From contig NZ_LMHM01000016.1 of assembly GCF_001427785.1 (NCBI RefSeq), positions 779,911 through 843,910 on the forward strand: 64,000 nt of DNA, given 5' to 3'. The position numbers and the translations under genes were made by a program. Shown here one piece after another: positions 1-64,000 of this stretch. The notes under the pieces were generated by a model. The model was not told where the DNA came from and made no database searches. It was given only the letters and a program-made list of their open reading frames with translations. Each line of letters begins with the position of its first letter. The first letter of the stretch is position 1. This DNA is from Lysobacter sp. Root690 (GTDB lineage Bacteria > Pseudomonadota > Gammaproteobacteria > Xanthomonadales > Xanthomonadaceae).

Positions 1-58
1 GGCTAGATCAGGCCATCCGAAGCAACACCGCTACCGGCCACAACGCATCTCACCTACC

Positions 59-462
59 GTCATTCCCGCGAAGGCGGGAATCCAGTGCCTTTCGTGCGAG
101 AACGCGTGAAGTCACTGGATTCCCGCCTTCGCGGGAATGACGTTCTGGAAGGATGACGCTGAAGTCTCTGGATCCCCGCCTTCGCGGGGATGACGAGTTG
201 GAAGGATGACGCTGAAGTCTCTGGATCCCCGCCTTCGCGGGGATGACGATCTGGAAGGATGACGCTGAAGTCTCTGGATCCCCGCCTTCGCGGGGAAGAC
301 GATCTGGAAGGATGACGCTGAAGTCTTCGGATCCCCGCCTTCGCGGGATGACGATCTGGAAGGATGGCGCTGAAGTCTCTGGATCCCCGCCTGCGCGGGG
401 ATGACGATCTGGAAGGATGGCGCTGAAGTCTCTGGATCCCCGCCTTCGCGGGGATGACGAGC
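59..462. repeat. Palindromic repeat array, about 53-bp units
   Basis: Two facing copies (59-140) carry ATTCCCGC / GCGGGAAT ends. They are followed by six head-to-tail units of 52-53 bp, each with the palindrome CCCCGCCTTCGCGGGG and the linker GGAAGGATGACGCTGAAG. Units differ by single bases (for example CTGCGCGG at about 390 and a deleted G at about 348). The same family recurs at 22040-22200 and 25974-26190, so it is a dispersed REP-like element. Apparent reading frames across it are artefacts of the repetition. Confidence 0.9.
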
Positions 463-531
463 AAGGCGGCCACACCTCGCTTCAACGCGCGCTAAGCCAC
501 TGACCTCGCGCTGCCGACTCATACATGTCGC

Positions 532-2763
532 TCAAGCATGCCCACCCTCACGCGGCAGCGTGAAATAAAACGTAGCGCCCTCGCCTTCGCGACCCTCGGC
601 GCGGATCGTCCCGCCATGGCGCTCGACGATGCGCTTGACCGAGGCCAGGCCGATGCCATGCCCGGCGTAATCCTCGACGCTGTGCAGGCGCTGGAACGGC
701 CGGAACAACTTGTCGACATAGGCCTGCGGAAACCCCGTACCGTTGTCGCGCACGAAGAATTCGCGGCCGCCGCCGGCCGCCTCGGTGGTGCCGAACTCGA
801 TCAACCCCGGGCTGCGATCGCGGGTGAACTTCCACGCGTTGCCGAGCAGATTGCCCAATAGATTCCTCAGCAGCGGCGCATCGCCGACCACCTGCAGGCC
901 CGGCTCGATCCGCACCTCGACCTCGCGCTGCGCATCGCCCATGCGCAGCTCCTCGATCAACTCGTTGGCGACGCGGCTCAGGTCGACGCTCTCATGCTTG
1001 AGTTCGCTGCGGGTCACCCGCGACATCTTCAACAACGCGTCGATCAAGTCGCCCATGCGCGCGGCCGCCTTGCGTACCCGCGCCAGATAACCGCTGCCGG
1101 ATTCGTCGAGACGATCGGCGTACTTCTCGCCGAGGATGCGGCTGAAACCGTCGATCGCGCGCAACGGCGCGCGCAGGTCGTGCGAGACGCTGTAGGCGAA
1201 CGCCTCCAGTTCCTGATTGGCCTGGCTGAGCTCGCGCGTGCGCAGCGCAACGCGCGCCTCCAGGGTGCGGTTGAGCGCATGCACGCGCGCTTCCGCGCGC
1301 AGCCGCTCGGTCACGTCCTCGACCTGGACCAGGCCGGTGATGTCCTGACCGACCTTGCCCGGCACCGGCGAATAAGTCAGCTGCACCTGCCGCGCGACGC
1401 CGTGCTGGCGACGCAGGCGACGGGTCGCGCGCAGCACGCCGTCCTCGTCGCTGCTGCCGCGGGCATGCGCCGGCAACTCGCCGTCCTCTTCCTCCAGCAA
1501 GGTGTCGAAACGCTGGTCGAGCAGGCGCGGCAACTCCATGCCGACGATCGCCGCCAACGCCGGATTGGCATCGACGATGCGGCCCTCGCTGTCGAGCAGC
1601 GCCTTGCCGATCGCCGAATACTGCATGGCGCTGCGGAAGCGGGTTTCGCTGCGGCGGAAATCCTCGGTCATGCGCGAGGCGATCTGGCGCGCGCGCGATT
1701 CGGTATGCGCCAGCACCAGGGCGATGCCGTACAACAACAATGAGCTGAATATGCCCAGCGCGAACAGATTGCGCAGGCCCTGCATGCGCGGCGCGGCCTC
1801 CTCGATCGGCGGCGATTCGTATTCGATGCGCCAGGTGCGCCCGTACACGTCGAACGTCGCCTTGTGCACGAACGCCGCCGGCTGGGTGGGCGCCGGGCCC
1901 GCGGTGCGGAACAGCAAGGTGTCGCGTCCGGCGCTGTCGTCGTAGATGCGAAAGCGCATGTCGCGATGGCTCTTGCCGAGCGACATCTCGACGAATTTCT
2001 CCATCCGGAACGGCACGTACACCCAGCCCTGCATCTCGGCGCGGCGCAGGCTCGGATTGAGCGGCCGGCCGCCGCCCAGATACACCGGCAGCACCAGGAT
2101 CATGCCGGTACTGGTCACGCCCTCGCGCTTGTCCTGCAGCAACTGGATCTTGCCCGACAAGCGCGCCTGGCCCGATTCCAACGCCGCCTCCATCGCCGCG
2201 TGCCGGGTGGCCTCGGAGAACATGTCGTAGCCGATCGTTTCGACGTTGGCCGGGGTCTTGGGTTCCAGGTAGAGGACCGGCCCGTAGATCTCGCGCTGAC
2301 CGAACGGCCGCACCGTCAGCAGGCCGTAACCGGCGTCGCGCCATTCGTGCTGCAACTGCACCAGCAGGCGCTGCGGCACGTAGCCGGTGAAACCCAGGCC
2401 GAGGGTCGCCGGAAACCGGCGCTGCAGGTTCATGCCCTCGACATAGGCTTTCCACTGCGCCGCGGTCGGTCGCTGCACCGAGGCGAACAACGACACGCCG
2501 CCGCGCGCGACCAGTTCGTAGTTGACCAGGCGCTGCTGGATCAGCTCGGTGACCTGCACGGTCTGGGCGACGAATTCGGCCTGGGCCGAACGCTGCTCGC
2601 GATCGCGCGCGATCCGCCACGCGGTCAGCACCAGCACCAGGGCGACGATGAATACGATGAAGGCGAGCAGATAGCCGCGTCGCGGGGTCAGGCCCGACAG
2701 GTCGGAATAGGCTGCCGGGTCGTGCGGCGGCGCGGCGCGTGCGGCCGGATCGTTCGTCGTCAT
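532..2763 (-). CDS. CHASE-PAS hybrid-sensor-type histidine kinase
   Basis: This is a 743-residue membrane sensor kinase. A membrane helix near residues 30-50 is followed by a roughly 280-residue extracytoplasmic CHASE-type domain and a second helix near 335-355. Next come a PAS domain (about 375-490), a HisKA dimerisation helix containing SVSHDLRAPL with the phospho-accepting His, and an HATPase domain with an N box (LLGNAWKF), a DNGTGF G1 box and a GHGIGLASV G2 box. The architecture predicts detection of a periplasmic small molecule and phosphotransfer to an unlinked response regulator; no receiver gene is adjacent. I start it at the ATG at 2763; an upstream in-frame TTG at 2778 is possible, and neither has a strong ribosome site. 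It is convergent with nothing and is followed only by the repeat array. The ligand is unknown. Confidence 0.9.
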   Translation of the reverse strand: MTTNDPAARAAPPHDPAAYSDLSGLTPRRGYLLAFIVFIVALVLVLTAWRIARDREQRSAQAEFVAQTVQVTELIQQRLVNYELVARGGVSLFASVQRPTAAQWKAYVEGMNLQRRFPATLGLGFTGYVPQRLLVQLQHEWRDAGYGLLTVRPFGQREIYGPVLYLEPKTPANVETIGYDMFSEATRHAAMEAALESGQARLSGKIQLLQDKREGVTSTGMILVLPVYLGGGRPLNPSLRRAEMQGWVYVPFRMEKFVEMSLGKSHRDMRFRIYDDSAGRDTLLFRTAGPAPTQPAAFVHKATFDVYGRTWRIEYESPPIEEAAPRMQGLRNLFALGIFSSLLLYGIALVLAHTESRARQIASRMTEDFRRSETRFRSAMQYSAIGKALLDSEGRIVDANPALAAIVGMELPRLLDQRFDTLLEEEDGELPAHARGSSDEDGVLRATRRLRRQHGVARQVQLTYSPVPGKVGQDITGLVQVEDVTERLRAEARVHALNRTLEARVALRTRELSQANQELEAFAYSVSHDLRAPLRAIDGFSRILGEKYADRLDESGSGYLARVRKAAARMGDLIDALLKMSRVTRSELKHESVDLSRVANELIEELRMGDAQREVEVRIEPGLQVVGDAPLLRNLLGNLLGNAWKFTRDRSPGLIEFGTTEAAGGGREFFVRDNGTGFPQAYVDKLFRPFQRLHSVEDYAGHGIGLASVKRIVERHGGTIRAEGREGEGATFYFTLPREGGHA

Positions 2764-2824
2764 GGGCGCAGCATACAAGGCGCGTCGTGCGGGTCACGTC
2801 GACAGTGCCGCCTCATTCCTTTGG

Positions 2825-3202
2825 CTACGATGACTCGGGCGGATCGCGCGGCGCGGACTCGCGCGCGAGTTCATCCAGCATCAGCCGGTTGATGCACTCC
2901 AGATGATCCATCGCCAGGCGCCGGCACAGCCGCGGCCAATGCTGTTGCTGCCGGACCGGATAACCGCGCCGGTCCAGCTCGTACAGATAGCAGTCCATCT
3001 CGTCGGCCAGCGCCAGCAAGGCCATGCCGTTGCGATCGGCGCGCCGCGCCATCGCTTCGTGGCTCGGGCGCGGCCGCAGGCAGTACAAGACCCATGCCAT
3101 CAGCACCGCCAGCGCCAGCATCGAAGCGGCCAGCAGCAAGTACGGCCACGGCGAGTCGGCGTCCGGCCACAGGTTCGCCAGCGCCGCACCGAGCCCGGCC
3201 AT
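2825..3202 (-). CDS. Small single-helix membrane protein, unknown function
   Basis: A predicted 125-residue protein that I do not recognise. A hydrophobic helix (about residues 18-44, PYLLLAASMLALAVLMAWVL) is followed by a charged cytoplasmic-type tail rich in Arg, Glu and Leu, ending DPPESS. Its ATG overlaps the stop of the upstream regulator gene as TGATG, so the two are almost certainly translationally coupled. The arrangement of a DNA-binding protein followed by a small membrane protein could be a signalling pair or part of a decayed mobile element; both are inference. Confidence 0.6.
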   Translation of the reverse strand: MAGLGAALANLWPDADSPWPYLLLAASMLALAVLMAWVLYCLRPRPSHEAMARRADRNGMALLALADEMDCYLYELDRRGYPVRQQQHWPRLCRRLAMDHLECINRLMLDELARESAPRDPPESS

Positions 3203-3615
3203 CACCAGCCACCGCGGGTCAGTGCCAGCAATTCGGCCGCCTTGACCTTGAAGCGGCAAGCCTGGGCCATCAGCAGCGCGCGCTGGCGCGTCGACACATA
3301 ACCGCGGCTGCGCATGCGCCGCAGCATCGCGGTCGAGATGCCGGCCGCCTCGGCCGCCGCGCGCGCGGTCGGGAAACAGGCGATGTAGCGTTCGACCGGA
3401 TTGGGCCGGCGCGGCAGCAGCGGATCGGGGTTCGACCCGGCGCCCGGCGGCGAGGTCCCGGAGCGGCCGGAGCGATCCGATCCACCACCGCCATTCGGCG
3501 AATCCGTCTCGGCGGCGGCGAGGATTGCGGCCGATGTTGCAGGACGCGAACCCGGTCCCACATTCGCCCGACCATCCGGCCGGGTATTGCCTATCAATCG
3601 ATTGGGTCGATCCAT
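3202..3615 (-). CDS. Cro/YdaS-like helix-turn-helix protein
   Basis: A 137-residue protein. The N-terminal 75 residues are Gly/Pro/Ser-rich and probably disordered. The C-terminal part (VERYIACFPTARAAAEAAG to KVKAAELLAL) resembles Cro/YdaS-type helix-turn-helix proteins, with AAAEAAGISTAMLRRMRSRG as the likely recognition unit. I chose the ATG at 3615 because GGAGAG lies five bases upstream; the in-frame ATG at 3633 lacks such a site. It is coupled to the downstream membrane protein (TGATG) and diverges from another helix-turn-helix gene at 3803 across a palindrome. A role as local repressor is inferred from that layout. Confidence 0.6.
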   Translation of the reverse strand: MDRPNRLIGNTRPDGRANVGPGSRPATSAAILAAAETDSPNGGGGSDRSGRSGTSPPGAGSNPDPLLPRRPNPVERYIACFPTARAAAEAAGISTAMLRRMRSRGYVSTRQRALLMAQACRFKVKAAELLALTRGGW

Positions 3616-3677
3616 AACCTCTCCATCGGGCATCCATGCCCGAAAAAAATACCATCCGAAATTGCTCTTTTCAACCA

Positions 3678-3699
3678 GCAAAAAGAGTGATCTTTTTGC
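3678..3699. promoter_or_regulatory. Palindromic operator candidate between two divergent HTH genes
   Basis: A perfect 9-bp-arm palindrome, GCAAAAAGA-GTGA-TCTTTTTGC, lies between the divergent regulator genes starting at 3615 and 3803. A second, overlapping inverted pair (CTCTTTT at 3665-3671 with AAAAGAG at 3681-3687) shares its left arm. The AT-rich composition contrasts with the GC-rich surroundings. Its position suggests it is the control site of the regulator pair; binding is not shown. Confidence 0.55.
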
Positions 3700-3802
3700 A
3701 AGGGGGTACGCAACAATGAGTTGCGCTATCCTCGCCCCGCCAGACGGTCGGGGACGAGCGGCCGCCCACGTTTCAGCCCTGCAGGATGCTCCGGCGAGAC
3801 CT

Positions 3803-4174
3803 ATGACCAACGCTCCCCATCAAGAATTCGCCAATCGGCTGCACCAGGCGCTCGACTTCTCCGGATTCGCCAAAGGCCGAGCCCGCACCGGTGCCCTATC
3901 CGCCTACTACGACGTCAGCCGCGAGACCGCTCGCAAATGGCTGGTCGGCCTGGCGCTGCCGGAACTCGAACGCATGCTGCAGATCGCGGTGCAGCAGCAC
4001 GTGAGCTTCGAATGGCTCGCCACCGGCCGCGGCACGATCGAAGGCAAATCGCTGTCGGTGCGCGAAAACGCGGCCAAATACAGCGATCCCGACGAACTGC
4101 GGCTGATGGGCCTGATGCGCAAGCTGTCGCGCAAGAAGCGTCGCGCGCTGATCGAACTGCTCGACGGCAACTGA
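3803..4174 (+). CDS. Xre/CI-like helix-turn-helix regulator
   Basis: A 123-residue putative DNA-binding protein. The segment around residues 30-55 (GALSAYYDVSRETARKWLVG) is a helix-turn-helix of the type seen in short phage-like repressors, followed by LPELERMLQIAVQQHVSFEW, a common continuation in that family. The C-terminal basic helix KLSRKKRRALIELL could aid dimerisation or DNA contact. The start is the ATG nearest the domain; an open frame runs far upstream but lacks regulator-like sequence. It diverges from the HTH/membrane gene pair at 2825-3615. Confidence 0.7.
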   Translation: MTNAPHQEFANRLHQALDFSGFAKGRARTGALSAYYDVSRETARKWLVGLALPELERMLQIAVQQHVSFEWLATGRGTIEGKSLSVRENAAKYSDPDELRLMGLMRKLSRKKRRALIELLDGN

Positions 4175-4362
4175 GGTTTTCGGGTTCGGACGCGCGTCGT
4201 GCCGGCGGAGCCGGCGACGCTTCGGGCGAGTACGCGCCGCGCGCGCTCATGCCATCGGATGCAAGCGCGACATGCGGGCGACCACGCTCGGCGAACGCCC
4301 TTGCGCGCCACGCGCGGCATCGGCCCGACTGAATCGGTCGCCGCGACGAACACACGCAGCGC

Positions 4363-4390
4363 TTGAGAACGCGCCGTCAGGCCCTATACT
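4363..4390 (+). promoter_or_regulatory. ssrA promoter
   Basis: A TTGAGA -35 box (4363-4368) and TATACT -10 box (4385-4390) are separated by 16 bp and would start transcription about 18-20 bases before the mature tmRNA 5' end at 4418. This fits a short leader removed by RNase P. Confidence 0.7.
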
Positions 4391-4417
4391 GAACCTGTCA
4401 GCGAAACAGCTGTCCCC

Positions 4418-4771
4418 GGGGGTGCACTGGCTTCGACGGGGGTCGCGAAATCGCCTGGTGCATGCCGAGGGGGTAGCTTTCCTCGTTAATCCAGCTGCAA
4501 AACTCTAGTTGCCAACGACGACAACTACGCTCTCGCCGCTTAAGGCGTAAGCCTCGAAACTGCTTGTGTCCGTGCTCGCAGCGTAGAGTCATTATCACGG
4601 AATCGTCGGGAGCGGCTGCCTGTCAGCGCCCGGTTAACCTCTAACAGGCTGGTTCCTGGATGCGCTTCGCGCACCGTGCTGTTCGGGAACGAGATCTAAC
4701 GGAGCGCTAAGCATGTAGTACCGGGGATGGAGTGCCTTCGGACGGGGGTTCGATTCCCCCCACCTCCACCA
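4418..4771 (+). ncRNA. ssrA: tmRNA (ssrA)
   Basis: Transfer-messenger RNA that rescues stalled ribosomes with SmpB. The 5' end GGGGGTGCACTGGCTTCGAC pairs with the 3' end CACCTCC-ACCA, forming the tRNA-like acceptor stem. The T-arm (GGGGGTTCGATTCCCCC) and an encoded CCA are present at the 3' end. The resume codon is GCC at 4511 and the open frame to TAA at 4541-4543 encodes the degradation tag ANDDNYALAA. Pseudoknot-forming segments lie between tag and acceptor. The length, 354 bases, is normal for the one-piece form. The 3' end is a common integration site for islands, but I see no integrase or direct repeat downstream. Confidence 0.97.
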
Positions 4772-4784
4772 TCTCAACAGATCA

Positions 4785-4818
4785 GGCTGAAGTTCCTAGT
4801 AGGACTTCGGCCTTTTTT
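4785..4818 (+). terminator. Rho-independent terminator of ssrA
   Basis: The inverted repeat GGCTGAAGTTCCTA / GTAGGACTTCGGCC, containing two G-T pairs, is followed directly by TTTTTT. It lies 13 bases after the tmRNA 3' end. Confidence 0.9.
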
Positions 4819-4966
4819 GTGTCCGCAGTGGCGCCGAAGGATCTTGCAATCGGATTCGTCTTGGCGGCAACAATGGTGATGACCGATCCGCCAAAACAAT
4901 CACCGCCATGTCGCGCGCCCTACTCGCCCATACAGATCTCACCATCCGCGAAAAGATCACGCACCG

Positions 4967-5368
4967 ATGACGGACGATCCCTATCGCGCCCCCATCCATT
5001 CGGTAAGTGGCCCACCCGCGAGCCGATGGCCGCGTTACGTGGTGATTCTGAGTTTTGTGCAAGTGCTGTCCCGCGTAATGGACAACGCGCCTTCGGCCAT
5101 AGAGATGACCCGCAACGGCGATCTGACGCCCATCAGCTTGTTGGCTCTCGTCCTGTCCTGCGCCACGACGCTGATCGGTGCCGCGATGTTGCTGTGGCGC
5201 AAGCCGCTATCGGCGTCGGCCGCCTATGCGATATCGAGCTTGTTCGCCGCGCTGGTCATGGCTGAGTGGCGGCCGCCGCTGGCATTCACCGGCTTGGGCA
5301 TCGCACTGATCGGGCTTTTGGTAGGTGTGCATATGCGCTTGCAGGTCAGAGCCGCTCGCGCACACTGA
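4967..5368 (+). CDS. Small integral membrane protein, unknown function
   Basis: A predicted 133-residue protein that I do not assign to a family. After a short polar N-terminus (TDDPYRAPIHS, a pattern seen in small Xanthomonadaceae membrane proteins) it has about four hydrophobic segments: near residues 23-40, 53-75, 80-97 and 105-124. The C-terminus is short and basic. It stands alone between the ssrA terminator and the protease genes. The 4820-4966 stretch upstream holds no other gene. Confidence 0.6.
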   Translation: MTDDPYRAPIHSVSGPPASRWPRYVVILSFVQVLSRVMDNAPSAIEMTRNGDLTPISLLALVLSCATTLIGAAMLLWRKPLSASAAYAISSLFAALVMAEWRPPLAFTGLGIALIGLLVGVHMRLQVRAARAH

Positions 5369-5669
5369 GAGCAACACGTCGCAACTGCGGATTGGTCGGC
5401 GCTCCAAGATGCCGGTGCTTCAGCCTGCGTCAACGCGACCGCGCGGTCACTGCCATGACGGTTGACTCCACCGCGATCGGGAGCCGCTTGCAGGTCGCTT
5501 GCTTACGCAGCAAAGCCATCACCCCTTAATCATTCGCACGTCGTCGTAGCGAATCGACAGGAGCCGCCGCCCCACCCTGTCCAACGCGGATGGGCGAGCT
5601 TGGCGCCGAAGGCTTGGCTCAGCGACGCGCGCCGTGCCTGCGCTCGGCCCTCGTACGGGCCGATGCGAA
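5369..5669. other. Intergenic stretch, nothing recognised
   Basis: About 300 bases between convergent genes. I see no convincing gene, repeat or RNA before the terminator hairpin at 5670. Confidence 0.6.
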
Positions 5670-5693
5670 AAGGCCCCGGTCACCCGGGGCCTT
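5670..5693 (-). terminator. Terminator downstream of the M35 protease gene
   Basis: The hairpin AAGGCCCCGG-GTGA-CCGGGGCCTT on the minus strand has 10-bp arms and runs into TTTTCG. It lies 14 bases after the protease stop codon. Confidence 0.85.
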
Positions 5694-5706
5694 CTCACCA
5701 CCCCGC

Positions 5707-6807
5707 TCAGTTCTGCGAAGGCGTATTTTCAGCGAAATACTCGTGACTGTCGGCGTTGTCCAGGGCGCTGGCCGGGTCGCTGATGGCCAGGCTCTTGGCG
5801 CCGGACTGGCCGTAGACGTGATCGTCGGTGCCGGCCACCGCGGTGAAGTGGCTGGTCTCGTGGATCAAGGTGCCGGCCTTGGAGTCGGTGCCGGTCAGCG
5901 GCGCGGTCCAGAACGCCCGGCAGACGTAGATCTCGTACGGCTGGTTCGGATAGACGTAGGCGTAGTACTTCTGGTTGCAGCCGCAGTTGACCGTGATTTC
6001 GCCGTTGCTCTGGTCCAGCGCCGCGTCGATGGCGACGAAGTGCTGGCTGGCGGTGGCGTAGCGCGAGGAGGTGTAGGAACCGAACCAGGTCGTGTAACGC
6101 GGACCGACCGTGCCGGCGTTGAGATAGCCCTTGGCGTTTTCGGCATAGCCGCGCGCAGCGTTGACCGCGCTGCCGATGCTGTCGATCTGGGTCGCGCTGC
6201 AGCTCTTGTACGACACGCCGCCCACGACCGAACTACCGCCACCTCCACCGGGCTTGCCCTGGACGCCGACGTTGGCGCCCTTGCCCGCGACCCACAGGCT
6301 CAACGGCGCGCTCTTGGCGACCTGCGGCAAACCGTTCTTCTGGTTCAACGCGCTGCCGTCGGACAAGGACGCGAACTGCAGGGCCGAATCCATCGCGACG
6401 ACGTACTGGCCGCTCTGGCTGAAGTCGTAGGCCTTCGACAAATCGACGACGCTGCGCAGGGTTTCGCCGGCGCGCAGGATCACGAAATCCTCGGCCTGCG
6501 GCAGCCCGCGTTTGATCATCGGGCCCTGATAGGCCACCGTCGCGCCGTCGCGGCTGATCTGGAACAGCTTGGATTCGACCAGATTCGACGGCAGTTGCCA
6601 CTTGGGCACGCGCGCGGTGTGGCGGCTGGTGTTGGTCACCGTGACCTCGACCTGCCCTTGGAAGCCGCCGGCCGGATCGGCCACGGCCATCAGGCCCACG
6701 CGCAGCGGGCTGACCCGGTCGGCCGGCGGCGCCGCGGTGACCGAGGCGATCGCGCCGGCCAGCAGCGTGCCGCCCGCGATCGTCGGCATCAAAACGAGTT
6801 TCTTCAT
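5707..6807 (-). CDS. Secreted M35 (deuterolysin/Lys-N-like) metalloprotease
   Basis: A 366-residue zinc endopeptidase precursor. A signal peptide (MKKLVLMPTI to about residue 26, cleaved near VTA-APP) is followed by a pro-region (about 27-185) with a beta-sandwich-like pattern. A poly-Gly linker at 187-192 leads to the catalytic domain (about 195-366). The active site HETSH at 316-320 and GTDDHVYG at 326-333 match the aspzincin signature HExxH plus GTxDxxYG, with Asp329 the expected third zinc ligand. Paired cysteines (203, 275, 277, 296) suggest disulfides. The start ATG is preceded by GAGGTG. Family members often cleave before Lys, but specificity here is inferred. It lies 41 bases behind the subtilase gene in the same direction, so the two may be co-transcribed. 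Confidence 0.92.
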   Translation of the reverse strand: MKKLVLMPTIAGGTLLAGAIASVTAAPPADRVSPLRVGLMAVADPAGGFQGQVEVTVTNTSRHTARVPKWQLPSNLVESKLFQISRDGATVAYQGPMIKRGLPQAEDFVILRAGETLRSVVDLSKAYDFSQSGQYVVAMDSALQFASLSDGSALNQKNGLPQVAKSAPLSLWVAGKGANVGVQGKPGGGGGSSVVGGVSYKSCSATQIDSIGSAVNAARGYAENAKGYLNAGTVGPRYTTWFGSYTSSRYATASQHFVAIDAALDQSNGEITVNCGCNQKYYAYVYPNQPYEIYVCRAFWTAPLTGTDSKAGTLIHETSHFTAVAGTDDHVYGQSGAKSLAISDPASALDNADSHEYFAENTPSQN

Positions 6808-6848
6808 CGTGTTCACCTCGAAGTTCGATAAGAGTCCGTTGCCTGCGC

Positions 6849-8213
6849 TCAGAAGCCGGCGGCGTTGAGCCGGCCGCCGCTGACGGTCTTGCCGCTCAAC
6901 GAAGGGGTCGCGATCGCCGAACTCATGATCGCGCTCTTGATGTCGGCCGCGGTCGCGCCCGGATGCGAGGACGCGTACAGCGCGACCGCGCCGGTGACGT
7001 GCGGCGTCGCCATCGAGGTGCCGTTGTAGCTGGCATAGCTCGGCACGACCTGACCTTTCGAAGACACCGGCACCGTCGACCAGATGCCGTAGCCCGGCGC
7101 ACCGATGTCGATGGTGGTCGAGCCGTAGCTGTAGATCTGCGAACCGTCGGACCGCAGCGCGGTGACCGAAAGCACGTTCGGGTTCGGATACTCGGCCGGA
7201 TAGCAGTCGGAGGTCTCGCAGTTCACGCCCGCGTTGCCGGCGGCGACCACGAACAGGATGCCGGCGGTGTTGGCGCGGCCGATCGCGTCCTGCAAGGCCT
7301 GCGAGAACGGACCGCCGCCCCAGGAGTTGTTGGTGGCGACGATGTTCAAGCCGTGACGCGACTTGAGATCGTTGAAGTAGTCGATCGCCTTGACCGCGTC
7401 GGCGGTGCTGCCGCTGCGCCGTCCGAGGAACTTGCCGCTGATCAGCTTGACCCCGCTCCAGCACACGCCCGCCACGCCCTGGCCGTTGCCGCCGGCGCCG
7501 GCGATGGTGCCCGCGACGTGGGTGCCGTGATCGTCGCCCGCGCCATCGAAGACCTGATTGTCGTTGCCTTCGAAATCCCAGCCGTGCACGTCGTCGATGT
7601 AGCCGTTGCCGTCGTTGTCGACGCCGTCGACCGGATCGTAGGGATTGGTCCACGCGTTCGCGGCCAGATCCGGATGCGAGTACATGTAGCCTTCGTCGAT
7701 GATGCCGACCACGACGTTGCTGCAGTCGGTGTGCCCGCCGGCCCAGGCGACCGCGGCCTGCGAGCCGTACTGGTTGGCCGGAGTCGAACCCGAGCCGTAC
7801 ATGCCCCACAGCGAACCGTTGGTGTAGTAGGTGTCGTTGGACGCGGCCTGATGCTGGTACTGCCAGTTCGGCTCGGCGTATTCGACGCTCGGATCCTTGC
7901 TGAGTTCGTACACGGCCGCCGCCAGATCGCGGCCGGCCGGCACCCGCATCAACGCCAGTTCGCCGCGCTTGCCGTTGCCGCCGCGCAGGGTTTCGATTTT
8001 CTCCAGGCCGAAGGCCTGGCGCGCCGAGGATTGCTGCACGGCGCTGGTGCCGTCGCGGTACTTGACCAGCAATTCGCCGACCTGGTGGGCGCGACCGGCC
8101 TTGAGCCCGGCCAGCGCCAGATCGGGGCGGCCGCCGGCGAAGGCGGTGGACGAAACACCGAGCGCGGACACGACCGCGCCACACAGCAGAGCGATACGGA
8201 ACGATGACTTCAT
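6849..8213 (-). CDS. Secreted S8 subtilisin-family serine protease
   Basis: A 454-residue preproprotein. The signal peptide ends near STAFA-GG (residue 26). An I9-like pro-domain occupies about residues 40-118 (ELLVKYRDG to SVEYAEPNW). The catalytic domain carries Asp173 (VVVGIIDEGY), His229 (DDHGTHVAG), oxyanion Asn327 (VVAAGNAGV) and Ser400 (NGTSMATPHV). A Ca-binding-like DGVDNDGNGYIDD loop sits near 197-209. It ends directly after the catalytic fold, without the P-domain or PPC domain common on Lysobacter subtilases. It is probably an extracellular protease, upstream of the M35 protease gene. Confidence 0.95.
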   Translation of the reverse strand: MKSSFRIALLCGAVVSALGVSSTAFAGGRPDLALAGLKAGRAHQVGELLVKYRDGTSAVQQSSARQAFGLEKIETLRGGNGKRGELALMRVPAGRDLAAAVYELSKDPSVEYAEPNWQYQHQAASNDTYYTNGSLWGMYGSGSTPANQYGSQAAVAWAGGHTDCSNVVVGIIDEGYMYSHPDLAANAWTNPYDPVDGVDNDGNGYIDDVHGWDFEGNDNQVFDGAGDDHGTHVAGTIAGAGGNGQGVAGVCWSGVKLISGKFLGRRSGSTADAVKAIDYFNDLKSRHGLNIVATNNSWGGGPFSQALQDAIGRANTAGILFVVAAGNAGVNCETSDCYPAEYPNPNVLSVTALRSDGSQIYSYGSTTIDIGAPGYGIWSTVPVSSKGQVVPSYASYNGTSMATPHVTGAVALYASSHPGATAADIKSAIMSSAIATPSLSGKTVSGGRLNAAGF

Positions 8214-8680
8214 TGGCTGGTACCTTGAGGTATTGGCTGGCGACCGGGTCTGGTCGCCGCATGACTCTATTTGCCAAATCCGTCACAAACATGCTGCGGC
8301 GCGGCATTTGCTGAATTGCGTTAATAGCGGGCCAGACGCGTGAGTGTGTTCACATTTCGCGATTTATCGCGCCGGTCGCGAATACCCGGCCCGGTCCGCG
8401 AGCCATCGCCGCTGTTTCGTTCTTGAAACATCGACAACCCACCGGCCGAGCGTATATTCGCCGCGTCGGATGCCGTGTTCACCACCGCATGGACCATGAC
8501 GACTCCGCCGACGACGTGCATTGGGGAAAAGACTCCCTCGCCGAATCACCCAGGACTCGAAAAAGGCACACCCGGCGAGAGCCGGCGTCGCAAAGCCTCC
8601 GGGTACCGGCCCCACGCCGGCACGGCCGAGCTACCGAGCGCATCGAACGGGCGACCACGCCCCGCTCATGGAGTTCTGAC
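8214..8680. other. Divergent promoter region
   Basis: A 467-base spacer between the subtilase gene (minus) and the large secreted protein gene (plus). It must hold both promoters. I see no RNA gene, repeat or clear operator. An open frame continues upstream of the plus-strand gene, but it lacks signal-peptide or domain character. Confidence 0.6.
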
Positions 8681-11152
8681 ATGTCCACTCAACGACGTTG
8701 GCGACCGCTGCTGGCAGCGGCGCTGCTGCTCGCCTCCTCCGCGGCCGGGGCGGCCTCGGTGCAACCGACCACCTATCCAGGCAACTTCACCAGTTGCGAC
8801 GACCTGCCCGGTGTCGCCACCTGGGGCGGCCTGGGCTACAGCACCGGCAGCGCGCCGGTCAACGGCCAGAGCTACAACCTGGGCGTCGCCGGCCAGAGCA
8901 TCACCTTCAACTACACGCCGTCCTCGCAGAACCAGTACATCGGCTTCAACGCGACCATGCCGATGGACTACATCGTGGTCAAAGGCGGCAATGCCTACAA
9001 CGTGTTCCATTACGTTCCAGGTTCGTCCAGCGACATCAACCTGTATTCGCCCGACAACGGCAGCGGTCAACCCGCCGGCGTCAGCCATGTCACCTTCTGC
9101 TTCCTGCCCAAGCCCACTGGCGAGAAGACCGCCGACGCGAGCTGGCAGCGCTACAGCGACTGGAGCATCGACAAACGCGTAGTGCCCGAACAGATCACCA
9201 TGTTCGACGGCGACAGCCACCAGGTCGAATACACCGTGACCGCCACCCCGCTCACTCGCGGGCTGTATCGCATCGCCGGCACGATCACGGTCAAGGACCC
9301 GTTCGATTTCGGCTGGAAAGCCAGCGCGGTGGTCGACACCATGCAGTTCGGCAACGCGCCGAATCAGTTCGTCCGGCAGTGGACCTCGCAGGGCGGCGAC
9401 ACCGATACCCTGGATTGCGCCAAGCCGGCGCCTAACGCGCAGAAGATGATCCTCAACTGCAGTTACGCGTTCGATCTGAGCAGCCTGAGCTATCCGTTCC
9501 TGTCGAGCGCGAGCGGCGGCGTCAACGCCGCGGGCATCACCGCGCAACTGCAAGGCGGCGCGCAGAGCTACACCTTCGTGGCCTCGGCGGGCTTCTCGAT
9601 CCCGGCCAATCCGGCGCAGAGCTACGGCGACAGCTTCGCCATCGACGACTCCATGCTTGCCAACGCCATCGACCACAGCTTCACCCTCGGCGACGGTCCG
9701 TACGTGTGGACCTATCCGCGCGCGCAGCCGTTCGTGTGCGGCGCCGATCAGGGCTCGCACGGCAATACCGCCACCGGCACCTGGAGCACCGGCGCGAACA
9801 GCAACGCCAGCGCCAGCGATTCGGCCAACGTCAACGTGGCATGCCGCACGGTCTCGATATCCAAGACCGCGCAGACCCGCTACGAGCGCGACTACGGCTG
9901 GACGCCGGACAAGCACATCGTGGTGTCGCCGGCCGACGCCAAGGTCACCGCCATGCAGGGCTGCCTGCCCGATCCGATCGCCAGCGGCGATTACGCGGGC
10001 AATTATCTGTGCGACGACGTCGACGTCACCCTGAACACCGGCGGCAGTTACGAGACCGTGTACCGGCTCGCCGCGACCCGCGCCATCGAATCGGAAAGCG
10101 GCTTCGCCGTGTCCGGCGACATCCAGATCGGATGGCCGGCCGACGTGACTCCGCTGTTCAGTCCGTCCGCGCCCAGCGACACCCTGCACTTCGCCGGCGG
10201 AACGACCCAGTCGGTCGCCCCGGCCTGCGACGCGCAAGGCGCCACCTCGCTGCATTGCAGCTATCAGGCCGCGTTGAGCGGCAAGCTGGACGGCTACAAC
10301 GAAGCGATCATCCAGCGCGTGAAGCAGTGCTACGACGCCAACGGCAACGCCAGCGATTGCGGACTGCAGGCCTACACCTCCAATCAGGCCGCGTTGTCCT
10401 ACGGCGAGCCGAACGTGGAGACCGACCGCTGCGTGCTGCTGACCGATCTGTTCAACGGCACCGCCGGGCTCAACCTCGGCACCGGCTTCGGCTGGACGGT
10501 GCAGCCGCTGTTGTGCGGCAGCTTCGCCCAGTTCGTGACCGGCGACGTCGACCCCGATCCAGGCATCGTTCGCAGTGTCGACGTGCTCGCTTCGTGGCTG
10601 CCTCCGAGCCAGATCGGCGCGGGCAATACCTGCCAGTTCATGGTGCCCAACCTGCTCACGCTGGCGACCGACAACGGCGCCAACAAGAGCGACGAGGCGG
10701 TGCTGAGCGTGCGCGTGCCGCAACTGTGCGCGAGCGCGGGCTGCACCTACACCCAGGGCTATTGGAAGACCCACTCCAAGTACGGCCCCGCGCCTTACGA
10801 CGCGACCTGGGCGAAGATCGGCGAAGACACGCTGTTCTTCAGTTCCGGCCAGACGTGGCGCGCGGTGTTCTGGACTCCGCCGAAGGGCGGCAACGCTTAC
10901 TACATCCTGGCGCACCAATACATGGCGGCGCGGTTGAATGTGGAAGCGGGCGCGAGTGCGCCGTCGCAGGTCAGCAGCGCGATCGCGCAGGCGACCGCGT
11001 GGTTCACCGGACGCAGCAGCACGGCGCCGAAGGGACCGGCGCGCGATACCGCGATCAATCTGGCCGGCATCCTCGCTGCGTACAACGAAGGCAGCACCGG
11101 TCCGGGTCATTGCTCGGTTTCGCCGTCCACCCTGGCCAAGGCAACGCAATGA
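8681..11152 (+). CDS. Large secreted protein with C-terminal GYWKTH motif, unknown function
   Basis: An 823-residue protein with a clear signal peptide (RRWRPLLAAALLLASSAAGA-AS, about 26 residues) starting at an ATG with GGAG upstream. The mature part is Cys-, Gly-, Ser- and Asn-rich and looks like successive beta-sandwich modules, with two similar blocks beginning WSIDKRVVPEQITMFDGDSH and YGWTPDKHIVVSPAD. Residues about 685-720 contain CASAGCTYTQGYWKTHSKYG, a TQGYWKTH motif that recurs near the C-terminus of secreted actinobacterial and xanthomonad proteins of unknown role. No catalytic motif or sorting signal is visible. It is followed by a weak hairpin and is likely a single-gene unit. An adhesive or structural surface role is only a guess. 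Confidence 0.75.
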   Translation: MSTQRRWRPLLAAALLLASSAAGAASVQPTTYPGNFTSCDDLPGVATWGGLGYSTGSAPVNGQSYNLGVAGQSITFNYTPSSQNQYIGFNATMPMDYIVVKGGNAYNVFHYVPGSSSDINLYSPDNGSGQPAGVSHVTFCFLPKPTGEKTADASWQRYSDWSIDKRVVPEQITMFDGDSHQVEYTVTATPLTRGLYRIAGTITVKDPFDFGWKASAVVDTMQFGNAPNQFVRQWTSQGGDTDTLDCAKPAPNAQKMILNCSYAFDLSSLSYPFLSSASGGVNAAGITAQLQGGAQSYTFVASAGFSIPANPAQSYGDSFAIDDSMLANAIDHSFTLGDGPYVWTYPRAQPFVCGADQGSHGNTATGTWSTGANSNASASDSANVNVACRTVSISKTAQTRYERDYGWTPDKHIVVSPADAKVTAMQGCLPDPIASGDYAGNYLCDDVDVTLNTGGSYETVYRLAATRAIESESGFAVSGDIQIGWPADVTPLFSPSAPSDTLHFAGGTTQSVAPACDAQGATSLHCSYQAALSGKLDGYNEAIIQRVKQCYDANGNASDCGLQAYTSNQAALSYGEPNVETDRCVLLTDLFNGTAGLNLGTGFGWTVQPLLCGSFAQFVTGDVDPDPGIVRSVDVLASWLPPSQIGAGNTCQFMVPNLLTLATDNGANKSDEAVLSVRVPQLCASAGCTYTQGYWKTHSKYGPAPYDATWAKIGEDTLFFSSGQTWRAVFWTPPKGGNAYYILAHQYMAARLNVEAGASAPSQVSSAIAQATAWFTGRSSTAPKGPARDTAINLAGILAAYNEGSTGPGHCSVSPSTLAKATQ

Positions 11153-11176
11153 AAATGAAAACGCGGTAAGTCCTGT

Positions 11177-11203
11177 CCAGACCCCGGCTTGTCCGGGGTC
11201 TGG
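11177..11203 (+). terminator. Hairpin after the secreted-protein gene
   Basis: CCAGACCCCGG and CCGGGGTCTGG form perfect 11-bp arms with a 5-base loop, 24 bases after the stop codon. There is no real T-run after it, so intrinsic termination is uncertain. From here to 11504 I see only the receptor gene's leader, with no other feature. Confidence 0.5.
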
Positions 11204-11504
11204 TTGGACGCGGCGACACTCTCGGTTCGAGTGAAGATCTCACTCGTGTCCGCCGGAGCCGCAATCGCCGATAGCAATCCCGCGCCCGGATGCGTGTCCT
11301 CCCGTTTCCGCGCGGACAATGCGACTAACGCGGTGGATGCGTCACGCGCACTCGATCGCAGTCAGCGCCCGCCCTATCTCACCCGGTTGACTCGTTCAGC
11401 TCCAATTGAGACGATAATCACAGCGAGCATCAGGGGTCCGTCAGAGTTCTCACGCCAGCGAATCGGCCTTCGACCGAAAGCCGAATCATCCTTCGTGAGA
11501 ATTT

Positions 11505-14036
11505 ATGAATCGTCTGACCCTGGCCATCGGCCTGGCGCTGTCGGCTGGCCCGCTGTGCGCGAACCAAGCGCCGGCCGCTACGCAAACACCCGCCTCCGCG
11601 CCCTCTCCTTCCGTCTACACCTACGATCCGGTCAAGGTGATCGGGCAACGCCTGTTTCCGTATCAGGAAGGCCTGGTGCTGGACCGCGCGTACATCGACG
11701 AACAGATCCGCGGCAACGGCGACATCGGCAGCCTGCTGCGGATCAATCCGAACGTGCAGTTCGACGAGACCTCGCGCACTTCGCGCAACATGGGCGAGAT
11801 CCGCCCGGCCGACATCAGCATCAACGGCGGCTTGTACTACCAGAACTCGTTCCTGCTCGACGGCGCAAGTTTCAACAACGACCTCGATCCGGTCGGCCCG
11901 TCCTCGCCGGCGAATATTCAGGACGTGCCCAGCCATACCCAGGGCATCGCGCTCGACACCAGCCTGATCGGAACGCTCACCGTCTACGACAGCAACGTGC
12001 CGGCGGCCTACGGCGGCTTCAATGGCGGCGTGGTCGAGGCCGAAAGCCGCAAGGCGCGCGATGCGTTCTCCGGCAGCGTGGCGCTGCGCATGGCGCGTTC
12101 GGCCTGGAACGAGGCGCATATCGCCGAACCGGCGCTCGGCGATTTCGAACAGTCGGCAACCGAAGCGCAGCAGCCGAACTACGACAAATACGAACTGCGC
12201 GCGACCCTGGAAGGCCGCAGCCGGAACGGCCTGGGCCTGATCGGCAACATCGTGCGCACGCGCTCGGTGATTCCGCTGCGCGGTTACACCTCCGGACGCA
12301 GCAGCGCGAGCGACGACAACGAGAAGGAACAGGTGCGCGAAAACACCAGCGCCAGCCTGCGCGCGGACTGGAGCAACGGCGAGGGCCTGGAGCTCGGCGC
12401 CAGCGTGACGTATGCGCCGACCGACGAGCGTTATTTCATCATCAACGCCAAGAACGGGTTCTACGACCTCAAGCAAGGCGGTCCGGTCACCAGCTTCCGC
12501 ATCAACTGGCAACACGGCGCCTGGACTTGGCGCAATTCGCTCAGCTACAGCCAGCTCGACAGCTCGCGCCGCAGCGAGGTCGATTACTGGAAATCCTGGG
12601 CGCGTTCCAGTGAAATGGACTGGGGTGTGACCACGCTCAGCGCCGAAGGCAGTTGGGGCAATATCGACCAGAGCGATCGCAGCATCGGCTACAAGCTGAG
12701 CCTGGAACGCGACGCGCTGCACTGGGGCCGCAGCGAACATCGTCTGCAATACGGCCTGGAATACCGCGACCGCAAGGCCGAATACCACCGCCTCAACGAT
12801 CACTACAGCTGGCTCGACCCGCTTGCGACCAATACCTGCACCGACCGCCTAGGCGCAATCGATACCAATGGCTGCTCGCTGTCGCCGGTGCTGGCGACCG
12901 GCAATGGCGTGGTCAAGGGACGCGGCCAGTATTTCAGTCGCCGCGCCATCTATCGCGAAGGCTACTTCGGCGCGAGCAATCGCGAGTGGAGCGTGTTCGC
13001 CCAGGACGACGTACGCCTGGGCCGCTGGAGCCTGCGTCCGGGCGTGCGCGTCGACGGCGACAGCCTGATGGGCAAGACCACGGTCGCGCCGCGACTGGCG
13101 ATGTCGTGGGACGCGTTCGGCAACCGCGACACCTTGTTCACCGCCGGCCTCAACCGCTATTACGGCCGCAGTTTCTTCAGCTACAAGCTGCGTGAAGGCC
13201 GCGAGAGCCTGCAGCTGGAACAACGTCGCACCAGCAATCTGATCTGGACCGACGTGCGTCAATACCCGACCAATTACCGCTTCGACCAGCTGCGCATTCC
13301 CTACAGCGACGAGGTGTCGGCGGGCATCAACCAACGCTGGGCCGGGCTCGACCTGAATTTGAAATACGTGCGCCGCGAGAACCGCGACGAAGTGCTGCGC
13401 GAATCGATCCCGAGCCTGGACACCAGCGGCCAGTACGCGACCCGGATCAGCCGCTACACCAATCGCGGCCAAAGCCGCAGCCAGACCTATACGCTGAGCG
13501 TCGGTCCGTCGACGCCGCTGCGCTGGGCCGGCAGCGTCACCAATGCGCAGCTGGCGTTCGACTACACCGACGTGCGCCGCAACTACAACGACTACGAAAC
13601 CGCCTACAGCGACGCCTTCGACGACAACGTGCGCTACGACGGCAAGATCATGCGCCGCTGGGACATCCCGGCGCGCGCATTCAACCGGCCGTGGACCGCG
13701 CGCCTGGCCACGCAGACCCGGTTGCCCGAGGCCGGCCTGTTGTGGAGCAATTTCCTGCGTTATCGCGGCGGGTACCGCGGGCTGCGCGAGTTGGGCCGTG
13801 AGGTCTACAACGGCGAATCGATCGCGGTGATCGAGGAGATCGCGTATCCGAAAAGCTGGACCTGGGACAGCAGCGTCGAATGGAGCCTGGACCTGCCGCA
13901 TCGGCAGGAAACCTATGCGCGCATCGAGGTGCAGAACCTGACCAACCGCGCCAACCTGATCAGCAGCACCAGCGCGACCGCGACCTATTACGAGCCTGGC
14001 CGCTCGTATTGGCTGGAACTGGGGTATCGGTTCTGA
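11505..14036 (+). CDS. TonB-dependent outer-membrane receptor
   Basis: An 843-residue outer-membrane active transporter. The signal peptide MNRLTLAIGLALSAGPLCA is followed by a short linker and a TonB-box-like region (YDPVKVIGQ). A plug domain (about 45-170) follows, with GDIGSLLRINPNVQFDETSR, NGGLYYQNSFLLDGASFNND and DSNVPAAYGGFNGGVVEAES. The rest is an alternating-strand beta-barrel ending in the C-terminal Phe (YWLELGYRF) typical of BAM substrates. The ligand is unknown. A diheme peroxidase gene starts 31 bases downstream, suggesting one transcript and possibly uptake of a redox-active metal, siderophore or haem compound; that link is inferred from adjacency. The leader contains GATAATC at about 11412, too short to call a Fur box. 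Confidence 0.92.
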   Translation: MNRLTLAIGLALSAGPLCANQAPAATQTPASAPSPSVYTYDPVKVIGQRLFPYQEGLVLDRAYIDEQIRGNGDIGSLLRINPNVQFDETSRTSRNMGEIRPADISINGGLYYQNSFLLDGASFNNDLDPVGPSSPANIQDVPSHTQGIALDTSLIGTLTVYDSNVPAAYGGFNGGVVEAESRKARDAFSGSVALRMARSAWNEAHIAEPALGDFEQSATEAQQPNYDKYELRATLEGRSRNGLGLIGNIVRTRSVIPLRGYTSGRSSASDDNEKEQVRENTSASLRADWSNGEGLELGASVTYAPTDERYFIINAKNGFYDLKQGGPVTSFRINWQHGAWTWRNSLSYSQLDSSRRSEVDYWKSWARSSEMDWGVTTLSAEGSWGNIDQSDRSIGYKLSLERDALHWGRSEHRLQYGLEYRDRKAEYHRLNDHYSWLDPLATNTCTDRLGAIDTNGCSLSPVLATGNGVVKGRGQYFSRRAIYREGYFGASNREWSVFAQDDVRLGRWSLRPGVRVDGDSLMGKTTVAPRLAMSWDAFGNRDTLFTAGLNRYYGRSFFSYKLREGRESLQLEQRRTSNLIWTDVRQYPTNYRFDQLRIPYSDEVSAGINQRWAGLDLNLKYVRRENRDEVLRESIPSLDTSGQYATRISRYTNRGQSRSQTYTLSVGPSTPLRWAGSVTNAQLAFDYTDVRRNYNDYETAYSDAFDDNVRYDGKIMRRWDIPARAFNRPWTARLATQTRLPEAGLLWSNFLRYRGGYRGLRELGREVYNGESIAVIEEIAYPKSWTWDSSVEWSLDLPHRQETYARIEVQNLTNRANLISSTSATATYYEPGRSYWLELGYRF

Positions 14037-14067
14037 GCATGCTTGCGATGGACGAGGGGAAGCGGTC

Positions 14068-15318
14068 ATGCGCGTGTTGACGCGCTCGGTATTGCGCGGC
14101 GCGGCTTGGTTGCGCGTGTCGGCTGCGAAGCTGCGGTTGCGCTTCGTCGCCATGGCCGCGCCGTGGCTGCTTGGTGCGGGCGTGGTGAGCGCGATGGCAT
14201 GGGTGACAGCGAGTTCGGCGCAGGATGTCGGCGACGACACGATGCGAGGTGCCGACTCGCCCAGCCTGGCGCAATGCCGCGAACGCATCGCGATCAGCAG
14301 CGTGCAGATCGATCGCGACTGCCTGCGTCGCGTCTACCGCCTGCCGATCGAACAATGGCCGCGGCCGCAGCTCGAGCCCGGCGCGCTGTGGTCTGAATTC
14401 GCGCCGCTGCCGAAAGCCGCGCCCTCCCCGGCCGACAATCCGCCGAGCGCGGAGAAACTCGCGCTCGGGCGCCGGTTGTTCGAAGACCCGCGCTTGTCGG
14501 GTTCCGGACAGATCGCCTGCGCGAGCTGCCACGATCGCGAACTGGGCTGGGGCGATGGCCGCAGCGTGCCGTTCGGCCACGATCGCCAGAGCGGACGCCG
14601 CAATGCGATCTCGCTCGCGATGAGCGGTCTGTCGCAGCCGCTGTTCTGGGACGGCCGCGCGCAGACCCTGGAAGCGCAGGCGCTGCATCCGATCGCCGAT
14701 CCGCGCGAAATGGCGGCCAAGCCGTCGCTGGTCTTGAAGCGATTGCGTCGCGACGCCGACTACCCGAAGGCGTTCGGCGCCGCATTCGGCTCATCGCGCA
14801 TCGACATGGACCAAGTGAGCAAGGCGCTGGCCGTGTTTCAGCGCAGTCTGCTGCCGCGCGCCAACCGCTTCGACCGGTTCCTGGAAGGCCGCCGCGATCT
14901 GCTCGACGATCGCCAACTGTGGGGCTTGCACCTGTTCCGCACCCGCGCCGGCTGCATGAACTGTCACAGCGGCGCGAGCCTGAGCGATCAGTCGTTCCAT
15001 AACCTCGGCCTGCATTTCTACGGCCGAAAACTGCAAGATCTGGGCCGTTACGAAGTCACCGGCCTGGCCGCCGATGCCGGCAAGTTCAAGACGCCGTCGC
15101 TGCGCAACGTGGCCAAGACCGGGCCGTGGATGCACAACGGCCGGTTCGCCAATCTGCGCGGGGTGATGAATCTGTACAACGCCGGCATGCCCAGGCCGCA
15201 GCCGACCTCGGCGCAGATCGGCGACCCGCTGTTTCCGCAACCCGATCCGCTGCTCAAGCCGCTGGACCTGCATCGCGCCGAGCTCGATGCGATCGTGGCC
15301 TATCTGGAAACGCTGTAG
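14068..15318 (+). CDS. Diheme cytochrome c peroxidase / MauG-family protein
   Basis: A 416-residue periplasmic protein with a long, basic N-terminus and a hydrophobic signal segment at about 30-51. It has two c-type haem sites, CASCH (151-155) and CMNCH (296-300), and the family motifs FWDGRAQTLEAQALHPI and KFKTPSLRNVAKTGPWMHNG. Bacterial members reduce peroxide or, as MauG/MbnH-like enzymes, oxidise peptidyl residues. It has GAGGGGAAG before the ATG and follows the TonB-dependent receptor closely. Haem attachment would depend on the Ccm system encoded at 54-62 kb. It converges with queH 13 bases downstream. Confidence 0.9.
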   Translation: MRVLTRSVLRGAAWLRVSAAKLRLRFVAMAAPWLLGAGVVSAMAWVTASSAQDVGDDTMRGADSPSLAQCRERIAISSVQIDRDCLRRVYRLPIEQWPRPQLEPGALWSEFAPLPKAAPSPADNPPSAEKLALGRRLFEDPRLSGSGQIACASCHDRELGWGDGRSVPFGHDRQSGRRNAISLAMSGLSQPLFWDGRAQTLEAQALHPIADPREMAAKPSLVLKRLRRDADYPKAFGAAFGSSRIDMDQVSKALAVFQRSLLPRANRFDRFLEGRRDLLDDRQLWGLHLFRTRAGCMNCHSGASLSDQSFHNLGLHFYGRKLQDLGRYEVTGLAADAGKFKTPSLRNVAKTGPWMHNGRFANLRGVMNLYNAGMPRPQPTSAQIGDPLFPQPDPLLKPLDLHRAELDAIVAYLETL

Positions 15319-15331
15319 CGCGCCGAATCCG

Positions 15332-16003
15332 TTACTTGGTCTCGGGTTCGCCGCCGCCGTCTTCGCCGTAGAACATCACCCCGAGCTTGATCCGCTCGCG
15401 ACCCTGCGCCTTGCGATGGCGGTTGGTGTCGCGCAGCGAATACACGCAGCCGCAGTATTCCTGCTGATAGAACTGCTCGCGCTTGCTGATCTCGATCATG
15501 CGCTGGCTGCCGCCTTGCTTGCGCCAGTTGTAGTCCCAGTAACTCAAATGCGGATACGGCGCGACCGCGCGGCGGCCGGAGTCGTTGATCTGCTGCATGT
15601 TCTTCCAGCGCGAAATTCCCAGTGAGGTGGTCATCACTGGGAAGCCATGCTCGTGCGCATACAGCGCGCTGCGTTCGAAGCGCATATCGAAGCACATGGT
15701 GCAGCGGATGCCGCGCTCAGGCTCGTTCTCCATGCCTTTGGCGCGGGCGAACCAGTGGTCGGTGTCGTAATCGGCATCGACGAAGGGCACGCCGTGCTTC
15801 TGCGCGAAGCGGATGTTTTCCTCCTTGCGCAGTTCGTATTCCTTCACCGGGTGGATGTTCGGGTTGTAGAAGAACACCGTGTAGTCGATCTGCGATTCGA
15901 CGAAGGCCTCCATCAACTCGCCCGAACACGGCGCGCAGCACGAATGCAGCAGCAGTTTGCCGCCCTCGCCCGGCAGGCTCAGGCGCTCGCGTTCGCCGCT
16001 CAT
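15332..16003 (-). CDS. queH: Epoxyqueuosine reductase QueH (cobalamin-independent)
   Basis: A 223-residue enzyme for the last step of queuosine synthesis, reduction of epoxyqueuosine in tRNA. The family cysteines and motifs are present: [10 protein letters not shown] near the N-terminus, [23 protein letters not shown] and YCGCVYSL. These cysteines hold the Fe-S cluster and nearby metal in characterised QueH. It is the non-homologous, B12-independent replacement for the cobalamin enzyme QueG. Its ATG overlaps the mmsB stop by four bases (ATGA), making it the sixth and last gene of an operon led by a cobalamin riboswitch; that position gives the riboswitch a plausible purpose. Confidence 0.95.
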
Positions 16004-16890
16004 GCGGCCGGCGCCACCAGCTTGACCACGCTGGAGAAATCCAGGCCGCCGTGGCCGGCGCGGCTGTTCATCGCGTATAGATTGCGCGCCAGTTCGCCCA
16101 GCGGAATCGACGCGCCGACGCCCATCGCGGCTTCGGCCGCCAAGCCGAGGTCCTTGAGCATAAGGTCATTGCCGAAACCGCCGCTGTAGCCGCGCGAGGC
16201 CGGCGCATTTTCGAGGACTCCTGGCCACGGATTGCATACTTCGGTGGCCCAGCTGCGGCTGGTGCTGACCGCCATCATCTGCGACAACACTTTCGGGTCG
16301 AGACCATGCGCGACGCCCAGCGCCAGCGCTTCGCCGGTCACCGCCATGATCACGCCAAGCGCCATGTTGTTGCACAGCTTGGCGACCTGGCCGGCGCCGT
16401 TCGCGCCGACGTGGAAGATGTTCTTGCCCATCGCCTGCAGAATCGGACGCGCGCGCTCCAGTGCATCGGCGTCGCCGCCGACGATGAAGGTCAAGCTGCC
16501 GGCGGCCGCGCCCGCGGTGCCGCCGGAAACCGGCGCGTCGATCATTACCACGCCCCGCTGCGCCGCGACGGCCGCGACCTTCTGCGCCGAAGCCGGCGCG
16601 ATGGTGCTGCAATCGATGACCAAGGCGCCCGGTTCGATCGCGGCGAGAATGCCGGCGTCGCCGAGGTACAAGCCTTCGACATGCCGGCTCGCCGGCAGCA
16701 TCGAGATCACGATCTGCGCTCCGGTGACGGCTGCCGATGCGGTCGCGGCCGCGTGCGCGCCAGCCGCAACTGCGGTTTCGACCGCGGCGGCGCTCAGGTC
16801 GAACACTTGCAATGCGTAGCCGGCCTTGAGCAGGTTCGCGGCCATCGGGCCGCCCATGTTGCCAAGACCGATGAAAGCGATAGTGGTCAT
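16000..16890 (-). CDS. mmsB: 3-hydroxyisobutyrate dehydrogenase
   Basis: A 296-residue NAD-dependent dehydrogenase of valine degradation that converts 3-hydroxyisobutyrate to methylmalonate semialdehyde. The N-terminal Rossmann motif is [18 protein letters not shown]. The substrate-binding segment [20 protein letters not shown] and the catalytic Lys region [12 protein letters not shown] are both intact. The start at 16890 overlaps the upstream hydrolase stop by four bases, and the end overlaps queH. Length and motifs are those of full-length family members. Confidence 0.95.
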
Positions 16891-18062
16891 GCCGGATTCT
16901 CCACACTGTGCTCGAGATCGGCCAGCGGATGCGCGTCCTGCGGCCACGGCGCGACGAAGAACGGGGCGGCCCAGGCCGACGAGGCATCGGCCAGCGTGGC
17001 CGGGTGCCACTTCGGATTGCGGTCCTTGTCGATCAACAAGGCGCGGATGCCTTCGGCGAAATCGCCGTGCGCGGCGCAATGCAGCGACACCAGGTATTCG
17101 AGCCGGAACGTGTCGGCCAACGACAGCGTCGCCGCGCGTTGTTGCAGTTCGTAGCCCAGTCGCGCCGAGCCCGGCGCGCCCGCGGCCAAGGTCTTGCGCG
17201 CGGTCTGCAACCACGCATCGTCGCTGTCGATTGCGTCGATCCGCGCGACGATCGTGTCCAGGTCTTCGGCATCGCACAGCTGCGCGATCAGCTCAGCGTG
17301 CTGTTGCAGCGGTCCGGCCGGCGCGGGCTGCGCCTGCGCTTGCAGCAATTGGGTCAGCAGCCCGCGATTCCGCGCGCCGTCGCCGCTCCATTGCGTCGCA
17401 ACCAAGGCCGCGAACACAGCGTCGTATCGCTCCTGCGGAACATAGTGATCGGCCAGCCCCGAAAAAATCGCGTCGCCTGCATTCAATGGCGCACCGGTCA
17501 ATGCCAGGAACAGGCCGCTGCGCGCGGGCGCGCGCCGCAGCAACCAACTGCCGCCGACATCCGGATACAGGCCGACGGTGATTTCCGGAAACGCCAGTCG
17601 CGAACGTTCGCTGGCGACGCGATGGCTGGCGCCGGCCATCAGGCCGATGCCGCCGCCCATGACGATGCCGTGGCCCCAGCACAACACCGGCTTGGGATAG
17701 CTGTGGATGCGGTAGTCGAGCCGATATTCGGTGGCGAAGAACGCCGTGGCCTGGGTGTTGTCGCGGATATCGCCGCTACCCGTGGCCTGATACTCGCGCA
17801 TGCCGCGATACAGGCCGTGCAGATCGCCGCCGGCGCAGAAGGCTTTCTCGCCCGCGCCCTGCAGCACGACCAATGCGATCGCGTCGTCGCGCGCCCACGC
17901 CGCCAGTTGCGCATCGAGCAACTGCGCCATTTCCAGCGAAAGCCCGTTGAGCGTGGCCGGCGCGTTGAGCGTGGCGATGCCGATCTGCTTGCCGCCGATC
18001 GCGGCGCGTTGTTCGAACAACACCGGCGCCTGCGCCGGGGTTTCGAGGAGCGAGGCGTTCAT
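16887..18062 (-). CDS. 3-hydroxyisobutyryl-CoA hydrolase
   Basis: A 391-residue crotonase-superfamily enzyme predicted to release 3-hydroxyisobutyrate from its CoA ester, the step before mmsB. Family features include GEKAFCAGGDLHGLYRG, the oxyanion-hole segment GIVMGGGIGLMAGASHRVAS and RLAFPEITVGLYPDVGGSWL, which contains the Glu of hydrolases. It is longer than simple enoyl-CoA hydratases because of the C-terminal region typical of HIBYL-CoA hydrolases (DRNPKWHPATL). The ATG at 18062 overlaps the preceding stop as ATGA; an in-frame ATG at 18074 is possible. Confidence 0.93.
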   Translation of the reverse strand: MNASLLETPAQAPVLFEQRAAIGGKQIGIATLNAPATLNGLSLEMAQLLDAQLAAWARDDAIALVVLQGAGEKAFCAGGDLHGLYRGMREYQATGSGDIRDNTQATAFFATEYRLDYRIHSYPKPVLCWGHGIVMGGGIGLMAGASHRVASERSRLAFPEITVGLYPDVGGSWLLRRAPARSGLFLALTGAPLNAGDAIFSGLADHYVPQERYDAVFAALVATQWSGDGARNRGLLTQLLQAQAQPAPAGPLQQHAELIAQLCDAEDLDTIVARIDAIDSDDAWLQTARKTLAAGAPGSARLGYELQQRAATLSLADTFRLEYLVSLHCAAHGDFAEGIRALLIDKDRNPKWHPATLADASSAWAAPFFVAPWPQDAHPLADLEHSVENPA

Positions 18063-18853
18063 GCGTTCTTCCATTGCGGCGCGCGCTTTTCCAGGAACGC
18101 GGCCACGCCTTCGACCTGATCCGCGCTGTCGAACAAGTCGACGAAGGCTTCGCGCTCGCTGACCAGCGCGGTCGCATGGGATTGCGAACGCGTGGCCTGC
18201 ACCAGCGCCTTGCACGCGGCCACGCTGGTCGGGCTCTGCTTCTCTGCCGCCTTGGCCCAGGCCAATGCACGCGCTTTCGATTCGCCCTTGCCTACCACGT
18301 CCTCGACCAGGCCAATGCGCAGCGCGGTCGCGGCATCGACGCGCTCGCCGAGCAGCATCATCCGCTTGGCCCAGCCTTCGCCAACCAGTCGCGCCAGGTT
18401 CTGGGTGCCACCCGCGCACGGCAGCAGGCCGACGGTCGCTTCCGGCAAGGCCAGCTGTGCCTGTTCCTCGACGATGCGCAGATCGCAGGCCAGCGCGCAT
18501 TCCAGGCCGCCGCCCATCGCATAGCCGTTGATCGCGGCGATCGACACGCCGCGAAACGCGCTGAGGGTTTCGAAGGCTTCGCCGAAACGGCGTGCCGCGT
18601 CGCGCGCCAGCGCCTTGTCGCCGCTGGCGAACTGCTTGAGATCGGCGCCAGCGGAAAAGAACTTCTCGCCTTCGCCGGTGATCACCAACGCGTACACGTC
18701 GCGCTGCGCATCGAGGTCGCGGACCAGGTCGCGCAAGGCCGCGAGGCTGTCGCGGGTCCAGGTGTTGGCCGGCGGGTTGCTCAGGGTGACCACGGCGGTG
18801 TGGCCGTCGATCTCCAGCTTCAACCCGGTGTAGGACTTCTCGGCAAGACTCAT
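18059..18853 (-). CDS. Enoyl-CoA hydratase
   Basis: A 264-residue crotonase-fold hydratase, probably acting on methacrylyl-CoA in valine catabolism. Motifs are SAGADLKQFASGD and INGYAMGGGLECALACDLRI with the oxyanion-hole Gly residues, then LALPEATVGLLPCAGGTQNL. It overlaps both neighbours by four bases. Position between an acyl-CoA dehydrogenase and a 3-hydroxyisobutyryl-CoA hydrolase fixes its likely step; broader substrate use is possible. Confidence 0.93.
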   Translation of the reverse strand: MSLAEKSYTGLKLEIDGHTAVVTLSNPPANTWTRDSLAALRDLVRDLDAQRDVYALVITGEGEKFFSAGADLKQFASGDKALARDAARRFGEAFETLSAFRGVSIAAINGYAMGGGLECALACDLRIVEEQAQLALPEATVGLLPCAGGTQNLARLVGEGWAKRMMLLGERVDAATALRIGLVEDVVGKGESKARALAWAKAAEKQSPTSVAACKALVQATRSQSHATALVSEREAFVDLFDSADQVEGVAAFLEKRAPQWKNA

Positions 18854-20040
18854 CGCAATTCCTCGTCGGTGTTCAGCAGATGGCGCGCGATGATCACGCG
18901 CATGATTTCGTTGGTGCCTTCCAGGATCTGATGCACCCGGCAGTCGCGCAGCAGGCGTTCGATCGGGTATTCGCGGATGTAGCCGTAGCCGCCGTGGATC
19001 TGCAGCGATTCGTTGCAGATCGCGAAGCCCGCATCGGTGGCAAAGCGCTTGGCCATCGCGCACCACACGGTCGCGTCATGGCTGCCCGCATCGACCTTGC
19101 GCGCGGCGGTATGCACCATCTGCCGCGAGGCGATCAGCTGCGTGGCCATGTCGGCGAGCTTGAACTGCAAGGCCTGGAACTCGGACAGCTTCTTGCCGAA
19201 CTGGCGGCGTTCGCCCATGTAGCGCCGCGCCGCGTCGAGCGCGCCCTGAGCCGCGCCGAGCGAACAACTGGCGATGTTCAAGCGCCCGCCATCCAAGCCC
19301 TTCATCGCGATCTTGAAGCCGTCACCCTCGCGGCCAAGCAGATTGCGCGCCGGCACCCGCACGTCGACGAACGTTATGCTGCGGGTAGGCTGGCTGTTCC
19401 AGCCCATCTTCTCTTCCTTGCGCCCGTAAGTGATGCCGGCGCTGTCGGCGGCGACCGCGAACGCGCTGATGCCGCGCGCGCCTTCGCCGCCGGTGCGCGC
19501 CATCACCACCAGCACGTCGGTCGCTCCGGCGCCGGAAATAAACGCCTTCGCGCCATTGAGCACGTAATGATCGCCATCGCGGACCGCGCGCGTCTTCAGC
19601 GACGCCGCGTCCGATCCGGCGCCCGGTTCGGTCAGGCAATACGAAGCCAGGCGCTGGCCGCTCGCCAGCGATGCGCCCCATTCGGCGCGCACCGCGTCGT
19701 TGGCGTGCGCGGTCAACATCCACGTCGCCATGTTGTGGATGCTGATGAACGCCGCCGTCGACGGATCGATCGCGGCGAGTTCTTCGAACACGATCGCCGC
19801 GTCCAGTCGGGTCAGGCCCGAACCGCCGGCGGCTTCGTCCACGTACAGACCGCAGAAACCCAGTTCGCCCGCCAGCGCGATCGCTTCGCGCGGAAACACG
19901 CACTGCGCGTCCCAATGCGCGGCGTGCGGCGCGAGTTGCGCGAGCGCGAAATCGCGCGCCGCGTCGCGATAGGCGGCTTGTTCTTCGCTCAGTCCGGTCG
20001 GCGCGGCCGCGGTGGCCTGCCAGTGCATGACCGCGGCCAT
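18850..20040 (-). CDS. Acyl-CoA dehydrogenase, probably isobutyryl-CoA specific
   Basis: A 396-residue FAD enzyme. It shows the ACAD signatures YCLTEPGAGSDAASLKTRA (FAD/substrate loop) and QIHGGYGYIREYPIERLLRD, and the C-terminal HQILEGTNEIMRVIIARHLL that carries the catalytic Glu in this subfamily. In this operon it should oxidise isobutyryl-CoA to methacrylyl-CoA. The ATG at 20040 overlaps the mmsA stop (TGATG); a second in-frame ATG lies at 20028. It overlaps the hydratase by four bases. Confidence 0.93.
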   Translation of the reverse strand: MAAVMHWQATAAAPTGLSEEQAAYRDAARDFALAQLAPHAAHWDAQCVFPREAIALAGELGFCGLYVDEAAGGSGLTRLDAAIVFEELAAIDPSTAAFISIHNMATWMLTAHANDAVRAEWGASLASGQRLASYCLTEPGAGSDAASLKTRAVRDGDHYVLNGAKAFISGAGATDVLVVMARTGGEGARGISAFAVAADSAGITYGRKEEKMGWNSQPTRSITFVDVRVPARNLLGREGDGFKIAMKGLDGGRLNIASCSLGAAQGALDAARRYMGERRQFGKKLSEFQALQFKLADMATQLIASRQMVHTAARKVDAGSHDATVWCAMAKRFATDAGFAICNESLQIHGGYGYIREYPIERLLRDCRVHQILEGTNEIMRVIIARHLLNTDEELR

Positions 20041-21563
20041 CACATGAGACTGATCGTGGTATTGACGCCGTGGCCCTGGGTCTCGTCGTCGAACCAGCGC
20101 GCGGTGACGGTCTTGGTCTGGGTGTAGAACATCACCGCCTGCTTGCCGTACGGCCCCAGGTCGCCGAGCTTGGACGCGCGCGAACCGGTGAACGAGAACA
20201 GCGGCACCGGCACCGGAATCGGCAGGTTGATGCCGACCTGGCCGATGTCGATCTCTTCCTGGAACTTGCGCGCCGCCGCGCCCGACTGGGTGAAGATCGC
20301 GGTGCCGTTGCCGTTGGGATTGGCGTTGACCAGCGCGATCGCGTCGTCGAGCGTGTCGGCTTCGAGAATCACCAACACCGGGCCGAAGATTTCTTCGTCG
20401 TAGATGCGCATGCCCGGCTTGACCCCGGAAAACACGGTCGGGCCGATGAAATTGCCTTGTTCGTAACCCGGCACCGACGGCTTGCGTCCGTCGAGTTCCA
20501 GCTTCGCGCCCTGCTCCACGCCCGAAGCGATCAAGGCTTCGACGCGTTCGCGCGCGGCGCAAGAAATCACCGGACCGACATCGGTGCCCGGCTCGGTGCC
20601 GGCATTGACCTTGAGGGTCTTGGCCTTGACGACCAGATCGGCGATCCAGTGCCGCGCCTCGCCCACCATCACCGCGGTCGATGCGGCCATGCAGCGCTGC
20701 CCGGCCGCGCCGAACGCGGCGCCGGCCATGGCGTTGAGGGTTTGCTCCTTGTTCGCGTCGGGCAGAACGACGGCGTGATTCTTCGCGCCCATCATGCACT
20801 GCACACGCTTGCCGGCCAGCGAGGAACGCTGATAGACATGGGTGCCGACCTTGGTCGAACCGACGAACGACACCGCGCGGATATCGGCGTGATCGCAGAT
20901 CGCGTTGACCACGTCTTCGCCGCCGTGGACGACGTTGAGCACGCCCTTCGGAATGCCGGCCTGCAGCGCCAGTTCGACCAGGCGCATGGTCACCAGCGGG
21001 TCCTGTTCGGACGGCTTGAGCACGAAGGTGTTGCCGGTGGCGATCGCCATCGGGAACATCCACAACGGAATCATCGCCGGGAAATTGAACGGGGTGATGC
21101 CGGCGCAGACGCCGAGCGGTTGCAGCAAGGTGTAGGTGTCGACGCCGCCGGCGACGTTGTTGGCCAGTTCGCCCAGTTGCAGGTTGCCGATCGCGGCCGC
21201 GTGTTCGACCACTTCCAGGCCGCGGAACACATCGCCTTCGGCGTCGGGCAGGGTCTTGCCTTGTTCGGCGGTCAGGATCGCGGCGAGCTCGCTCATGTGC
21301 TCGCGGATCAACTGCTGGTATTTGAGGAAGATGCGCGCGCGCGTGCCGATCGCGGTCTTGCGCCAGCTCTTGAACGCTTGCGCGGCCGAGGCGACCGCGG
21401 CGTCGACTTCCTCGCGCGTGGCCATCGGCACGCGGGCCAGCACGACCTGGGTGGCCGGGTTGACGACGTCGCGCCATTGAGTGGTGGTGGACTCGACGAA
21501 TTCGCCGTCGATCAGAAGCTTGACCGTCGCGACCTCGGTCGCAACGCGATGCATTTCGTTCAT
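20040..21563 (-). CDS. mmsA: CoA-acylating methylmalonate-semialdehyde dehydrogenase
   Basis: A 507-residue aldehyde dehydrogenase that converts methylmalonate semialdehyde plus CoA to propionyl-CoA, the last valine-specific step. Features are [20 protein letters not shown], the NAD-binding [21 protein letters not shown], the catalytic Cys in AAGQRCMA, and EEIFGPVLV. Its ATG has GGAGAA nine bases upstream. It is the first gene of a six-gene, fully overlapping minus-strand operon ending in queH. The 150-base stretch before it is occupied by a cobalamin riboswitch and an expression-platform palindrome. Confidence 0.96.
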
Positions 21564-21694
21564 GCTCGTTCTCCGTGACGCACACCCGCGGATAAGCGGA
21601 TGTCGCGGAGACGCAAGACGAGACAAGGCGAGGCAACGGCGAACGCAGGCCGACTGCATCAGCTCGTCCGGTTGCCCGCCGCAACATCCGAGGA

Positions 21695-21714
21695 GGACAT
21701 CGCATGCGATGTCC
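21695..21714 (-). promoter_or_regulatory. Palindrome in riboswitch expression platform
   Basis: The perfect palindrome GGACATCGCATGCGATGTCC directly follows the riboswitch, and its first bases coincide with the 3' strand of riboswitch P1. On the mRNA it is followed by CCTCCTC, complementary to a Shine-Dalgarno core. Competition between P1 and this hairpin, possibly exposing CCTCC to pair with the mmsA ribosome site, is a plausible switch mechanism. There is no T-run, so translational control or Rho is more likely than intrinsic termination. Confidence 0.55.
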
Positions 21715-21896
21715 GCCACGGGCCGGTCTCCGGGCTTGCGAGCGATGCCAATGCATCACCCCGACACCTTCCCGCGCGAACGCAGTGGTGAAACGTCGGG
21801 TTTTCTCGCATACCGTTGCGGGGGCAGCGCCGGCCTTGGACGATCCCGTCCGCACCGGCTTCCCGTTTCACCCTGCGCGCCGGTATGGCTTGGCGG
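21713..21896 (-). promoter_or_regulatory. Cobalamin riboswitch
   Basis: Read 5' to 3' on the minus strand, the conserved core of the cobalamin (B12) riboswitch is present in order. GGGAAGCCGGTG lies at 21864-21853, GCTGCCCCCGCAACGGTA at 21828-21811, and CACTGCG at 21787-21781. GGGAAGG follows at 21773-21767 and GCCCGGAGACCGGCC at 21735-21721. P1 can form from CCGCCA (21896-21891) and TGGCGG (21718-21713). Order, spacing and about 184-base length match the family. Such elements normally lower expression when adenosylcobalamin or another cobalamin binds. The downstream gene is mmsA, 150 bases away, with no gene in between. Confidence 0.93.
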
Positions 21897-22039
21897 CAGG
21901 ACACCTGTGGCGTGCGCAGTGTAGTGCCGGGGTACGGCGTGGACAAGCTGCGGGGGCGTATGTGGGGGTTAGGTGATCTGGCGCGCTGTTCGCTTAATCG
22001 GGTCATGTCGCAAGGACGAACCAACGCGACTTCAACGTT

Positions 22040-22200
22040 ATCTTCCAGAACGTCATTCCCGCGAAGGCGGGAATCCAGAGACTTAAAACGTCCTCGCACG
22101 AAAGTCGCTGGATTCCCGCGTTCGCGGGAATGACGTTCTGGAGGACGACGCTGAAGTCTCTGGATTCCCGCCTTCGCGGGAATGACGTTCTTGAAAGAGC
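22040..22200. repeat. Dispersed palindromic repeat cluster
   Basis: Three copies of the family seen at 59-462: a facing pair with GTCATTCCCGCGAAGGCGGG and CCCGCGTTCGCGGGAATGAC, then one more unit preceded by the linker GACGCTGAAGTCTCTGG. It separates the riboswitch leader from the hypothetical gene at 22241. Confidence 0.85.
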
Positions 22201-22240
22201 GTCAATGAGTTCTGTGGATGTGACTTCGAGAAAACGCGCA

Positions 22241-23266
22241 CTACTTCGCACAATCCGAAAGCTGCTTATCCGCATACCACACCGCCCGACGCGCCTGGTC
22301 GTAGGCCATATCCGCAGTGCGCGGCAGGAGTTGTTCGATCTGAATCGGATCGCCGCCGCGCGCCGCGGCATATTCGGCGCGTTGCAGGTCGGCCAAGTGA
22401 ATCAGCACCGGCGCCACCAACGCCTTCAATCGCTGTCGGTCGCAACCCGCCGCGCTCGCTTCCAGTTCGCCGACCCACTTGCGCACGCGCCGGCTGGCTT
22501 CGCCCTGCAGGCCGGGCGCTTTCTCGAACGCGATCGGCGCGGCCTTGTAGGCATCGCCAGTGGCTTCGCTGCCCAGGTCGGAGGGTCGCTCGTGCAAGGC
22601 GGGATTGAAACGCACCGGCGGCGGTGGTCGCGCGCGCACTTCCTGCACCTGTTTGCGATGCGGCAGTTTGGCGATCACCCGCTTCAGGCCTGTCTTGAGT
22701 CTCTTGGTCGCCACCTCGCTCAGGGTGCCGTCGCTTTCCCACTCGCCGCCGAAACTGCTGCCTTCCTCGGGCGCAATCGGATTGCGACGTTCCAAGAGCG
22801 CCTGCATCTGTTTCACACCACGATCGTTCGCGCCACCTGGCGGGTCGCCGTCGGGCTTGCGCATCGGGTCCACGGCGACGCCCGCGGGCAACACGATCTG
22901 TCCGTCGGCTGCGTACAGCCGGCTGGTGGTCGGCGGCGTGGCTGGAGTCGTCGCCGGACGCATCGGCACATCGGGTAGCCGCTCGTTGCGAGGCGGAACG
23001 GAACTCGGAGAGGTTGCCGCGTCAGGGGGAACGCTTCGCGTTGGTTGCGTTGGTTGCGTCGGCGGCACGATAGACAGTGGTTGCGACGGCGACGGCTGCG
23101 CATCGGCGACGACGCGTTCGATATAGATCACGTCCAGCGCCGGCGCGGTCGACGGCAGTTCGGGCATCCGGAACAGCAACCAGCCGCTGAGCAGGCAAAA
23201 CGCGATGGCGATCGACGCGGCGGCGACATGGACGAAGAAGTCCTGCGGAAGCGCTGCCTTCTTCAT
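22241..23266 (-). CDS. Membrane-anchored proline-rich protein, unknown function
   Basis: A 341-residue protein that I do not recognise. One N-terminal membrane helix (about 12-34, VAAASIAIAFCLLSGWLLF) is followed by a long Pro/Thr/Ser-rich linker (about 55-125) and a predicted helical, basic C-terminal domain with Cys residues and repeated Arg/Ala-rich helices. The layout, a helix plus a proline-rich spacer, recalls TonB-like or periplasm-spanning anchors, but no TonB motif is seen. The ATG has AAGGA upstream; in-frame starts further upstream lack it. Confidence 0.65.
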   Translation of the reverse strand: MKKAALPQDFFVHVAAASIAIAFCLLSGWLLFRMPELPSTAPALDVIYIERVVADAQPSPSQPLSIVPPTQPTQPTRSVPPDAATSPSSVPPRNERLPDVPMRPATTPATPPTTSRLYAADGQIVLPAGVAVDPMRKPDGDPPGGANDRGVKQMQALLERRNPIAPEEGSSFGGEWESDGTLSEVATKRLKTGLKRVIAKLPHRKQVQEVRARPPPPVRFNPALHERPSDLGSEATGDAYKAAPIAFEKAPGLQGEASRRVRKWVGELEASAAGCDRQRLKALVAPVLIHLADLQRAEYAAARGGDPIQIEQLLPRTADMAYDQARRAVWYADKQLSDCAK

Positions 23267-23954
23267 TCGTCCTTCGCCGTCGGCGGATTTGATGGATGCA
23301 TCTGATGGATACATGGATGCGTCATTGCGAACGCGGGTACGCCGTGCCCGCCGTGATGCGAAACGCAACGCGGACCGGCCTGTTTTCTATCGGTTGATGC
23401 TCCGCACACGCACACGACGGGACTTGCGGCCGATACGGACATGACGACGGCTGCGCGCGCGGCGTCATCGATCGCATCCGATCATTCAAACGTTCGGCGC
23501 GACCACGGCGGTTTGCAACATCGATGCCGCGCAACCGGCGAGCCGCGATCGTCCGCGCCGCTTTCATCGCTCGGCGAACGTGACGATACAGAGCAAGGTG
23601 CCCGGCAGAGAATAAAAATTCCGTTGGCAAACGCCGCACTCGCGCGTGCCATGGGGCATTCATTCACTATTCGTCGACAGCGGACGGATGAGCGTCGGTG
23701 AGAGAGCGATCAGTACCAGGCTCTATCGTGAGCGGCACGCGATGCCGACACCGAGCCAAACCGAAACGATGCCAGCGGGTCTTGCATGTGGGCTTGCCCG
23801 AGAAGCCCGCGAGATGCCGGCTCGGAGGCATCGCATTGCTCAAGTATTTACGTCGACCACGGGCCTGTACACCCTGCCCGTCGGATCGCGGATCGATCCG
23901 ACCTCGCCCCGCCCGGCGCCGCCACCCGATAAGCGCGACGCCTCGGCGATCGCC
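23267..23954. other. Long intergenic stretch, no gene supported
   Basis: About 690 bases, less GC-rich than its neighbours near 23480-23680. Short open frames on both strands have biased composition, poor starts and no domain signal. I see no tRNA-like fold, riboswitch core or repeat. It may be degraded sequence. Confidence 0.55.
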
Positions 23955-24419
23955 TTACTTACGCCGGAACGCCGGAACCAGCGCGCCTTCGGCCAGCTTG
24001 CCGTTGGACTTCCACACCACGGTCTGCGACGGGAAGTCGCCGCTGCGCACCTGCGCGGTGACCTTGCCGGCCAGCAATTTGCCCACGCCTCCAGCCGAAG
24101 GGTTCCACGCGAACACGCCTTCGCGGCCGTACCAGACCACCGGGGTGGTGGTGTCCAGGCGGCGGTCGGGGCACAAGACGAATTTGCGCTCTTCCAGCGC
24201 CCTCAACGACGCGGCCGGCACCGCGGTGATGCCCGGGCGGCTGCGCTCGGTGGAATGGTCGGGACAGACTTCGGCCGAGCGCGCCATCGCAGCGTCGTAC
24301 ACCTGACGGTCCTTCTGGGCATGGGCCGCCGGGGCGACGGCGAGCATCAGGCCCAGGCTCGACAGGCCCAGCTTCGACAGGCTCAAGCTCGATCCGAACA
24401 TCTGCGATCTGCGACTCAT
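23955..24419 (-). CDS. Small secreted protein, unknown function
   Basis: A 154-residue protein with a signal peptide (LGLSSLGLMLAVAPAAHA-Q, cleavage near residue 35) and a roughly 120-residue mature domain with two Cys residues. It contains VVWYGREGVFAWNPSAGG and SQTVVWKSNGKLAEGALVP, suggesting a compact beta domain. The start at 24419 has AAGGAG five bases upstream; ATG 24401 is an alternative. No family assigned. It is divergent from the toxin-antitoxin genes. Confidence 0.65.
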   Translation of the reverse strand: MSRRSQMFGSSLSLSKLGLSSLGLMLAVAPAAHAQKDRQVYDAAMARSAEVCPDHSTERSRPGITAVPAASLRALEERKFVLCPDRRLDTTTPVVWYGREGVFAWNPSAGGVGKLLAGKVTAQVRSGDFPSQTVVWKSNGKLAEGALVPAFRRK

Positions 24420-24652
24420 GATGACTCCTTGCATTAGGCGTATTCGGTGCCGCTGGTCAACGCGGAACGTGGGCGGGGGCGAAGCATAGCAACCGCAAAT
24501 GGTGATTAGCGTGTCGGCGGCTGGTGCCAGACCATCTAGGTACGGATCGCGACGGGCCACGGATCCATTGTGGCCGGACATCATCGCAGGGGCCGCGACC
24601 AGCCCGTACATTTCTGCGCTATGATCCGTCCAGATCAAGACAGGCCCTCGTC

Positions 24653-25288
24653 ATGAGCAAAGCCGCCAAGACGCCGGCCAAGGCCGCCGGCCGCGCCGCC
24701 GCCAAGCCCTCCGGTCCCGGCAAGACCGCTGTGCGCGAAAGCCGGCTGGACGTGCGCGAAGCCCGCGTCCATGCGCCATCGTCCAAGCGCGGGCGTGGTC
24801 CGTCGGTGAAGGACGCCGCTCCGCTCGAGTTATACGAAGCCCCGGCCACGTTGAACGGCTACATCGCCTATCTGCGCACCGCGACGCCGTTGCAGCGGGT
24901 CGCGGCCGAGCGCGAAGGCGTGCCGGCGCAGGTGGTCAAGCACATGGCCACCAGTATGGATGTTCCGGCGGTGCGCATGTTCAACATCCTCGGCGTCGCC
25001 AAAGCCACCGCCGAAAGCAAGGCCGCGCAGCAGGCGCGAATCGCCGGCGCCAGCGGCCAGGCCGCGCTGGGGGTGTTGTGCCTGCTCGCGATCGTCAAGG
25101 ACATCGTCAAGGAAAGCACCGACGCGGCTACCCAGGATTTCGACTCGGCCAAGTGGCTGGGCCGCTGGATCGAGCAGCCGCAGGCGGCGCTGGGCGGACA
25201 ACGTCCGGCTGATCTGCTCGACACGCCGACCGGCTACAGCGTGGTCGCGCGCCTGCTGGGCTCGCTGCAAAGCGGCGCCTATCAATGA
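24653..25288 (+). CDS. MbcA/ParS/Xre antitoxin-like protein (DUF2384)
   Basis: A 211-residue antitoxin partner of the RES toxin 34 bases downstream. The first 50 residues are Lys/Ala/Pro/Arg-rich and probably disordered. The middle has a Xre-like helical region (ATPLQRVAAEREGVPAQVVK), and the C-terminal MbcA/ParS/Xre domain ends ALGGQRPADLLDTPTGYSVV, the classic DUF2384 motif that contacts the toxin. Such proteins cap the toxin active site and autoregulate transcription. The basic N-terminal extension is longer than usual and could add DNA contacts. Confidence 0.88.
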   Translation: MSKAAKTPAKAAGRAAAKPSGPGKTAVRESRLDVREARVHAPSSKRGRGPSVKDAAPLELYEAPATLNGYIAYLRTATPLQRVAAEREGVPAQVVKHMATSMDVPAVRMFNILGVAKATAESKAAQQARIAGASGQAALGVLCLLAIVKDIVKESTDAATQDFDSAKWLGRWIEQPQAALGGQRPADLLDTPTGYSVVARLLGSLQSGAYQ

Positions 25289-25322
25289 CCGGTGCCATCG
25301 CCACAAGGACGAGGCCGCAACG

Positions 25323-25799
25323 ATGAAACTTTGGCGAATTGCAGGCGAAACCCGCGCCTACCGCGCCGACGACCTGAGCGGCGCGGGCGCGGCCAAATAC
25401 CCGGGACGCTGGAACGACGACGGCCAGCGCGTGCTCTACACCGCCACTTCGTTGGCGTTGGCGGCGTTGGAAACGGCGGCTTATGTCGATGCGCACGGGC
25501 TGCCGTTGAACCGGCACGTGGTGTCGATCGAAGTACCGCCCGCGGTGTGGAAGGCGCGCATCCAGTTCACCCCGCAGGACCTGCCTGGCGGCTGGGACGC
25601 GGTGCCGGCGGGCATGGCCAGCGTGCGCATCGGTTCGCAATGGCTGACCAGCCTGGCCTCGGCGATCGCGCTGGTGCCGTCGGTGATCGTACCGGAGGAA
25701 TACAACGCGCTGATCAATCCCGAGCATCGCGATGCGAAGAAGCTGCGGGCTACGACGGGGAGGAAGTTTCAGTACAACGTGGTGTTTCGGGCGCCTTGA
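25323..25799 (+). CDS. RES-domain toxin (NAD-degrading type)
   Basis: A 158-residue RES-family protein. The N-terminus MKLWRIAGETRAYRADDLSG and the following GRWNDDGQRVLYTATSLALAALE carry the Arg, Tyr and Glu residues of the RES active site; a Ser-containing segment (IGSQWLTSL) follows. Characterised RES toxins of MbcAT/Xre-RES systems break down NAD+ and arrest growth. It is paired with the DUF2384 antitoxin in the usual antitoxin-first order. A simple repeat and palindromic repeats follow. Confidence 0.9.
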   Translation: MKLWRIAGETRAYRADDLSGAGAAKYPGRWNDDGQRVLYTATSLALAALETAAYVDAHGLPLNRHVVSIEVPPAVWKARIQFTPQDLPGGWDAVPAGMASVRIGSQWLTSLASAIALVPSVIVPEEYNALINPEHRDAKKLRATTGRKFQYNVVFRAP

Positions 25800-25813
25800 G
25801 GTTTTGAGATTGG

Positions 25814-25862
25814 GAGTCGAGAGTCGAGAGTCGAGAGTCGAGAGTCGAGAGTCGAGAGTCGA
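25814..25862. repeat. 7-bp tandem repeat, seven copies
   Basis: GAGTCGA is repeated seven times without a mismatch, starting 15 bases after the RES toxin stop codon. Each unit is itself close to palindromic (TCGA). Such a perfect short array is a candidate for copy-number variation. Confidence 0.9.
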
Positions 25863-25973
25863 GTAGAGACTAGTGCTCTGTGCTACTTGCGTGAATCGTT
25901 CACTGCTGCAAGCGATCTATTTTTAAATCACCCGAAGCGACGCCAAGCTCCAATCGCATCGCTCCTTCCTACC

Positions 25974-26161
25974 GTCATTCCCGCGAAGGCGGGCTCCGCT
26001 TTACTTCGGCGAAGCCGAACATCCAGTGACTTCAAGCGTTCTCGCACGAAAGGCACTGGATTCCCGCCTTCGCGGGAATGACGGTTTGAAAGAATCGTGC
26101 TGAAGCCTCTGGATGTTCGGCTTCGCCGAAGTAAAGCGGAGCCCGCCTTCGCGGGAATGAC
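25974..26161. repeat. Perfect 53-bp inverted repeat built from palindromic units
   Basis: Positions 25974-26026 and 26109-26161 are exact reverse complements over 53 bases. Each arm combines the GTCATTCCCGCGAAGGCGGG unit with an extra block (CTCCGCTTTACTTCGGCGAA) absent from the other clusters. The 82-base spacer holds one ordinary unit (26056-26083). Another partial copy follows to about 26200. Confidence 0.9.
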
Positions 26162-26199
26162 TGCTTGAAAGGATCGTGCTGAAGTCTCTGGCTTCCCGC

Positions 26200-26454
26200 T
26201 TTTGCGTCCCTATCTGGCCATCCATGGCCCCATCGTCATCCCTGACTCACCATCGTTCCTGACCGACTACCATCCCTACCGCGCTCCTGCGCTGACCACT
26301 CCTTACGCGGCATCCCTGCATCGATGCGCTCCTTCGCATCCGCGCACCTGCCACTCCTTTTCGCATCCCTGCATCAACAACTCCCTCTCGCATCCTTGCA
26401 CCAACAACCACTCCATAACCAATCACACACCACACAACACCGTCCTCATTCACC
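26200..26454. repeat. Degenerate pyrimidine-rich repeats
   Basis: A low-complexity stretch poor in G on the plus strand. It carries loosely repeated CGCATCC-CTGCA-CAACAACTCC phrases of about 25-30 bases. No gene or structural RNA is supported. Confidence 0.5.
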
Positions 26455-27168
26455 TCAATCCCGCTTCACCTGCATCCGCTCGAAACTCCCATCCTGGTGA
26501 AACAGCGGCCCCAGCCACGGATGCACGACATCGATGCTGACTTCGAAATGCTCGGCATCCAGATCGCGATGCACCAACACGAAGCGGCCCGGCCAACACA
26601 TCCTGGGCAGCGGCAGGCGCAGACCGCGCCAGTGCAGGAAATAGCCGTTGTCGACGAACACCAGCCGGTTCGGCAGCACTTCCAGCCGCACCCGCATGCC
26701 CAGGCCGCCGCCGAAATGCTCCAGCAATTCGCCGCCCTCGCCCAGGGTCATGCGCGAACGGAAACTGAAAACCTCGTCGACGAAGTGATAGGTGCGGGTC
26801 TTGATCCAGCCCAGACCGCGACGCAAAGGCTGCACGTCGAAGCGAAACGGCACGTTGTCGGCGTTGTGATGCGGCAGCACCCGCGCATAGCGGATCAGGC
26901 GCGCGAATACGCCGCCGAGCCAAGTGCAGCGCACCTGATGCATATTGCCAACGTACTCGGCCTGGGCTTCGCCGGCTCCAAGCGCGAAACGCGCCTGGAT
27001 ATGCGGATGCAGCAGATCCCAGCGTTCGCCGAGCGCGGCGCGCAGCAGCGCGGACAGGTCGTGCACGGCGGGATCACAACGCGTTTTGTCGCGAGAACCG
27101 GCAATGTTGTCGACAGCGGCGCCGTCGACGCGATCGGCCGACAGATCAATTGGATGCAACAGTTCCAT
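26455..27168 (-). CDS. DUF4166 domain protein
   Basis: A 237-residue protein resembling DUF4166 members. Typical segments are LLRAALGERWDLLHPHIQAR, YVGNMHQVRCTWLGGVFARL and RTYHFVDEVFSFRSRM, and it ends with HPWLGPLFHQDGSF. Function is unknown; family members are often fused or adjacent to NAD-dependent epimerase-like proteins, as here. The ATG at 27168 lies inside the 3' end of the upstream TIGR01777 gene (23-base overlap), so it is the third gene of that operon. Confidence 0.8.
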   Translation of the reverse strand: MELLHPIDLSADRVDGAAVDNIAGSRDKTRCDPAVHDLSALLRAALGERWDLLHPHIQARFALGAGEAQAEYVGNMHQVRCTWLGGVFARLIRYARVLPHHNADNVPFRFDVQPLRRGLGWIKTRTYHFVDEVFSFRSRMTLGEGGELLEHFGGGLGMRVRLEVLPNRLVFVDNGYFLHWRGLRLPLPRMCWPGRFVLVHRDLDAEHFEVSIDVVHPWLGPLFHQDGSFERMQVKRD

Positions 27169-28651
27169 GTTGGTCCCTTGGGTGTCCGTCACCCGAATAA
27201 GAAGAACGCAAATCAGGAGTAGGACCGGCGCGCAACGCGCTGGCCAGGTCGGGATGCGCGAAGCGGTAACGTTGATCGAGCAGTCGTCGCGGTTCGACCA
27301 CCGGTCCGTCGAGCAGCATCGTCGCCATCTCGCCCAGAGCCAGGCGCATCGGCCAGGCCGGCATGCGCAACCACGCGGGGCGATGCTGACTGCGTGCGAG
27401 TTCGCGGGTGAATTCGCCCTGAGTGCAGCCGGTCGGCGCGACCAGGTTGTAAGGACCGCGCAGGCCGACGTGTTCGACCGCCTGTTCGACGAACCCCAGC
27501 ACATCGTCCAGATGGACCCAGGCGAACCATTGCTTGCCCGTGCCCAAGGTCGCGCCGGCGCCGAGCGACGCGGCCAGCGACAGCATCGGCAACACCCCGC
27601 CGCTGCGGTGCAGGACCAGGCCCATGCGCATCGTCACCAGGCGCACGCCCTGCTCCGACACCGGCGCCGCGGCGCGCTCCCAGGCGCTGCACAGTTCGCT
27701 GGGGAAATCGCCGCGCAGCGGCGGCGGATCGCGCAGTTCCGGAGCGCTGCGCGCGTGCGCGCCGTACAGCCCGATCGCACTGGCCTGCAGCCACAGCGCC
27801 GGCTTGTTGCGCGAGCGCTCGCACCAAGCGCGCAGTGCATGAGTGGTGTCGATGCGGCTGGCGCGTAGCGCGCGCTTGCGCGCCGGCGACCAGCGCGGCC
27901 CGACCACCGGCGCACCGGCCAGGTTGACCACCACATCGATCGCTTCGTCGTCGCGCAACTGCGCGGTGTCGGCGATGCAGCGCGCGCGTCCGCCGAATTG
28001 CAGGGCGGCGCGGCGCGGATCGCGGCTCAGAATCGTCACCCGATGCCCGCCGGCCAACAGCCCCTCGACCAGCGCGCTGCCGATAAAACCGGTGCCGCCG
28101 CTGATCAGGAAACCGGTCTGCGGATGCTCGGCCAGCAGCGCACGCGGTGCGGGTTCGGCGGCATTGGCGCGCGCGGCCAGGCCATCGCGCACCGCCGACA
28201 AACCTATGCCGAGCGCGGCCGCGGTCAGCGCCCACGACTGCCAACCGTAGGAATGCGCCAGCAAGGCGCTCGGCGCGCTCCAGTCGTCCATCGTCGCCAA
28301 CGCATACACCGCGAACATCGCGCCGCCGTTGACCGCGAGGATGGTGTGCAGCACGCGCTCGGTGCTGGGCAACAGGCGGGTGGCGTCTTCGACCACGAAG
28401 TCCCACAAGGTGATGCCGACCTCGATCAGCACCAGCGCCCACACCGCCGCCAGCCACAGCCCCTGCGGCTGCACCCAGGCGAACACCAGAAACAGGAACC
28501 CGTAGACGAAGCCGCGCGCCGAATGCAGTTTCAGCTCCAGCGCGGCGCTACGGCGGTTGGCGAGTTTTTCCATCAACTCGTGATGAGCGATGGTGTCGAT
28601 CGCGCCCAACACGATCTGCAACAACAGCAATGCGATGAACAAGCGTTCCAT
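27146..28651 (-). CDS. TIGR01777-family epimerase with N-terminal membrane domain
   Basis: A 501-residue fusion. The N-terminal 165 residues have four or five membrane helices (IALLLLQIVLGAIDTIAHHE, GFVYGFLFLVFAWV and others). The rest is a YfcH/TIGR01777 short-chain dehydrogenase-like domain with the nucleotide motif ISGGTGFIGSALVEGLL. It also has QASAIGLYG in the catalytic region and a C-terminal DUF1731-like end (RRLLDQRYRFAHPDLASAL). The enzyme activity is unknown. It starts 12 bases after the DCC gene and overlaps the DUF4166 gene. Confidence 0.9.
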   Translation of the reverse strand: MERLFIALLLLQIVLGAIDTIAHHELMEKLANRRSAALELKLHSARGFVYGFLFLVFAWVQPQGLWLAAVWALVLIEVGITLWDFVVEDATRLLPSTERVLHTILAVNGGAMFAVYALATMDDWSAPSALLAHSYGWQSWALTAAALGIGLSAVRDGLAARANAAEPAPRALLAEHPQTGFLISGGTGFIGSALVEGLLAGGHRVTILSRDPRRAALQFGGRARCIADTAQLRDDEAIDVVVNLAGAPVVGPRWSPARKRALRASRIDTTHALRAWCERSRNKPALWLQASAIGLYGAHARSAPELRDPPPLRGDFPSELCSAWERAAAPVSEQGVRLVTMRMGLVLHRSGGVLPMLSLAASLGAGATLGTGKQWFAWVHLDDVLGFVEQAVEHVGLRGPYNLVAPTGCTQGEFTRELARSQHRPAWLRMPAWPMRLALGEMATMLLDGPVVEPRRLLDQRYRFAHPDLASALRAGPTPDLRSSYSGDGHPRDQHGTVASN

Positions 28652-28663
28652 GACGCGCCTCGC

Positions 28664-29110
28664 TCAATAGTGGGTCGGGCAGCGGCCGTCGTCGCAGCGC
28701 GGGCCGGGCTCGTGGCCGGCTTCGCGGAAACCGAGCCAGCGCGACACGCGGTGCCGGTTCGGCGCGATCCAGCGGTAGGCGCGCGCGGCCATGCGTCCGG
28801 CGCCGGGCACGCGCAACGGCCAGGTCAGCCAGCCCAGGCCGACCGCGCGGTAGGCCTCGGCGATACCGGGTACGCCGATGCGCCATTCGCCTTCGGCGGT
28901 GCGCACGTGCAGGGCGTTGCGCATCGCCTCCAGCGGGAAGCCCCACTGCGCCGCATCGAAGTCCGGCGCGGCGATGTCGACCAGTTGCAGGCGGCCATGG
29001 CGATCGCGCGCCTTGAGCCGGTGCATCTCGGTGCGGCACAAGGGGCAGGCGCGGTCGTACAGGGCGACGACGGGGGCGATGCTCGGTTCGGGGATCAGGT
29101 TGTTCTTCAT
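28664..29110 (-). CDS. DCC-family thiol-disulfide-oxidoreductase-like protein (DUF393)
   Basis: A 148-residue DCC protein. The family motif appears as ALYDRACPLCRTEMHRLKARD near residues 16-36, keeping the CxxC (CPLC); YDRAC replaces the usual YDGxC. It also has AWPL-like GLGWLTWPLRVPG and a Cys-rich C-terminus (RCDDGRCPTHY). It is the first gene of the operon leading into the TIGR01777 and DUF4166 genes. A 20-bp operator palindrome shared with the gbsR-like gene lies 18 bases upstream of its ATG. Confidence 0.88.
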   Translation of the reverse strand: MKNNLIPEPSIAPVVALYDRACPLCRTEMHRLKARDRHGRLQLVDIAAPDFDAAQWGFPLEAMRNALHVRTAEGEWRIGVPGIAEAYRAVGLGWLTWPLRVPGAGRMAARAYRWIAPNRHRVSRWLGFREAGHEPGPRCDDGRCPTHY

Positions 29111-29127
29111 GATCGGCCTCTACTGTT

Positions 29128-29147
29128 ATTTCGGTAATTACAGAAAT
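29128..29147 (-). promoter_or_regulatory. Operator candidate for the GbsR-type regulator, site 1
   Basis: ATTTCGGT-AATT-ACAGAAAT: two 8-bp arms with a 4-base spacer and one arm mismatch, upstream of the DCC operon. It matches site 2 (29859-29878) in arm sequence and geometry. Confidence 0.7.
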
Positions 29148-29175
29148 TAATAAGCAAAAAAACGCCGGCGCGCCG

Positions 29176-29847
29176 CTAGGACGGGCGATCGCCGGGCGTA
29201 TCGGTGTGGGTGGCGTCGTGCGTGTCGGTCGCGGGTTCGAGGTCGTCCTCGAACAGCACGCCGTGGCCAGTCGCGGCCTGCGGCGCCGGCAGAGGTTTGA
29301 CCGGGCCGCGCACGTACTGCTGGATGCGCGCGCCCATCTTCAGCAGCTTGATCAGGGTCTTGGGATCGAGCCGGTTCATCTCGTCGATCCAGCTGGTGCC
29401 GGTCTCCATGAACTCCAGCACCTCGCGCATGCGCACCAGGGTGCGCTGGTCGCGCGGATCGTTCTGGTCCGGCGCCACTTCGGCGTTGGCGCCGTCGAGC
29501 ACGGCGGTGCGCAGCATGCTCAGGGTCGGCTCGATTTCGCGACGGCGACGCTCCTGCACCACCGCGCGGAAGATGTCCCACACGTCCTTGTAGGTCTCGA
29601 AGTGATCGCGGCGGTCGCCGAGCACGTGGGTGACCCGGGCGAGGTTCCAGCTCTGCAGTTCCTTGAGGCTGGTGCTGACGTTGGAACGGGCCAGGTTGAG
29701 GGTCTCGCAGATCTCGTCGGCGGTGATCGCCCGTTCGCTGAGGAACAGCAGCGCATGGATCTGGGCCACGGTGCGGTTGACGCCCCAACGGCTGCCCATC
29801 TCGCCCCAGTGCAGGATGAAACGTTCTTGGAGCGGACTGAGCGACAT
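29176..29847 (-). CDS. GbsR/MarR-family transcriptional regulator
   Basis: A 223-residue winged-helix regulator. The DNA-binding region is NRTVAQIHALLFLSERAITA followed by EICETLNLARSNVSTSLKEL, which is characteristic of GbsR-type proteins. A helical dimerisation region and an acidic, variable C-terminal tail follow. It lies just upstream of, and in the same direction as, the DCC-TIGR01777-DUF4166 operon. Near-identical palindromes precede both, so autorepression and control of that operon are likely. The effector is unknown. Confidence 0.92.
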   Translation of the reverse strand: MSLSPLQERFILHWGEMGSRWGVNRTVAQIHALLFLSERAITADEICETLNLARSNVSTSLKELQSWNLARVTHVLGDRRDHFETYKDVWDIFRAVVQERRRREIEPTLSMLRTAVLDGANAEVAPDQNDPRDQRTLVRMREVLEFMETGTSWIDEMNRLDPKTLIKLLKMGARIQQYVRGPVKPLPAPQAATGHGVLFEDDLEPATDTHDATHTDTPGDRPS

Positions 29848-29858
29848 GGACTTCTCTT

Positions 29859-29878
29859 ATTTCTGTTTAGACAGAAAT
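29859..29878 (-). promoter_or_regulatory. Operator candidate for the GbsR-type regulator, site 2
   Basis: ATTTCTGT-TTAG-ACAGAAAT: perfect 8-bp arms with a 4-base spacer, 11 bases upstream of the regulator's ATG. Same arms and spacing as the site before the DCC operon. Confidence 0.75.
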
Positions 29879-29937
29879 TAAAGAAGTAACCGGAACGAGT
29901 CAATACGTCGCAGCCCCGTTCGTCGGAAATCGCGCCC

Positions 29938-29966
29938 CTGTAGGAGCGGCGCGAGCCGCAACCGCG
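29938..29966. repeat. Single REP-like element
   Basis: TGTAGGAGCGGCGCGAGCCG with a GGCGCGAGCC core matches the extragenic GTAGGAGCGG-type element widespread in pseudomonads and xanthomonads. The rest of 29880-30170 shows nothing else. Confidence 0.7.
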
Positions 29967-30175
29967 CCACAACGACCACTGGCGCCAGCCACAAACCGAA
30001 CTCATCTACATGATCCATAAGGATTTATTCAACCACAGACGCCACGCCCCAGCGCCGCAATTCGATCTCACCCCGCGAGACCCCATCCCCGCAATCTCCA
30101 CCGAACTCACAGCCGCCCCCTCGCCCCACCATCCGTCGGCTGCATCCGGCAAGTCTTACCGGCACATCTTTTTAT

Positions 30176-30189
30176 TACTAATATTAGTA
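30176..30189 (+). promoter_or_regulatory. LexA-type operator overlapping the lexA start region
   Basis: The perfect palindrome TACTAATATTAGTA ends one base before the ATG at 30191. It resembles the TTAGTA-type boxes of xanthomonad LexA and sits where autorepression is expected. No Shine-Dalgarno sequence exists between box and ATG. Confidence 0.7.
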
Positions 30190-30190
30190 C

Positions 30191-30814
30191 ATGAGCCTGA
30201 CCGACCTCCGCCGCGCCCTCCTCGCCTACCTGCGCGAACGCATCGCCGCCGACGGCATGCCGCCGTCGCAGCAGGAGATCGCCGCCCACTTCGGTTTCCG
30301 CCAGAACCGTTCGGCCGGCTACCACCTGCAGGCCTTGCAGGCACAGGGACTGATCGAACTGCTGCCGGGCCGCGCGCGCGGCATCCGTCTGATCGATGTC
30401 GAGCAACCCCGAGCCACCGGGCGCGACAACACCCGCCTGGAACTGCCGATCCTCGGCCGGGTCGCCGCCGGCCCGCCGATCGGCGCCGATGCCGAGGCCG
30501 AAACCCATGTGCTGATCGATCGCCTGCTGTTCTCGCCGCGCCCGGATTACCTGCTGCGGGTCAAGGGCGATTCGATGCGCGAGGACGGCATCTTCGACGG
30601 CGATCTGGTCGCCGTGCATCGCACCCGCGACGCGCGCAACGGCCAGACCGTGGTCGCGCGCATCGCCGACGAAATCACCATCAAGCGCCTGCGCATCGAC
30701 GCCGACGGCATCGCCCTGCTGCCGCGCAATCCCGACTACGCGCCGATCCTGATCGCGGCCGACGCCGACTTCGCGATCGAAGGCATTTACTGCGGCCTGG
30801 TGCGCCGGGGCTGA
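30191..30814 (+). CDS. lexA: LexA repressor (second-type LexA of the imuAB-dnaE2 cassette)
   Basis: A 207-residue SOS repressor. The N-terminal winged helix contains PPSQQEIAAHFGFRQNRSAG in the recognition region. The self-cleavage Ala-Gly is in GRVAAGPPIG, the catalytic Ser is in VKGDSMRED, and the Lys is in DEITIKRL. On DNA damage, RecA filaments trigger autocleavage and derepress the downstream cassette. Its neighbours imuA, imuB and dnaE2 follow with gaps of 4, 10 and -4 bases. Because many xanthomonads carry two LexA proteins, this may be the cassette-specific one. The box abutting the ATG suggests leaderless or very short-leader translation. Confidence 0.93.
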   Translation: MSLTDLRRALLAYLRERIAADGMPPSQQEIAAHFGFRQNRSAGYHLQALQAQGLIELLPGRARGIRLIDVEQPRATGRDNTRLELPILGRVAAGPPIGADAEAETHVLIDRLLFSPRPDYLLRVKGDSMREDGIFDGDLVAVHRTRDARNGQTVVARIADEITIKRLRIDADGIALLPRNPDYAPILIAADADFAIEGIYCGLVRRG

Positions 30815-30818
30815 TCGA

Positions 30819-31691
30819 ATGGGCAAGCTCATCGCCCTCGACAGCCTGATCAGTTCGCGCCGGGTCTGGCGCGGGCAATCGCCGAACCTCGCGCCGTCGG
30901 CGCAACCGACCGGACACGCCGCGCTCGATGCCGCGTTGCCGATCGGCGGCTGGCCCGAGGCCGCGTTGACCGAACTGCTGCTGCCCAATGCCGGCGTCGG
31001 CGAACTCGAACTGCTGTGGCCGACCCTGGCGCGTCTGTCGCAAGCGCAAGACGGCGGCATGATCGTACTGGTCGATCCGCCGTACCTGCCCTACCCGGCC
31101 GCGTGGCGCGACGCCGGCGTCGCCCTGCCGCGGCTGCAGATCATCCGCGCGCGCCATCGCGATGCGCTATGGGCGGCCGAGCAATGCCTGCGCTCGGGTG
31201 CCTGCGCCGCGGTGCTGTGCTGGCCGCAGCGCGCCGACGATCGCGTCCTGCGTCGTCTGCAGGTCGCCGCCGAAACCGGCCAATGCCTCGGCTTCGCCCT
31301 GCGCGACATGGCCGCCGCGCGCAATCCCTCGCCGGCGGCGTTGCGCATCGCGATCGACAGCTCGCCGCGGCAACTGCGCGTGCTCAAATGCCGCGGCGGC
31401 AATGCGCCGAGCAAGCCGATCGCGTTCGCGCATGCGAGCCATGCGCAAGCCATGCCGGTGCGAAGCGACGCGATACGCATCGAAGCCGCGCCGGTCGAAC
31501 GCGGCGGCATCGCAGCGATCACGCCGCTTCGCAACGATCGCCAGCGCGTCGCCGCCACGCCGGTCGCGGCGCTGCGAGTCGAGCACAACGCAGCCAATCG
31601 AGAGCCCCTCGATCAAACCCCGCTCGCGCCGCGCGACCCGCTCCAGCCAGCGCGCCCCGCACCCGCGCTGACCCTGCTGCAACCGCGCTGA
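30819..31691 (+). CDS. imuA: ImuA, RecA-like mutagenesis accessory protein
   Basis: A 290-residue RecA/SulA-like protein of the translesion cassette. The N-terminal region ALDAALPIGGWPEAALTELL and GVGELELLWPTLARLS follow the RecA fold, but there is no Walker A sequence, as expected. The C-terminal 90 residues are Ala/Arg/Pro-rich and low in complexity. It works with ImuB and DnaE2 in damage-induced mutagenesis. It starts 4 bases after lexA. Confidence 0.9.
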   Translation: MGKLIALDSLISSRRVWRGQSPNLAPSAQPTGHAALDAALPIGGWPEAALTELLLPNAGVGELELLWPTLARLSQAQDGGMIVLVDPPYLPYPAAWRDAGVALPRLQIIRARHRDALWAAEQCLRSGACAAVLCWPQRADDRVLRRLQVAAETGQCLGFALRDMAAARNPSPAALRIAIDSSPRQLRVLKCRGGNAPSKPIAFAHASHAQAMPVRSDAIRIEAAPVERGGIAAITPLRNDRQRVAATPVAALRVEHNAANREPLDQTPLAPRDPLQPARPAPALTLLQPR

Positions 31692-31701
31692 GCCCGACCT
31701 C

Positions 31702-33150
31702 ATGCGCTGGGCCTGCCTGCTGCTGCCGCAATTGGCGATGGACGTGGTCCTTCGCAATCACCCGCACCCCGAGCGCGCCTTGGTGCTGGTCGACGGGCCG
31801 CATGCGCGTCGCCGTCTGTACGCAGTCAACGAAGCCGCGCGTGCGATGGGGCTCAAGCCGAACATGCCGTTGATCGCGGCGCAGGCCATCGTCGACGGCT
31901 TCCAGACCGTCGAACACGACCCCGCCGCGGTCGAACACGCGCGCGGTCTGCTCGCCGCCTGGGCCTACGGCTACAGCTCGCAGGTCAGCACCGAATTCAC
32001 GCATGCGCTGGTGTTCGAGATCGGCCGCAGCCGCAGCCTGTTCGGCGCCTGGCCGGAATTGCGCCAGCGCCTGGCCGCGGAACTGCGCGAACTCGGTTTC
32101 CGCCACCGCATGGCCGCTGCGCCCAATCCGCAGGCCGCGCGCGCGCTGACCAATATCCGCGACGGTTTGTTTTTCGACGACGACATGCTGATTCCGGCGC
32201 TGGCGAAGATGCCGCTTGAGCGCTGCGGCTTCGACGCCGACACGGTGCAGGCGCTGCAACGCATGGGCCTGCGCCGGCTCGGCGCGGTCCAGGCGCTGCC
32301 GCGCGCGCCGCTGGCGCGACGTTTCGGTCAGCACGTGCTGAACCATCTGGACGCGCTGCACGGCGCGGCGACCCCGCTGCTGACCTATTTCCAGCCGCCC
32401 GACGCTTTCGATGCACGCATCGAACTCGGCCACGAAGTCGAATCCAGTCAGGCGCTGCTGTTCCCGCTGCGCCGGCTCACCGCCGATCTGGCCGCGTATC
32501 TGTCCGGCCGCGACGGCGGCGTCGAACGCTTCACCCTGATCCTCGAACACGAACGCCATCCGCATCGCCCGCAGTTGCCGCACAGCGAAGTCGCGGTCGG
32601 CCTGCTCGCGCCCGAGCGCGACGCGGCGATGCTGTTCGAACTCGCGCGTGGGCGGCTGCAGCAGGCGCGGATTCCCGCGCCGGTGGTCGGCCTGCGCCTG
32701 CTCGCCGAACAACTGCCACCGTTCGTGCCGGCCAGCCGCGACCTGTTCGATCCGCGCCCGCAGCAGGCGCTGCCCTGGGCGCAATTGCGCGAACGACTGC
32801 GCGCGCGACTCGGCGACGACGGCGTGCAGGGCTTGGTCGTGCATCCCGATCACCGTCCCGAACGCGCCTGGCGCAACGTGTCGGGCGATGCGCCGGCGCG
32901 TTCGAACAAAACCGTTTCGACGCCGACGAATACGACCCGCCCGGGCTGGCTGCTGATCGAACCCGAACCGCTGCGCGAACCGCTTGCGCGCATTCTCGCC
33001 GGCCCCGAACGCATCGAATCGGGCTGGTGGGATCAGGACGACGTGCGCCGCGACTACTACCTGGTCGAGACCGCCAAAGGCCAACGCGCCTGGGCCTATC
33101 GCGATGCCGGCGGCGACGGCGCGCTGACCTTGCACGGCTGGTTCGCATGA
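31702..33150 (+). CDS. imuB: ImuB, inactive Y-family polymerase-like protein
   Basis: A 482-residue Y-family homologue. The N-terminus [20 protein letters not shown] and [20 protein letters not shown] match the family fold. The acidic residues of active polymerases are missing; the palm motif reads [12 protein letters not shown] instead of SIDE. It therefore acts as a clamp-binding adapter that brings DnaE2 to lesions. A HhH region ([20 protein letters not shown]) and a long C-terminal domain follow. It overlaps dnaE2 by four bases (ATGA). Confidence 0.93.
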
Positions 33151-36100
33151 ACGCGGCGCGGCCGACGGCCTCATCCGCCCTGCCCGAGTACGCCGAGCTG
33201 CATTGCCTGTCGGCTTTCAGTTTCCAACGTGGCGCATCGCTCGCCGACGAACTGTTCGATCGCGCCCAGGCCTTGGGCTACCGCGCGCTGGCGATCACCG
33301 ACGAATGCACGCTGGCCGGGATCGTGCGCGCCTGGCAAGCGTCGCAACGCACCGGGCTGGCATTGATCGTCGGCAGCGAGTTCCGCATCGAAAACGGGCC
33401 GAAACTGGTGCTCTTGGTCACCGGTTCGCCCGCCTACACCGACCTGTGCCGCCTGATCACCATCGCGCGCCGACGCGCGAAGAAAGGCGAATACCGCTGC
33501 CTGATCGAGGACGTCGAGGCGCACAGCGCGAACCTGCTGGCGCTGTGGCTGCCCGACGGCGGCAGCGACGACGACCGGCATGCGCAATGGTTGCGAACCC
33601 ATTTCGCCGATCGCGCCTGGGTCGCGGTCGAGCTGCATCGCAGCCACGACGACGACGCGCGCCTGGCCGCGCTCACGCAACTGGCCGCGCGTCACGGCCT
33701 GCCCACGGTCGCCGCCGGCGACGTGCATATGCACGAGCGCGCGCGCCGCCCGCTGCAGGACGTATTGAGCGCGATCCGCCACCACACCACCGTCGCCGAA
33801 GCCGGCGACCGCCTGTTTCCCAACGGTGAGCGGCACCTGCGCATCCGCAAGGCGCTCAAGGCGATCTATCCCGAAGCGATGCTCGCGCAGACCGTGCGCA
33901 TCGCCGAGCGCTGCATCGGTTTCGATCTCAAGCGCGGCATCGATTACCACTACCCGAACGAACTGGTGCCGGCTGGCGAAACCGCGAAAAGCTGGCTGCC
34001 CAAGCTGGTCGCGAGCGGCGCGGCTAAGCGCTGGCCGAATGGCGTTCCCGTCAACGCGCTTCAACAGATTCAACACGAGCTGACGATCATCGGAAAGTTG
34101 CACTACGAGTCGTACTTCCTGACCGTATACGACATCGTCGAATACGCGCGATCTGAGAATATCCTGTGCCAGGGCCGCGGCTCGGCCGCGAACTCGGTCG
34201 TGTGTTACGCGCTGGGCATCACCGAGATCGACCCGATCCGCATGGGCATGCTGTTCGAGCGCTTCATGTCCGAGGAGCGCAAAGAGCCGCCCGACATCGA
34301 CGTGGATTTCGAACACGAACGGCGCGAAGAAGTCCTGCAGTACGTATTCAACCGCTACGGCCGCGAGCGCGCGGCGCTGACCGCGGTGGCGATCAGCTAT
34401 CGCGGCCGCAGCGCGATCCGCAACGTCGCCGCGGCCCTGGGCATGCCGCAGGACCAGATCAGCGAACTCGCGCGCACCCTCGACCGCTGGAGCGAAGGCG
34501 TGCCGTTGCCCGAGCAATTGCGTGAACGCGGCCTAGACCCGGAATCGCCGCAGCTACGCAACGTGCTGGGACTGACCGCGATCCTGGTCGAAAACGGTTT
34601 TCCGCGGCATCTGTCGCAGCATCCGGGCGGCTTCGTGATTTCCGAGCGGCCGCTGCACACACTGGTGCCGGTCGAGAACGCGGCGATGGACGATCGCACC
34701 ATCGTGCAGTGGGACAAGGACGATCTCGACGCGATGGGCCTGCTCAAGGTCGATTGTCTCGCCCTGGGCATGCTGACCGCGGTGCGCAAGACCCTGGCCT
34801 CGCTGGAAACCCAGGGCATTCGCGGCCTCGACATGGCGACGATCATGGATCTCGGCGACGATGCGGATGTCTACGACATGATCTGCAAGGCCGACACCGT
34901 CGGCGTGTTCCAGATCGAATCGCGCGCGCAGATGTCGATGCTGCCGCGCTTGAGGCCGCGGAATTTCTACGACCTGGTGATCGAGATCGCGATCGTGCGG
35001 CCCGGGCCGATCCAGGGCGATATGGTCAATCCGTATCTGCGTCGCCGCAAAGGATTGGAGCCGGTCGAATATCCATCGGAAGCCCTGAAAAAAGTTTTGT
35101 CGCGAACGCTCGGCGTGCCTCTGTTCCAGGAACAGGTCATGCAGATCGCCATCGTCGCGGCCGACTACACACCCGGCGAAGCCGATCAATTGCGTCGCTG
35201 CATGGCGGCCTGGAAGCGACATGGCGGCTTGGAACCGCATCGCGAAAAACTGTTTAAGGGAATGATAAAAAACAACTACACCGAAGACTTCGCCCACCGC
35301 ATCTTCGAACAGATCAAGGGCTTCGGCAGCTACGGCTTCCCCGAATCGCACGCGGCCAGCTTCGCTTTGATCGCCTACGTCAGCTGCTGGCTCAAGCACT
35401 ACCATCCGGCCGCGTTCGCCTGCGGCATCATCAACTCGATGCCGATGGGCTTCTACACCCACGGCCAGATCCTGCAGGACGCGCGCCGCAACGGCGTCAC
35501 CGTGCTGCCAGTCGACGTGCGCTACAGCGATTGGGACTGCACCCTGGAAAGCATTCCCGGCGGCAGCGGCAACAAGCATCCGCACGCGATCCGCATGGGC
35601 TTGCGTTTGATCGGCGGCTTCGACGAAGCCTCGGCCGACCGCATCAGCGACGCGCGCGCGCGCGCGCCGTGGCGCGATGTCGAGGACCTGTGCATGCGCG
35701 CGGCGATCGACCCGCGCGTGCGCGCCCTGCTCGCCGACGCGGGCGCCCTGCGCGCGCTCGCGGGCCATCGCCATCGCGCGCGTTGGGCGGTGGCGGGCGT
35801 CGACACCCAGCTGCCGCTGTTCGCCGGTGTCGCCCGCGATGAAGTGAAAGTGGCGTTGCCGTTACCGACCGCTGGCGAAGACGTGCAGGCCGACTACGCC
35901 CTGCTCGGCACCACGCTCGGGCGGCATCCGCTGTCGCTGTTGCGCAGCGCCCTGCACGCTCGCCATTGCCGGCGCTCCTCGCAATTGCACAAGACCGCGC
36001 ACGGCAGTCAGGTACGTTTCGCCGGCCTGGTGACCGTGCGCCAGCAACCCGAAACCTCCAGCGGCGTCACCTTCCTGAGCCTGGAAGACGAAGACGGCAT

Positions 36101-36287
36101 GGTCAACGCCGTGGTCTGGCGCGACCTCGCCCAACGCCAACGCCGGGTCCTGGTCGAATCGCGACTGATGGCGATCGACGGCCGCCTGGAACGCGTCGAC
36201 GGCGTCCAGCACATCATCGCCTCGCGCATGGAAGACCTGACCGCGCTGCTGGGTAGCCTGAGTACGCGGTCGCGGGATTTTCATTGA
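33147..36287 (+). CDS. dnaE2: Error-prone DNA polymerase DnaE2
   Basis: A 1046-residue C-family polymerase for translesion synthesis. The PHP domain begins [17 protein letters not shown], with [12 protein letters not shown]. Catalytic-core motifs include [20 protein letters not shown] and [19 protein letters not shown] with the metal-binding Asp pair. [12 protein letters not shown], a helix-hairpin-helix region and a C-terminal OB fold ([20 protein letters not shown]) are also present. It is the last gene of the SOS cassette and stops before a bidirectional terminator. The start ATG overlaps the imuB stop; the long frame upstream is a shadow of imuB. Confidence 0.96.
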
Positions 36288-36368
36288 AGCGAAGTCGCGC
36301 TTCGGATCACGGCTCCAGCCTTGCCTGTTGACGGCTACGGAGTGATGCATCCCCTTTCGCACAAAGCA

Positions 36369-36394
36369 AAGCCGCGGCACGAGGCCGCGGCTTT
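36369..36394. terminator. Bidirectional terminator between dnaE2 and the DUF4189 operon
   Basis: AAGCCGCGGC-ACGAG-GCCGCGGCTT with A-run and T-run flanks serves both converging transcripts. Confidence 0.88.
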
Positions 36395-36416
36395 TACCTG
36401 CAAACAATTGAGTTGC

Positions 36417-36923
36417 TTATTGAACGCGTTCGGGATAGCTGCAGCCTGTGTAATAAATCCCACAGTTGGTACTCGACTTGCCGCATTTCTCAACGGCCAG
36501 TTGCGAAGCCTTTTCAGAATTCTCCGCGCTCGCGGTCGATACCAGCGTATCGCCCCAGGCTACCGCGACACATTGGTCGTAATACGCGTGCGTGATCTCG
36601 CAATCATGGCCATCTTTGGCTTCGCAATTAGCGAGAGCCGCTTTTTCGGCCTTGCGTTTGCTGGGGAAAGATTCCGCCTTGCCCAGTATTCCGCTGCCCT
36701 TACTGTCTTCACCGACGGCGACCGCGCCCCAGCGGGTTGCCCAGCGTGGTTCGGCGCCCTGCACCTCGCCACCGCTGTTTCCGTTGATCCCATAGCCGGG
36801 CATCGGAATACAAATCTGCCCTGGCGCCGCGCCTCCCGGATACAGCCCATCCGGACAGCCTTGTTCGGCTTGAGCAAGCTGGCTCAATCCCAGGAGGACA
36901 AGGAGGGAAATTATTCTAGCCAT
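36417..36923 (-). CDS. DUF4189-type secreted protein, paralogue 1
   Basis: A 168-residue exported protein. The signal peptide ends at LAQA-EQ (residue about 20). The mature N-terminus EQGCPDGLYPGGAAPGQICI is shared by all five paralogues, followed by a short Gly/Asn-rich spacer. The DUF4189 domain (about 55-168) contains PRWATRWGAVAV, AYYDQCVAVAWGD, regularly spaced Cys residues and the ending YYTGCSYPERVQ. Its ATG overlaps the stop of paralogue 2 (TGATG), and the operon ends at the 36369 terminator. Function unknown; the disulfide-rich export fold and proximity to a bacterial-killing-type T4SS are the main clues. Confidence 0.85.
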   Translation of the reverse strand: MARIISLLVLLGLSQLAQAEQGCPDGLYPGGAAPGQICIPMPGYGINGNSGGEVQGAEPRWATRWGAVAVGEDSKGSGILGKAESFPSKRKAEKAALANCEAKDGHDCEITHAYYDQCVAVAWGDTLVSTASAENSEKASQLAVEKCGKSSTNCGIYYTGCSYPERVQ

Positions 36924-37441
36924 CACTGAGCACGCTCCGGATAGCTGCAACCCGTGTAATACATATCGCAATTCGCATCCGATCCATTGCACTTATCCAG
37001 GGCCATCCGAGACGCCACCTGACTGTTCACGGCACTCACGATCGCCGGTCTGGCATCTCCCCATGCGACCGCCACGCATTGGTCATAGTAGGCATGGGCA
37101 ATCACACAGTTCTTCCCGCCTCGTGCTCGGCAATCAGCGATCGCAGCCGCCTCGGCTTTCCGCCTACTGCTTAAGCCCTCTACCCTGCCAAGCTTACTGC
37201 CACCGGCGCTGGTGACATCCAAGGCGAGCGCGCCCCAGCGGGTCATCCAACGAGACTCCACCGCTTGCGGCGTACTAGCGCTGCTCCCATTGATGCCGTA
37301 ACCGGGCATCGGAATGCATATCTGCCCAGGCGCCGCGCCTCCCGGATACAGACCATCCGGACAGCCTTGCTCGGCTTGCACGACAGTTGAGAAAAGAAAC
37401 AGGACAGCGAAGATATTTCTTGATTTCACGAGCATGACCAT
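36923..37441 (-). CDS. DUF4189-type secreted protein, paralogue 2
   Basis: A 172-residue paralogue with signal peptide (IFAVLFLFSTVVQA-EQ) and the shared EQGCPDGLYPGG block. Its DUF4189 domain differs at many surface positions (MTRWGALALDVTSAGGSKLG) but keeps the Cys pattern (GKNCVIAHAYYDQCVAVAWG; NCDMYYTGC). The ATG at 37441 or 37435 can serve; both lie close to GGCGGA. It is the middle gene of a three-gene operon. Confidence 0.85.
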   Translation of the reverse strand: MVMLVKSRNIFAVLFLFSTVVQAEQGCPDGLYPGGAAPGQICIPMPGYGINGSSASTPQAVESRWMTRWGALALDVTSAGGSKLGRVEGLSSRRKAEAAAIADCRARGGKNCVIAHAYYDQCVAVAWGDARPAIVSAVNSQVASRMALDKCNGSDANCDMYYTGCSYPERAQ

Positions 37442-37453
37442 CCGCCTTGAACG

Positions 37454-37966
37454 TCAATCACCAACAAGCACGGGCTCCGTACAAGCAGAGTAAGCGATCT
37501 TGCACGGCGCGCCGCTCTTGGCGGCGCAAGCCGGCAGTGCCACATCCGATGCTTCTTCAATCGAAGCCGCGGACTGAGAGAAGGCGGACGCCCCAGGCAC
37601 GGACGGCCATACGACGACCACGCACTGATTCTTATAGGCAAGGTTCAACTTGCAATCGTTGCCACCATACCCGGCGCACCGAGCCAGCGCCTCGCGCTTG
37701 GCCTTGCTTTCCGATGGTTGCCCGGTAATCGCGCCGATTTCGCCAGTCGAGGATAAAGCGACAGCACCCCAGGTCAGCTTCCAGGCAGCTTCTGAAGCAG
37801 CGGCGGCAGGAATGTTCCCACCAACGCCGTAGCCAGGCTTTGGAATGCAGATCTGTCCTGGAGCAGCGCCGCCTGGATAAAGACCGTCCGGGCAGCCTTG
37901 TTTGGCCTGTGCGATTCCTAAGGGGAGCAGGAGACATAGAAATAAGCAGTTGAGTTTCAAGGCCAT
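37454..37966 (-). CDS. DUF4189-type secreted protein, paralogue 3 (most divergent)
   Basis: A 170-residue paralogue. The signal peptide (LFLCLLLPLGIAQA-KQ) and CPDGLYPGGAAPGQICIPKP block are kept. The domain is the most diverged of the five: AWKLTWGAVALSSTGEIGAI, NQCVVVVWPSVPG, and a different C-terminus (CTEPVLVGD instead of CSYPERVQ). It lies 12 bases before paralogue 2 and begins this three-gene unit, with AAGGAT upstream. Confidence 0.83.
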   Translation of the reverse strand: MALKLNCLFLCLLLPLGIAQAKQGCPDGLYPGGAAPGQICIPKPGYGVGGNIPAAAASEAAWKLTWGAVALSSTGEIGAITGQPSESKAKREALARCAGYGGNDCKLNLAYKNQCVVVVWPSVPGASAFSQSAASIEEASDVALPACAAKSGAPCKIAYSACTEPVLVGD

Positions 37967-38118
37967 CTCTTAGATCCTTCATTTCGGATCAGTTTACCCC
38001 GCCCTATTGCGGCGAGTAGCGCACTGGCTTCGACCTGCTATCGCTTACAAATTAACTACATATTTTATCTGCAGGAATGGCATCTAGTTTCAGTAACCCA
38101 CTGCGAGCAATCGCCCAT

Positions 38119-38152
38119 AAAAAAGCCGTGACTGCTAAGGCCACGGCTCTTT
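38119..38152 (-). terminator. Terminator of DUF4189 paralogue 4
   Basis: On the minus strand GAGCCGTGG / TCACGGCTT form the stem (one side bulged), followed by TTTTTTAT. It lies 22 bases after the paralogue 4 stop. Confidence 0.85.
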
Positions 38153-38173
38153 GTTTTGGACTCATTTCGAATG

Positions 38174-38677
38174 CTACTGAACGCGTTCGGGATAGCTACA
38201 ACCGGTGTAATAGATACCGCAGTTGGCGTCCGATTCGCCGCACTTCGCAATAGCAAACTCAGAGGCTGCCTTGCTGTTCTCAGCGCTCACGCTATACGGC
38301 CGTGAACGTCCCCAAGCAACTGCAATGCATTGATCGTGGTATGCCTGAACCAGTGCGCAGTTATTGCCACCTTTGGCCCGGCAATCCGAGAGCGCTGCCT
38401 TCTCGGCCTTGCGTTTGCTGCTCAATGATTCGGACTGCCCCAGAATGCCGCCACCGGTACTGCCATCGTCTGTGGCAATGGCGCCCCAGCGTGTCGCCCA
38501 TTTCGGCTCGGCCGCTTGAGTACCACCACTCGAACCACTGATGCCGTAAACCGGCATCGGGATGCAGATTTGTCCAGGGCCGGTACCGCCCGGATAAAGC
38601 CCATCCGGGCAGCCTTGCTCGGCCTGAACGGCCCCAGAGAAAAACAAAGCCAATACACTCAGGCACCTCAGTTTCAT
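38174..38677 (-). CDS. DUF4189-type secreted protein, paralogue 4
   Basis: A 167-residue paralogue, close to paralogues 1 and 5. It has the signal peptide CLSVLALFFSGAVQA-EQ, the CPDGLYPGGTGPGQICIPMP block, PKWATRWGAIATDDGSTGGG, AYHDQCIAVAWGRS and the ending CGIYYTGCSYPERVQ. It is flanked by its own terminator (38119) and that of paralogue 5 (38824), so it is a single-gene unit with a promoter in 38678-38823. GGGAGAG precedes the ATG. Confidence 0.85.
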   Translation of the reverse strand: MKLRCLSVLALFFSGAVQAEQGCPDGLYPGGTGPGQICIPMPVYGISGSSGGTQAAEPKWATRWGAIATDDGSTGGGILGQSESLSSKRKAEKAALSDCRAKGGNNCALVQAYHDQCIAVAWGRSRPYSVSAENSKAASEFAIAKCGESDANCGIYYTGCSYPERVQ

Positions 38678-38823
38678 GGCTTTTGCTCTCCCATATCGTT
38701 ATTGGAGCCCAACCTTGTTCTGACTGGCAGTCTAGACCGCCTCGGCACTCGCCGTGGTGGTTCCAGTACTGTCCACATCTCCGAGGCTGCGTACCTGTCC
38801 GGCTATCTTCTTCACGCCCAAAC

Positions 38824-38850
38824 AAAAGCCGCGGCACCAGGCCGCGGCTC
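38824..38850 (-). terminator. Terminator after DUF4189 paralogue 5 and the virB operon
   Basis: GAGCCGCGGC-CTGGT-GCCGCGGCTTTTGTTT on the minus strand. It is nearly the same stem as the 36369 terminator, consistent with segmental duplication. Confidence 0.88.
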
Positions 38851-38873
38851 AAGTTGAATCGTCGCAACTGCGC

Positions 38874-39380
38874 TTATTGAACCAGTTCGGGATAGCTGCA
38901 ACCGGTGTAATAAACCCCGCAATTCGTCGTCGACGAACTGCAATTCTGCATAGCGAGTTGCGAAGCTCTTTCGCTGTTCACCGCGCTCGCGGATGACACT
39001 AACGTGTCACCCCAGACCACCGCGACGCACTGGTCGCGATACGAGCGCTCCAAGGTACATTTGTGCCCGCCCCTGGAGCGGCAGTCGGCAAGCGCCGCTT
39101 TTTCGGCCTTGCCCTTGCTGCCGAGCGACTCCGCCCTGCCCAACTTGCTGCCGCCGTTGCTGCCATCGTCGATGGCGATGGCGCCCCAGCGCGTGGCCCA
39201 ATTGGGCTCTGGCGCAGCCTGAGCGCCCGAGCTGCCGCCGGAAACTCCGTAACCGGGCATCGGCACGCACAACTGCCCCGGACCGGCACCACCTGGATAA
39301 AGACCGTCGGGGCAACCTTGTTCGGCGTAGGCAGCTCCCGAGAACACCAGAGCTATTACGGCTATGCACCTGAACTTCAT
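38874..39380 (-). CDS. DUF4189-type secreted protein, paralogue 5, end of virB operon
   Basis: A 168-residue paralogue with signal peptide (CIAVIALVFSGAAYA-EQ), the CPDGLYPGGAGPGQLCVPMP block, PNWATRWGAIAIDDGSNGGS and NCGVYYTGCSYPELVQ. It starts only 24 bases after the virB6 stop with a strong AAGGAGGGG ribosome site and is followed by a terminator. It therefore reads as the last gene of the T4SS operon. This is the best evidence tying the DUF4189 family here to secretion. Whether it is a cargo, an immunity factor or an envelope accessory protein is not known. Confidence 0.87.
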   Translation of the reverse strand: MKFRCIAVIALVFSGAAYAEQGCPDGLYPGGAGPGQLCVPMPGYGVSGGSSGAQAAPEPNWATRWGAIAIDDGSNGGSKLGRAESLGSKGKAEKAALADCRSRGGHKCTLERSYRDQCVAVVWGDTLVSSASAVNSERASQLAMQNCSSSTTNCGVYYTGCSYPELVQ

Positions 39381-39404
39381 GGTTTACCCCTCCTTGTCTA
39401 CATC

Positions 39405-40640
39405 TTATTGAGGTCCCGGTGGATTCTTACCGGAATTCTTGACTTGATCGGCGTTGGCTACATTGACATTGTTGCCAACCGCTTGACCCGCATTATGCTG
39501 AACTTGATTCGAAGTCTTGGTTACGTCCGAGTGCGCCATGGTTGAGGTACCCGACGTCGTGCGATTCATCTGCATGTCGGCCGGGCGCGAATCGTTGGAA
39601 CGATTTCCCGCACTCTCGGCGCGGTTCGCGTTGTCACCGCCACTCATCCAACGATTCACCGCCCCACCACCGTGAGTCGGCGGCGCGCCGGCTTGACCAC
39701 CGCCACTGCCGAAGGCACTGAACGGACTGAACTGACCCATGATGCCGTTGAAGAACATGCCCGCCATCGGCGGCGCGGTCACGATCAGCGCGCTCAACAC
39801 CAGACCCAGACCACCTTGTTGCATGGCCATGCTAGTGAGGCTTTCCTGACTACCGCCTGTCAGCCAGCCGGCTGTCCAGAACGCCAGCCCAACGGCGATG
39901 ATCATGTCCATCGCAAGTGTGACCATGACCGATAAAAACGCCATCGAGGCCATGGTCGCCAGACCATAGAAGAGCCATTTGGTGAATAGCTGCTTGGTCT
40001 GATCGAACAGCAGACACAATATGAAGAATGGTCCCAACCCCAGAATCAGGGCCATGGCGATCTTGTTGATCAGCAACGCGGTGGCCGCCATGATCGCCGG
40101 CAGGCCCAGGCCGACGCCGGTGAACTGCAGCGCGCGCTCCTTGTCCTGGTTGGTGATCAGGTCGTCGCCGGTGTCGACCGAGTCGATCACCTCGACCGCG
40201 ACCTGCATGATCGCCAGGGCCTTGTCGATATCGGCGTAACTGCCTTCGTCATCCTTGCCGGTCATCAACTCGCGCACGACGCGGTTGGTGCCGTCGGTCA
40301 AGGTGCGATAGCTGGAACCCACGCTGGCCGCCATGCCCGCGGCGATACCCACGATCAGCACCGCGCGCAGCGAATTGACCACCAGGCCCATCATCGGCTC
40401 GCGCGACTGGCCGGTCACGATCCGGAAGCCGTGGTAGATGATCCACAGCGTCACCACCGTGGCGGAAATGAAGCCGATGAACGAGGCCACCCGCTTGAGC
40501 AGGTTGCCCGCGAACTCGGCGATTTCATCGTCGAGGAAGTCGTTGATCTCCGAGAAGAAGACCATGTTCGGCAGGCCCGCTGCTTTGAAATGCAGCAAGT
40601 CCAACAACGATCCCGCCGTCCCCAGTGCACTGATATCCAT
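39405..40640 (-). CDS. virB6: VirB6, T4SS inner-membrane channel protein
   Basis: A 411-residue polytopic protein. The polar N-terminus is followed by hydrophobic segments including FIGFISATVVTLWIIYHGFR, AVLIVGIAAGMAASVG, GLPAIMAATALLINKIAMAL with GPFFILCLLF, and LVLSALIVTAPPMAGMFF. The C-terminal 90 residues form a Gly/Asn/Ser/Gln-rich tail (RTTSGTSTMAHSDVTKTSNQ), longer than in minimal VirB6. VirB6 lies in the inner-membrane complex and is required for substrate transfer. It follows the second virB5 copy by 110 bases. Confidence 0.9.
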   Translation of the reverse strand: MDISALGTAGSLLDLLHFKAAGLPNMVFFSEINDFLDDEIAEFAGNLLKRVASFIGFISATVVTLWIIYHGFRIVTGQSREPMMGLVVNSLRAVLIVGIAAGMAASVGSSYRTLTDGTNRVVRELMTGKDDEGSYADIDKALAIMQVAVEVIDSVDTGDDLITNQDKERALQFTGVGLGLPAIMAATALLINKIAMALILGLGPFFILCLLFDQTKQLFTKWLFYGLATMASMAFLSVMVTLAMDMIIAVGLAFWTAGWLTGGSQESLTSMAMQQGGLGLVLSALIVTAPPMAGMFFNGIMGQFSPFSAFGSGGGQAGAPPTHGGGAVNRWMSGGDNANRAESAGNRSNDSRPADMQMNRTTSGTSTMAHSDVTKTSNQVQHNAGQAVGNNVNVANADQVKNSGKNPPGPQ

Positions 40641-40750
40641 AAGCCATCCGTATGCTTGGGCCGGTCTTGCATTGCCGACCCCACGATTTCCGATCCCCGC
40701 CCCCAACCGATCGCCCGACCCCGTCAGGCGACCGGCTCACATCGACCGCA

Positions 40751-41497
40751 TCACCGTTCGCGCGAGCGCGCGCCCTGCAACGCTAGCTTCAGGGCGCCGC
40801 CCTGGATGGCCGTGTCGATGATCGAAGGGCTGTTCTTGTTCTTCAACGCCATGTTGGCGCTGCGAACCATGTTCTCGTTCAAGCTGCGCAGCATGGAGGT
40901 ATATGCATCGAGCATGTACTTGCCGTTCTGCACGTCGTTGGCCATCTGCGCCTGCAACGCCGCGATGTAGTTGGTGTTGGTCTGCAGCTTGCCCTGATCC
41001 TTGTCGGCCGTCAGCTTGGCGCGGTCCTTGTAGGCCTCTTCAAGCTCCTTGTCGCGCTTGGAGACGTCCTTGAGCATCTTCACCATCGCATTGTAACGAC
41101 GGTTCTCGGTCTGCACGATCGCGATGCAGTACTTATGCTGGTCTTTCGCGACCGGATTGTTCTTTTCCTTGCCGCAGGCCTTGTCGACGCCTTCATTGAT
41201 ATCTCGTTCGGGGAACTGCGAAGAGATGTCCTCACGGTAACCGGCCGCCCCCTGGAACTTCAGCTGGCCCAGCGCCATCTGCTCGTAGGCCTTGACCTGT
41301 TCCTGCAACTGCTTGACCTGCTCTTCGTACTGCTTCACCTGCTGGGCGTATTTCAGGCCGAGCTGGATGTTGTTGGCGATCTGGGTGAACTCGGAGGCGA
41401 ACACCGCTTGCGCGGGGCGCGGCGTCAGCGCGGCGACGCCGGCGACGACGACGGCCAGCACCATCGGCAGCATCTTGGAGGAATGATTGACGTTCAT
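40751..41497 (-). CDS. virB5: VirB5, T4SS pilus-tip protein, copy 2
   Basis: A 248-residue minor pilin. The signal peptide ends near PRPAQA-VF. A coiled-coil-forming stretch YAQQVKQYEEQVKQLQEQVK is followed by a central domain with two Cys residues (CGKEKNN; KYCIAIVQTENRRYNAMVK). The conserved end is SIIDTAIQGGALKLALQGAR. It is a clear tandem duplicate of the gene at 41610, sharing QTENRRYNAMVKMLKDV and the C-terminal block. The start at 41497 is set by AGGAGC upstream. Confidence 0.9.
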   Translation of the reverse strand: MNVNHSSKMLPMVLAVVVAGVAALTPRPAQAVFASEFTQIANNIQLGLKYAQQVKQYEEQVKQLQEQVKAYEQMALGQLKFQGAAGYREDISSQFPERDINEGVDKACGKEKNNPVAKDQHKYCIAIVQTENRRYNAMVKMLKDVSKRDKELEEAYKDRAKLTADKDQGKLQTNTNYIAALQAQMANDVQNGKYMLDAYTSMLRSLNENMVRSANMALKNKNSPSIIDTAIQGGALKLALQGARSRER

Positions 41498-41609
41498 TGC
41501 GGTCAGCTCCTGAACCAGGCCAAGGATCGTGTTTTGGACGATCCCCGGCAATTGTTCCAACGGGCAGGTTGCGGTGGTCCGATCCCTGCCGATTCGATTG
41601 AGATCCTTC

Positions 41610-42380
41610 TTACCGCTCGCGAATCCGCGCGCCCTGCAACGCGATCTTCAGCGTCGCGCCCTGGATCGCCGTATCGAGAATCGAGGGCTTGTTCTTGCTC
41701 TTCAGCGCGGTATTGGCCGCGCGCACCATGTTCTCGTTCAACGAGGTCAGCAGCGCGGTATACGCATCGATGGTGTACTGGCCGTTCTGCAGATCGTTCT
41801 GCATCTGCGCCTGGACCTGCGCGATGTAGTTGCTGTTGGTCTGCAGCTTGCCCTGGTCGGTGTCGCCCGACAGGGTGCCGCGGTCGGTGTAGGCCTTCTC
41901 GAGCTGCTTGTCGCGCATCTCGACGTCCTTGAGCATCTTCACCATCGCGTTGTAGCGACGGTTCTCGGTCTGGACGATGGCGACGCAATAGCCGTATTGC
42001 TGCTGACCGACCGGGTTGTTCTTGGCGCCGGTGCCGCAAGCCTCGACCTTACCTTCGTCGATGCCGCGCTCCGGGAACTGCTCGGCGATATTGACCCGGA
42101 AGCCCTTGTTGCCCTCGAACTTCAGGTTGCCCAGCCCCATCTGCTGGTACTGCCGGACCTGTTGCTCGTACTGCTGGACCTGCTGGCGCAGCTGATCCAA
42201 CTGTTTGGCGTACTGAGTGGTCAGCTGGCCGAAGTTCAGATATTGAGTGACCTCGGTGGCGCACCAGAAGCAGACGAAGGCCTGCGCCGGGCGCGGCGTC
42301 ATCATGCTGCCGAAGCCGACCAGCACCAGGGCCATCGACATGAACATCGGCTTGATTCGAACGAACTTGGTCAGGCTCAT
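41610..42380 (-). CDS. virB5: VirB5, T4SS pilus-tip protein, copy 1
   Basis: A 256-residue minor pilin with signal peptide (MFMSMALVLVGFGSMM to PAQA-FV) and a Gln-rich coiled coil (QLDQLRQQVQQYEQQVRQYQ). It shares the Cys pair and C-terminal block (ILDTAIQGATLKIALQGARI) with copy 2. The N-terminal part differs most (FVCFWCATEVTQYLNFGQLT), suggesting the copies have diverged at the segment exposed on the pilus tip. GAGGAAACG precedes the ATG. Confidence 0.9.
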   Translation of the reverse strand: MSLTKFVRIKPMFMSMALVLVGFGSMMTPRPAQAFVCFWCATEVTQYLNFGQLTTQYAKQLDQLRQQVQQYEQQVRQYQQMGLGNLKFEGNKGFRVNIAEQFPERGIDEGKVEACGTGAKNNPVGQQQYGYCVAIVQTENRRYNAMVKMLKDVEMRDKQLEKAYTDRGTLSGDTDQGKLQTNSNYIAQVQAQMQNDLQNGQYTIDAYTALLTSLNENMVRAANTALKSKNKPSILDTAIQGATLKIALQGARIRER

Positions 42381-42676
42381 CGGCGTTTCCTCTCCTTGAT
42401 ACGTCCGCAGCCCAGGCAGGCACAGGACGTCATGCGTTCACTTTCCATTGAAACCTGAAAGTGTGACTTTAGCCACCCTATTCAGGTATTCGACGCGTGC
42501 TTCCGTTGCTACTCCGGCAGATCCCGTACCGGACGGCCGTCGGCCGCCGGTTCCTGCCAGGCCCAAAACGGGCATTCTCGCAAAGGACGTCAATTACATT
42601 CTTTTCCAGTGGAACAAATACTCAAGGAATGTGATCGTCCAGGCCAGTGGGCAGGCGACGGGCGGCACATTCCAGG
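42381..42676. other. Spacer between virB4 and virB5
   Basis: A 296-base gap, unusually long for this cluster. It holds a GC-rich inverted region near 42533-42552 (ACGGCCGTCGGCCGCCGG) and an AT-rich part at 42590-42640 (TTGAGTATTTG, minus strand). A secondary promoter for virB5-virB6 is possible but not demonstrated. Confidence 0.4.
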
Positions 42677-45136
42677 TTATGCGTGGGCGCGCTCGCGGGG
42701 GTCGGACGACGCCTGCTTGCCCTTGCCCGAGCCCTTGCGGTTGTCGTAGAAGTCCTGCAGCCAGGCGTCCGGGGTCAGTTCGTCCACCGATATCCCGGTC
42801 CTGTGGGAGGCCTTCTCGACCACCTGATGCATGATGTCGATGTTGTCGGTCGAGGCCGAAATCACCGCCAGCGCGTCGTCCATGCCGCGCAGGTTGAGCT
42901 GGCACACCGTGGCCGCATGGCCCTGCTTGACCAGGAAGCAGCGCGAACGCTCGTCCAGGCTCTTGACCACCTGGAACTCGGCATCGGTGAGCTTGAGGCC
43001 CTCGATGTAGTCCTCGCGACTGGCGTTCGGGTTCGGCAGCAGGATCAGGGTCGCGGTCTGCTCGATCAGCGAGGCGGAAATGTCGCTGGCCAGCGCGTCC
43101 TCCGGGCTCTGGGTCGCGAAGATGCCCAGGCCGTTCTGCTTACGGATGGTCTTCTGCTTGTTCTTGGCGAATTCCTTAAGCGCGCCTCCGCCGTCGAGGA
43201 TCTTCCAGAATTCGTCCATGACGTAGATCAGCGGGCGGCCGTCGATCAACTCTTCCAGGCGGTGCAGCAGGTAGTTGATCACCGGCACGCGCACTTCGGG
43301 GTTGTCGATCACATCGGTGTAGTCGAAGCCGATGATGTTGGCCTTGTCGAGCTTGATCGTGTCGACCGGGTTGTCGAACACCCAGCCCAGCGAGTTGCCG
43401 GCGGTCCACTTGCGCAGGCGCGCATACAGGCCGTCGTCGCCCATGTTGGGCAGGCTCTTCTGCAGGTTGGTCATGCTGCGCAGGTGCATCGGCGTGTCGA
43501 GCATGTTCTCGACCGCGCGGAAGATGTCTTCCTCCTCGCGCGCCGAATAGGTGCCCTTCGCGGCCAGGACCTTGATCAGGTCGGACAGGAACTGCACGTT
43601 GGTTTCGTTGCGCTCGCACTGGAACGGGTTGAAGCCGGTCGGCTGGCCGTTGTCGAGCGCGAGGTAATTGCCGCCGCAGGCGCGCACGAAGATCTCGGCG
43701 CCGCGGTCCTTGTCGAAGAAGAAGATCGTCGGCGTCGGCTTGAGCTTCTGCACCTGGCTGAGCAGGAAGTTGATCAGCGCGGTCTTACCGGTACCGGACT
43801 TGCCGATCACCATGGTGTTGGCGATCGCCTTCTCGCCGAGCGAGTTCTCGGCCGGATGGGTAGCGTGGAAATTGAAGTAGTACGGCTGGCCGTTGGTGGT
43901 CTGCAGCGTGGTGACGCAGTCGCCCCACGGGTTGTTTTCCTTCTTGCCGGTCGCGAAGTTGTGCAGCGGCGACAGGCCCAGGAAATTCAGCGAGCTGACG
44001 TTGGCCAGGCGCGTGCGGTACTTCCAGTTGCCCGGGAACTGCGAATAAAACGACGCGGTGACGGCCAGGTCTTCCTTGGCCGAAACGAAACCGGCGTTGG
44101 ACAGTTCGGCGCGCGCCTGCGCGACCTGCGCGGCGAGCTTTTCCTGGCTGTCGGCATAGATCGCGAAGGTGTAGTGGTACTCGCCGAGCACGAAGTTGCC
44201 CGAGGCGAGCTGATCCATCGCGTAGTCGAGCTCGGAGATCTGGCTGACCGCCTTGTCGCCCGAGGAAATCATCATGCCCTTGGTGCGGTCGAGCACCTTG
44301 AGCGCGTCCTGGCGACCGATCGGACTGAACGAATGCGTGATCACGTATTCGAAGTCGAGGTACTTCAGGCCGTTGAGGATGCCCGGGTAGGTCGAATCCG
44401 GGTATTCCTTGATATTGAGGATGGCGCCGAAATGATTGGCGTTGGTCGGCGTATTGACCACGAAGTCGCCGCTCTTGGCGGCGAACATCAGCCGGCTGAC
44501 CGGCAGGTAGTTGTAGACCGGCGCGCTGAGCACCGGCACCGGCTCGTCGATGCGGTTGAGCAGGTAACCGAAGAATTCCAGCGCCTCGGAGAAGACGATG
44601 CCGTTCTTGGCTTCGTACATGCCCAGGCGGTACGGCGCGTAGTCCTTGAGCACGGCTTCGACGTTGCCGGCCAGCTCGAGGATCTTGGCCACGCACTGGT
44701 CCTGCTCTTCCTGCAGGCGCGGGATATCGGCGGACTTCTCGGAGAAACGCTTACCCGACACGATCGGGCGGTACATCATCGTCAGGTACAGCTCGTTCTG
44801 CATGAGCTTCTGCGAGGACAGCGCGGCGAAATAGCCGTCCGACAGGTCCTGGTTGAATCGCTCGTTGAACTTGCTGTCGGTGCGGATCCGGCGCCGGCGG
44901 CGCACGTCGTGGACCCAGAACGCGACGTTGGTGAAATCGGGCGCGCGCAGGGTCTGCAGCATCCGATTGAAGGTGTTGTGGCGATGCTCCAATTCCCACT
45001 CTTCACGACCGACGAAAGGCAGACCGCCCAGGTGCCAGACCATCATGTAATCGCCGCCCGTGGTCTTGATCACGGTGGGGGAGACATGCGTGGACAGCGG
45101 GATGAATTCGCTGATCGGAGTATCGGGTGTGAGCAT
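42677..45136 (-). CDS. virB4: VirB4, T4SS ATPase
   Basis: An 819-residue energising ATPase. The N-terminal half is the VirB4/CagE domain. The C-terminal P-loop domain has Walker A VIGKSGTGKTALI at about 445 and Walker B LIYVMDEFWKIL at about 640, plus ATQSPEDALAS. The last 25 residues are basic and low in complexity (RKGSGKGKQASSDPRERAHA). It drives pilus assembly and substrate translocation at the inner membrane. Length and motifs are those of intact family members. Confidence 0.97.
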   Translation of the reverse strand: MLTPDTPISEFIPLSTHVSPTVIKTTGGDYMMVWHLGGLPFVGREEWELEHRHNTFNRMLQTLRAPDFTNVAFWVHDVRRRRRIRTDSKFNERFNQDLSDGYFAALSSQKLMQNELYLTMMYRPIVSGKRFSEKSADIPRLQEEQDQCVAKILELAGNVEAVLKDYAPYRLGMYEAKNGIVFSEALEFFGYLLNRIDEPVPVLSAPVYNYLPVSRLMFAAKSGDFVVNTPTNANHFGAILNIKEYPDSTYPGILNGLKYLDFEYVITHSFSPIGRQDALKVLDRTKGMMISSGDKAVSQISELDYAMDQLASGNFVLGEYHYTFAIYADSQEKLAAQVAQARAELSNAGFVSAKEDLAVTASFYSQFPGNWKYRTRLANVSSLNFLGLSPLHNFATGKKENNPWGDCVTTLQTTNGQPYYFNFHATHPAENSLGEKAIANTMVIGKSGTGKTALINFLLSQVQKLKPTPTIFFFDKDRGAEIFVRACGGNYLALDNGQPTGFNPFQCERNETNVQFLSDLIKVLAAKGTYSAREEEDIFRAVENMLDTPMHLRSMTNLQKSLPNMGDDGLYARLRKWTAGNSLGWVFDNPVDTIKLDKANIIGFDYTDVIDNPEVRVPVINYLLHRLEELIDGRPLIYVMDEFWKILDGGGALKEFAKNKQKTIRKQNGLGIFATQSPEDALASDISASLIEQTATLILLPNPNASREDYIEGLKLTDAEFQVVKSLDERSRCFLVKQGHAATVCQLNLRGMDDALAVISASTDNIDIMHQVVEKASHRTGISVDELTPDAWLQDFYDNRKGSGKGKQASSDPRERAHA

Positions 45137-45289
45137 GATGGGTACTGCGTATCCCGTGGTTTTGGAAGGACGTCGCCGGGCCTGGGGCCCGCGACGCGAT
45201 CAAGCATCCGACAACGCCCGGTCAGGGGCGCCGCGGACGGCCAAGAACCGCAGGCGCCATGCGGTACACCGCGATGGCGCCTGCGTACA

Positions 45290-45601
45290 TCATCGAGACT
45301 TCTTGTCGCTTGGATTGCGATAGTGGTTCGGCGAGAACACCCACATGGTGCCGTGGTGAACGATGTTCCTCATCCGCACCCGGAACTGCATGCGCAGCCC
45401 CAGCAGACGGAAGATCATCTCGTCGCGCCGTGTCATCTGACGCATGACGAAAATCACTACCGGCAGCGTCAGGATGAACCACATATTGAAGTAGAACGTC
45501 GAAAGCAGACATGCCCCGGCCGCGAACGTGAAGGGCACGTACGGCACTCCCAGGAACATGGGAGGCCGTGTGCAGCCGCGGAACATCGCATTCTTATGCA
45601 T
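45290..45601 (-). CDS. virB3: VirB3, T4SS inner-membrane protein
   Basis: A 103-residue protein with the family pattern: a short N-terminus with FRGCTRPPMFLGVPYVPF, then a hydrophobic hairpin (AAGACLLSTFYFNMWFILTL, PVVIFVMRQM) and the polar RRDEMIFRLLGLRMQFRVR. It overlaps the end of virB2 by eight bases. A 153-base gap separates it from virB4. Confidence 0.92.
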   Translation of the reverse strand: MHKNAMFRGCTRPPMFLGVPYVPFTFAAGACLLSTFYFNMWFILTLPVVIFVMRQMTRRDEMIFRLLGLRMQFRVRMRNIVHHGTMWVFSPNHYRNPSDKKSR

Positions 45602-45980
45602 ACAGGTTCTGGAAGGTGCTCACCAGGACCGCCATGCCGCCACCGCCGCCGGCGCCGATGTCGGCCGGGATGACCATCTTGGCCAGCTGAGCGGCGGCGC
45701 CGATCAGGAAGCCGCCGAGCAGGACCGGCATGACGTCGGAGATGCGCTTGTGCGCGAACGCGATCTGGTAGCCGGCGAAGATCACCGCGATGGTCACGAT
45801 CGCGATCGAGGCGATGTTGAGCAGGCTGTTGAGGTTGTCGAAGAAGCCCTTCACGGTGGTCTTGGCGCCCGTGACGGTGCCCTGGGCGAAGGCCATTTCC
45901 GGCGCCGCCAGCGCGCCGACGAACAGAGCCGCCATTGCGAAGGCCGAGAGGAAGTTCTTGATCTGGATATTGTTGTTCAT
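45594..45980 (-). CDS. virB2: VirB2, T4SS major pilin
   Basis: A 128-residue pilin precursor. The signal peptide (FAMAALFVGALAAPEMAFA-Q) is followed by two hydrophobic helices (LLNIASIAIVTIAVIFAGYQ and VLLGGFLIGAAAQLAKMVI) joined by a basic loop (AHKRISD). A Gly-rich tail (GAGGGGGMAVL) follows. It has AAGGACC upstream and overlaps virB3. Confidence 0.94.
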   Translation of the reverse strand: MNNNIQIKNFLSAFAMAALFVGALAAPEMAFAQGTVTGAKTTVKGFFDNLNSLLNIASIAIVTIAVIFAGYQIAFAHKRISDVMPVLLGGFLIGAAAQLAKMVIPADIGAGGGGGMAVLVSTFQNLYA

Positions 45981-46065
45981 TGAAGAGGTCCTTTCTATTC
46001 GCTAGTGGACAAAATGGTCGAGGTGCTGCGGTGTGTTTCGGATGGTTCGTCGGTGGAGGGGAAAC

Positions 46066-46245
46066 TGGTCGATCGAAAGCGGGTGAATCAAGAGCGTATT
46101 GATCGAAACAAGCGGATCAAGAAACCAATTGATCAAACAAGGCCGATCAAATCGGGTACGGCAAAATCAGTTGAAGCAAATTGGGCAAATCAAAACCAGG
46201 TGGATCAAGGTCGGATCAAATTCGAGCAAAGTCGGGTCGAGCAAC
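46066..46245. repeat. GATCAA-rich spacer between virB1 and virB2
   Basis: Within the 285-base gap, GATCAA/GATCGAA recurs at 46071, 46101, 46115, 46131, 46145, 46203 and 46214, with AATCAA variants between. The A-rich, GC-poor composition is unlike the rest of the cluster. It is upstream of virB2 on the coding (minus) strand, where it reads TTGATC. It may be a regulatory leader or a decayed low-complexity insertion. Confidence 0.6.
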
Positions 46246-46265
46246 ACGCATCGGCGGATCGGCGC

Positions 46266-47150
46266 TCAGAAAACGAAGGCCTGATCGCCCGGCCCCTGCG
46301 CTGCCACGGCCGCCGCCGGAGCGACGGGCGCGGGCTGCTGCGGGAGCGCTGCCGAAGCATTCATCGGCATGACTCTAACCGGCTGCGAGCTCTGAGCCTG
46401 AGACGCCATCCCCGCGCCGCCCATGGCCGCGACGCCTGCCGGCATTGCGGCGGGCATCATCGGCGCGGCCGCGAGCGGCTGGGCCACGGGCATCGTTGCA
46501 GCGGGTAACGTCATCTGAGGCATCGCCGCGGCCATCGGCTGGGAGGCGCTGACCGACGCCAGGCGCTGCGGACCCGACTGCCGGCCCGGCGCATAGGTGG
46601 CCGGAGCGACCGGATTGGCCGGGTTGACCGACGCCAGCGCCGAAGGCGCCTTTGTATCCTTGCGAGATGACTTGCCGATTACCGCGATGGCCTGAGCATC
46701 GGAATATGGCGTCGCTCCCCTGTTGATCGACGCATAAATCTTTTGCACATATCCATGCCGGAAACCCGTGACGAAGTTCCCAGAGTAGTAACAGCTGAAG
46801 GATTTACCCCAATCCCCGCTGGAGCGGCCATAACATTCGGCCAGAATTTTTGAGCCTGCCTGAAGATTTGGGCAGACTTCGAATGCCTTTTCGTAACTGT
46901 CCAGGCCGTACTTGCCGAGGTTGTAACGATTGACCTGAGCGACGCCCAGAGAAAAGTTGTAACCGCGGCGCTCAAGCATGCGCACGGTCGAGACGGCTTC
47001 GGCGAGATTTTGCGGCTGGCGCACCAGGCGACCGCCCACGACGCCAATCGCAAACGGATTGAACGAGGACTCCACGCGCACGACGTGGTGCATGACTTCA
47101 TTTGGAACTGCCAAGCCCGGGCAGTTCATCAACTCTATTCCGGGCAACAT
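46266..47150 (-). CDS. virB1: VirB1, T4SS lytic transglycosylase
   Basis: A 294-residue peptidoglycan hydrolase that opens the wall for the machine. The SLT domain (about 1-150) has the catalytic Glu in VVRVESSFNPFAIG, then NFSLGVAQVNRYNLGKYGLD and CYYSGNF. The C-terminal half is an Ala/Pro/Met-rich tail (QPMAAAMPQMTLPAATMPVA). No standard signal peptide is seen from the ATG at 47150; an in-frame TTG at 47171 would not add one. The 47151-47316 gap before it is AT-rich and may hold a promoter. Confidence 0.9.
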   Translation of the reverse strand: MLPGIELMNCPGLAVPNEVMHHVVRVESSFNPFAIGVVGGRLVRQPQNLAEAVSTVRMLERRGYNFSLGVAQVNRYNLGKYGLDSYEKAFEVCPNLQAGSKILAECYGRSSGDWGKSFSCYYSGNFVTGFRHGYVQKIYASINRGATPYSDAQAIAVIGKSSRKDTKAPSALASVNPANPVAPATYAPGRQSGPQRLASVSASQPMAAAMPQMTLPAATMPVAQPLAAAPMMPAAMPAGVAAMGGAGMASQAQSSQPVRVMPMNASAALPQQPAPVAPAAAVAAQGPGDQAFVF

Positions 47151-47316
47151 TCCGTGATCCCCCCGTGCCAACCGTTGCGCCGATCCCTGTGAACATCCGC
47201 AGAAAGATGGGGTTGCAAACAGTTGGATCGACGCAGCAATGATTCATCTAGCAGCAAGCAATGTCAATGAGTATGCACACTTACGTCACAGTTCGCAGCG
47301 TTTTGGGCACCTGAAC

Positions 47317-48354
47317 TCATTCACTGTGTGACCGCTCAGGATTGAAGTCGATGCCGGTGATGTAGCGCCTGCCCGCATGCGCCTTGATGTGCACCAAGAT
47401 ATCGATGGTCATCATCAACAAGCGCTTGATCACCCCGAACTCCAGCCCCGACCCCTCGTTCGATGCCTTCACCATCAACGCCAACTGATCCCACGTCTGC
47501 GCGGTACTGCCGGCGTGGCAACTGGTGATCGATCCTGGATGGCCCGAGGCGCAGTTACGAATGAAGTAGAACGATTCGTCGCCGCGCAACTCGGCCAGGA
47601 TGATCCGGTCGGGCTTCATGCGAAGACAGGCTTCCATGCAGCTCTTGGCCGTGATGTTGCTGGTACTTTGTCCACCTTTCGAATAGAGCAAGTGCACGAC
47701 ATTGGGCTGCGTGATGAACAACTCGCGCGCGTCCTCGATCGTCACCAGCCGCTCTTCTTCCGGAATGTGGTTCACCAGCGACTTCATGAAGGTGGTCTTG
47801 CCGCTGCCGGTGGCGCCGGACACGACCACGTTCTTCTTGTACTGCACCGCCTTCTTGAAGAACTCGGCGTAATTGCGCTGCGCGCGCAGCTCCAGCAGCT
47901 CGCGGTCGTGTTCGCTCAGGACGTGGGTCTGCTCCAGGATCTCGTTGAAGAACCCATCTTCCTGGTACTGCTGCAAGGTCTTGCTGTGCTTGGACGGCAA
48001 CCGGATCGTGATCGAGACCTTGCCCGGATCGCAGGCAGGCGGAATCACGAACTGCGCGCGCTGTCCGGTCGGAAAGGTCAGGGAGACCACCGGGTCGGCA
48101 TCGGTGATGCGCTGCCCGGTGTTGCTCTCGTTGACGACCGCGGTACAGAACTGCCGGGCCCGCTCGAAGGTCAGGCTCGGCACTTCCAGGCGGTTCCAGC
48201 CGGAGCGAGTCTCCAGATAGAGCTCGCCCGGCCGGTTGATGCAGATTTCCGTGACATCCGGAGAGCTCATGTACTCCAGGATGCCCAACACCTGGTACTG
48301 GTACTCCAGGAAGGCGTTGGAAACTTGCGCGATCGGTGAATTATCGGCGTCCAT
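47317..48354 (-). CDS. virB11: VirB11, T4SS hexameric ATPase
   Basis: A 345-residue traffic ATPase. Motifs are Walker A VVSGATGSGKTTFMKSLV (about 178-190), the Asp box LVTIEDARELF, Walker B RIILAELRGDESFYF, and the His box SGHPGSITSCHAGS. The N-terminal domain (about 1-140) is typical. It cooperates with VirB4 in pilus biogenesis and transport. It starts 27 bases after virB10. Confidence 0.97.
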   Translation of the reverse strand: MDADNSPIAQVSNAFLEYQYQVLGILEYMSSPDVTEICINRPGELYLETRSGWNRLEVPSLTFERARQFCTAVVNESNTGQRITDADPVVSLTFPTGQRAQFVIPPACDPGKVSITIRLPSKHSKTLQQYQEDGFFNEILEQTHVLSEHDRELLELRAQRNYAEFFKKAVQYKKNVVVSGATGSGKTTFMKSLVNHIPEEERLVTIEDARELFITQPNVVHLLYSKGGQSTSNITAKSCMEACLRMKPDRIILAELRGDESFYFIRNCASGHPGSITSCHAGSTAQTWDQLALMVKASNEGSGLEFGVIKRLLMMTIDILVHIKAHAGRRYITGIDFNPERSHSE

Positions 48355-48381
48355 CTCAAGCTACCGCTGCTGCAATCGACA

Positions 48382-49620
48382 TCACCTGAGGACCGACGAG
48401 AAGTCGACATCCTTGGCGACATAGATGTTCACGACGGTGCCCTGGTTGATGGTCACGGTCGGCGGACGGTTGATGCTCTTGTCCAACGCCTGGTTGGCCA
48501 AACGCTCCATCGCCTCGGCGGTGTTGCTCTCGTACGGGGTCTGCACCAGGTTGCCGCTGTTGGTCACCGTGCTCGTCTCCGGACCGTTCTTGGCCGCGGC
48601 GTACTTGAACGCGTCACTGATCAGGCTGATCAGCAGCGCCGAGGCGATGCGGCTGCCCCAGTGCGCGTTGTAGTCGCCCGGATGACCGGCGCCGCCGAGG
48701 TTGTCGATACCCGGGCTGGCCATGTTGACGTCGATGCCGTTCGGCGTGGTGATGCGATCCCAGATCACCGACACGCGCGGGCCGTTGATGTTGTCGCTCT
48801 GATAGCGACCCGAGACCTTCGAACCCTTCGGCAGCAGCAGACGGCGACCGTTGATCGAATAGGTCGGTTCGGTGACCACGCACGAGGTGAAGCCCGGCAG
48901 GTCGGTGACGATGCGGGTTTCCATGACGCAACGGATGTAGGTGCCGCGCACCAGCAAGGTGTCGGGGTTGTAGATCGGCTGCGCGCTGGTGGCCTTTTCC
49001 TTATCCTCCTGCGGACGCGCCGGGCCCTGGCCGTTGGCGGCCATCATGGCCTGGGCATAGGCTTCGGGCGACATCACGCCGGGCGGCAGGCTGCCACCAC
49101 CACTACCGCCACCGCCTTCGCCACCACCGCCCTCGCCCGAGATGCGGCGTTCGAGCAGGCTCGGACCGCGCTTGACCGGCTCCATCTGCTCCGGCGGCGG
49201 CATCGGCATCGGCGGCGGGGCCTGATCGACCACTGGCAACGGCGGCATGCCGGCCAGCGGATCGACCGGCAACGGCGGCGGATCGGCCACGGTCTTGGGC
49301 AGGTCGGGAATATTGACCACTTCCTCTTCGACCTTCGGCTTCTTGTCTTCGCCGGACGTCGCCGCGTTGAACATCCACAGCGCGGCCACGATCAACAGCA
49401 GCACGATGCCGCCGAGGAACAGCAACGCCTTGCGATTGAGACGCTGCACGTCGGAGGACTTCAGCGTGGGCGCGTTGGCATCCAGGTCCGGCGCCGGGCC
49501 GGTGGCCTGCTGGCCGTAATAAGGATTCGCGCCGGCGTAGCCGTAGCTGCTGTTGTTTTCCGGAGTGCCGCCGGACTCTTCCGGGTTACCCGGCTGATTG
49601 GGAGGTAGGTTCTGGCTCAT
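48382..49620 (-). CDS. virB10: VirB10, T4SS core-complex protein spanning both membranes
   Basis: A 412-residue protein with an acidic/Asn/Gly-rich cytoplasmic N-terminus, one membrane helix (about 45-66, ALLFLGGIVLLLIVAALWMF) and a proline-rich periplasmic spacer (DLPKTVADPPPLPVDPLAG). A Gly-rich patch (EGGGGEGGGGSGGGSLPPG) leads to the C-terminal beta-barrel domain with TYIRCVMETRIVTDLPGFTS and the antenna region HWGSRIASALLISLISDAFK. It overlaps virB9 by four bases. Confidence 0.96.
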   Translation of the reverse strand: MSQNLPPNQPGNPEESGGTPENNSSYGYAGANPYYGQQATGPAPDLDANAPTLKSSDVQRLNRKALLFLGGIVLLLIVAALWMFNAATSGEDKKPKVEEEVVNIPDLPKTVADPPPLPVDPLAGMPPLPVVDQAPPPMPMPPPEQMEPVKRGPSLLERRISGEGGGGEGGGGSGGGSLPPGVMSPEAYAQAMMAANGQGPARPQEDKEKATSAQPIYNPDTLLVRGTYIRCVMETRIVTDLPGFTSCVVTEPTYSINGRRLLLPKGSKVSGRYQSDNINGPRVSVIWDRITTPNGIDVNMASPGIDNLGGAGHPGDYNAHWGSRIASALLISLISDAFKYAAAKNGPETSTVTNSGNLVQTPYESNTAEAMERLANQALDKSINRPPTVTINQGTVVNIYVAKDVDFSSVLR

Positions 49621-50384
49621 TTCTGCTTCTTCCTGCGCAGACCGACGACGTTGTTGCCGTGACGGATGATCAAGTAGGGATAGGTGCCATGAACCACGAG
49701 CGTGTTGCCTTCCACCGTGGTGTTGACCACGAAGTCTTCGCTGCCTTCACGTTCGCGGCCGAACACGGCCGGAAAGTTGCCGGTCGGCAGATCCTTCACG
49801 CCGTTGATCTTGATGTAGGTGAACTGACCGTCGTCGTAGACGTTGGTCGGCACCAGCCACGACTGCTTCTTGCGGCTCGAGAACTGGTAATCGAAGTTGT
49901 AGACGCGGCCCTTGTCGAGGGTGGTGTTCAACTCGGGAACCGGTTCGGCCTTGGTTTCCTTCGCGCCGGAGAACTCGGTGCCGTTGGGATACACGAACTT
50001 GATCTTGTACTGCACGCCGGCCTGCTTGGCCTGCTCGAGCACGCGCCAGTCGGTCGCCACGACCTTCAACTCCAGGATGTAGGAGTGGGTGGTCGTGCGG
50101 ATCATCATGTTGGTGTCGACGTCGACGTTCTTCGGCTTGATGTAGAAGACGTTGTCGCGACGGCTCATGTCCCAGCCGGAGCTGAAACCGGTGCTGTAGT
50201 CGAGGATGTTCTCGCTCGGGCTCAGTTCGATCTGAGTGGTGATGCCGAGGCCCGTGCGCACCGGATAGATGCGGTTGGCTTCGTATTCGTACTCTTGGAT
50301 CACCTGGGCCGAGGCAGGTAGTGCGAGGCCGGAAACCGCCAGGAACAACAGGGCGGCCAGGCGATGTTTACGCAGGCAGTTCAT
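49617..50384 (-). CDS. virB9: VirB9, T4SS outer-membrane core-complex protein
   Basis: A 255-residue periplasmic protein with signal peptide (LAALLFLAVSGLALPASA-QV). The N-terminal domain contains PVRTGLGITTQIELSPSENI, a linker follows, and the C-terminal domain has YNFDYQFSSRKKQSWLVPTN and LPTGNFPAVFGRE. With VirB7 and VirB10 it forms the core complex. It overlaps virB8 and virB10 by four bases each. Confidence 0.95.
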   Translation of the reverse strand: MNCLRKHRLAALLFLAVSGLALPASAQVIQEYEYEANRIYPVRTGLGITTQIELSPSENILDYSTGFSSGWDMSRRDNVFYIKPKNVDVDTNMMIRTTTHSYILELKVVATDWRVLEQAKQAGVQYKIKFVYPNGTEFSGAKETKAEPVPELNTTLDKGRVYNFDYQFSSRKKQSWLVPTNVYDDGQFTYIKINGVKDLPTGNFPAVFGREREGSEDFVVNTTVEGNTLVVHGTYPYLIIRHGNNVVGLRRKKQK

Positions 50385-51442
50385 CGGTTGCTGACTCCAT
50401 TCGCATTGCCAGTCGGTGCAGGTGCCGCAGCCGGCTGTTGCGGCTGCTGGGCGGGGTTGGTGGGAAGCGGCGCGGCCTGCGGCGGCGCGGTGCCCGGCGG
50501 ATACGCCGCGGGCGCGCCTGCCGGAGGCGCGGTGCCTGCCGGAGGCGCCGTGCCAGGCGGAACCGTGCCAGGCGGATAGGCGGCCGGCGGCGGCGCGGTA
50601 CCCGGCGGGTAAGCGGCCGGATTGGCGGCGTCGGGCGAGACCGCGCCGGGCTGCTGCGGATAGGCCGCGGCGGGCGTCTGCGTGGGCATCGCGTTGGGCG
50701 GCAAGGCCGGCGCGGCGGCGTAGTCGTTGTCGACGCGATAGCCGGTGACCTGGAAGCCGAGCGGATTGAGGACGCGATTGATCTCGTCCATCTTCAGGTT
50801 CGACTTGTAGGTGAACTCGATCGTGGCGATCTTGCTGTCCAGCGGCGTGTTGTCGCCGCTTTCCTTGTTGTACAGGCTGCGCTGGAAGCGCACCGTCGCC
50901 ACCTTCGGACCGGGACCGGTATCCATCGCATCGGCCGCGAGCTGGATGCTCAACAGCTTGACTCGCAGAGTCTTGGTCTTGCCGTAAACGGTGATCGGAT
51001 TGGCCAGATTGGTCGAGCCGAACAACTGCTGATAGGCGGTGGCGACCTGCGGGCTGCCCATCGCGAACACCGTAGCCCAGTCGCGCTCACCGATCTGCGA
51101 GTAGTCGTAGGACTCACGCGCCATGATGAAGTGCGAGATGTTGCTCTTGTTGAGCGCCTCGCTGGTGGTGACGCTGGGATTGGCGAAGTCGTCGCGCAGG
51201 CGCGCGACCGTCGCGGTACCGGTGTAAGCGTCGGCCATGACCAGGTACGGCACCTTCTCCTTGAGCGGCAGGAAGTAGAAATAACCGCCGGCCAGGATCA
51301 GCGACATGATCAACGAGCCGAATGCGACGAGCCACGCGCGCTTCTCGCTGCGCCTGGCGATGTCGGCGACGGTGACCTCGTAGTTCACCGCCTTGGAGAC
51401 GGCGTTCTCGACCGCCGGAGTTACGGGCTTTTTTCCGAACAT
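50381..51442 (-). CDS. virB8: VirB8, T4SS assembly factor with proline-rich tail
   Basis: A 353-residue bitopic protein. A short cytoplasmic N-terminus is followed by a membrane helix (about 36-56, AWLVAFGSLIMSLILAGGYF) and the periplasmic VirB8 domain (about 60-240) with NKSNISHFIMARESYDYSQI. The last 110 residues repeat AYPPGTAPP-like units (AAYPPGTVPPGTAPPAGTAP), an extension absent from minimal VirB8 proteins. VirB8 nucleates assembly; the repeat tail may contact the wall. Confidence 0.95.
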   Translation of the reverse strand: MFGKKPVTPAVENAVSKAVNYEVTVADIARRSEKRAWLVAFGSLIMSLILAGGYFYFLPLKEKVPYLVMADAYTGTATVARLRDDFANPSVTTSEALNKSNISHFIMARESYDYSQIGERDWATVFAMGSPQVATAYQQLFGSTNLANPITVYGKTKTLRVKLLSIQLAADAMDTGPGPKVATVRFQRSLYNKESGDNTPLDSKIATIEFTYKSNLKMDEINRVLNPLGFQVTGYRVDNDYAAAPALPPNAMPTQTPAAAYPQQPGAVSPDAANPAAYPPGTAPPPAAYPPGTVPPGTAPPAGTAPPAGAPAAYPPGTAPPQAAPLPTNPAQQPQQPAAAPAPTGNANGVSNR

Positions 51443-51543
51443 CTATGCTGCATCCATAACGATGGAATCGTTGCCGGCGACGCGGCATGCCTGCGCATGC
51501 CGGGACTCGTCGCCTGTGCGGGCCGGCTTGCGCCGTTCGAGGA

Positions 51544-52116
51544 TCAACGCGACGGACCGGAGGCTTGCGCCAGGGTCGCGGCCGGCAGCGCGGCCGGATC
51601 GGCGGCGTTGGCGGACGGCGAATGCGGCTGCGACGGCTCGCTCTTGGGCGCATGCGCGGACTTGGATGCGGCGTCGACCGCGGGCGTATCGTTGCCGGCC
51701 GCCGGCGCCGCCGAAACGGCCGAGCGCACCACGATCTGCTCGCCTTCGCGCGCGATCACCACGCCGTGTCCGGCATAGGCCGAATTGAGCTGCGAAATCG
51801 CGTCCGGCAGGCTGGTGGTGTGGATCTGCGACACCGCCTGATGCAGGGTGAAATCCGAATAGTGCTGGTAATCCAGCTTCATGTTCGAATCCTGGGTCCA
51901 GCGCGTCAGCATCGCCTTCAAGGTGCCGTCCATCGGCGAGGGATAGAAGACGTAGGACTGATGAAGCGGAATTTCGTTGGGCGCTTCGGAATACCGGTTG
52001 ACCGGCTTCCAGCGGCCGCCGAAATCCGGCGCGGGCCTTGTGGCGCACCCGGCCAGCGCAACGGCCAGCAGGATCGCGATCCACAAACGAGGGCTGGTTG
52101 CAGTTAGTTGTCTCAC
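51544..52116 (-). CDS. virB7: VirB7 lipoprotein with C-terminal N0-like domain
   Basis: A 190-residue outer-membrane lipoprotein, much larger than the roughly 50-residue classical VirB7. I start it at the GTG at 52116 (GGGGAA upstream), which places the signal peptide LWIAILLAVALAGC with lipobox Cys24; no ATG gives this signal. The middle region (FTLHQAVSQIHTTSLPDAIS to GVVIAREGEQIVV) looks like the N0 domain found on VirB7 of Xanthomonas bacterial-killing T4SS. The tail is Ala/Ser/Pro-rich. It is the first gene of the virB operon. Confidence 0.88.
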   Translation of the reverse strand: MRQLTATSPRLWIAILLAVALAGCATRPAPDFGGRWKPVNRYSEAPNEIPLHQSYVFYPSPMDGTLKAMLTRWTQDSNMKLDYQHYSDFTLHQAVSQIHTTSLPDAISQLNSAYAGHGVVIAREGEQIVVRSAVSAAPAAGNDTPAVDAASKSAHAPKSEPSQPHSPSANAADPAALPAATLAQASGPSR

Positions 52117-52500
52117 GCGTTCCCCGGCTAAGTAATGTACTGACGCACGATAGGACCCGAAGCGGTCGTCGGCTGCGACTGGCCCGGCCAGCACGCTGCG
52201 ACGGACCTCGTCGCGGTCATTGTTTGAAATGAGGTGACCGGAAAGATATCGGTCGAAATGAGACGTCGGACACCTTTGCAAAAGAGACGCGCAACACGTC
52301 ATCCCTTTTAGCGCCGGGTCGCGACTTTCTTGCCATGCCGGAAATGCGGCACGCGCTGATCGTTCTGTCCATGAACTCCCCCTACAGCCACGGTTATACC
52401 GTCGAACGAGCGTCTGACGACACTCGTAGACGAAGATTAGACCGAAGTCAAAGCATTCGGCAAGTAGTTGTGCAAAAAAAGTGCAAAATCGAGTTGCGGG
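52117..52500 (-). promoter_or_regulatory. Leader and promoter region of the virB operon
   Basis: A 384-base gap before virB7 that must carry the T4SS promoter. TTTTGCAC occurs twice as a direct repeat at about 52470-52488 (minus strand). No convincing -35/-10 pair or operator could be fixed by eye, and I see no gene in it. Confidence 0.4.
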
Positions 52501-53649
52501 TTACAGCCGTAACAAACGCTCGATCGCCGCGTCCAAGGTCGCTTCGTTCTTCGCGAAACACAGTCGCGCCAGACGTTGTCCGGCCGGCGGCGACTCGTAG
52601 AACGGCGACAGCGGGATCGCGGCGACGCCCTTGTCTACTGTGAGCCAACGACAGAACGCGGCATCGTCGAGATCGCTGACGCCTGAGTAATCGATCAGTT
52701 GGAAATAGCCGCCCGGCACCGGCAGCGGCTTGAGCGCGGTGGTCAATAATTGATCACGGAAGCGATCGCGCTTGGCCTCGTAGAAGGCCCCCAGCCCCTC
52801 GTAATGCTCCGGTTCGGCCTCGATCATCTCGGCGAACGCCCATTGAGCCGGGGCGAAACTGCAAAAGCTATTGTACTGATGGACTTTGCGCAGTTCGGCC
52901 GACAAGGCCGGCGGTGCGATGCAGTAACCAATTTTCCAGCCGGTGCAGTGGTAGGTCTTGCCGAAGCTCGACACCACGAAGGCACGCTCGCGCAGGTGCG
53001 GATAGCGCAGCACCGATTCGTGGCGGCGGCCGTCGAACACGATGTGTTCGTAGACTTCGTCCGACAACAACCAGATGCCGGTGTCGGCGAGCAGTTCGCC
53101 CAGGCGGGCGATGTCGTCGGCGTCGAACATCGCGCCGGACGGGTTGTGCGGCGAGTTGATCATCAGCAGGCGGGTGTTCGGCGTGACCGCCGCGCGCACC
53201 CGATCCCAATCGACGGCGAAGGTCCGCGGGTCCAGCGGCACATGCACCGCGCGGCCGCCGGCCAGGTCGATCGCCGGCTCGTAGCTGTCGTAGCACGGGT
53301 CGAGCACGATCACTTCCTCGCCCGGACGCACCACCGCCTGGACCGCGTCGAAGATCGCCTCGCTGGCGCCGGAGACCACGGTGACCTCGGCATCGGCGTC
53401 GGGCCGGTAGCCGTAGCAACGCTCGGTCTTGGCGGCGATGGCCTGACGCAGCGCCGGGATGCCGGTCATCGGCGCGTACTGATTCTTGCCTTCGCGCATG
53501 GCCCGGCCCAGCGCATCGATCAGGCGCACGGGCACGTCGAAATCCGGAAAGCCCTGACCGAGGTTGACCGCCTGGTGTTCGGCGGCGAGCTGCGACATCA
53601 CGGTGAAGATGGTGGTGCCGACTTTCGGCAGCTTGGTGGTCAGGGTCAT
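52501..53649 (-). CDS. Methionine aminotransferase (class I PLP enzyme)
   Basis: A 382-residue PLP-dependent aminotransferase resembling E. coli YbdL, which prefers methionine. Signatures are VNLGQGFPDFDVP, NQYAPMTGIPALRQAIA, VTVVSGASEAIFDAVQA, NSPHNPSGAMF with the PLP-contacting Asn, DEVYEHIVFDG and the Schiff-base Lys in SSFGKTYHCTGWKIGY. It probably serves methionine salvage or keto-acid transamination. It is encoded upstream of the virB leader in the same direction, but the long gap argues against co-transcription. Confidence 0.9.
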   Translation of the reverse strand: MTLTTKLPKVGTTIFTVMSQLAAEHQAVNLGQGFPDFDVPVRLIDALGRAMREGKNQYAPMTGIPALRQAIAAKTERCYGYRPDADAEVTVVSGASEAIFDAVQAVVRPGEEVIVLDPCYDSYEPAIDLAGGRAVHVPLDPRTFAVDWDRVRAAVTPNTRLLMINSPHNPSGAMFDADDIARLGELLADTGIWLLSDEVYEHIVFDGRRHESVLRYPHLRERAFVVSSFGKTYHCTGWKIGYCIAPPALSAELRKVHQYNSFCSFAPAQWAFAEMIEAEPEHYEGLGAFYEAKRDRFRDQLLTTALKPLPVPGGYFQLIDYSGVSDLDDAAFCRWLTVDKGVAAIPLSPFYESPPAGQRLARLCFAKNEATLDAAIERLLRL

Positions 53650-53853
53650 GGGTCGGGCACGTGATCGCGATCGGACCGGGAAGTGTACGAAATCCGTGTT
53701 GCAGGTCGTTAGACCGTTGCGGTCGGCGGCAATGACGCGGCGGCATATCTATATATGTCTATATGACGGTGGCAAGACAGCGCATGCGATCGGCGGCGCG
53801 CCCGCCCGTCGGCAGGATTTGCACTGCCCGCGTGGCGCCGCGACACTGCGCGC

Positions 53854-54327
53854 ATGCGCGAACTGCAGGTGCTCGACGCCGCCGAACTGGCGATCGCCTA
53901 CGCCGCCGCCGACTACGCGGTCGCGCTGGATGGCGATGCCCTGCCCTTGCGCGTGGGCCGGCCGGCAGCCGACCTGGAAGCGTACTGGCCCGCCGCCGGC
54001 TACGTGTTCATGACCGCGTGGAACCCCGCGTCCGAGCCGCACTCCGACAGCGCCAACCGTGCCGCCGACGAACGCCTGGTCGCGCGGCTGGACGCGGTCG
54101 GCGTGCAACGCCATGCCGCCTGGGCCGAGGACGTCGCTGGACAGTGGCGCGAACCGGGCTGGTTGCTGGCCGGTCTCGACGATGCCGCGGCCAACGCGCT
54201 CGCGCGCGAGTTCGGCCAGGCCGGCGTGCTGGCCTGGCGACGCGGCGAACCGGTGCGGCTGCGCATGCTGATCGATCGTCCGCGCCATGCCGGGCCGGCC
54301 GCGCACACCGACTGGGTCGGTGCCTGA
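53854..54327 (+). CDS. DUF3293 protein
   Basis: A 157-residue protein of the DUF3293 type, recognised by AAADYAVALDG, the segment YVFMTAWNPASEPHSDSANR and the C-terminal GQAGVLAWRRGEPVRLRML. Function unknown. It lies just before the ccm operon, 121 bases upstream of ccmA, in the same direction. Confidence 0.75.
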   Translation: MRELQVLDAAELAIAYAAADYAVALDGDALPLRVGRPAADLEAYWPAAGYVFMTAWNPASEPHSDSANRAADERLVARLDAVGVQRHAAWAEDVAGQWREPGWLLAGLDDAAANALAREFGQAGVLAWRRGEPVRLRMLIDRPRHAGPAAHTDWVGA

Positions 54328-54448
54328 CCGGATCGTGCCTGACCAAGCCGGCCGGCGAACAGACAATCAGCAGCAAGAGTGAGGAGCGAGCCGCGCAGTC
54401 GCATAGACTGCCCGCTTCGCGGCCCGACCCGCCGCCCGCTTGCGACCG

Positions 54449-55108
54449 ATGACTCCACTAGAACGTACCGCTCCGCCCCTGCTCGAAGCCCGCGGCCTGC
54501 GCTTCGCGCGCAACGACGAACCCGTGTTCGGACCGCTCGACTTCGCCGTCGACGCCGGCGAAGCCTTGCTCGTGCAGGGCGACAACGGCGCCGGCAAGAC
54601 CACCTTGTTGCGCGTGCTGGCCGGCCTGCTGCGCGCCGACGACGGCCGGATCGACATCGACGGGCAACCGTCGGACGCCTCGCGCCGGGCGCGCGCGATC
54701 GCCTACCTCGGCCACCTGCCGGGCCTGAAGGCCGACTTGAGCGCGCTGGAGAATCTGAATTTCCTGTGCGGCCTGCAGGGACGTCGCCGCAGCCAGTTGC
54801 CCGAGAACGCGCTGGCCATCGTCGGCCTGGGCGGTTACGACGACGCGCTGGCGCGACAGTTGTCGGCCGGACAGAAGAAGCGGCTGTCGCTGGCGCGGTT
54901 GTGGATGTCGCCGGCGCCGCTGTGGTTGCTCGATGAGCCGTACGCGAACCTCGACCTGGAAGGCATCGAACTGGTCAACCGCATGGTCCAGGCGCATCTG
55001 CGCGAGGGCGGCGCCGCGTTGGTGACCACCCACGGCGCCTACGCCGCGCCGCCGGTGCGCACGCGCATGCTGGTGCTGCGACGCGCGGCCATGGAGGCCA
55101 GCGCATGA
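54449..55108 (+). CDS. ccmA: CcmA, haem-export-complex ATPase
   Basis: A 219-residue ABC ATPase of the CcmABCD complex that releases holo-CcmE. Walker A is [18 protein letters not shown], the ABC signature is [17 protein letters not shown] and Walker B is [12 protein letters not shown]. The start is ATG 54449; the frame extends to a TTG three codons upstream. It overlaps ccmB by four bases and opens the cytochrome c maturation operon. Confidence 0.96.
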
Positions 55109-55821
55109 GCGTACGGCAACGCAATCCCGGCGCCGGCGCGGCGACGCCCGGTTTGATCGGTTCGGCGCGCGCCTTGCTCGCGCGCGATCTGCGCCTGCTG
55201 TGGCGCCGCCGTGGCGATGCGCTGCAACCGGCGCTGTTCGCCCTGCTGGTGGTGGTGCTGTTCGCGCTCGCCCTCGGCGGCGAGAAGCAGGCGCTGTCGA
55301 AGGTCGCCGCCGCGGTGCTGTGGCTGGCGTCGCTGCTGGCCGGGCTGCTCGCGCTCGACACCTTGTTCCGCGGCGACGCCGAGGACGGCTCGCTGGAGCA
55401 ATGGATGCTGGCGCCGGTGCCGCTGGGCTGGCTGGTCGCGGTGCGCACCTTCACCCATTGGGCCACCACCTCCCTGCCCTTGCTGATCGCCACCCCGTTC
55501 CTGGCCGAACTGCTGTACCTGCCGCGCGAGCAATTGCCGGTGCTGCTGGCCTCGCTCGCGCTGGGCACGCCTTTGCTGAGTCTGCTCGGCGCGGTGGTCG
55601 CCGCGCTGACGGTCGGGATGCGGCGCTCTGGTATCCTTGTGGCCCTGCTGGCACTGCCGTTATACGTTCCGGTGCTGGTCTTCGGCGCGGGCAGCGTGGC
55701 CCGCTCGGCCCAGGGACTGGACCCGGTAGGCGCGTTGCTGTTGCTGGCCGCCGGGCTGGTGGTGGCGCTGCTGCTGGCACCGCTGGCCGCCGCCGCCGCG
55801 ATCCGCATCGCGCTGAGCTGA
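55105..55821 (+). CDS. ccmB: CcmB, membrane subunit of the CcmABCD complex
   Basis: A 238-residue protein with about six membrane helices, beginning [20 protein letters not shown] and including [20 protein letters not shown]. It partners CcmA. A 153-base gap without a gene separates it from ccmC, the only sizeable break in the front half of the operon. Confidence 0.94.
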
Positions 55822-55974
55822 CGGCGCCGGCGGCTCGCGTTGCGAAGCACCAGGCAGGACGCGTAAGCAGGACCCAGTAGCAGACCGAACCCGTGCGCGA
55901 CAGCCCGGCTGTCGCGCTCAACCGTCCAGGCCGCCCGGCGACCCAGACCTCGAGACCTTCGAACGAACCACTGA

Positions 55975-56739
55975 ATGAATCCACTCGTCCGCTGGTTCCA
56001 CCAACTCGGCTCGCCGCCTACCTTCGACCGCTTCGCCGCGCGTTGGGCGCCGTGGGCGTATGGTCTCGGCCTGCTGGTGATGGCGTGGGGTCTGTACGGC
56101 GCGTTGTTCCAGGTGCCGGCCGATTACCAGCAGAAGGACAGCTTCCGCATTCTGTACGTCCATGTGCCCAGCGCGTGGATGAGCCTGGCCGTGTTCGGGC
56201 TGATGGCGTTCTATGCCGCGATCGCGCTGATCTGGCGGATCAAGCTGTGCGAAATCCTGGCCATGGCCTGCGCGCCGATCGGCGCCGGTTTCACCGTGAT
56301 CACCCTGGCCACCGGTTCGATCTGGGGCAAGCCGATGTGGGGCACCTGGTGGGACTGGGACCCGCGCCTGACCACCGAGCTGATCCTGCTGTTTTTGTAC
56401 CTGGGCGTGATCGGCCTGTACCAGGCGATCGACGACCGTCGCGCCGCCGCGCGCGCGGCCGGCCTGCTGGCGATCGTCGGCGTCGCCCTGCTGCCGGTGA
56501 TCCGCTATTCGGTGGTGTGGTGGAACTCGCTGCACCAGGGTCAGACCATCAGCCTGTTCGGCAAGTCGAGCATGGACCCCAGCATGATGGCGCCGCTGAT
56601 CTGGATGATCGTCGGCACCAAGCTGTGGTTTATCGGCGCGCTGCTGGTGCGCGCGCGCGCCGACAACCTGCGCCGCGAACAGGGCAAGGCCTGGGTCGCA
56701 CAACTGGCCGGCGTGGCGAATCCTCAGGAGCTCCGCTGA
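55975..56739 (+). CDS. ccmC: CcmC, haem-handling protein
   Basis: A 254-residue six-helix membrane protein that attaches haem to CcmE. It contains the tryptophan-rich WWD motif WGTWWDWDPRLTTELILLFL and the flanking His residues (HVPSAWM; WNSLHQGQT). Its stop overlaps the ccmD start (TGATG). Confidence 0.96.
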   Translation: MNPLVRWFHQLGSPPTFDRFAARWAPWAYGLGLLVMAWGLYGALFQVPADYQQKDSFRILYVHVPSAWMSLAVFGLMAFYAAIALIWRIKLCEILAMACAPIGAGFTVITLATGSIWGKPMWGTWWDWDPRLTTELILLFLYLGVIGLYQAIDDRRAAARAAGLLAIVGVALLPVIRYSVVWWNSLHQGQTISLFGKSSMDPSMMAPLIWMIVGTKLWFIGALLVRARADNLRREQGKAWVAQLAGVANPQELR

Positions 56740-56903
56740 TGGAATACCGCAATTACCTCATCGCTGCCTACGCAGTGTTCTTCATCGTGCTGGGCTGGGA
56801 TTTCTTCGCCAGCCAGTGGCAGGTCCGTCGCGAACTGCGCCAGGCGCGCAAGCGCGCGGCGCGCGACGCGGCACGCAGCACCCCCAGTGAGTTGAGCCGA
56901 TGA
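56739..56903 (+). CDS. ccmD: CcmD, small membrane protein
   Basis: A 54-residue protein that is easy to miss. It has one hydrophobic helix ([19 protein letters not shown]) and a basic cytoplasmic tail. CcmD stabilises the CcmABC-CcmE complex. It overlaps ccmC (TGATG) and ccmE (ATGA). Confidence 0.92.
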
Positions 56904-57367
56904 ATCCCACCCGTCGCCGTCGCCTGTTGTGGGTGCTGGGCCTGGTCGCCGCCGCCGGTGTCGCCACCGCGCTGGTCGCCACCGCCTTGCAGCGCAATGT
57001 CGCCTATCTGTACACGCCCAGCGAAATTCTGCGTGGCGATGCCAGCGAACGCGCGCGCTTCCGCCTCGGCGGGATGGTCGCGGAGGGTTCGTTCAAGCGC
57101 GCGTCGGGTTCGATGGACGCGCATTTCAGCGTCACCGACGGCGATGCGCTGATGCCGGTGGTTTACACCGGCATCCTGCCAGACCTGTTCCGCGAGAAGC
57201 AGGCGGTGGTCGCGACTGGTCGCATGCAGGGCGGTACGTTCGTCGCCGAGGAGATTCTGGCCAAGCACGACGAGACGTATATGCCCAAGGAAGTCGCCGA
57301 CAAGATGGGGCAGGCGCATAAGAAGCATGATGTCGCGGCGCCGGGTGGCGTGGAGCCTGCGCGTTGA
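56900..57367 (+). CDS. ccmE: CcmE, periplasmic haem chaperone
   Basis: A 155-residue chaperone with an N-terminal anchor ([19 protein letters not shown]) and an OB-fold domain. Covalent haem binding should occur at His123 in [11 protein letters not shown], with Tyr127 as axial ligand (HxxxY motif). The C-terminus is flexible. A palindromic element lies directly after the stop. Confidence 0.96.
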
Positions 57368-57384
57368 GTTATTTCGCGCGTGGA

Positions 57385-57557
57385 GCAAGAGCAAATCCCT
57401 CCTGCCCCCCTTTTTTAAAGGGGGGAACAGCACGGGTGGATGGGGGTTTCGCGCTTGAGTCGGATTACCGCATAGCGATCCGATCGCTGGTCGTCTCATC
57501 GAAGCCCGCTTGTCTTCCCCCTTTGCAAAAGGGGGACCGAGGGGGATTCGCTTTTGC
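57385..57557 (+). mobile_element. Palindromic MITE-like element, copy A (between ccmE and ccmF)
   Basis: A 173-bp element with imperfect 17-bp terminal inverted repeats: GCAAGAGCAAATCCCTC on the left (three mismatches) and GGGGGATTCGCTTTTGC on the right. Inside are the nested palindromes CCCCCCTTTTTTAAAGGGGG and CCCCCTTTGCAAAAGGGGG. It shares both ends and GGGGGGAACAGCACGGG with copy B at 60256-60406; the middle differs. It carries no gene and separates ccmE from ccmF by 282 bases. Confidence 0.8.
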
Positions 57558-57600
57558 TTTTGCTTTTGCTTTTGCTTTTGCTTTTGCTTTTGCTTTTGCT
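57551..57600 (+). repeat. Hexanucleotide microsatellite (CTTTTG)n, about eight copies
   Basis: CTTTTG is repeated eight times plus two bases, directly continuing the CTTTTGC right end of the palindromic element. It lies 50 bases before the ccmF start codon. Confidence 0.93.
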
Positions 57601-57649
57601 GTCGCCCTCCAGGATCCAAATCGCGTCATGAATCACAAGGCGATCGCCC

Positions 57650-59704
57650 ATGCTGCCTGAACTCGGCCAGATCGCCCTGATCCTCGCCCTGCTGATCTCG
57701 GTCCTGCAGACCGTGCTGCCGCTGCTCGGCGCGCACCGCGGCATCGAGCCGTGGATGGCGATCGCGCGGCCGGCCGCGTATTCGCAATTGCTGCTGGTCG
57801 GCTTCGCCTTTGTGCTGCTGACCCATGCCTTCGTCAACCAGGATTTCTCGCTGCGCTACGTCGCCGAGAACAGCAACACCCTGCTGCCGGTGCTGTACCG
57901 CTATTCCGCGGTGTGGGGCGCGCATGAAGGCTCGCTGCTGATGTGGGCGCTGGTGCTCGCACTGTGGACCGGCGCGGTAGCGTGGTTCTCCAAGTCGCTG
58001 CCGTCGCAGGTGATCGCGCGCGTGCTCGGGGTGATGGGCGTGATCAGCGTCGGCTTCCTGGCGTTCCTGATCTTCACCAGCAACCCGTTCGCGCGCCTGC
58101 TGCCGGCGGTGGCCGAAGGCCGCGACCTCAATCCGCTGCTGCAGGACCCGGGCCTGATCATCCATCCGCCGATGCTGTACATCGGCTACGTCGGTTTCAG
58201 CGTGCCGTTCGCGTTCGCGATCGCCGCGCTGCTCGACGGCAAGGTCGACGCGCGCTGGCTGCGCTGGACCCGGCCGTGGACCAACGTCGCCTGGGCCTTC
58301 CTGACCCTCGGCATCGCCCTGGGTTCGTGGTGGGCGTATTACGAATTGGGCTGGGGCGGCTGGTGGTTCTGGGACCCGGTCGAGAACGCCAGCTTCATGC
58401 CGTGGCTGGCCGGCGCGGCGCTGATTCACTCGCAGGCGGTCACCGAAAAACGCGGCAGCTTCCGCGGCTGGACCTTGTTGCTCGCGATCGCCGCGTTTTC
58501 GCTGTCGCTGCTCGGCACGTTCCTGGTTCGCTCCGGCGTGTTGACCAGCGTGCATGCCTTCGCCGCCGATCCTTCGCGCGGGCTGTTCGTGCTGATCTTC
58601 CTCGGCATCGTGATCGGTGGTTCGCTGCTGCTGTACGCGCTGCGCGCGCCGTCGGGCGAGGAAAACGCCGGCAAGCCGTTCGAACTGATGTCGCGCGAGA
58701 CCCTGTTGCTGGGCAACAACCTGCTGCTGGCGACCGCGTGCGCGATGGTTTTGCTCGGCACCTTGTACCCCTTGCTCGCCGATGCGCTGGACCTGGGCAA
58801 GATCTCGGTCGGCCCGCCCTACTTCGCGCTGATGTTCGTGCTGCTGATGACGCCGCTGGTGTTGCTGCTGCCGTTCGGCCCGCTGTTCCGCTGGCAGCGC
58901 GAACAGGCCTCGCGCCCGCTGGCGATGCTGATTCCGTGGGCCGGGCTTGCGCTCGGCGCCGCCATCGCCGCGTATTTCCTGGCGCCGCAGAGTCCGCTCA
59001 AGGTCGCCGCGGGTGTCGGCGGCGCGGTCTGGGTCGCGGCCGGCACATTGCGCTTCGTGTGGACGCGCGTGCGCGGCAAGGGCAATGCCTTCACCGCCGA
59101 AATGCTCGGCATGACCCTGGCCCATCTGGGCGTGGCGGTGTTCCTGATCGGCGCCTTGCTGGTCGAAGGCCTGAGCGTGCAGCGCGAAGTCGCGCTGGCG
59201 CCGGGCAAGAGCCTGGAACTGGGCCGCTATTCGTTCCGCTTCGACAGCGTCAAGCACAGCGTCGGGCCGAATTACGAAGCCGACTACGGCACCGTCACGG
59301 TATTCGACGGCGGCGAACTGCTGACCGTGATGCATCCGGAAAAACGCGCCTACGCCAGCGGTGGCCAGGTTCTGACCGAAGCCGCGCTCGCGCCGGGCAT
59401 CACCCGCGATCTGTACGTGGCGCTCGGCGAACCGCTCGGCGGCGGCGCGTGGGCGGTGCGGGTCCACATCAAGCCGTTCGTGCGCTGGGTCTGGCTGGGC
59501 GCGTTGCTGATGATGCTGGGCGGCCTGGTGGCGGCGACCGATCGGCGCTTCCGGCCGAAGCTCGCGCCCGAACCCAAACGCGCCGAGCCCGATCCGTTTG
59601 AGTTCGCGCTGGCCGATGGGCCGGACGCGTTCGCGACCGAAAAGCGATATCGCGGCAACGACGATGCCGTCTTTGACCGCACGCCCGATGGAGACGACCG
59701 ATGA
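57650..59704 (+). CDS. ccmF: CcmF, haem lyase subunit
   Basis: A 684-residue polytopic membrane protein that ligates haem to apocytochromes with CcmH. It has the WWD domain GWGGWWFWDPVENASFMPWL, the conserved RYSAVWGAHEGSLLMWALVL, and about 14-15 helices. The C-terminal periplasmic beta domain (VALAPGKSLELGRYSFRFDS) is followed by a last helix and a charged tail. AAGG precedes the ATG. It overlaps ccmG by four bases. Confidence 0.97.
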   Translation: MLPELGQIALILALLISVLQTVLPLLGAHRGIEPWMAIARPAAYSQLLLVGFAFVLLTHAFVNQDFSLRYVAENSNTLLPVLYRYSAVWGAHEGSLLMWALVLALWTGAVAWFSKSLPSQVIARVLGVMGVISVGFLAFLIFTSNPFARLLPAVAEGRDLNPLLQDPGLIIHPPMLYIGYVGFSVPFAFAIAALLDGKVDARWLRWTRPWTNVAWAFLTLGIALGSWWAYYELGWGGWWFWDPVENASFMPWLAGAALIHSQAVTEKRGSFRGWTLLLAIAAFSLSLLGTFLVRSGVLTSVHAFAADPSRGLFVLIFLGIVIGGSLLLYALRAPSGEENAGKPFELMSRETLLLGNNLLLATACAMVLLGTLYPLLADALDLGKISVGPPYFALMFVLLMTPLVLLLPFGPLFRWQREQASRPLAMLIPWAGLALGAAIAAYFLAPQSPLKVAAGVGGAVWVAAGTLRFVWTRVRGKGNAFTAEMLGMTLAHLGVAVFLIGALLVEGLSVQREVALAPGKSLELGRYSFRFDSVKHSVGPNYEADYGTVTVFDGGELLTVMHPEKRAYASGGQVLTEAALAPGITRDLYVALGEPLGGGAWAVRVHIKPFVRWVWLGALLMMLGGLVAATDRRFRPKLAPEPKRAEPDPFEFALADGPDAFATEKRYRGNDDAVFDRTPDGDDR

Positions 59705-60246
59705 ACAAGAGTCGCTGGCTGCCGCTGGCTGTATTCGCCGCGCTCGCCGTGCTGCTCGCCGCCGGCGTGTGGCTCAGCCGCAATCCCGATCGCGAAAAGC
59801 TGCCGTCGCCGCTGATCGGCAAGCCCGCGCCCGAGTTCTCGCTGCCGGTGCTGCACGAAGCCGGCCGTCTGCTGACCTCGCAGGAATTGCGCGGCGCACC
59901 GTACCTGCTCAACGTCTGGGGCAGCTGGTGCCCGGCTTGCCGCGACGAACATCCGGTGCTGACCCGCTTCGCCGAAACCAAGCGCTTGCGCGTGATCGGG
60001 TTCAACTGGAAGGACGAACACGCCGATGCGCTGCGTTGGCTGGAGCAGTACGGCAATCCCTATGTGGTGGTGGTCGCCGATTACGACGGCAAATCGGCGA
60101 TCGACTGGGGCATTTACGGCGCGCCGGAAACGTTCCTGGTGGATGGTCGCGGGATCGTGCGCTGGAAGTTCGTGGGGCCGCTTACTGACAAGGTGATCGC
60201 GAATGAGTTGCTGCCGGCGTTGAGCAAGATCGAGAAGGCGCGATGA
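59701..60246 (+). CDS. ccmG: CcmG/DsbE thiol-disulfide oxidoreductase
   Basis: A 181-residue membrane-anchored thioredoxin-fold protein. The anchor is about residues 6-25 and the active site is WGSWCPACRDEHP (Cys77, Cys80). The CcmG-type GVYGAPE loop appears as WGIYGAPETFLVDGRG. It keeps apocytochrome and CcmH cysteines reduced. Its stop overlaps the ccmH ATG (ATGA). Confidence 0.96.
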   Translation: MNKSRWLPLAVFAALAVLLAAGVWLSRNPDREKLPSPLIGKPAPEFSLPVLHEAGRLLTSQELRGAPYLLNVWGSWCPACRDEHPVLTRFAETKRLRVIGFNWKDEHADALRWLEQYGNPYVVVVADYDGKSAIDWGIYGAPETFLVDGRGIVRWKFVGPLTDKVIANELLPALSKIEKAR

Positions 60247-60893
60247 GGCTTGCGGGCAAAAGCGAATCCCCCCTGCCCCCCTTTTCCAAAGGGGGGAACA
60301 GCACGGGCTTGCAGGTGGTATCGCCGCGATCGGACACGCTCTCTTCATTGCCGTCCGATGGACTCCCCCCTTTGCAAAAAGGGGGCCGGGGGGGATTCGC
60401 TTTTGCTTCCCAGCCACTGCGCACGCTCGCCGCCGCCGCATTGCTAAGCCTGTCGCTGGCTCTGACCCTGGCCCAACCCGCCCAAGCCCAACCCGCCAAC
60501 GACCCCGCCCCGCTGAGCTTCACCAACACCAGCGAAGAACGCCGCTTCCACGCCCTGGTCGCCGAACTGCGCTGCGTGATGTGCCAGAACCAATCGCTGG
60601 CCGATTCCAACGCCCAGATCGCCCACGACCTGCGCCGCGAAGTGCTCGCGCTGATGCGCCAGGGCAAGAGCGACGGCGAGATCAAGGATTTCCTGGTCGC
60701 GCGCTACGGCGAATTCGTGCTCTACCGACCGCAGGTCGAATCCAAGACCTGGCTGCTGTGGTTCGGCCCGGCGCTGCTGTTGCTGGCCGGCGGCTTCGCC
60801 GTTGCACGTATCGTGCATGCACGCTCGGCCACTACGCGTTCGGCGAAGGCGGGACCGGCCGACACGCGCATTGACGAGGAACAAGAGTGGTGA
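60243..60893 (+). CDS. ccmH: CcmH (CcmL-type) with an inserted palindromic element near its start
   Basis: A 216-residue reading of the CcmH thiol protein. The mature domain has NTSEERRFHALVAELRCVMC with the CxxC (Cys111, Cys114), QNQSLADSNAQIAHDLRREV, DFLVARYGEFVLYRP and a C-terminal membrane helix. The ATG overlaps ccmG as expected for the native start. Residues 5-55, however, are encoded by the palindromic element, so a signal peptide (TLAAAALLSLSLALTLAQPA) now begins near residue 58 instead of at the N-terminus. The frame stays open. The protein may be made with a long cytoplasmic leader, or from an internal non-ATG start; there is no ATG between insert and signal. Confidence 0.9.
   Translation: MRLAGKSESPLPPFSKGGNSTGLQVVSPRSDTLSSLPSDGLPPLQKGGRGGFAFASQPLRTLAAAALLSLSLALTLAQPAQAQPANDPAPLSFTNTSEERRFHALVAELRCVMCQNQSLADSNAQIAHDLRREVLALMRQGKSDGEIKDFLVARYGEFVLYRPQVESKTWLLWFGPALLLLAGGFAVARIVHARSATTRSAKAGPADTRIDEEQEW
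60256..60406 (+). mobile_element. Palindromic MITE-like element, copy B (inside ccmH)
   Basis: A 151-bp element with perfect 17-bp terminal inverted repeats: GCAAAAGCGAATCCCCC and GGGGGATTCGCTTTTGC. It has inner palindromes CCCCCCTTTTCCAAAGGGGG and CCCCCCTTTGCAAAAAGGGG. It is translated in ccmH as PPFSKGG and PPLQKGGRGGFAFA. No clear target-site duplication is visible. It is related to copy A near 57.4 kb. Confidence 0.85.
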
Positions 60894-61939
60894 TGGCGGT
60901 GACGATGGGATCGGCCCCGATGGGCGTGTTCGTGGCATGCGGCGCGGCACTGGTCGTGTTCGTACTGGGCTACGCCTTGCATCCGCTGTGGCGGACGCGA
61001 CCGGCGCTCGGCGCCGGCCTGGGCGTGGCGCTCGCGGCGGCCACCGTCGCGCTGTATTTCGCGATCGGCACCCCAGCCGGGTTGCAACCCGAGCAACGCA
61101 AGGCGCCGCAGACGCTGGACGAAGCGGTGACTCAGTTGGAAGCCGAACTCGAGCGCGATCCGAATCAGATCGAAGGCTGGCGTCTGCTCGCCAGCGCCTA
61201 CACCGCGCAAGGCCTGGGCATGAAGGCGCGCGATGCGTATGCGCGCGCGGTCAAGCTGGCGCCGGACAATCCCGACCTGCTCGCCGAAGCCGCCGAAGCG
61301 CGCGCACTCGCCACCCGCGAACGCCGTTTCGACAACGAAGCGGTGGCGATGCTCAAGCACGCGCTGGAACAGCAGCCCATGCACCAGCGCGCGCGCTGGT
61401 TTCTCGGTATCGCCCAGCGCCAGGCCGAACAGCCGGCCGAAGCGGCCAAGACCTGGGAACCACTGCTGAGCGTGGTCGATCCGGCCACCGCCGCGAGCCT
61501 GCTCGACCAGATCAATGGCGCGCGCCAGGAAGCCGGCATGGAGCCGATGCAGGCGCCCGCGCCGGCCGCCGCGAACAGCGCAGCGGCCAGCGGCCCCGGC
61601 CTCAAGATCCGGGTCGAACTGTCGCCGCAGTTGGCGGCGAAGCTGCCCGCCAACGCCAGCGTGTTCGTGATCGCGCGCCAGCTCGGCGGCCCGCCGATGC
61701 CGGTCGCGGTGGAAAAGCACCCGGCCGCGAAGTTCCCGCTTGAGGTCACTCTCGACGACGGCGACAGCCCGATGCCGACCATGAAGCTGTCGCAGCTCGA
61801 ACAGGTGCAGGTGCTCGCGCGCGTGTCGGCCTCCGGCAACGCCATCCCGCAATCGGGCGACCTGACCTCGCAGCCGGTGACGGTGCGCGTGGATGCCAAG
61901 GGCGCGACGGTCGTCGTCATCGATCGCGCGGTCGACTGA
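60887..61939 (+). CDS. ccmI: CcmI, apocytochrome c chaperone
   Basis: A 350-residue protein combining two N-terminal membrane helices (MGVFVACGAALVVFVLGYAL and GAGLGVALAAATVALYFAIG) with a TPR region (about 80-210: GWRLLASAYTAQGLGMKARD). The C-terminal domain is of the CcmH/CcmI type (LKIRVELSPQLAAKLPANAS). It binds apocytochrome c and delivers it to CcmF-CcmH. I prefer the GTG at 60887 (GAGGA six bases upstream); ATG 60893, overlapping the ccmH stop as TGATG, is the alternative. Confidence 0.9.
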   Translation: MVMAVTMGSAPMGVFVACGAALVVFVLGYALHPLWRTRPALGAGLGVALAAATVALYFAIGTPAGLQPEQRKAPQTLDEAVTQLEAELERDPNQIEGWRLLASAYTAQGLGMKARDAYARAVKLAPDNPDLLAEAAEARALATRERRFDNEAVAMLKHALEQQPMHQRARWFLGIAQRQAEQPAEAAKTWEPLLSVVDPATAASLLDQINGARQEAGMEPMQAPAPAAANSAAASGPGLKIRVELSPQLAAKLPANASVFVIARQLGGPPMPVAVEKHPAAKFPLEVTLDDGDSPMPTMKLSQLEQVQVLARVSASGNAIPQSGDLTSQPVTVRVDAKGATVVVIDRAVD

Positions 61940-62128
61940 ACGCGCGATCGACACCACGATCGGTCGCCCGGATCGCCCGCTACCGGCATGTGCCGATAAC
62001 GCAATTGCAGTTCCGGTCGCGGCCGCCGGTCAGGGCGATGGTTTAGGCTCTGCATCGCGACCGCCGCCCCCGCGCGGCCGTCGACTTTCGAATCTTTTCA
62101 GCGCAAGCACTGGCCACACGAGCAAGGC

Positions 62129-63274
62129 ATGACCGAATTCATCCCGCCCGGCACCCGCCACATCGACCTGCCCTCGCCGTTCCCGATGAAACGCGGCGGC
62201 GCCCTGCACGGCGCGCGCATCGCCTATGAAACCTGGGGCGAACTCAACGCCAGGCGCGACAACGCGATCCTGATCGTCACCGGCCTGTCGCCCGACGCGC
62301 ACGCCGCGGCCAACGCCGGCAATTCCGAGCCGGGCTGGTGGGAAGCGATGCTCGGCCCGGGCAAGCCGATCGACAGCGATCACTGGTTCGTGATCTGCGT
62401 GAATTCGCTGGGCAGTTGCAAGGGTTCGACCGGCCCGGCCTCGATCAACGCCTACACCGGCGAGCTGTACCGGCTGGAATTTCCCGAACTGTCGATCGAA
62501 GACGGCGCCGACGCCGCCGCGTACGTCGTGCGCGCGCTCGGCATCGAGCGTCTGGCCTGCGTGATCGGCAACTCGATGGGCGGCATGACCGCGCTCGCGC
62601 TGCTGATCCGCCACCCCGGGCTGGCGCGCAACCACATCAACATCTCCGGCGCGGCGCGCGCATTGCCGTTCTCGATCGCGATCCGCTCGCTGCAGCGCGA
62701 AGCGATCCGTCTGGACCCGCAGTGGAACCAGGGCGGCTACGACGAAACCAACTACCCCGAATCGGGCATGCGCATGGCGCGCAAGCTCGGCGTGATCACG
62801 TATCGCTCGGCCCTGGAATGGGACGGGCGATTCGGCCGGGTGCGGCTGGACTCCGATCGCGCCGACGAGGAGCCCTTCGGTCTGGAATTCGAGGTCGAAA
62901 GTTATCTGGAAGGCCACGCCCGCCGGTTCGTGCGCCGCTTCGACCCGAACTGCTACCTGTACCTGAGCCGCTCGATGGACTGGTTCGACCTGGGCGATTA
63001 CTGCGGCGGCGGCGACGGCCTGGACAACGAGGAACAGGTCCGCCGCGGCCTGGCCGCGATCCGGGTGGAAAAGGCGCTGGCCATCGGCGTCCACACCGAC
63101 ATCCTGTTTCCGCTGCAGCAACAGCAGGAAATCGCCGACGGCCTGCGCGCCGGCGGCGCCGACGCCCGCTTCGTGCCGCTGGAGTCGCCGCAGGGCCACG
63201 ACGCGTTCCTGGTCGACATCGCCCGCTTCGGCCCGGCCGTGGCCGGATTCCTGGACGAACTGCGAACCAGCTGA
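62129..63274 (+). CDS. MetX-family O-acyltransferase, probably L-serine O-succinyltransferase
   Basis: A 381-residue alpha/beta-hydrolase acyltransferase. The nucleophile elbow is VIGNSMGGMTALALL (Ser149), with Asp324 in HTDILFP and His357 in QGHDAF. It contains LPSPFPMKRGGALHGARIAY, GPASINAYTGELYR and SYLEGHARRF. Family members acylate homoserine or serine with acetyl- or succinyl-CoA. Xanthomonadales orthologues have been described as serine O-succinyltransferases feeding cysteine synthesis, so that is my preferred reading; homoserine O-acetyl/succinyltransferase (metX) is the alternative. The neighbouring thiol dioxygenase gene is consistent with sulfur amino-acid metabolism. The 189-base leader shows no SAM riboswitch. 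Confidence 0.88.
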   Translation: MTEFIPPGTRHIDLPSPFPMKRGGALHGARIAYETWGELNARRDNAILIVTGLSPDAHAAANAGNSEPGWWEAMLGPGKPIDSDHWFVICVNSLGSCKGSTGPASINAYTGELYRLEFPELSIEDGADAAAYVVRALGIERLACVIGNSMGGMTALALLIRHPGLARNHINISGAARALPFSIAIRSLQREAIRLDPQWNQGGYDETNYPESGMRMARKLGVITYRSALEWDGRFGRVRLDSDRADEEPFGLEFEVESYLEGHARRFVRRFDPNCYLYLSRSMDWFDLGDYCGGGDGLDNEEQVRRGLAAIRVEKALAIGVHTDILFPLQQQQEIADGLRAGGADARFVPLESPQGHDAFLVDIARFGPAVAGFLDELRTS

Positions 63275-63351
63275 GCGAACCAACCGGATCGGCACCGGTC
63301 CTGGGCGGCTCAAAGCTGCCAAGGCGCAGGCAGGGGCGTAGAATCCACGCC

Positions 63352-63948
63352 ATGAACGCCACCGACGCCCTGCCCGACCTCGACTTCCCCGGCCACGACA
63401 AGCTGGTCGCCGCGATCGACGCGGCGGTCAGCGTCGGCGACGAACACGCCGTCACCGCGGCCTTGCGCAACACCCTGTGCAAGATGATCCGCGACCGCGA
63501 CGTCAACCTGCCCGACTGCGTGTTCGACCCCATCCAGGACCACTACGCGCGCCGCGAGCTCTACCGCAGCCCCGAACTGGGCTACAGCGTGGTCGCGATG
63601 ACCTGGGGTCCGGGCCAAGGCACGCCGATGCACGATCACAGCGGCCTGTGGTGCGTGGAAGGCGTCTGGGACGGCGAGCTGGAAATCACCCAGTTCGAAT
63701 TGCTCGAACGCGAAGGCGAGAACTTCCGCTTCCGCGCCGCCGGCGGCATGCACGCCGGCCCCGGCAGCGCCGGCAGCCTGATTCCGCCGCACGAGTACCA
63801 CACCATCCGCAACGCCAGCAACGACGCGGTCGCGGTGTCGCTGCACATCTACAAGGCGCCGATGGAATGCTGCTCGATGTTCGAACCGCGCGACGGCGAG
63901 TGGTTCCAGCGCGTCGACAAGACCCTGAAGACCGACGAAGCCGCCTGA
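63352..63948 (+). CDS. Cysteine dioxygenase-family thiol dioxygenase
   Basis: A 198-residue cupin. The iron ligands are expected to be His94 and His96 in GTPMHDHSGLWCVEGVWDGE and His150 in EYHTIRNAS, giving the 3-His site of CDO-family enzymes. It would oxidise a small thiol (cysteine or 3-mercaptopropionate) to its sulfinate. The bacterial CDO/MDO split cannot be decided by eye. It starts 77 bases after the acyltransferase gene; the GTAGAATC before it could be a separate promoter. Confidence 0.88.
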   Translation: MNATDALPDLDFPGHDKLVAAIDAAVSVGDEHAVTAALRNTLCKMIRDRDVNLPDCVFDPIQDHYARRELYRSPELGYSVVAMTWGPGQGTPMHDHSGLWCVEGVWDGELEITQFELLEREGENFRFRAAGGMHAGPGSAGSLIPPHEYHTIRNASNDAVAVSLHIYKAPMECCSMFEPRDGEWFQRVDKTLKTDEAA

Positions 63949-64000
63949 TCGGCGCGTAACGCCGCGAAGCCATCAGCCGCTTCGCTGTGACGACTGCCCC

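Follow-up and report, generated by a model that had tools for sequence, protein, structure and literature searches.

A cobalamin riboswitch ahead of a valine-degradation operon in Lysobacter sp. Root690, and its possible relation to B12-dependent isobutyryl-CoA mutase and QueG

Architecture of the mmsA to queH Operon

The window, i.e., the whole stretch of 64,000 nucleotides of Lysobacter sp. Root690 that was analyzed, carries six minus-strand genes running from mmsA to queH. The first of them, mmsA (20040..21563), starts at an ATG preceded by CGGAG and encodes a CoA-acylating methylmalonate-semialdehyde dehydrogenase of 507 aa (TIGR01722 MMSDH, 734 bits against a cut-off of 448.5). It is followed by an acyl-CoA dehydrogenase gene (18850..20040), whose product displays Pfam acyl-CoA dehydrogenase domains, reaches no NCBIfam model at cut-off and is presumed from its place in the operon to be an isobutyryl-CoA dehydrogenase, and by an enoyl-CoA hydratase gene (18059..18853; NF006566, 446 bits, above cut-off), presumably for methacrylyl-CoA hydratase. 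The three remaining genes encode a 3-hydroxyisobutyryl-CoA hydrolase (16887..18062; NF004127, 330 bits against a cut-off of 274; PF16113), the 3-hydroxyisobutyrate dehydrogenase MmsB (16000..16890; TIGR01692 HIBADH, 398 bits, above cut-off) and the epoxyqueuosine reductase QueH (15332..16003; PF02677, 220 bits against a cut-off of 23.5). An earlier sequence-only reading of this DNA had described one overlapping six-gene operon, and the successive overlaps of 1, 4, 4, 4, and 4 bases bear this out; the genes are likely read as one transcript. A consensus scan of positions 15200-22400 returned no sigma-70-like site where 0.8 would be expected, a result that carries little weight at this high GC content.

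The Riboswitch and the mmsA Leader

The same reading had placed a cobalamin riboswitch upstream of mmsA, and a search of the minus strand with RF00174 confirmed it: cmscan recovers the full-length aptamer at 21704..21923 (21923-21704 on the minus strand, model positions 1-189) with 104.2 bits against a gathering score of 31.5 and an E-value of 5.3e-25. The interval first described for this locus ends at 21896, which falls 27 bases within the aptamer. Judging from its sequence, the leader would be expected to bind cobalamin, and B12 would probably repress the mmsA operon; repression is the usual effect of B12 in this riboswitch class.

The stretch between the aptamer and mmsA (21564..21703, minus strand) is the putative expression platform and, according to the leader alignment, contains the block TTGCGGCGGGC together with the Shine-Dalgarno sequence CGGAG. 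This block is found in all of the 11 riboswitch-mmsA loci of the set L001-L033 and in none of the 22 remaining riboswitch loci. An intrinsic terminator was considered as expression platform, and none was seen between the aptamer and mmsA; the consensus scan of the minus strand in this interval, weak evidence in so GC-rich a genome, gave no terminator-like site. Regarding translation, the mmsA Shine-Dalgarno is mostly paired in the predicted folds, with a mean pairing probability above 0.5 in eight of nine leaders (the Undibacterium leader was excluded because it did not align), and control may be exerted through this site. When the arms of the Shine-Dalgarno helix were swapped among the nine representative leaders, 4498 and 1417 of 20000 permutations, in two versions of the test, equaled the native arrangement, which is not significant. 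The mean duplex energy amounts to -21.6 kcal/mol in the nine riboswitch leaders, vs. -17.4 kcal/mol in 20 unswitched mmsA leaders, whose start codons are uncertain.

B12-Dependent Counterparts in the Same Genome

Five RF00174 elements are present in the Root690 genome, of which the other four precede nrdA, metE, a btuB gene accompanied by cob genes, and another receptor gene of the btuB type. The genome also combines B12-free genes with B12-dependent counterparts, since it encodes QueG, NrdJ and, outside the window, the fused isobutyryl-CoA mutase/GTPase IcmF, which scores 1680 bits with the equivalog profile NF045497 (cut-off 1500). The IcmF protein matches the structure 4xc6 in three stretches, is longer (1204 vs. 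1113 residues) with extra linkers, and displays a Gln at the position of an Arg in human methylmalonyl-CoA mutase. A separate methylmalonyl-CoA mutase was not found in the genome, its sole PF01642 locus found being the fused IcmF.

Distribution of the Riboswitch and of IcmF

In the family and genus samples, PF01642 served as proxy for IcmF, NF045497 having been scored on the Root690 protein only; split-domain matches within open frames of ~1100 aa or longer fit IcmF in most rows. Orthologues of mmsA occur in 26 of the 149 genomes of the family sample, not counting 36 additional genomes where only an aldehyde dehydrogenase of 46-52% identity was found. A riboswitch lies upstream of mmsA in all six genomes that combine mmsA with PF01642 and in none of the 20 with mmsA alone. 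PF01642 and mmsA tend to exclude one another in this sample (both in 6 genomes, PF01642 only in 118, mmsA only in 20, neither in 5). Within the genus, PF01642 is present in 20/20 genomes and mmsA in 11/20, each of the 11 having the riboswitch at mmsA. Taking both samples together, the riboswitch accompanies mmsA in 14 of the 14 genomes with both routes.

More widely, a nucleotide HMM was run over 80 named loci; it is less sensitive than Infernal and had short upstream sequences to work on in some cases (807 bases in L143). The 13 of these loci rescanned with Rfam gave the same result. Among the 49 named mmsA genomes searched, eight have an IcmF above cut-off, two with a riboswitch at mmsA and six, mostly Burkholderiales, without. 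Eighteen of the 49 show a mutase match that falls short of the IcmF cut-off and is of the methylmalonyl-CoA mutase kind, and none of these 18 has a riboswitch at mmsA. Luteibacter OK325 and Undibacterium crateris both have a riboswitch-led valine operon and IcmF, without queH; Stenotrophomonas mori has a riboswitch at mmsA with a lower score (76 bits) and no IcmF match, and a Luteibacter MAG has mmsA to queH and QueG with neither IcmF match nor riboswitch. On the mmsA tree, ~4 changes are needed for the riboswitch and 6 for IcmF. Independent pairs, from which L163 was omitted because it lay outside the IcmF search, agree in 2.4 of 3 cases on average and are opposed in 0.0 on average (sign test, p of 0.25 or more), so that the independent riboswitch/IcmF events are too few for significance.

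A Probable B12-Independent Stand-In and Its Alternatives

The operon is probably a B12-independent stand-in for two B12-dependent functions, those of IcmF and QueG, which is repressed through its riboswitch when adenosylcobalamin suffices. With sufficient adenosylcobalamin, the riboswitch would shut off mmsA to queH, IcmF would isomerize valine-derived isobutyryl-CoA to n-butyryl-CoA and epoxyqueuosine would be reduced by QueG. Under B12 shortage, the leader would open, and the five-enzyme oxidative route together with QueH would replace IcmF and QueG. This route would proceed from isobutyryl-CoA through methacrylyl-CoA, 3-hydroxyisobutyryl-CoA, 3-hydroxyisobutyrate and methylmalonate semialdehyde to propionyl-CoA, the likely substrate of the acyl-CoA dehydrogenase being isobutyryl-CoA and that of the hydratase methacrylyl-CoA. 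The valine genes would thus be under B12 control because the genome encodes an IcmF acting on the same isobutyryl-CoA. Cobalamin riboswitches ahead of B12-free isozymes are textbook knowledge, and by analogy the arrangement is the metE/nrdA logic extended to a whole pathway: a cobalamin riboswitch appears to govern an entire catabolic bypass.

On balance it also seems likely that the riboswitch swaps whole pathways (IcmF toward n-butyryl-CoA, mmsA toward propionyl-CoA), that this arrangement arose more than once (in Lysobacteraceae/Luteibacter, in Undibacterium and in the printed Streptomyces case) and that valine breakdown is one physiological role of bacterial isobutyryl-CoA mutases. If true, IcmF gains a physiological role, the end product of valine is set by the B12 supply, and the rarity of IcmF and the mmsA route in the same genome is explained for this family.

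The sequence-only reading had regarded queH as a logical target of the riboswitch, and this stands because the B12-dependent QueG is also encoded in the genome. It can further be supposed that queH is the selected target and that the valine genes are mere passengers of its riboswitch operon. Besides the QueG of Root690, this would accommodate the riboswitches preceding queH alone in G088, G114, G139, and an uncultured Stenotrophomonas, the one preceding a cobalamin-independent methionine synthase domain protein and queH in G020, and S. mori, where queH closes a riboswitch-led operon and QueG is present without an IcmF match. However, queH as sole natural target is not supported, since the riboswitch-led valine operons of Luteibacter OK325 and Undibacterium, both accompanied by IcmF, are devoid of queH and a third, in G066, has queH split over two frames. 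The switchless Luteibacter MAG likewise disfavors it, and in G035 and G108 queH and QueG are found with no riboswitch in the stretch surrounding queH. With queH as the only target, the arrangement is therefore unlikely to be explained.

Descent without present function, where the riboswitch arrived once with this lineage of operons and coincides with IcmF merely through shared ancestry, is quite improbable. The genus and G066, G076, G102, Luteibacter OK325, and S. mori have the block TTGCGGYGGGC in common in their riboswitch-mmsA leaders, and the independent events of riboswitch/IcmF co-occurrence are few, as such a history would have it. However, Streptomyces griseus provides a third, distant case in print, and Undibacterium, a member of the Betaproteobacteria, combines IcmF with an mmsA riboswitch differing in sequence and spacing; both a riboswitch at mmsA and IcmF are missing from the genomes searched of Janthinobacterium (L178) and Collimonas (L160). 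In Luteibacter, too, riboswitch and IcmF are present or absent together.

The logic first put forward, namely that B12 sets whether methylmalonyl-CoA mutase can take propionyl-CoA and that the route is opened or shut to suit, is very improbable and is rejected for Root690: the valine oxidative route does end in propionyl-CoA, but the sole PF01642 locus found is IcmF, the 18 named genomes with the methylmalonyl-CoA mutase kind lack the riboswitch at mmsA, and the usual B12 repression would close the route exactly when B12-dependent use of propionyl-CoA is possible.

Comparison With Known Systems

The stand-in operon proposed here shares its enzymes and route with the mmsAB valine operons of the Pseudomonas type, from which it differs in gene order and in its riboswitch, no match having turned up ahead of mmsA in those of the 80 named loci that belong to Pseudomonas.

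The pairing itself has been published, once in the literature searched, for Streptomyces griseus: in that species a predicted cobalamin riboswitch precedes mmsA, followed downstream by valine-degradation genes (PMC8914203). Unlike Root690, S. griseus is an actinomycete, growth-dependent premature transcription termination is reported, and queH is not mentioned in the excerpted text. In the same excerpt, its authors state that there is no cobalamin study of valine degradation; the pairing is left unexplained there and isobutyryl-CoA mutase is not mentioned. While the latter enzyme is known from Streptomyces cinnamonensis (PMC7238569, in excerpt), it was not found as a reason for the mmsA-riboswitch pairing in the literature searched, largely excerpts, and the explanation through a B12-dependent isobutyryl-CoA mutase is, to that extent, a new proposal.

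In its logic the arrangement resembles the riboswitches of metE and nrdAB, B12-independent isozymes for which the principle is set out in the excerpted parts of PMC3766115 and PMC9600662. Both arrangements combine an RF00174 aptamer, B12-free genes downstream and a B12-dependent counterpart in the genome (IcmF and QueG here; NrdJ for nrdA). The Root690 operon differs in that five enzymes leading to a different end product would replace one mutase step, with queH added to the same operon.

Cobalamin Riboswitch and Valine-queH Operon

A full-length cobalamin aptamer (RF00174) is found by cmscan on the minus strand of the window at 21923-21704 (104.2 bits; gathering threshold, 31.5), which bears out the riboswitch that the sequence-only reading had placed ahead of mmsA on that strand. 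A leader of 140 bases runs from the aptamer to the mmsA start. On the same strand follow mmsA, an acyl-CoA dehydrogenase, an enoyl-CoA hydratase, a 3-hydroxyisobutyryl-CoA hydrolase, mmsB, and queH, consecutively overlapping by 1, 4, 4, 4, and 4 bases, in agreement with the 1-4 bases noted earlier for these six genes. The cobalamin riboswitch before this coupled operon is real. In profile searches, curated cut-offs are passed by MMSDH, enoyl-CoA hydratase, 3-hydroxyisobutyryl-CoA hydrolase, and HIBADH, and QueH is identified via PF02677. No NCBIfam model reaches its cut-off for the acyl-CoA dehydrogenase, whose probable substrate, isobutyryl-CoA, is therefore deduced from the operon.

The sequence immediately before the riboswitch (22028-22195) contains three palindromic units of the repeat type ATTCCCGCGAAGGCGGGAAT, whose inverted arms are 57 bases long. 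A di-haem cytochrome c peroxidase/MauG family gene (PF03150; 14068-15318, plus strand) is convergent with queH, with 13 bases between their ends and no clear terminator seen between them. Elsewhere on the plus strand are a tmRNA gene (RF00023, 200.8 bits; 4418-4771) and a c-di-GMP-I riboswitch (RF01051, 42.8 bits against 35; 8555-8638), followed by an extended open reading frame that runs to 11152 and whose product resembles a secreted protein.

B12 Regulon and IcmF

Five RF00174 elements are found in the genome. Besides mmsA, their targets are nrdA (TIGR02506), metE (TIGR01371), a btuB receptor (TIGR01779, above cut-off) with cobA, cobB, cbiB, cobD, and cobT behind it, and a second btuB-type receptor, whose partial sequence of 457 residues falls short of the cut-off (463 against 600 bits). 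The genome also encodes the B12-dependent counterparts of nrdA and queH, NrdJ and QueG respectively, in keeping with the earlier view of queH as a B12-free substitute. From these targets and counterparts, it follows that three switches stand before B12-free functions and two before uptake and late synthesis or salvage. Two papers give the isozyme principle for cobalamin riboswitches in passages that do not include these genes (PMC3766115; PMC9600662); replacement of QueG by QueH is described in another (PMC5372724).

Enzymes of the IcmF family interconvert isobutyryl-CoA and n-butyryl-CoA in an adenosylcobalamin-dependent manner. The sole PF01642 (acyl-CoA mutase domain) locus found in the genome encodes one 1204-residue chain that scores 1680 bits (cut-off 1500) with NF045497, the model for IcmF as a fused isobutyryl-CoA mutase/GTPase, and that aligns over three stretches with the IcmF structure 4xc6. 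It has Gln at the position of an Arg in human methylmalonyl-CoA mutase. Two specificity positions, Tyr and Arg, are described for methylmalonyl-CoA mutases in PMC7238569. In the translation of the icmF locus (L120, about 5300-5465), a repetitive Ser/Thr/Asn/Gly-rich linker is read that is absent from the solved IcmF and may be an in-frame repeat insertion.

As the only PF01642 locus found is IcmF, the earlier proposal that the valine genes are controlled on account of propionyl-CoA processing via methylmalonyl-CoA loses its basis in this organism. The operon would instead oxidise isobutyryl-CoA, the substrate of IcmF, without B12, and would thus stand to the B12-dependent IcmF as metE stands to MetH.

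Co-occurrence of Riboswitch, mmsA, and IcmF

Among 149 genomes of the family, PF01642 was found in 124 and mmsA orthologues (81% identity or more) in 26. Six genomes have both, 118 PF01642 alone, 20 mmsA alone, and 5 neither; this mutual avoidance has a Fisher p of 3e-15, a statistic that ignores kinship. RF00174 lies directly upstream of mmsA in all six genomes with both (G000, G002, G003, G066, G076, and G102) and, in an Rfam scan of 5.0-6.5 kb stretches around mmsA, in none of the 20 mmsA-only genomes. The genus sample has PF01642 in 20/20 genomes and mmsA in 11, each with RF00174 upstream. All three features occur together in 14 distinct genomes, because three genomes are common to both samples. 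The counts leave out aldehyde dehydrogenases that share 46-52% identity with mmsA and are the sole match in 36 of 62 genomes; the exclusion would be weaker if some of them are true methylmalonate-semialdehyde dehydrogenases.

A nucleotide HMM built from the riboswitches gave four matches among 80 named mmsA loci, all confirmed by Rfam. Three lie ahead of mmsA, in Luteibacter sp. OK325, Stenotrophomonas mori, and Undibacterium crateris; the fourth precedes queH and comes from an uncultured Stenotrophomonas. The IcmF search took in 49 of these genomes. A riboswitch at mmsA was found in two of the eight above the cut-off (Luteibacter OK325 and Undibacterium), in none of the 18 with only a lower-scoring mutase match, and in one of the 23 without a match (S. 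mori). The six exceptions with IcmF but no riboswitch, a gammaproteobacterial MAG and five Burkholderiales (loci L149, L172, L180, L193, L195, and L196), may control route choice by other means. The S. mori aptamer (L152, 9672-9874; 76 bits) has CCGCCG in place of the otherwise constant CCACTG, and no IcmF match was found in this genome; since its operon ends in queH and QueG is encoded, this riboswitch may act for queH or be in decay.

In a tree of 58 mmsA proteins, riboswitch-bearing sequences form two nearby groups, one comprising the genus, G066, and Luteibacter, including a switchless Luteibacter MAG, and the other G076, G102, and S. mori. Undibacterium branches far from both. Of the 57 rows scored for both traits, 16 have both, 34 neither, one the riboswitch only, and six IcmF only, requiring at least four changes for the riboswitch and six for IcmF. 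On average, 2.4 of 3 independent pairs agree and 0.0 are opposed, too few for significance. The pattern is strong by counts but weak by independent events.

Valine Genes or queH as Target

That queH is the target is at odds with the riboswitch-led valine operons without queH in Luteibacter OK325 and Undibacterium; in G066, queH is split over two frames. The Luteibacter MAG, which may be incomplete, has mmsA to queH and QueG, with no IcmF match and no riboswitch. For queH speak G088, G114, G139, and the uncultured Stenotrophomonas, where the riboswitch precedes queH alone, the nearby mmsA operon has none, and no PF01642 or IcmF match was found. Loci L123, L128, L129, and L136, from genomes grouping with Stenotrophomonas, show a cobalamin riboswitch immediately ahead of a lone queH. 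In G020, which is without PF01642, the riboswitch is followed by a cobalamin-independent methionine synthase domain protein and then queH (L058, 6547-8702, minus strand); a SAH riboswitch before S-adenosylhomocysteine hydrolase adjoins this locus. G036 has no QueG match, and its riboswitch is behind queH, not before it. Against a neat rule, G035 and G108 encode QueG and queH, and the sequence surrounding queH in them carries no riboswitch; in G048, the contig ends too near to queH for such a reading. On the whole, the riboswitch is placed ahead of whichever genes are B12-free duplicates.

Leader and Mechanism

The block TTGCGGYGGGC follows the aptamer in 11/11 riboswitch-mmsA loci and in 0/22 other riboswitch loci (L001-L033); G066, G076, G102, Luteibacter OK325, and S. 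mori carry it in their leaders too. A stray match (L151 at 5481, other strand, 4.5 kb from mmsA) looks like chance. No terminator-like site was seen ahead of mmsA in a consensus scan of 15200-22400. In predicted folds, the mean pairing probability of the mmsA Shine-Dalgarno exceeds 0.5 in eight of nine representative leaders (the exception being G076), which suggests translational control, passed along the coupled overlaps. When the arms of the Shine-Dalgarno helix were exchanged between species, no significant covariation emerged. With cobalamin riboswitches, B12 usually represses, and by analogy it would repress the mmsA operon.

Comparison with Known Systems

One earlier sighting, a predicted cobalamin riboswitch before mmsA in Streptomyces griseus, came without explanation, the terms mutase and isobutyryl being absent from the main text (PMC8914203); priority is not certain, early B12-regulon surveys lying outside the literature covered. 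Isobutyryl-CoA mutase is known from Streptomyces, with S. cinnamonensis cited, according to PMC7238569, and this distant case would therefore fit the IcmF explanation, on which passages of PMC11575231, PMC11494915, and PMC7857532 have no bearing. The riboswitch is best read as control over a B12-free bypass of IcmF plus a B12-free substitute for QueG, which widens the known principle of B12 riboswitches from isozymes to a whole pathway.
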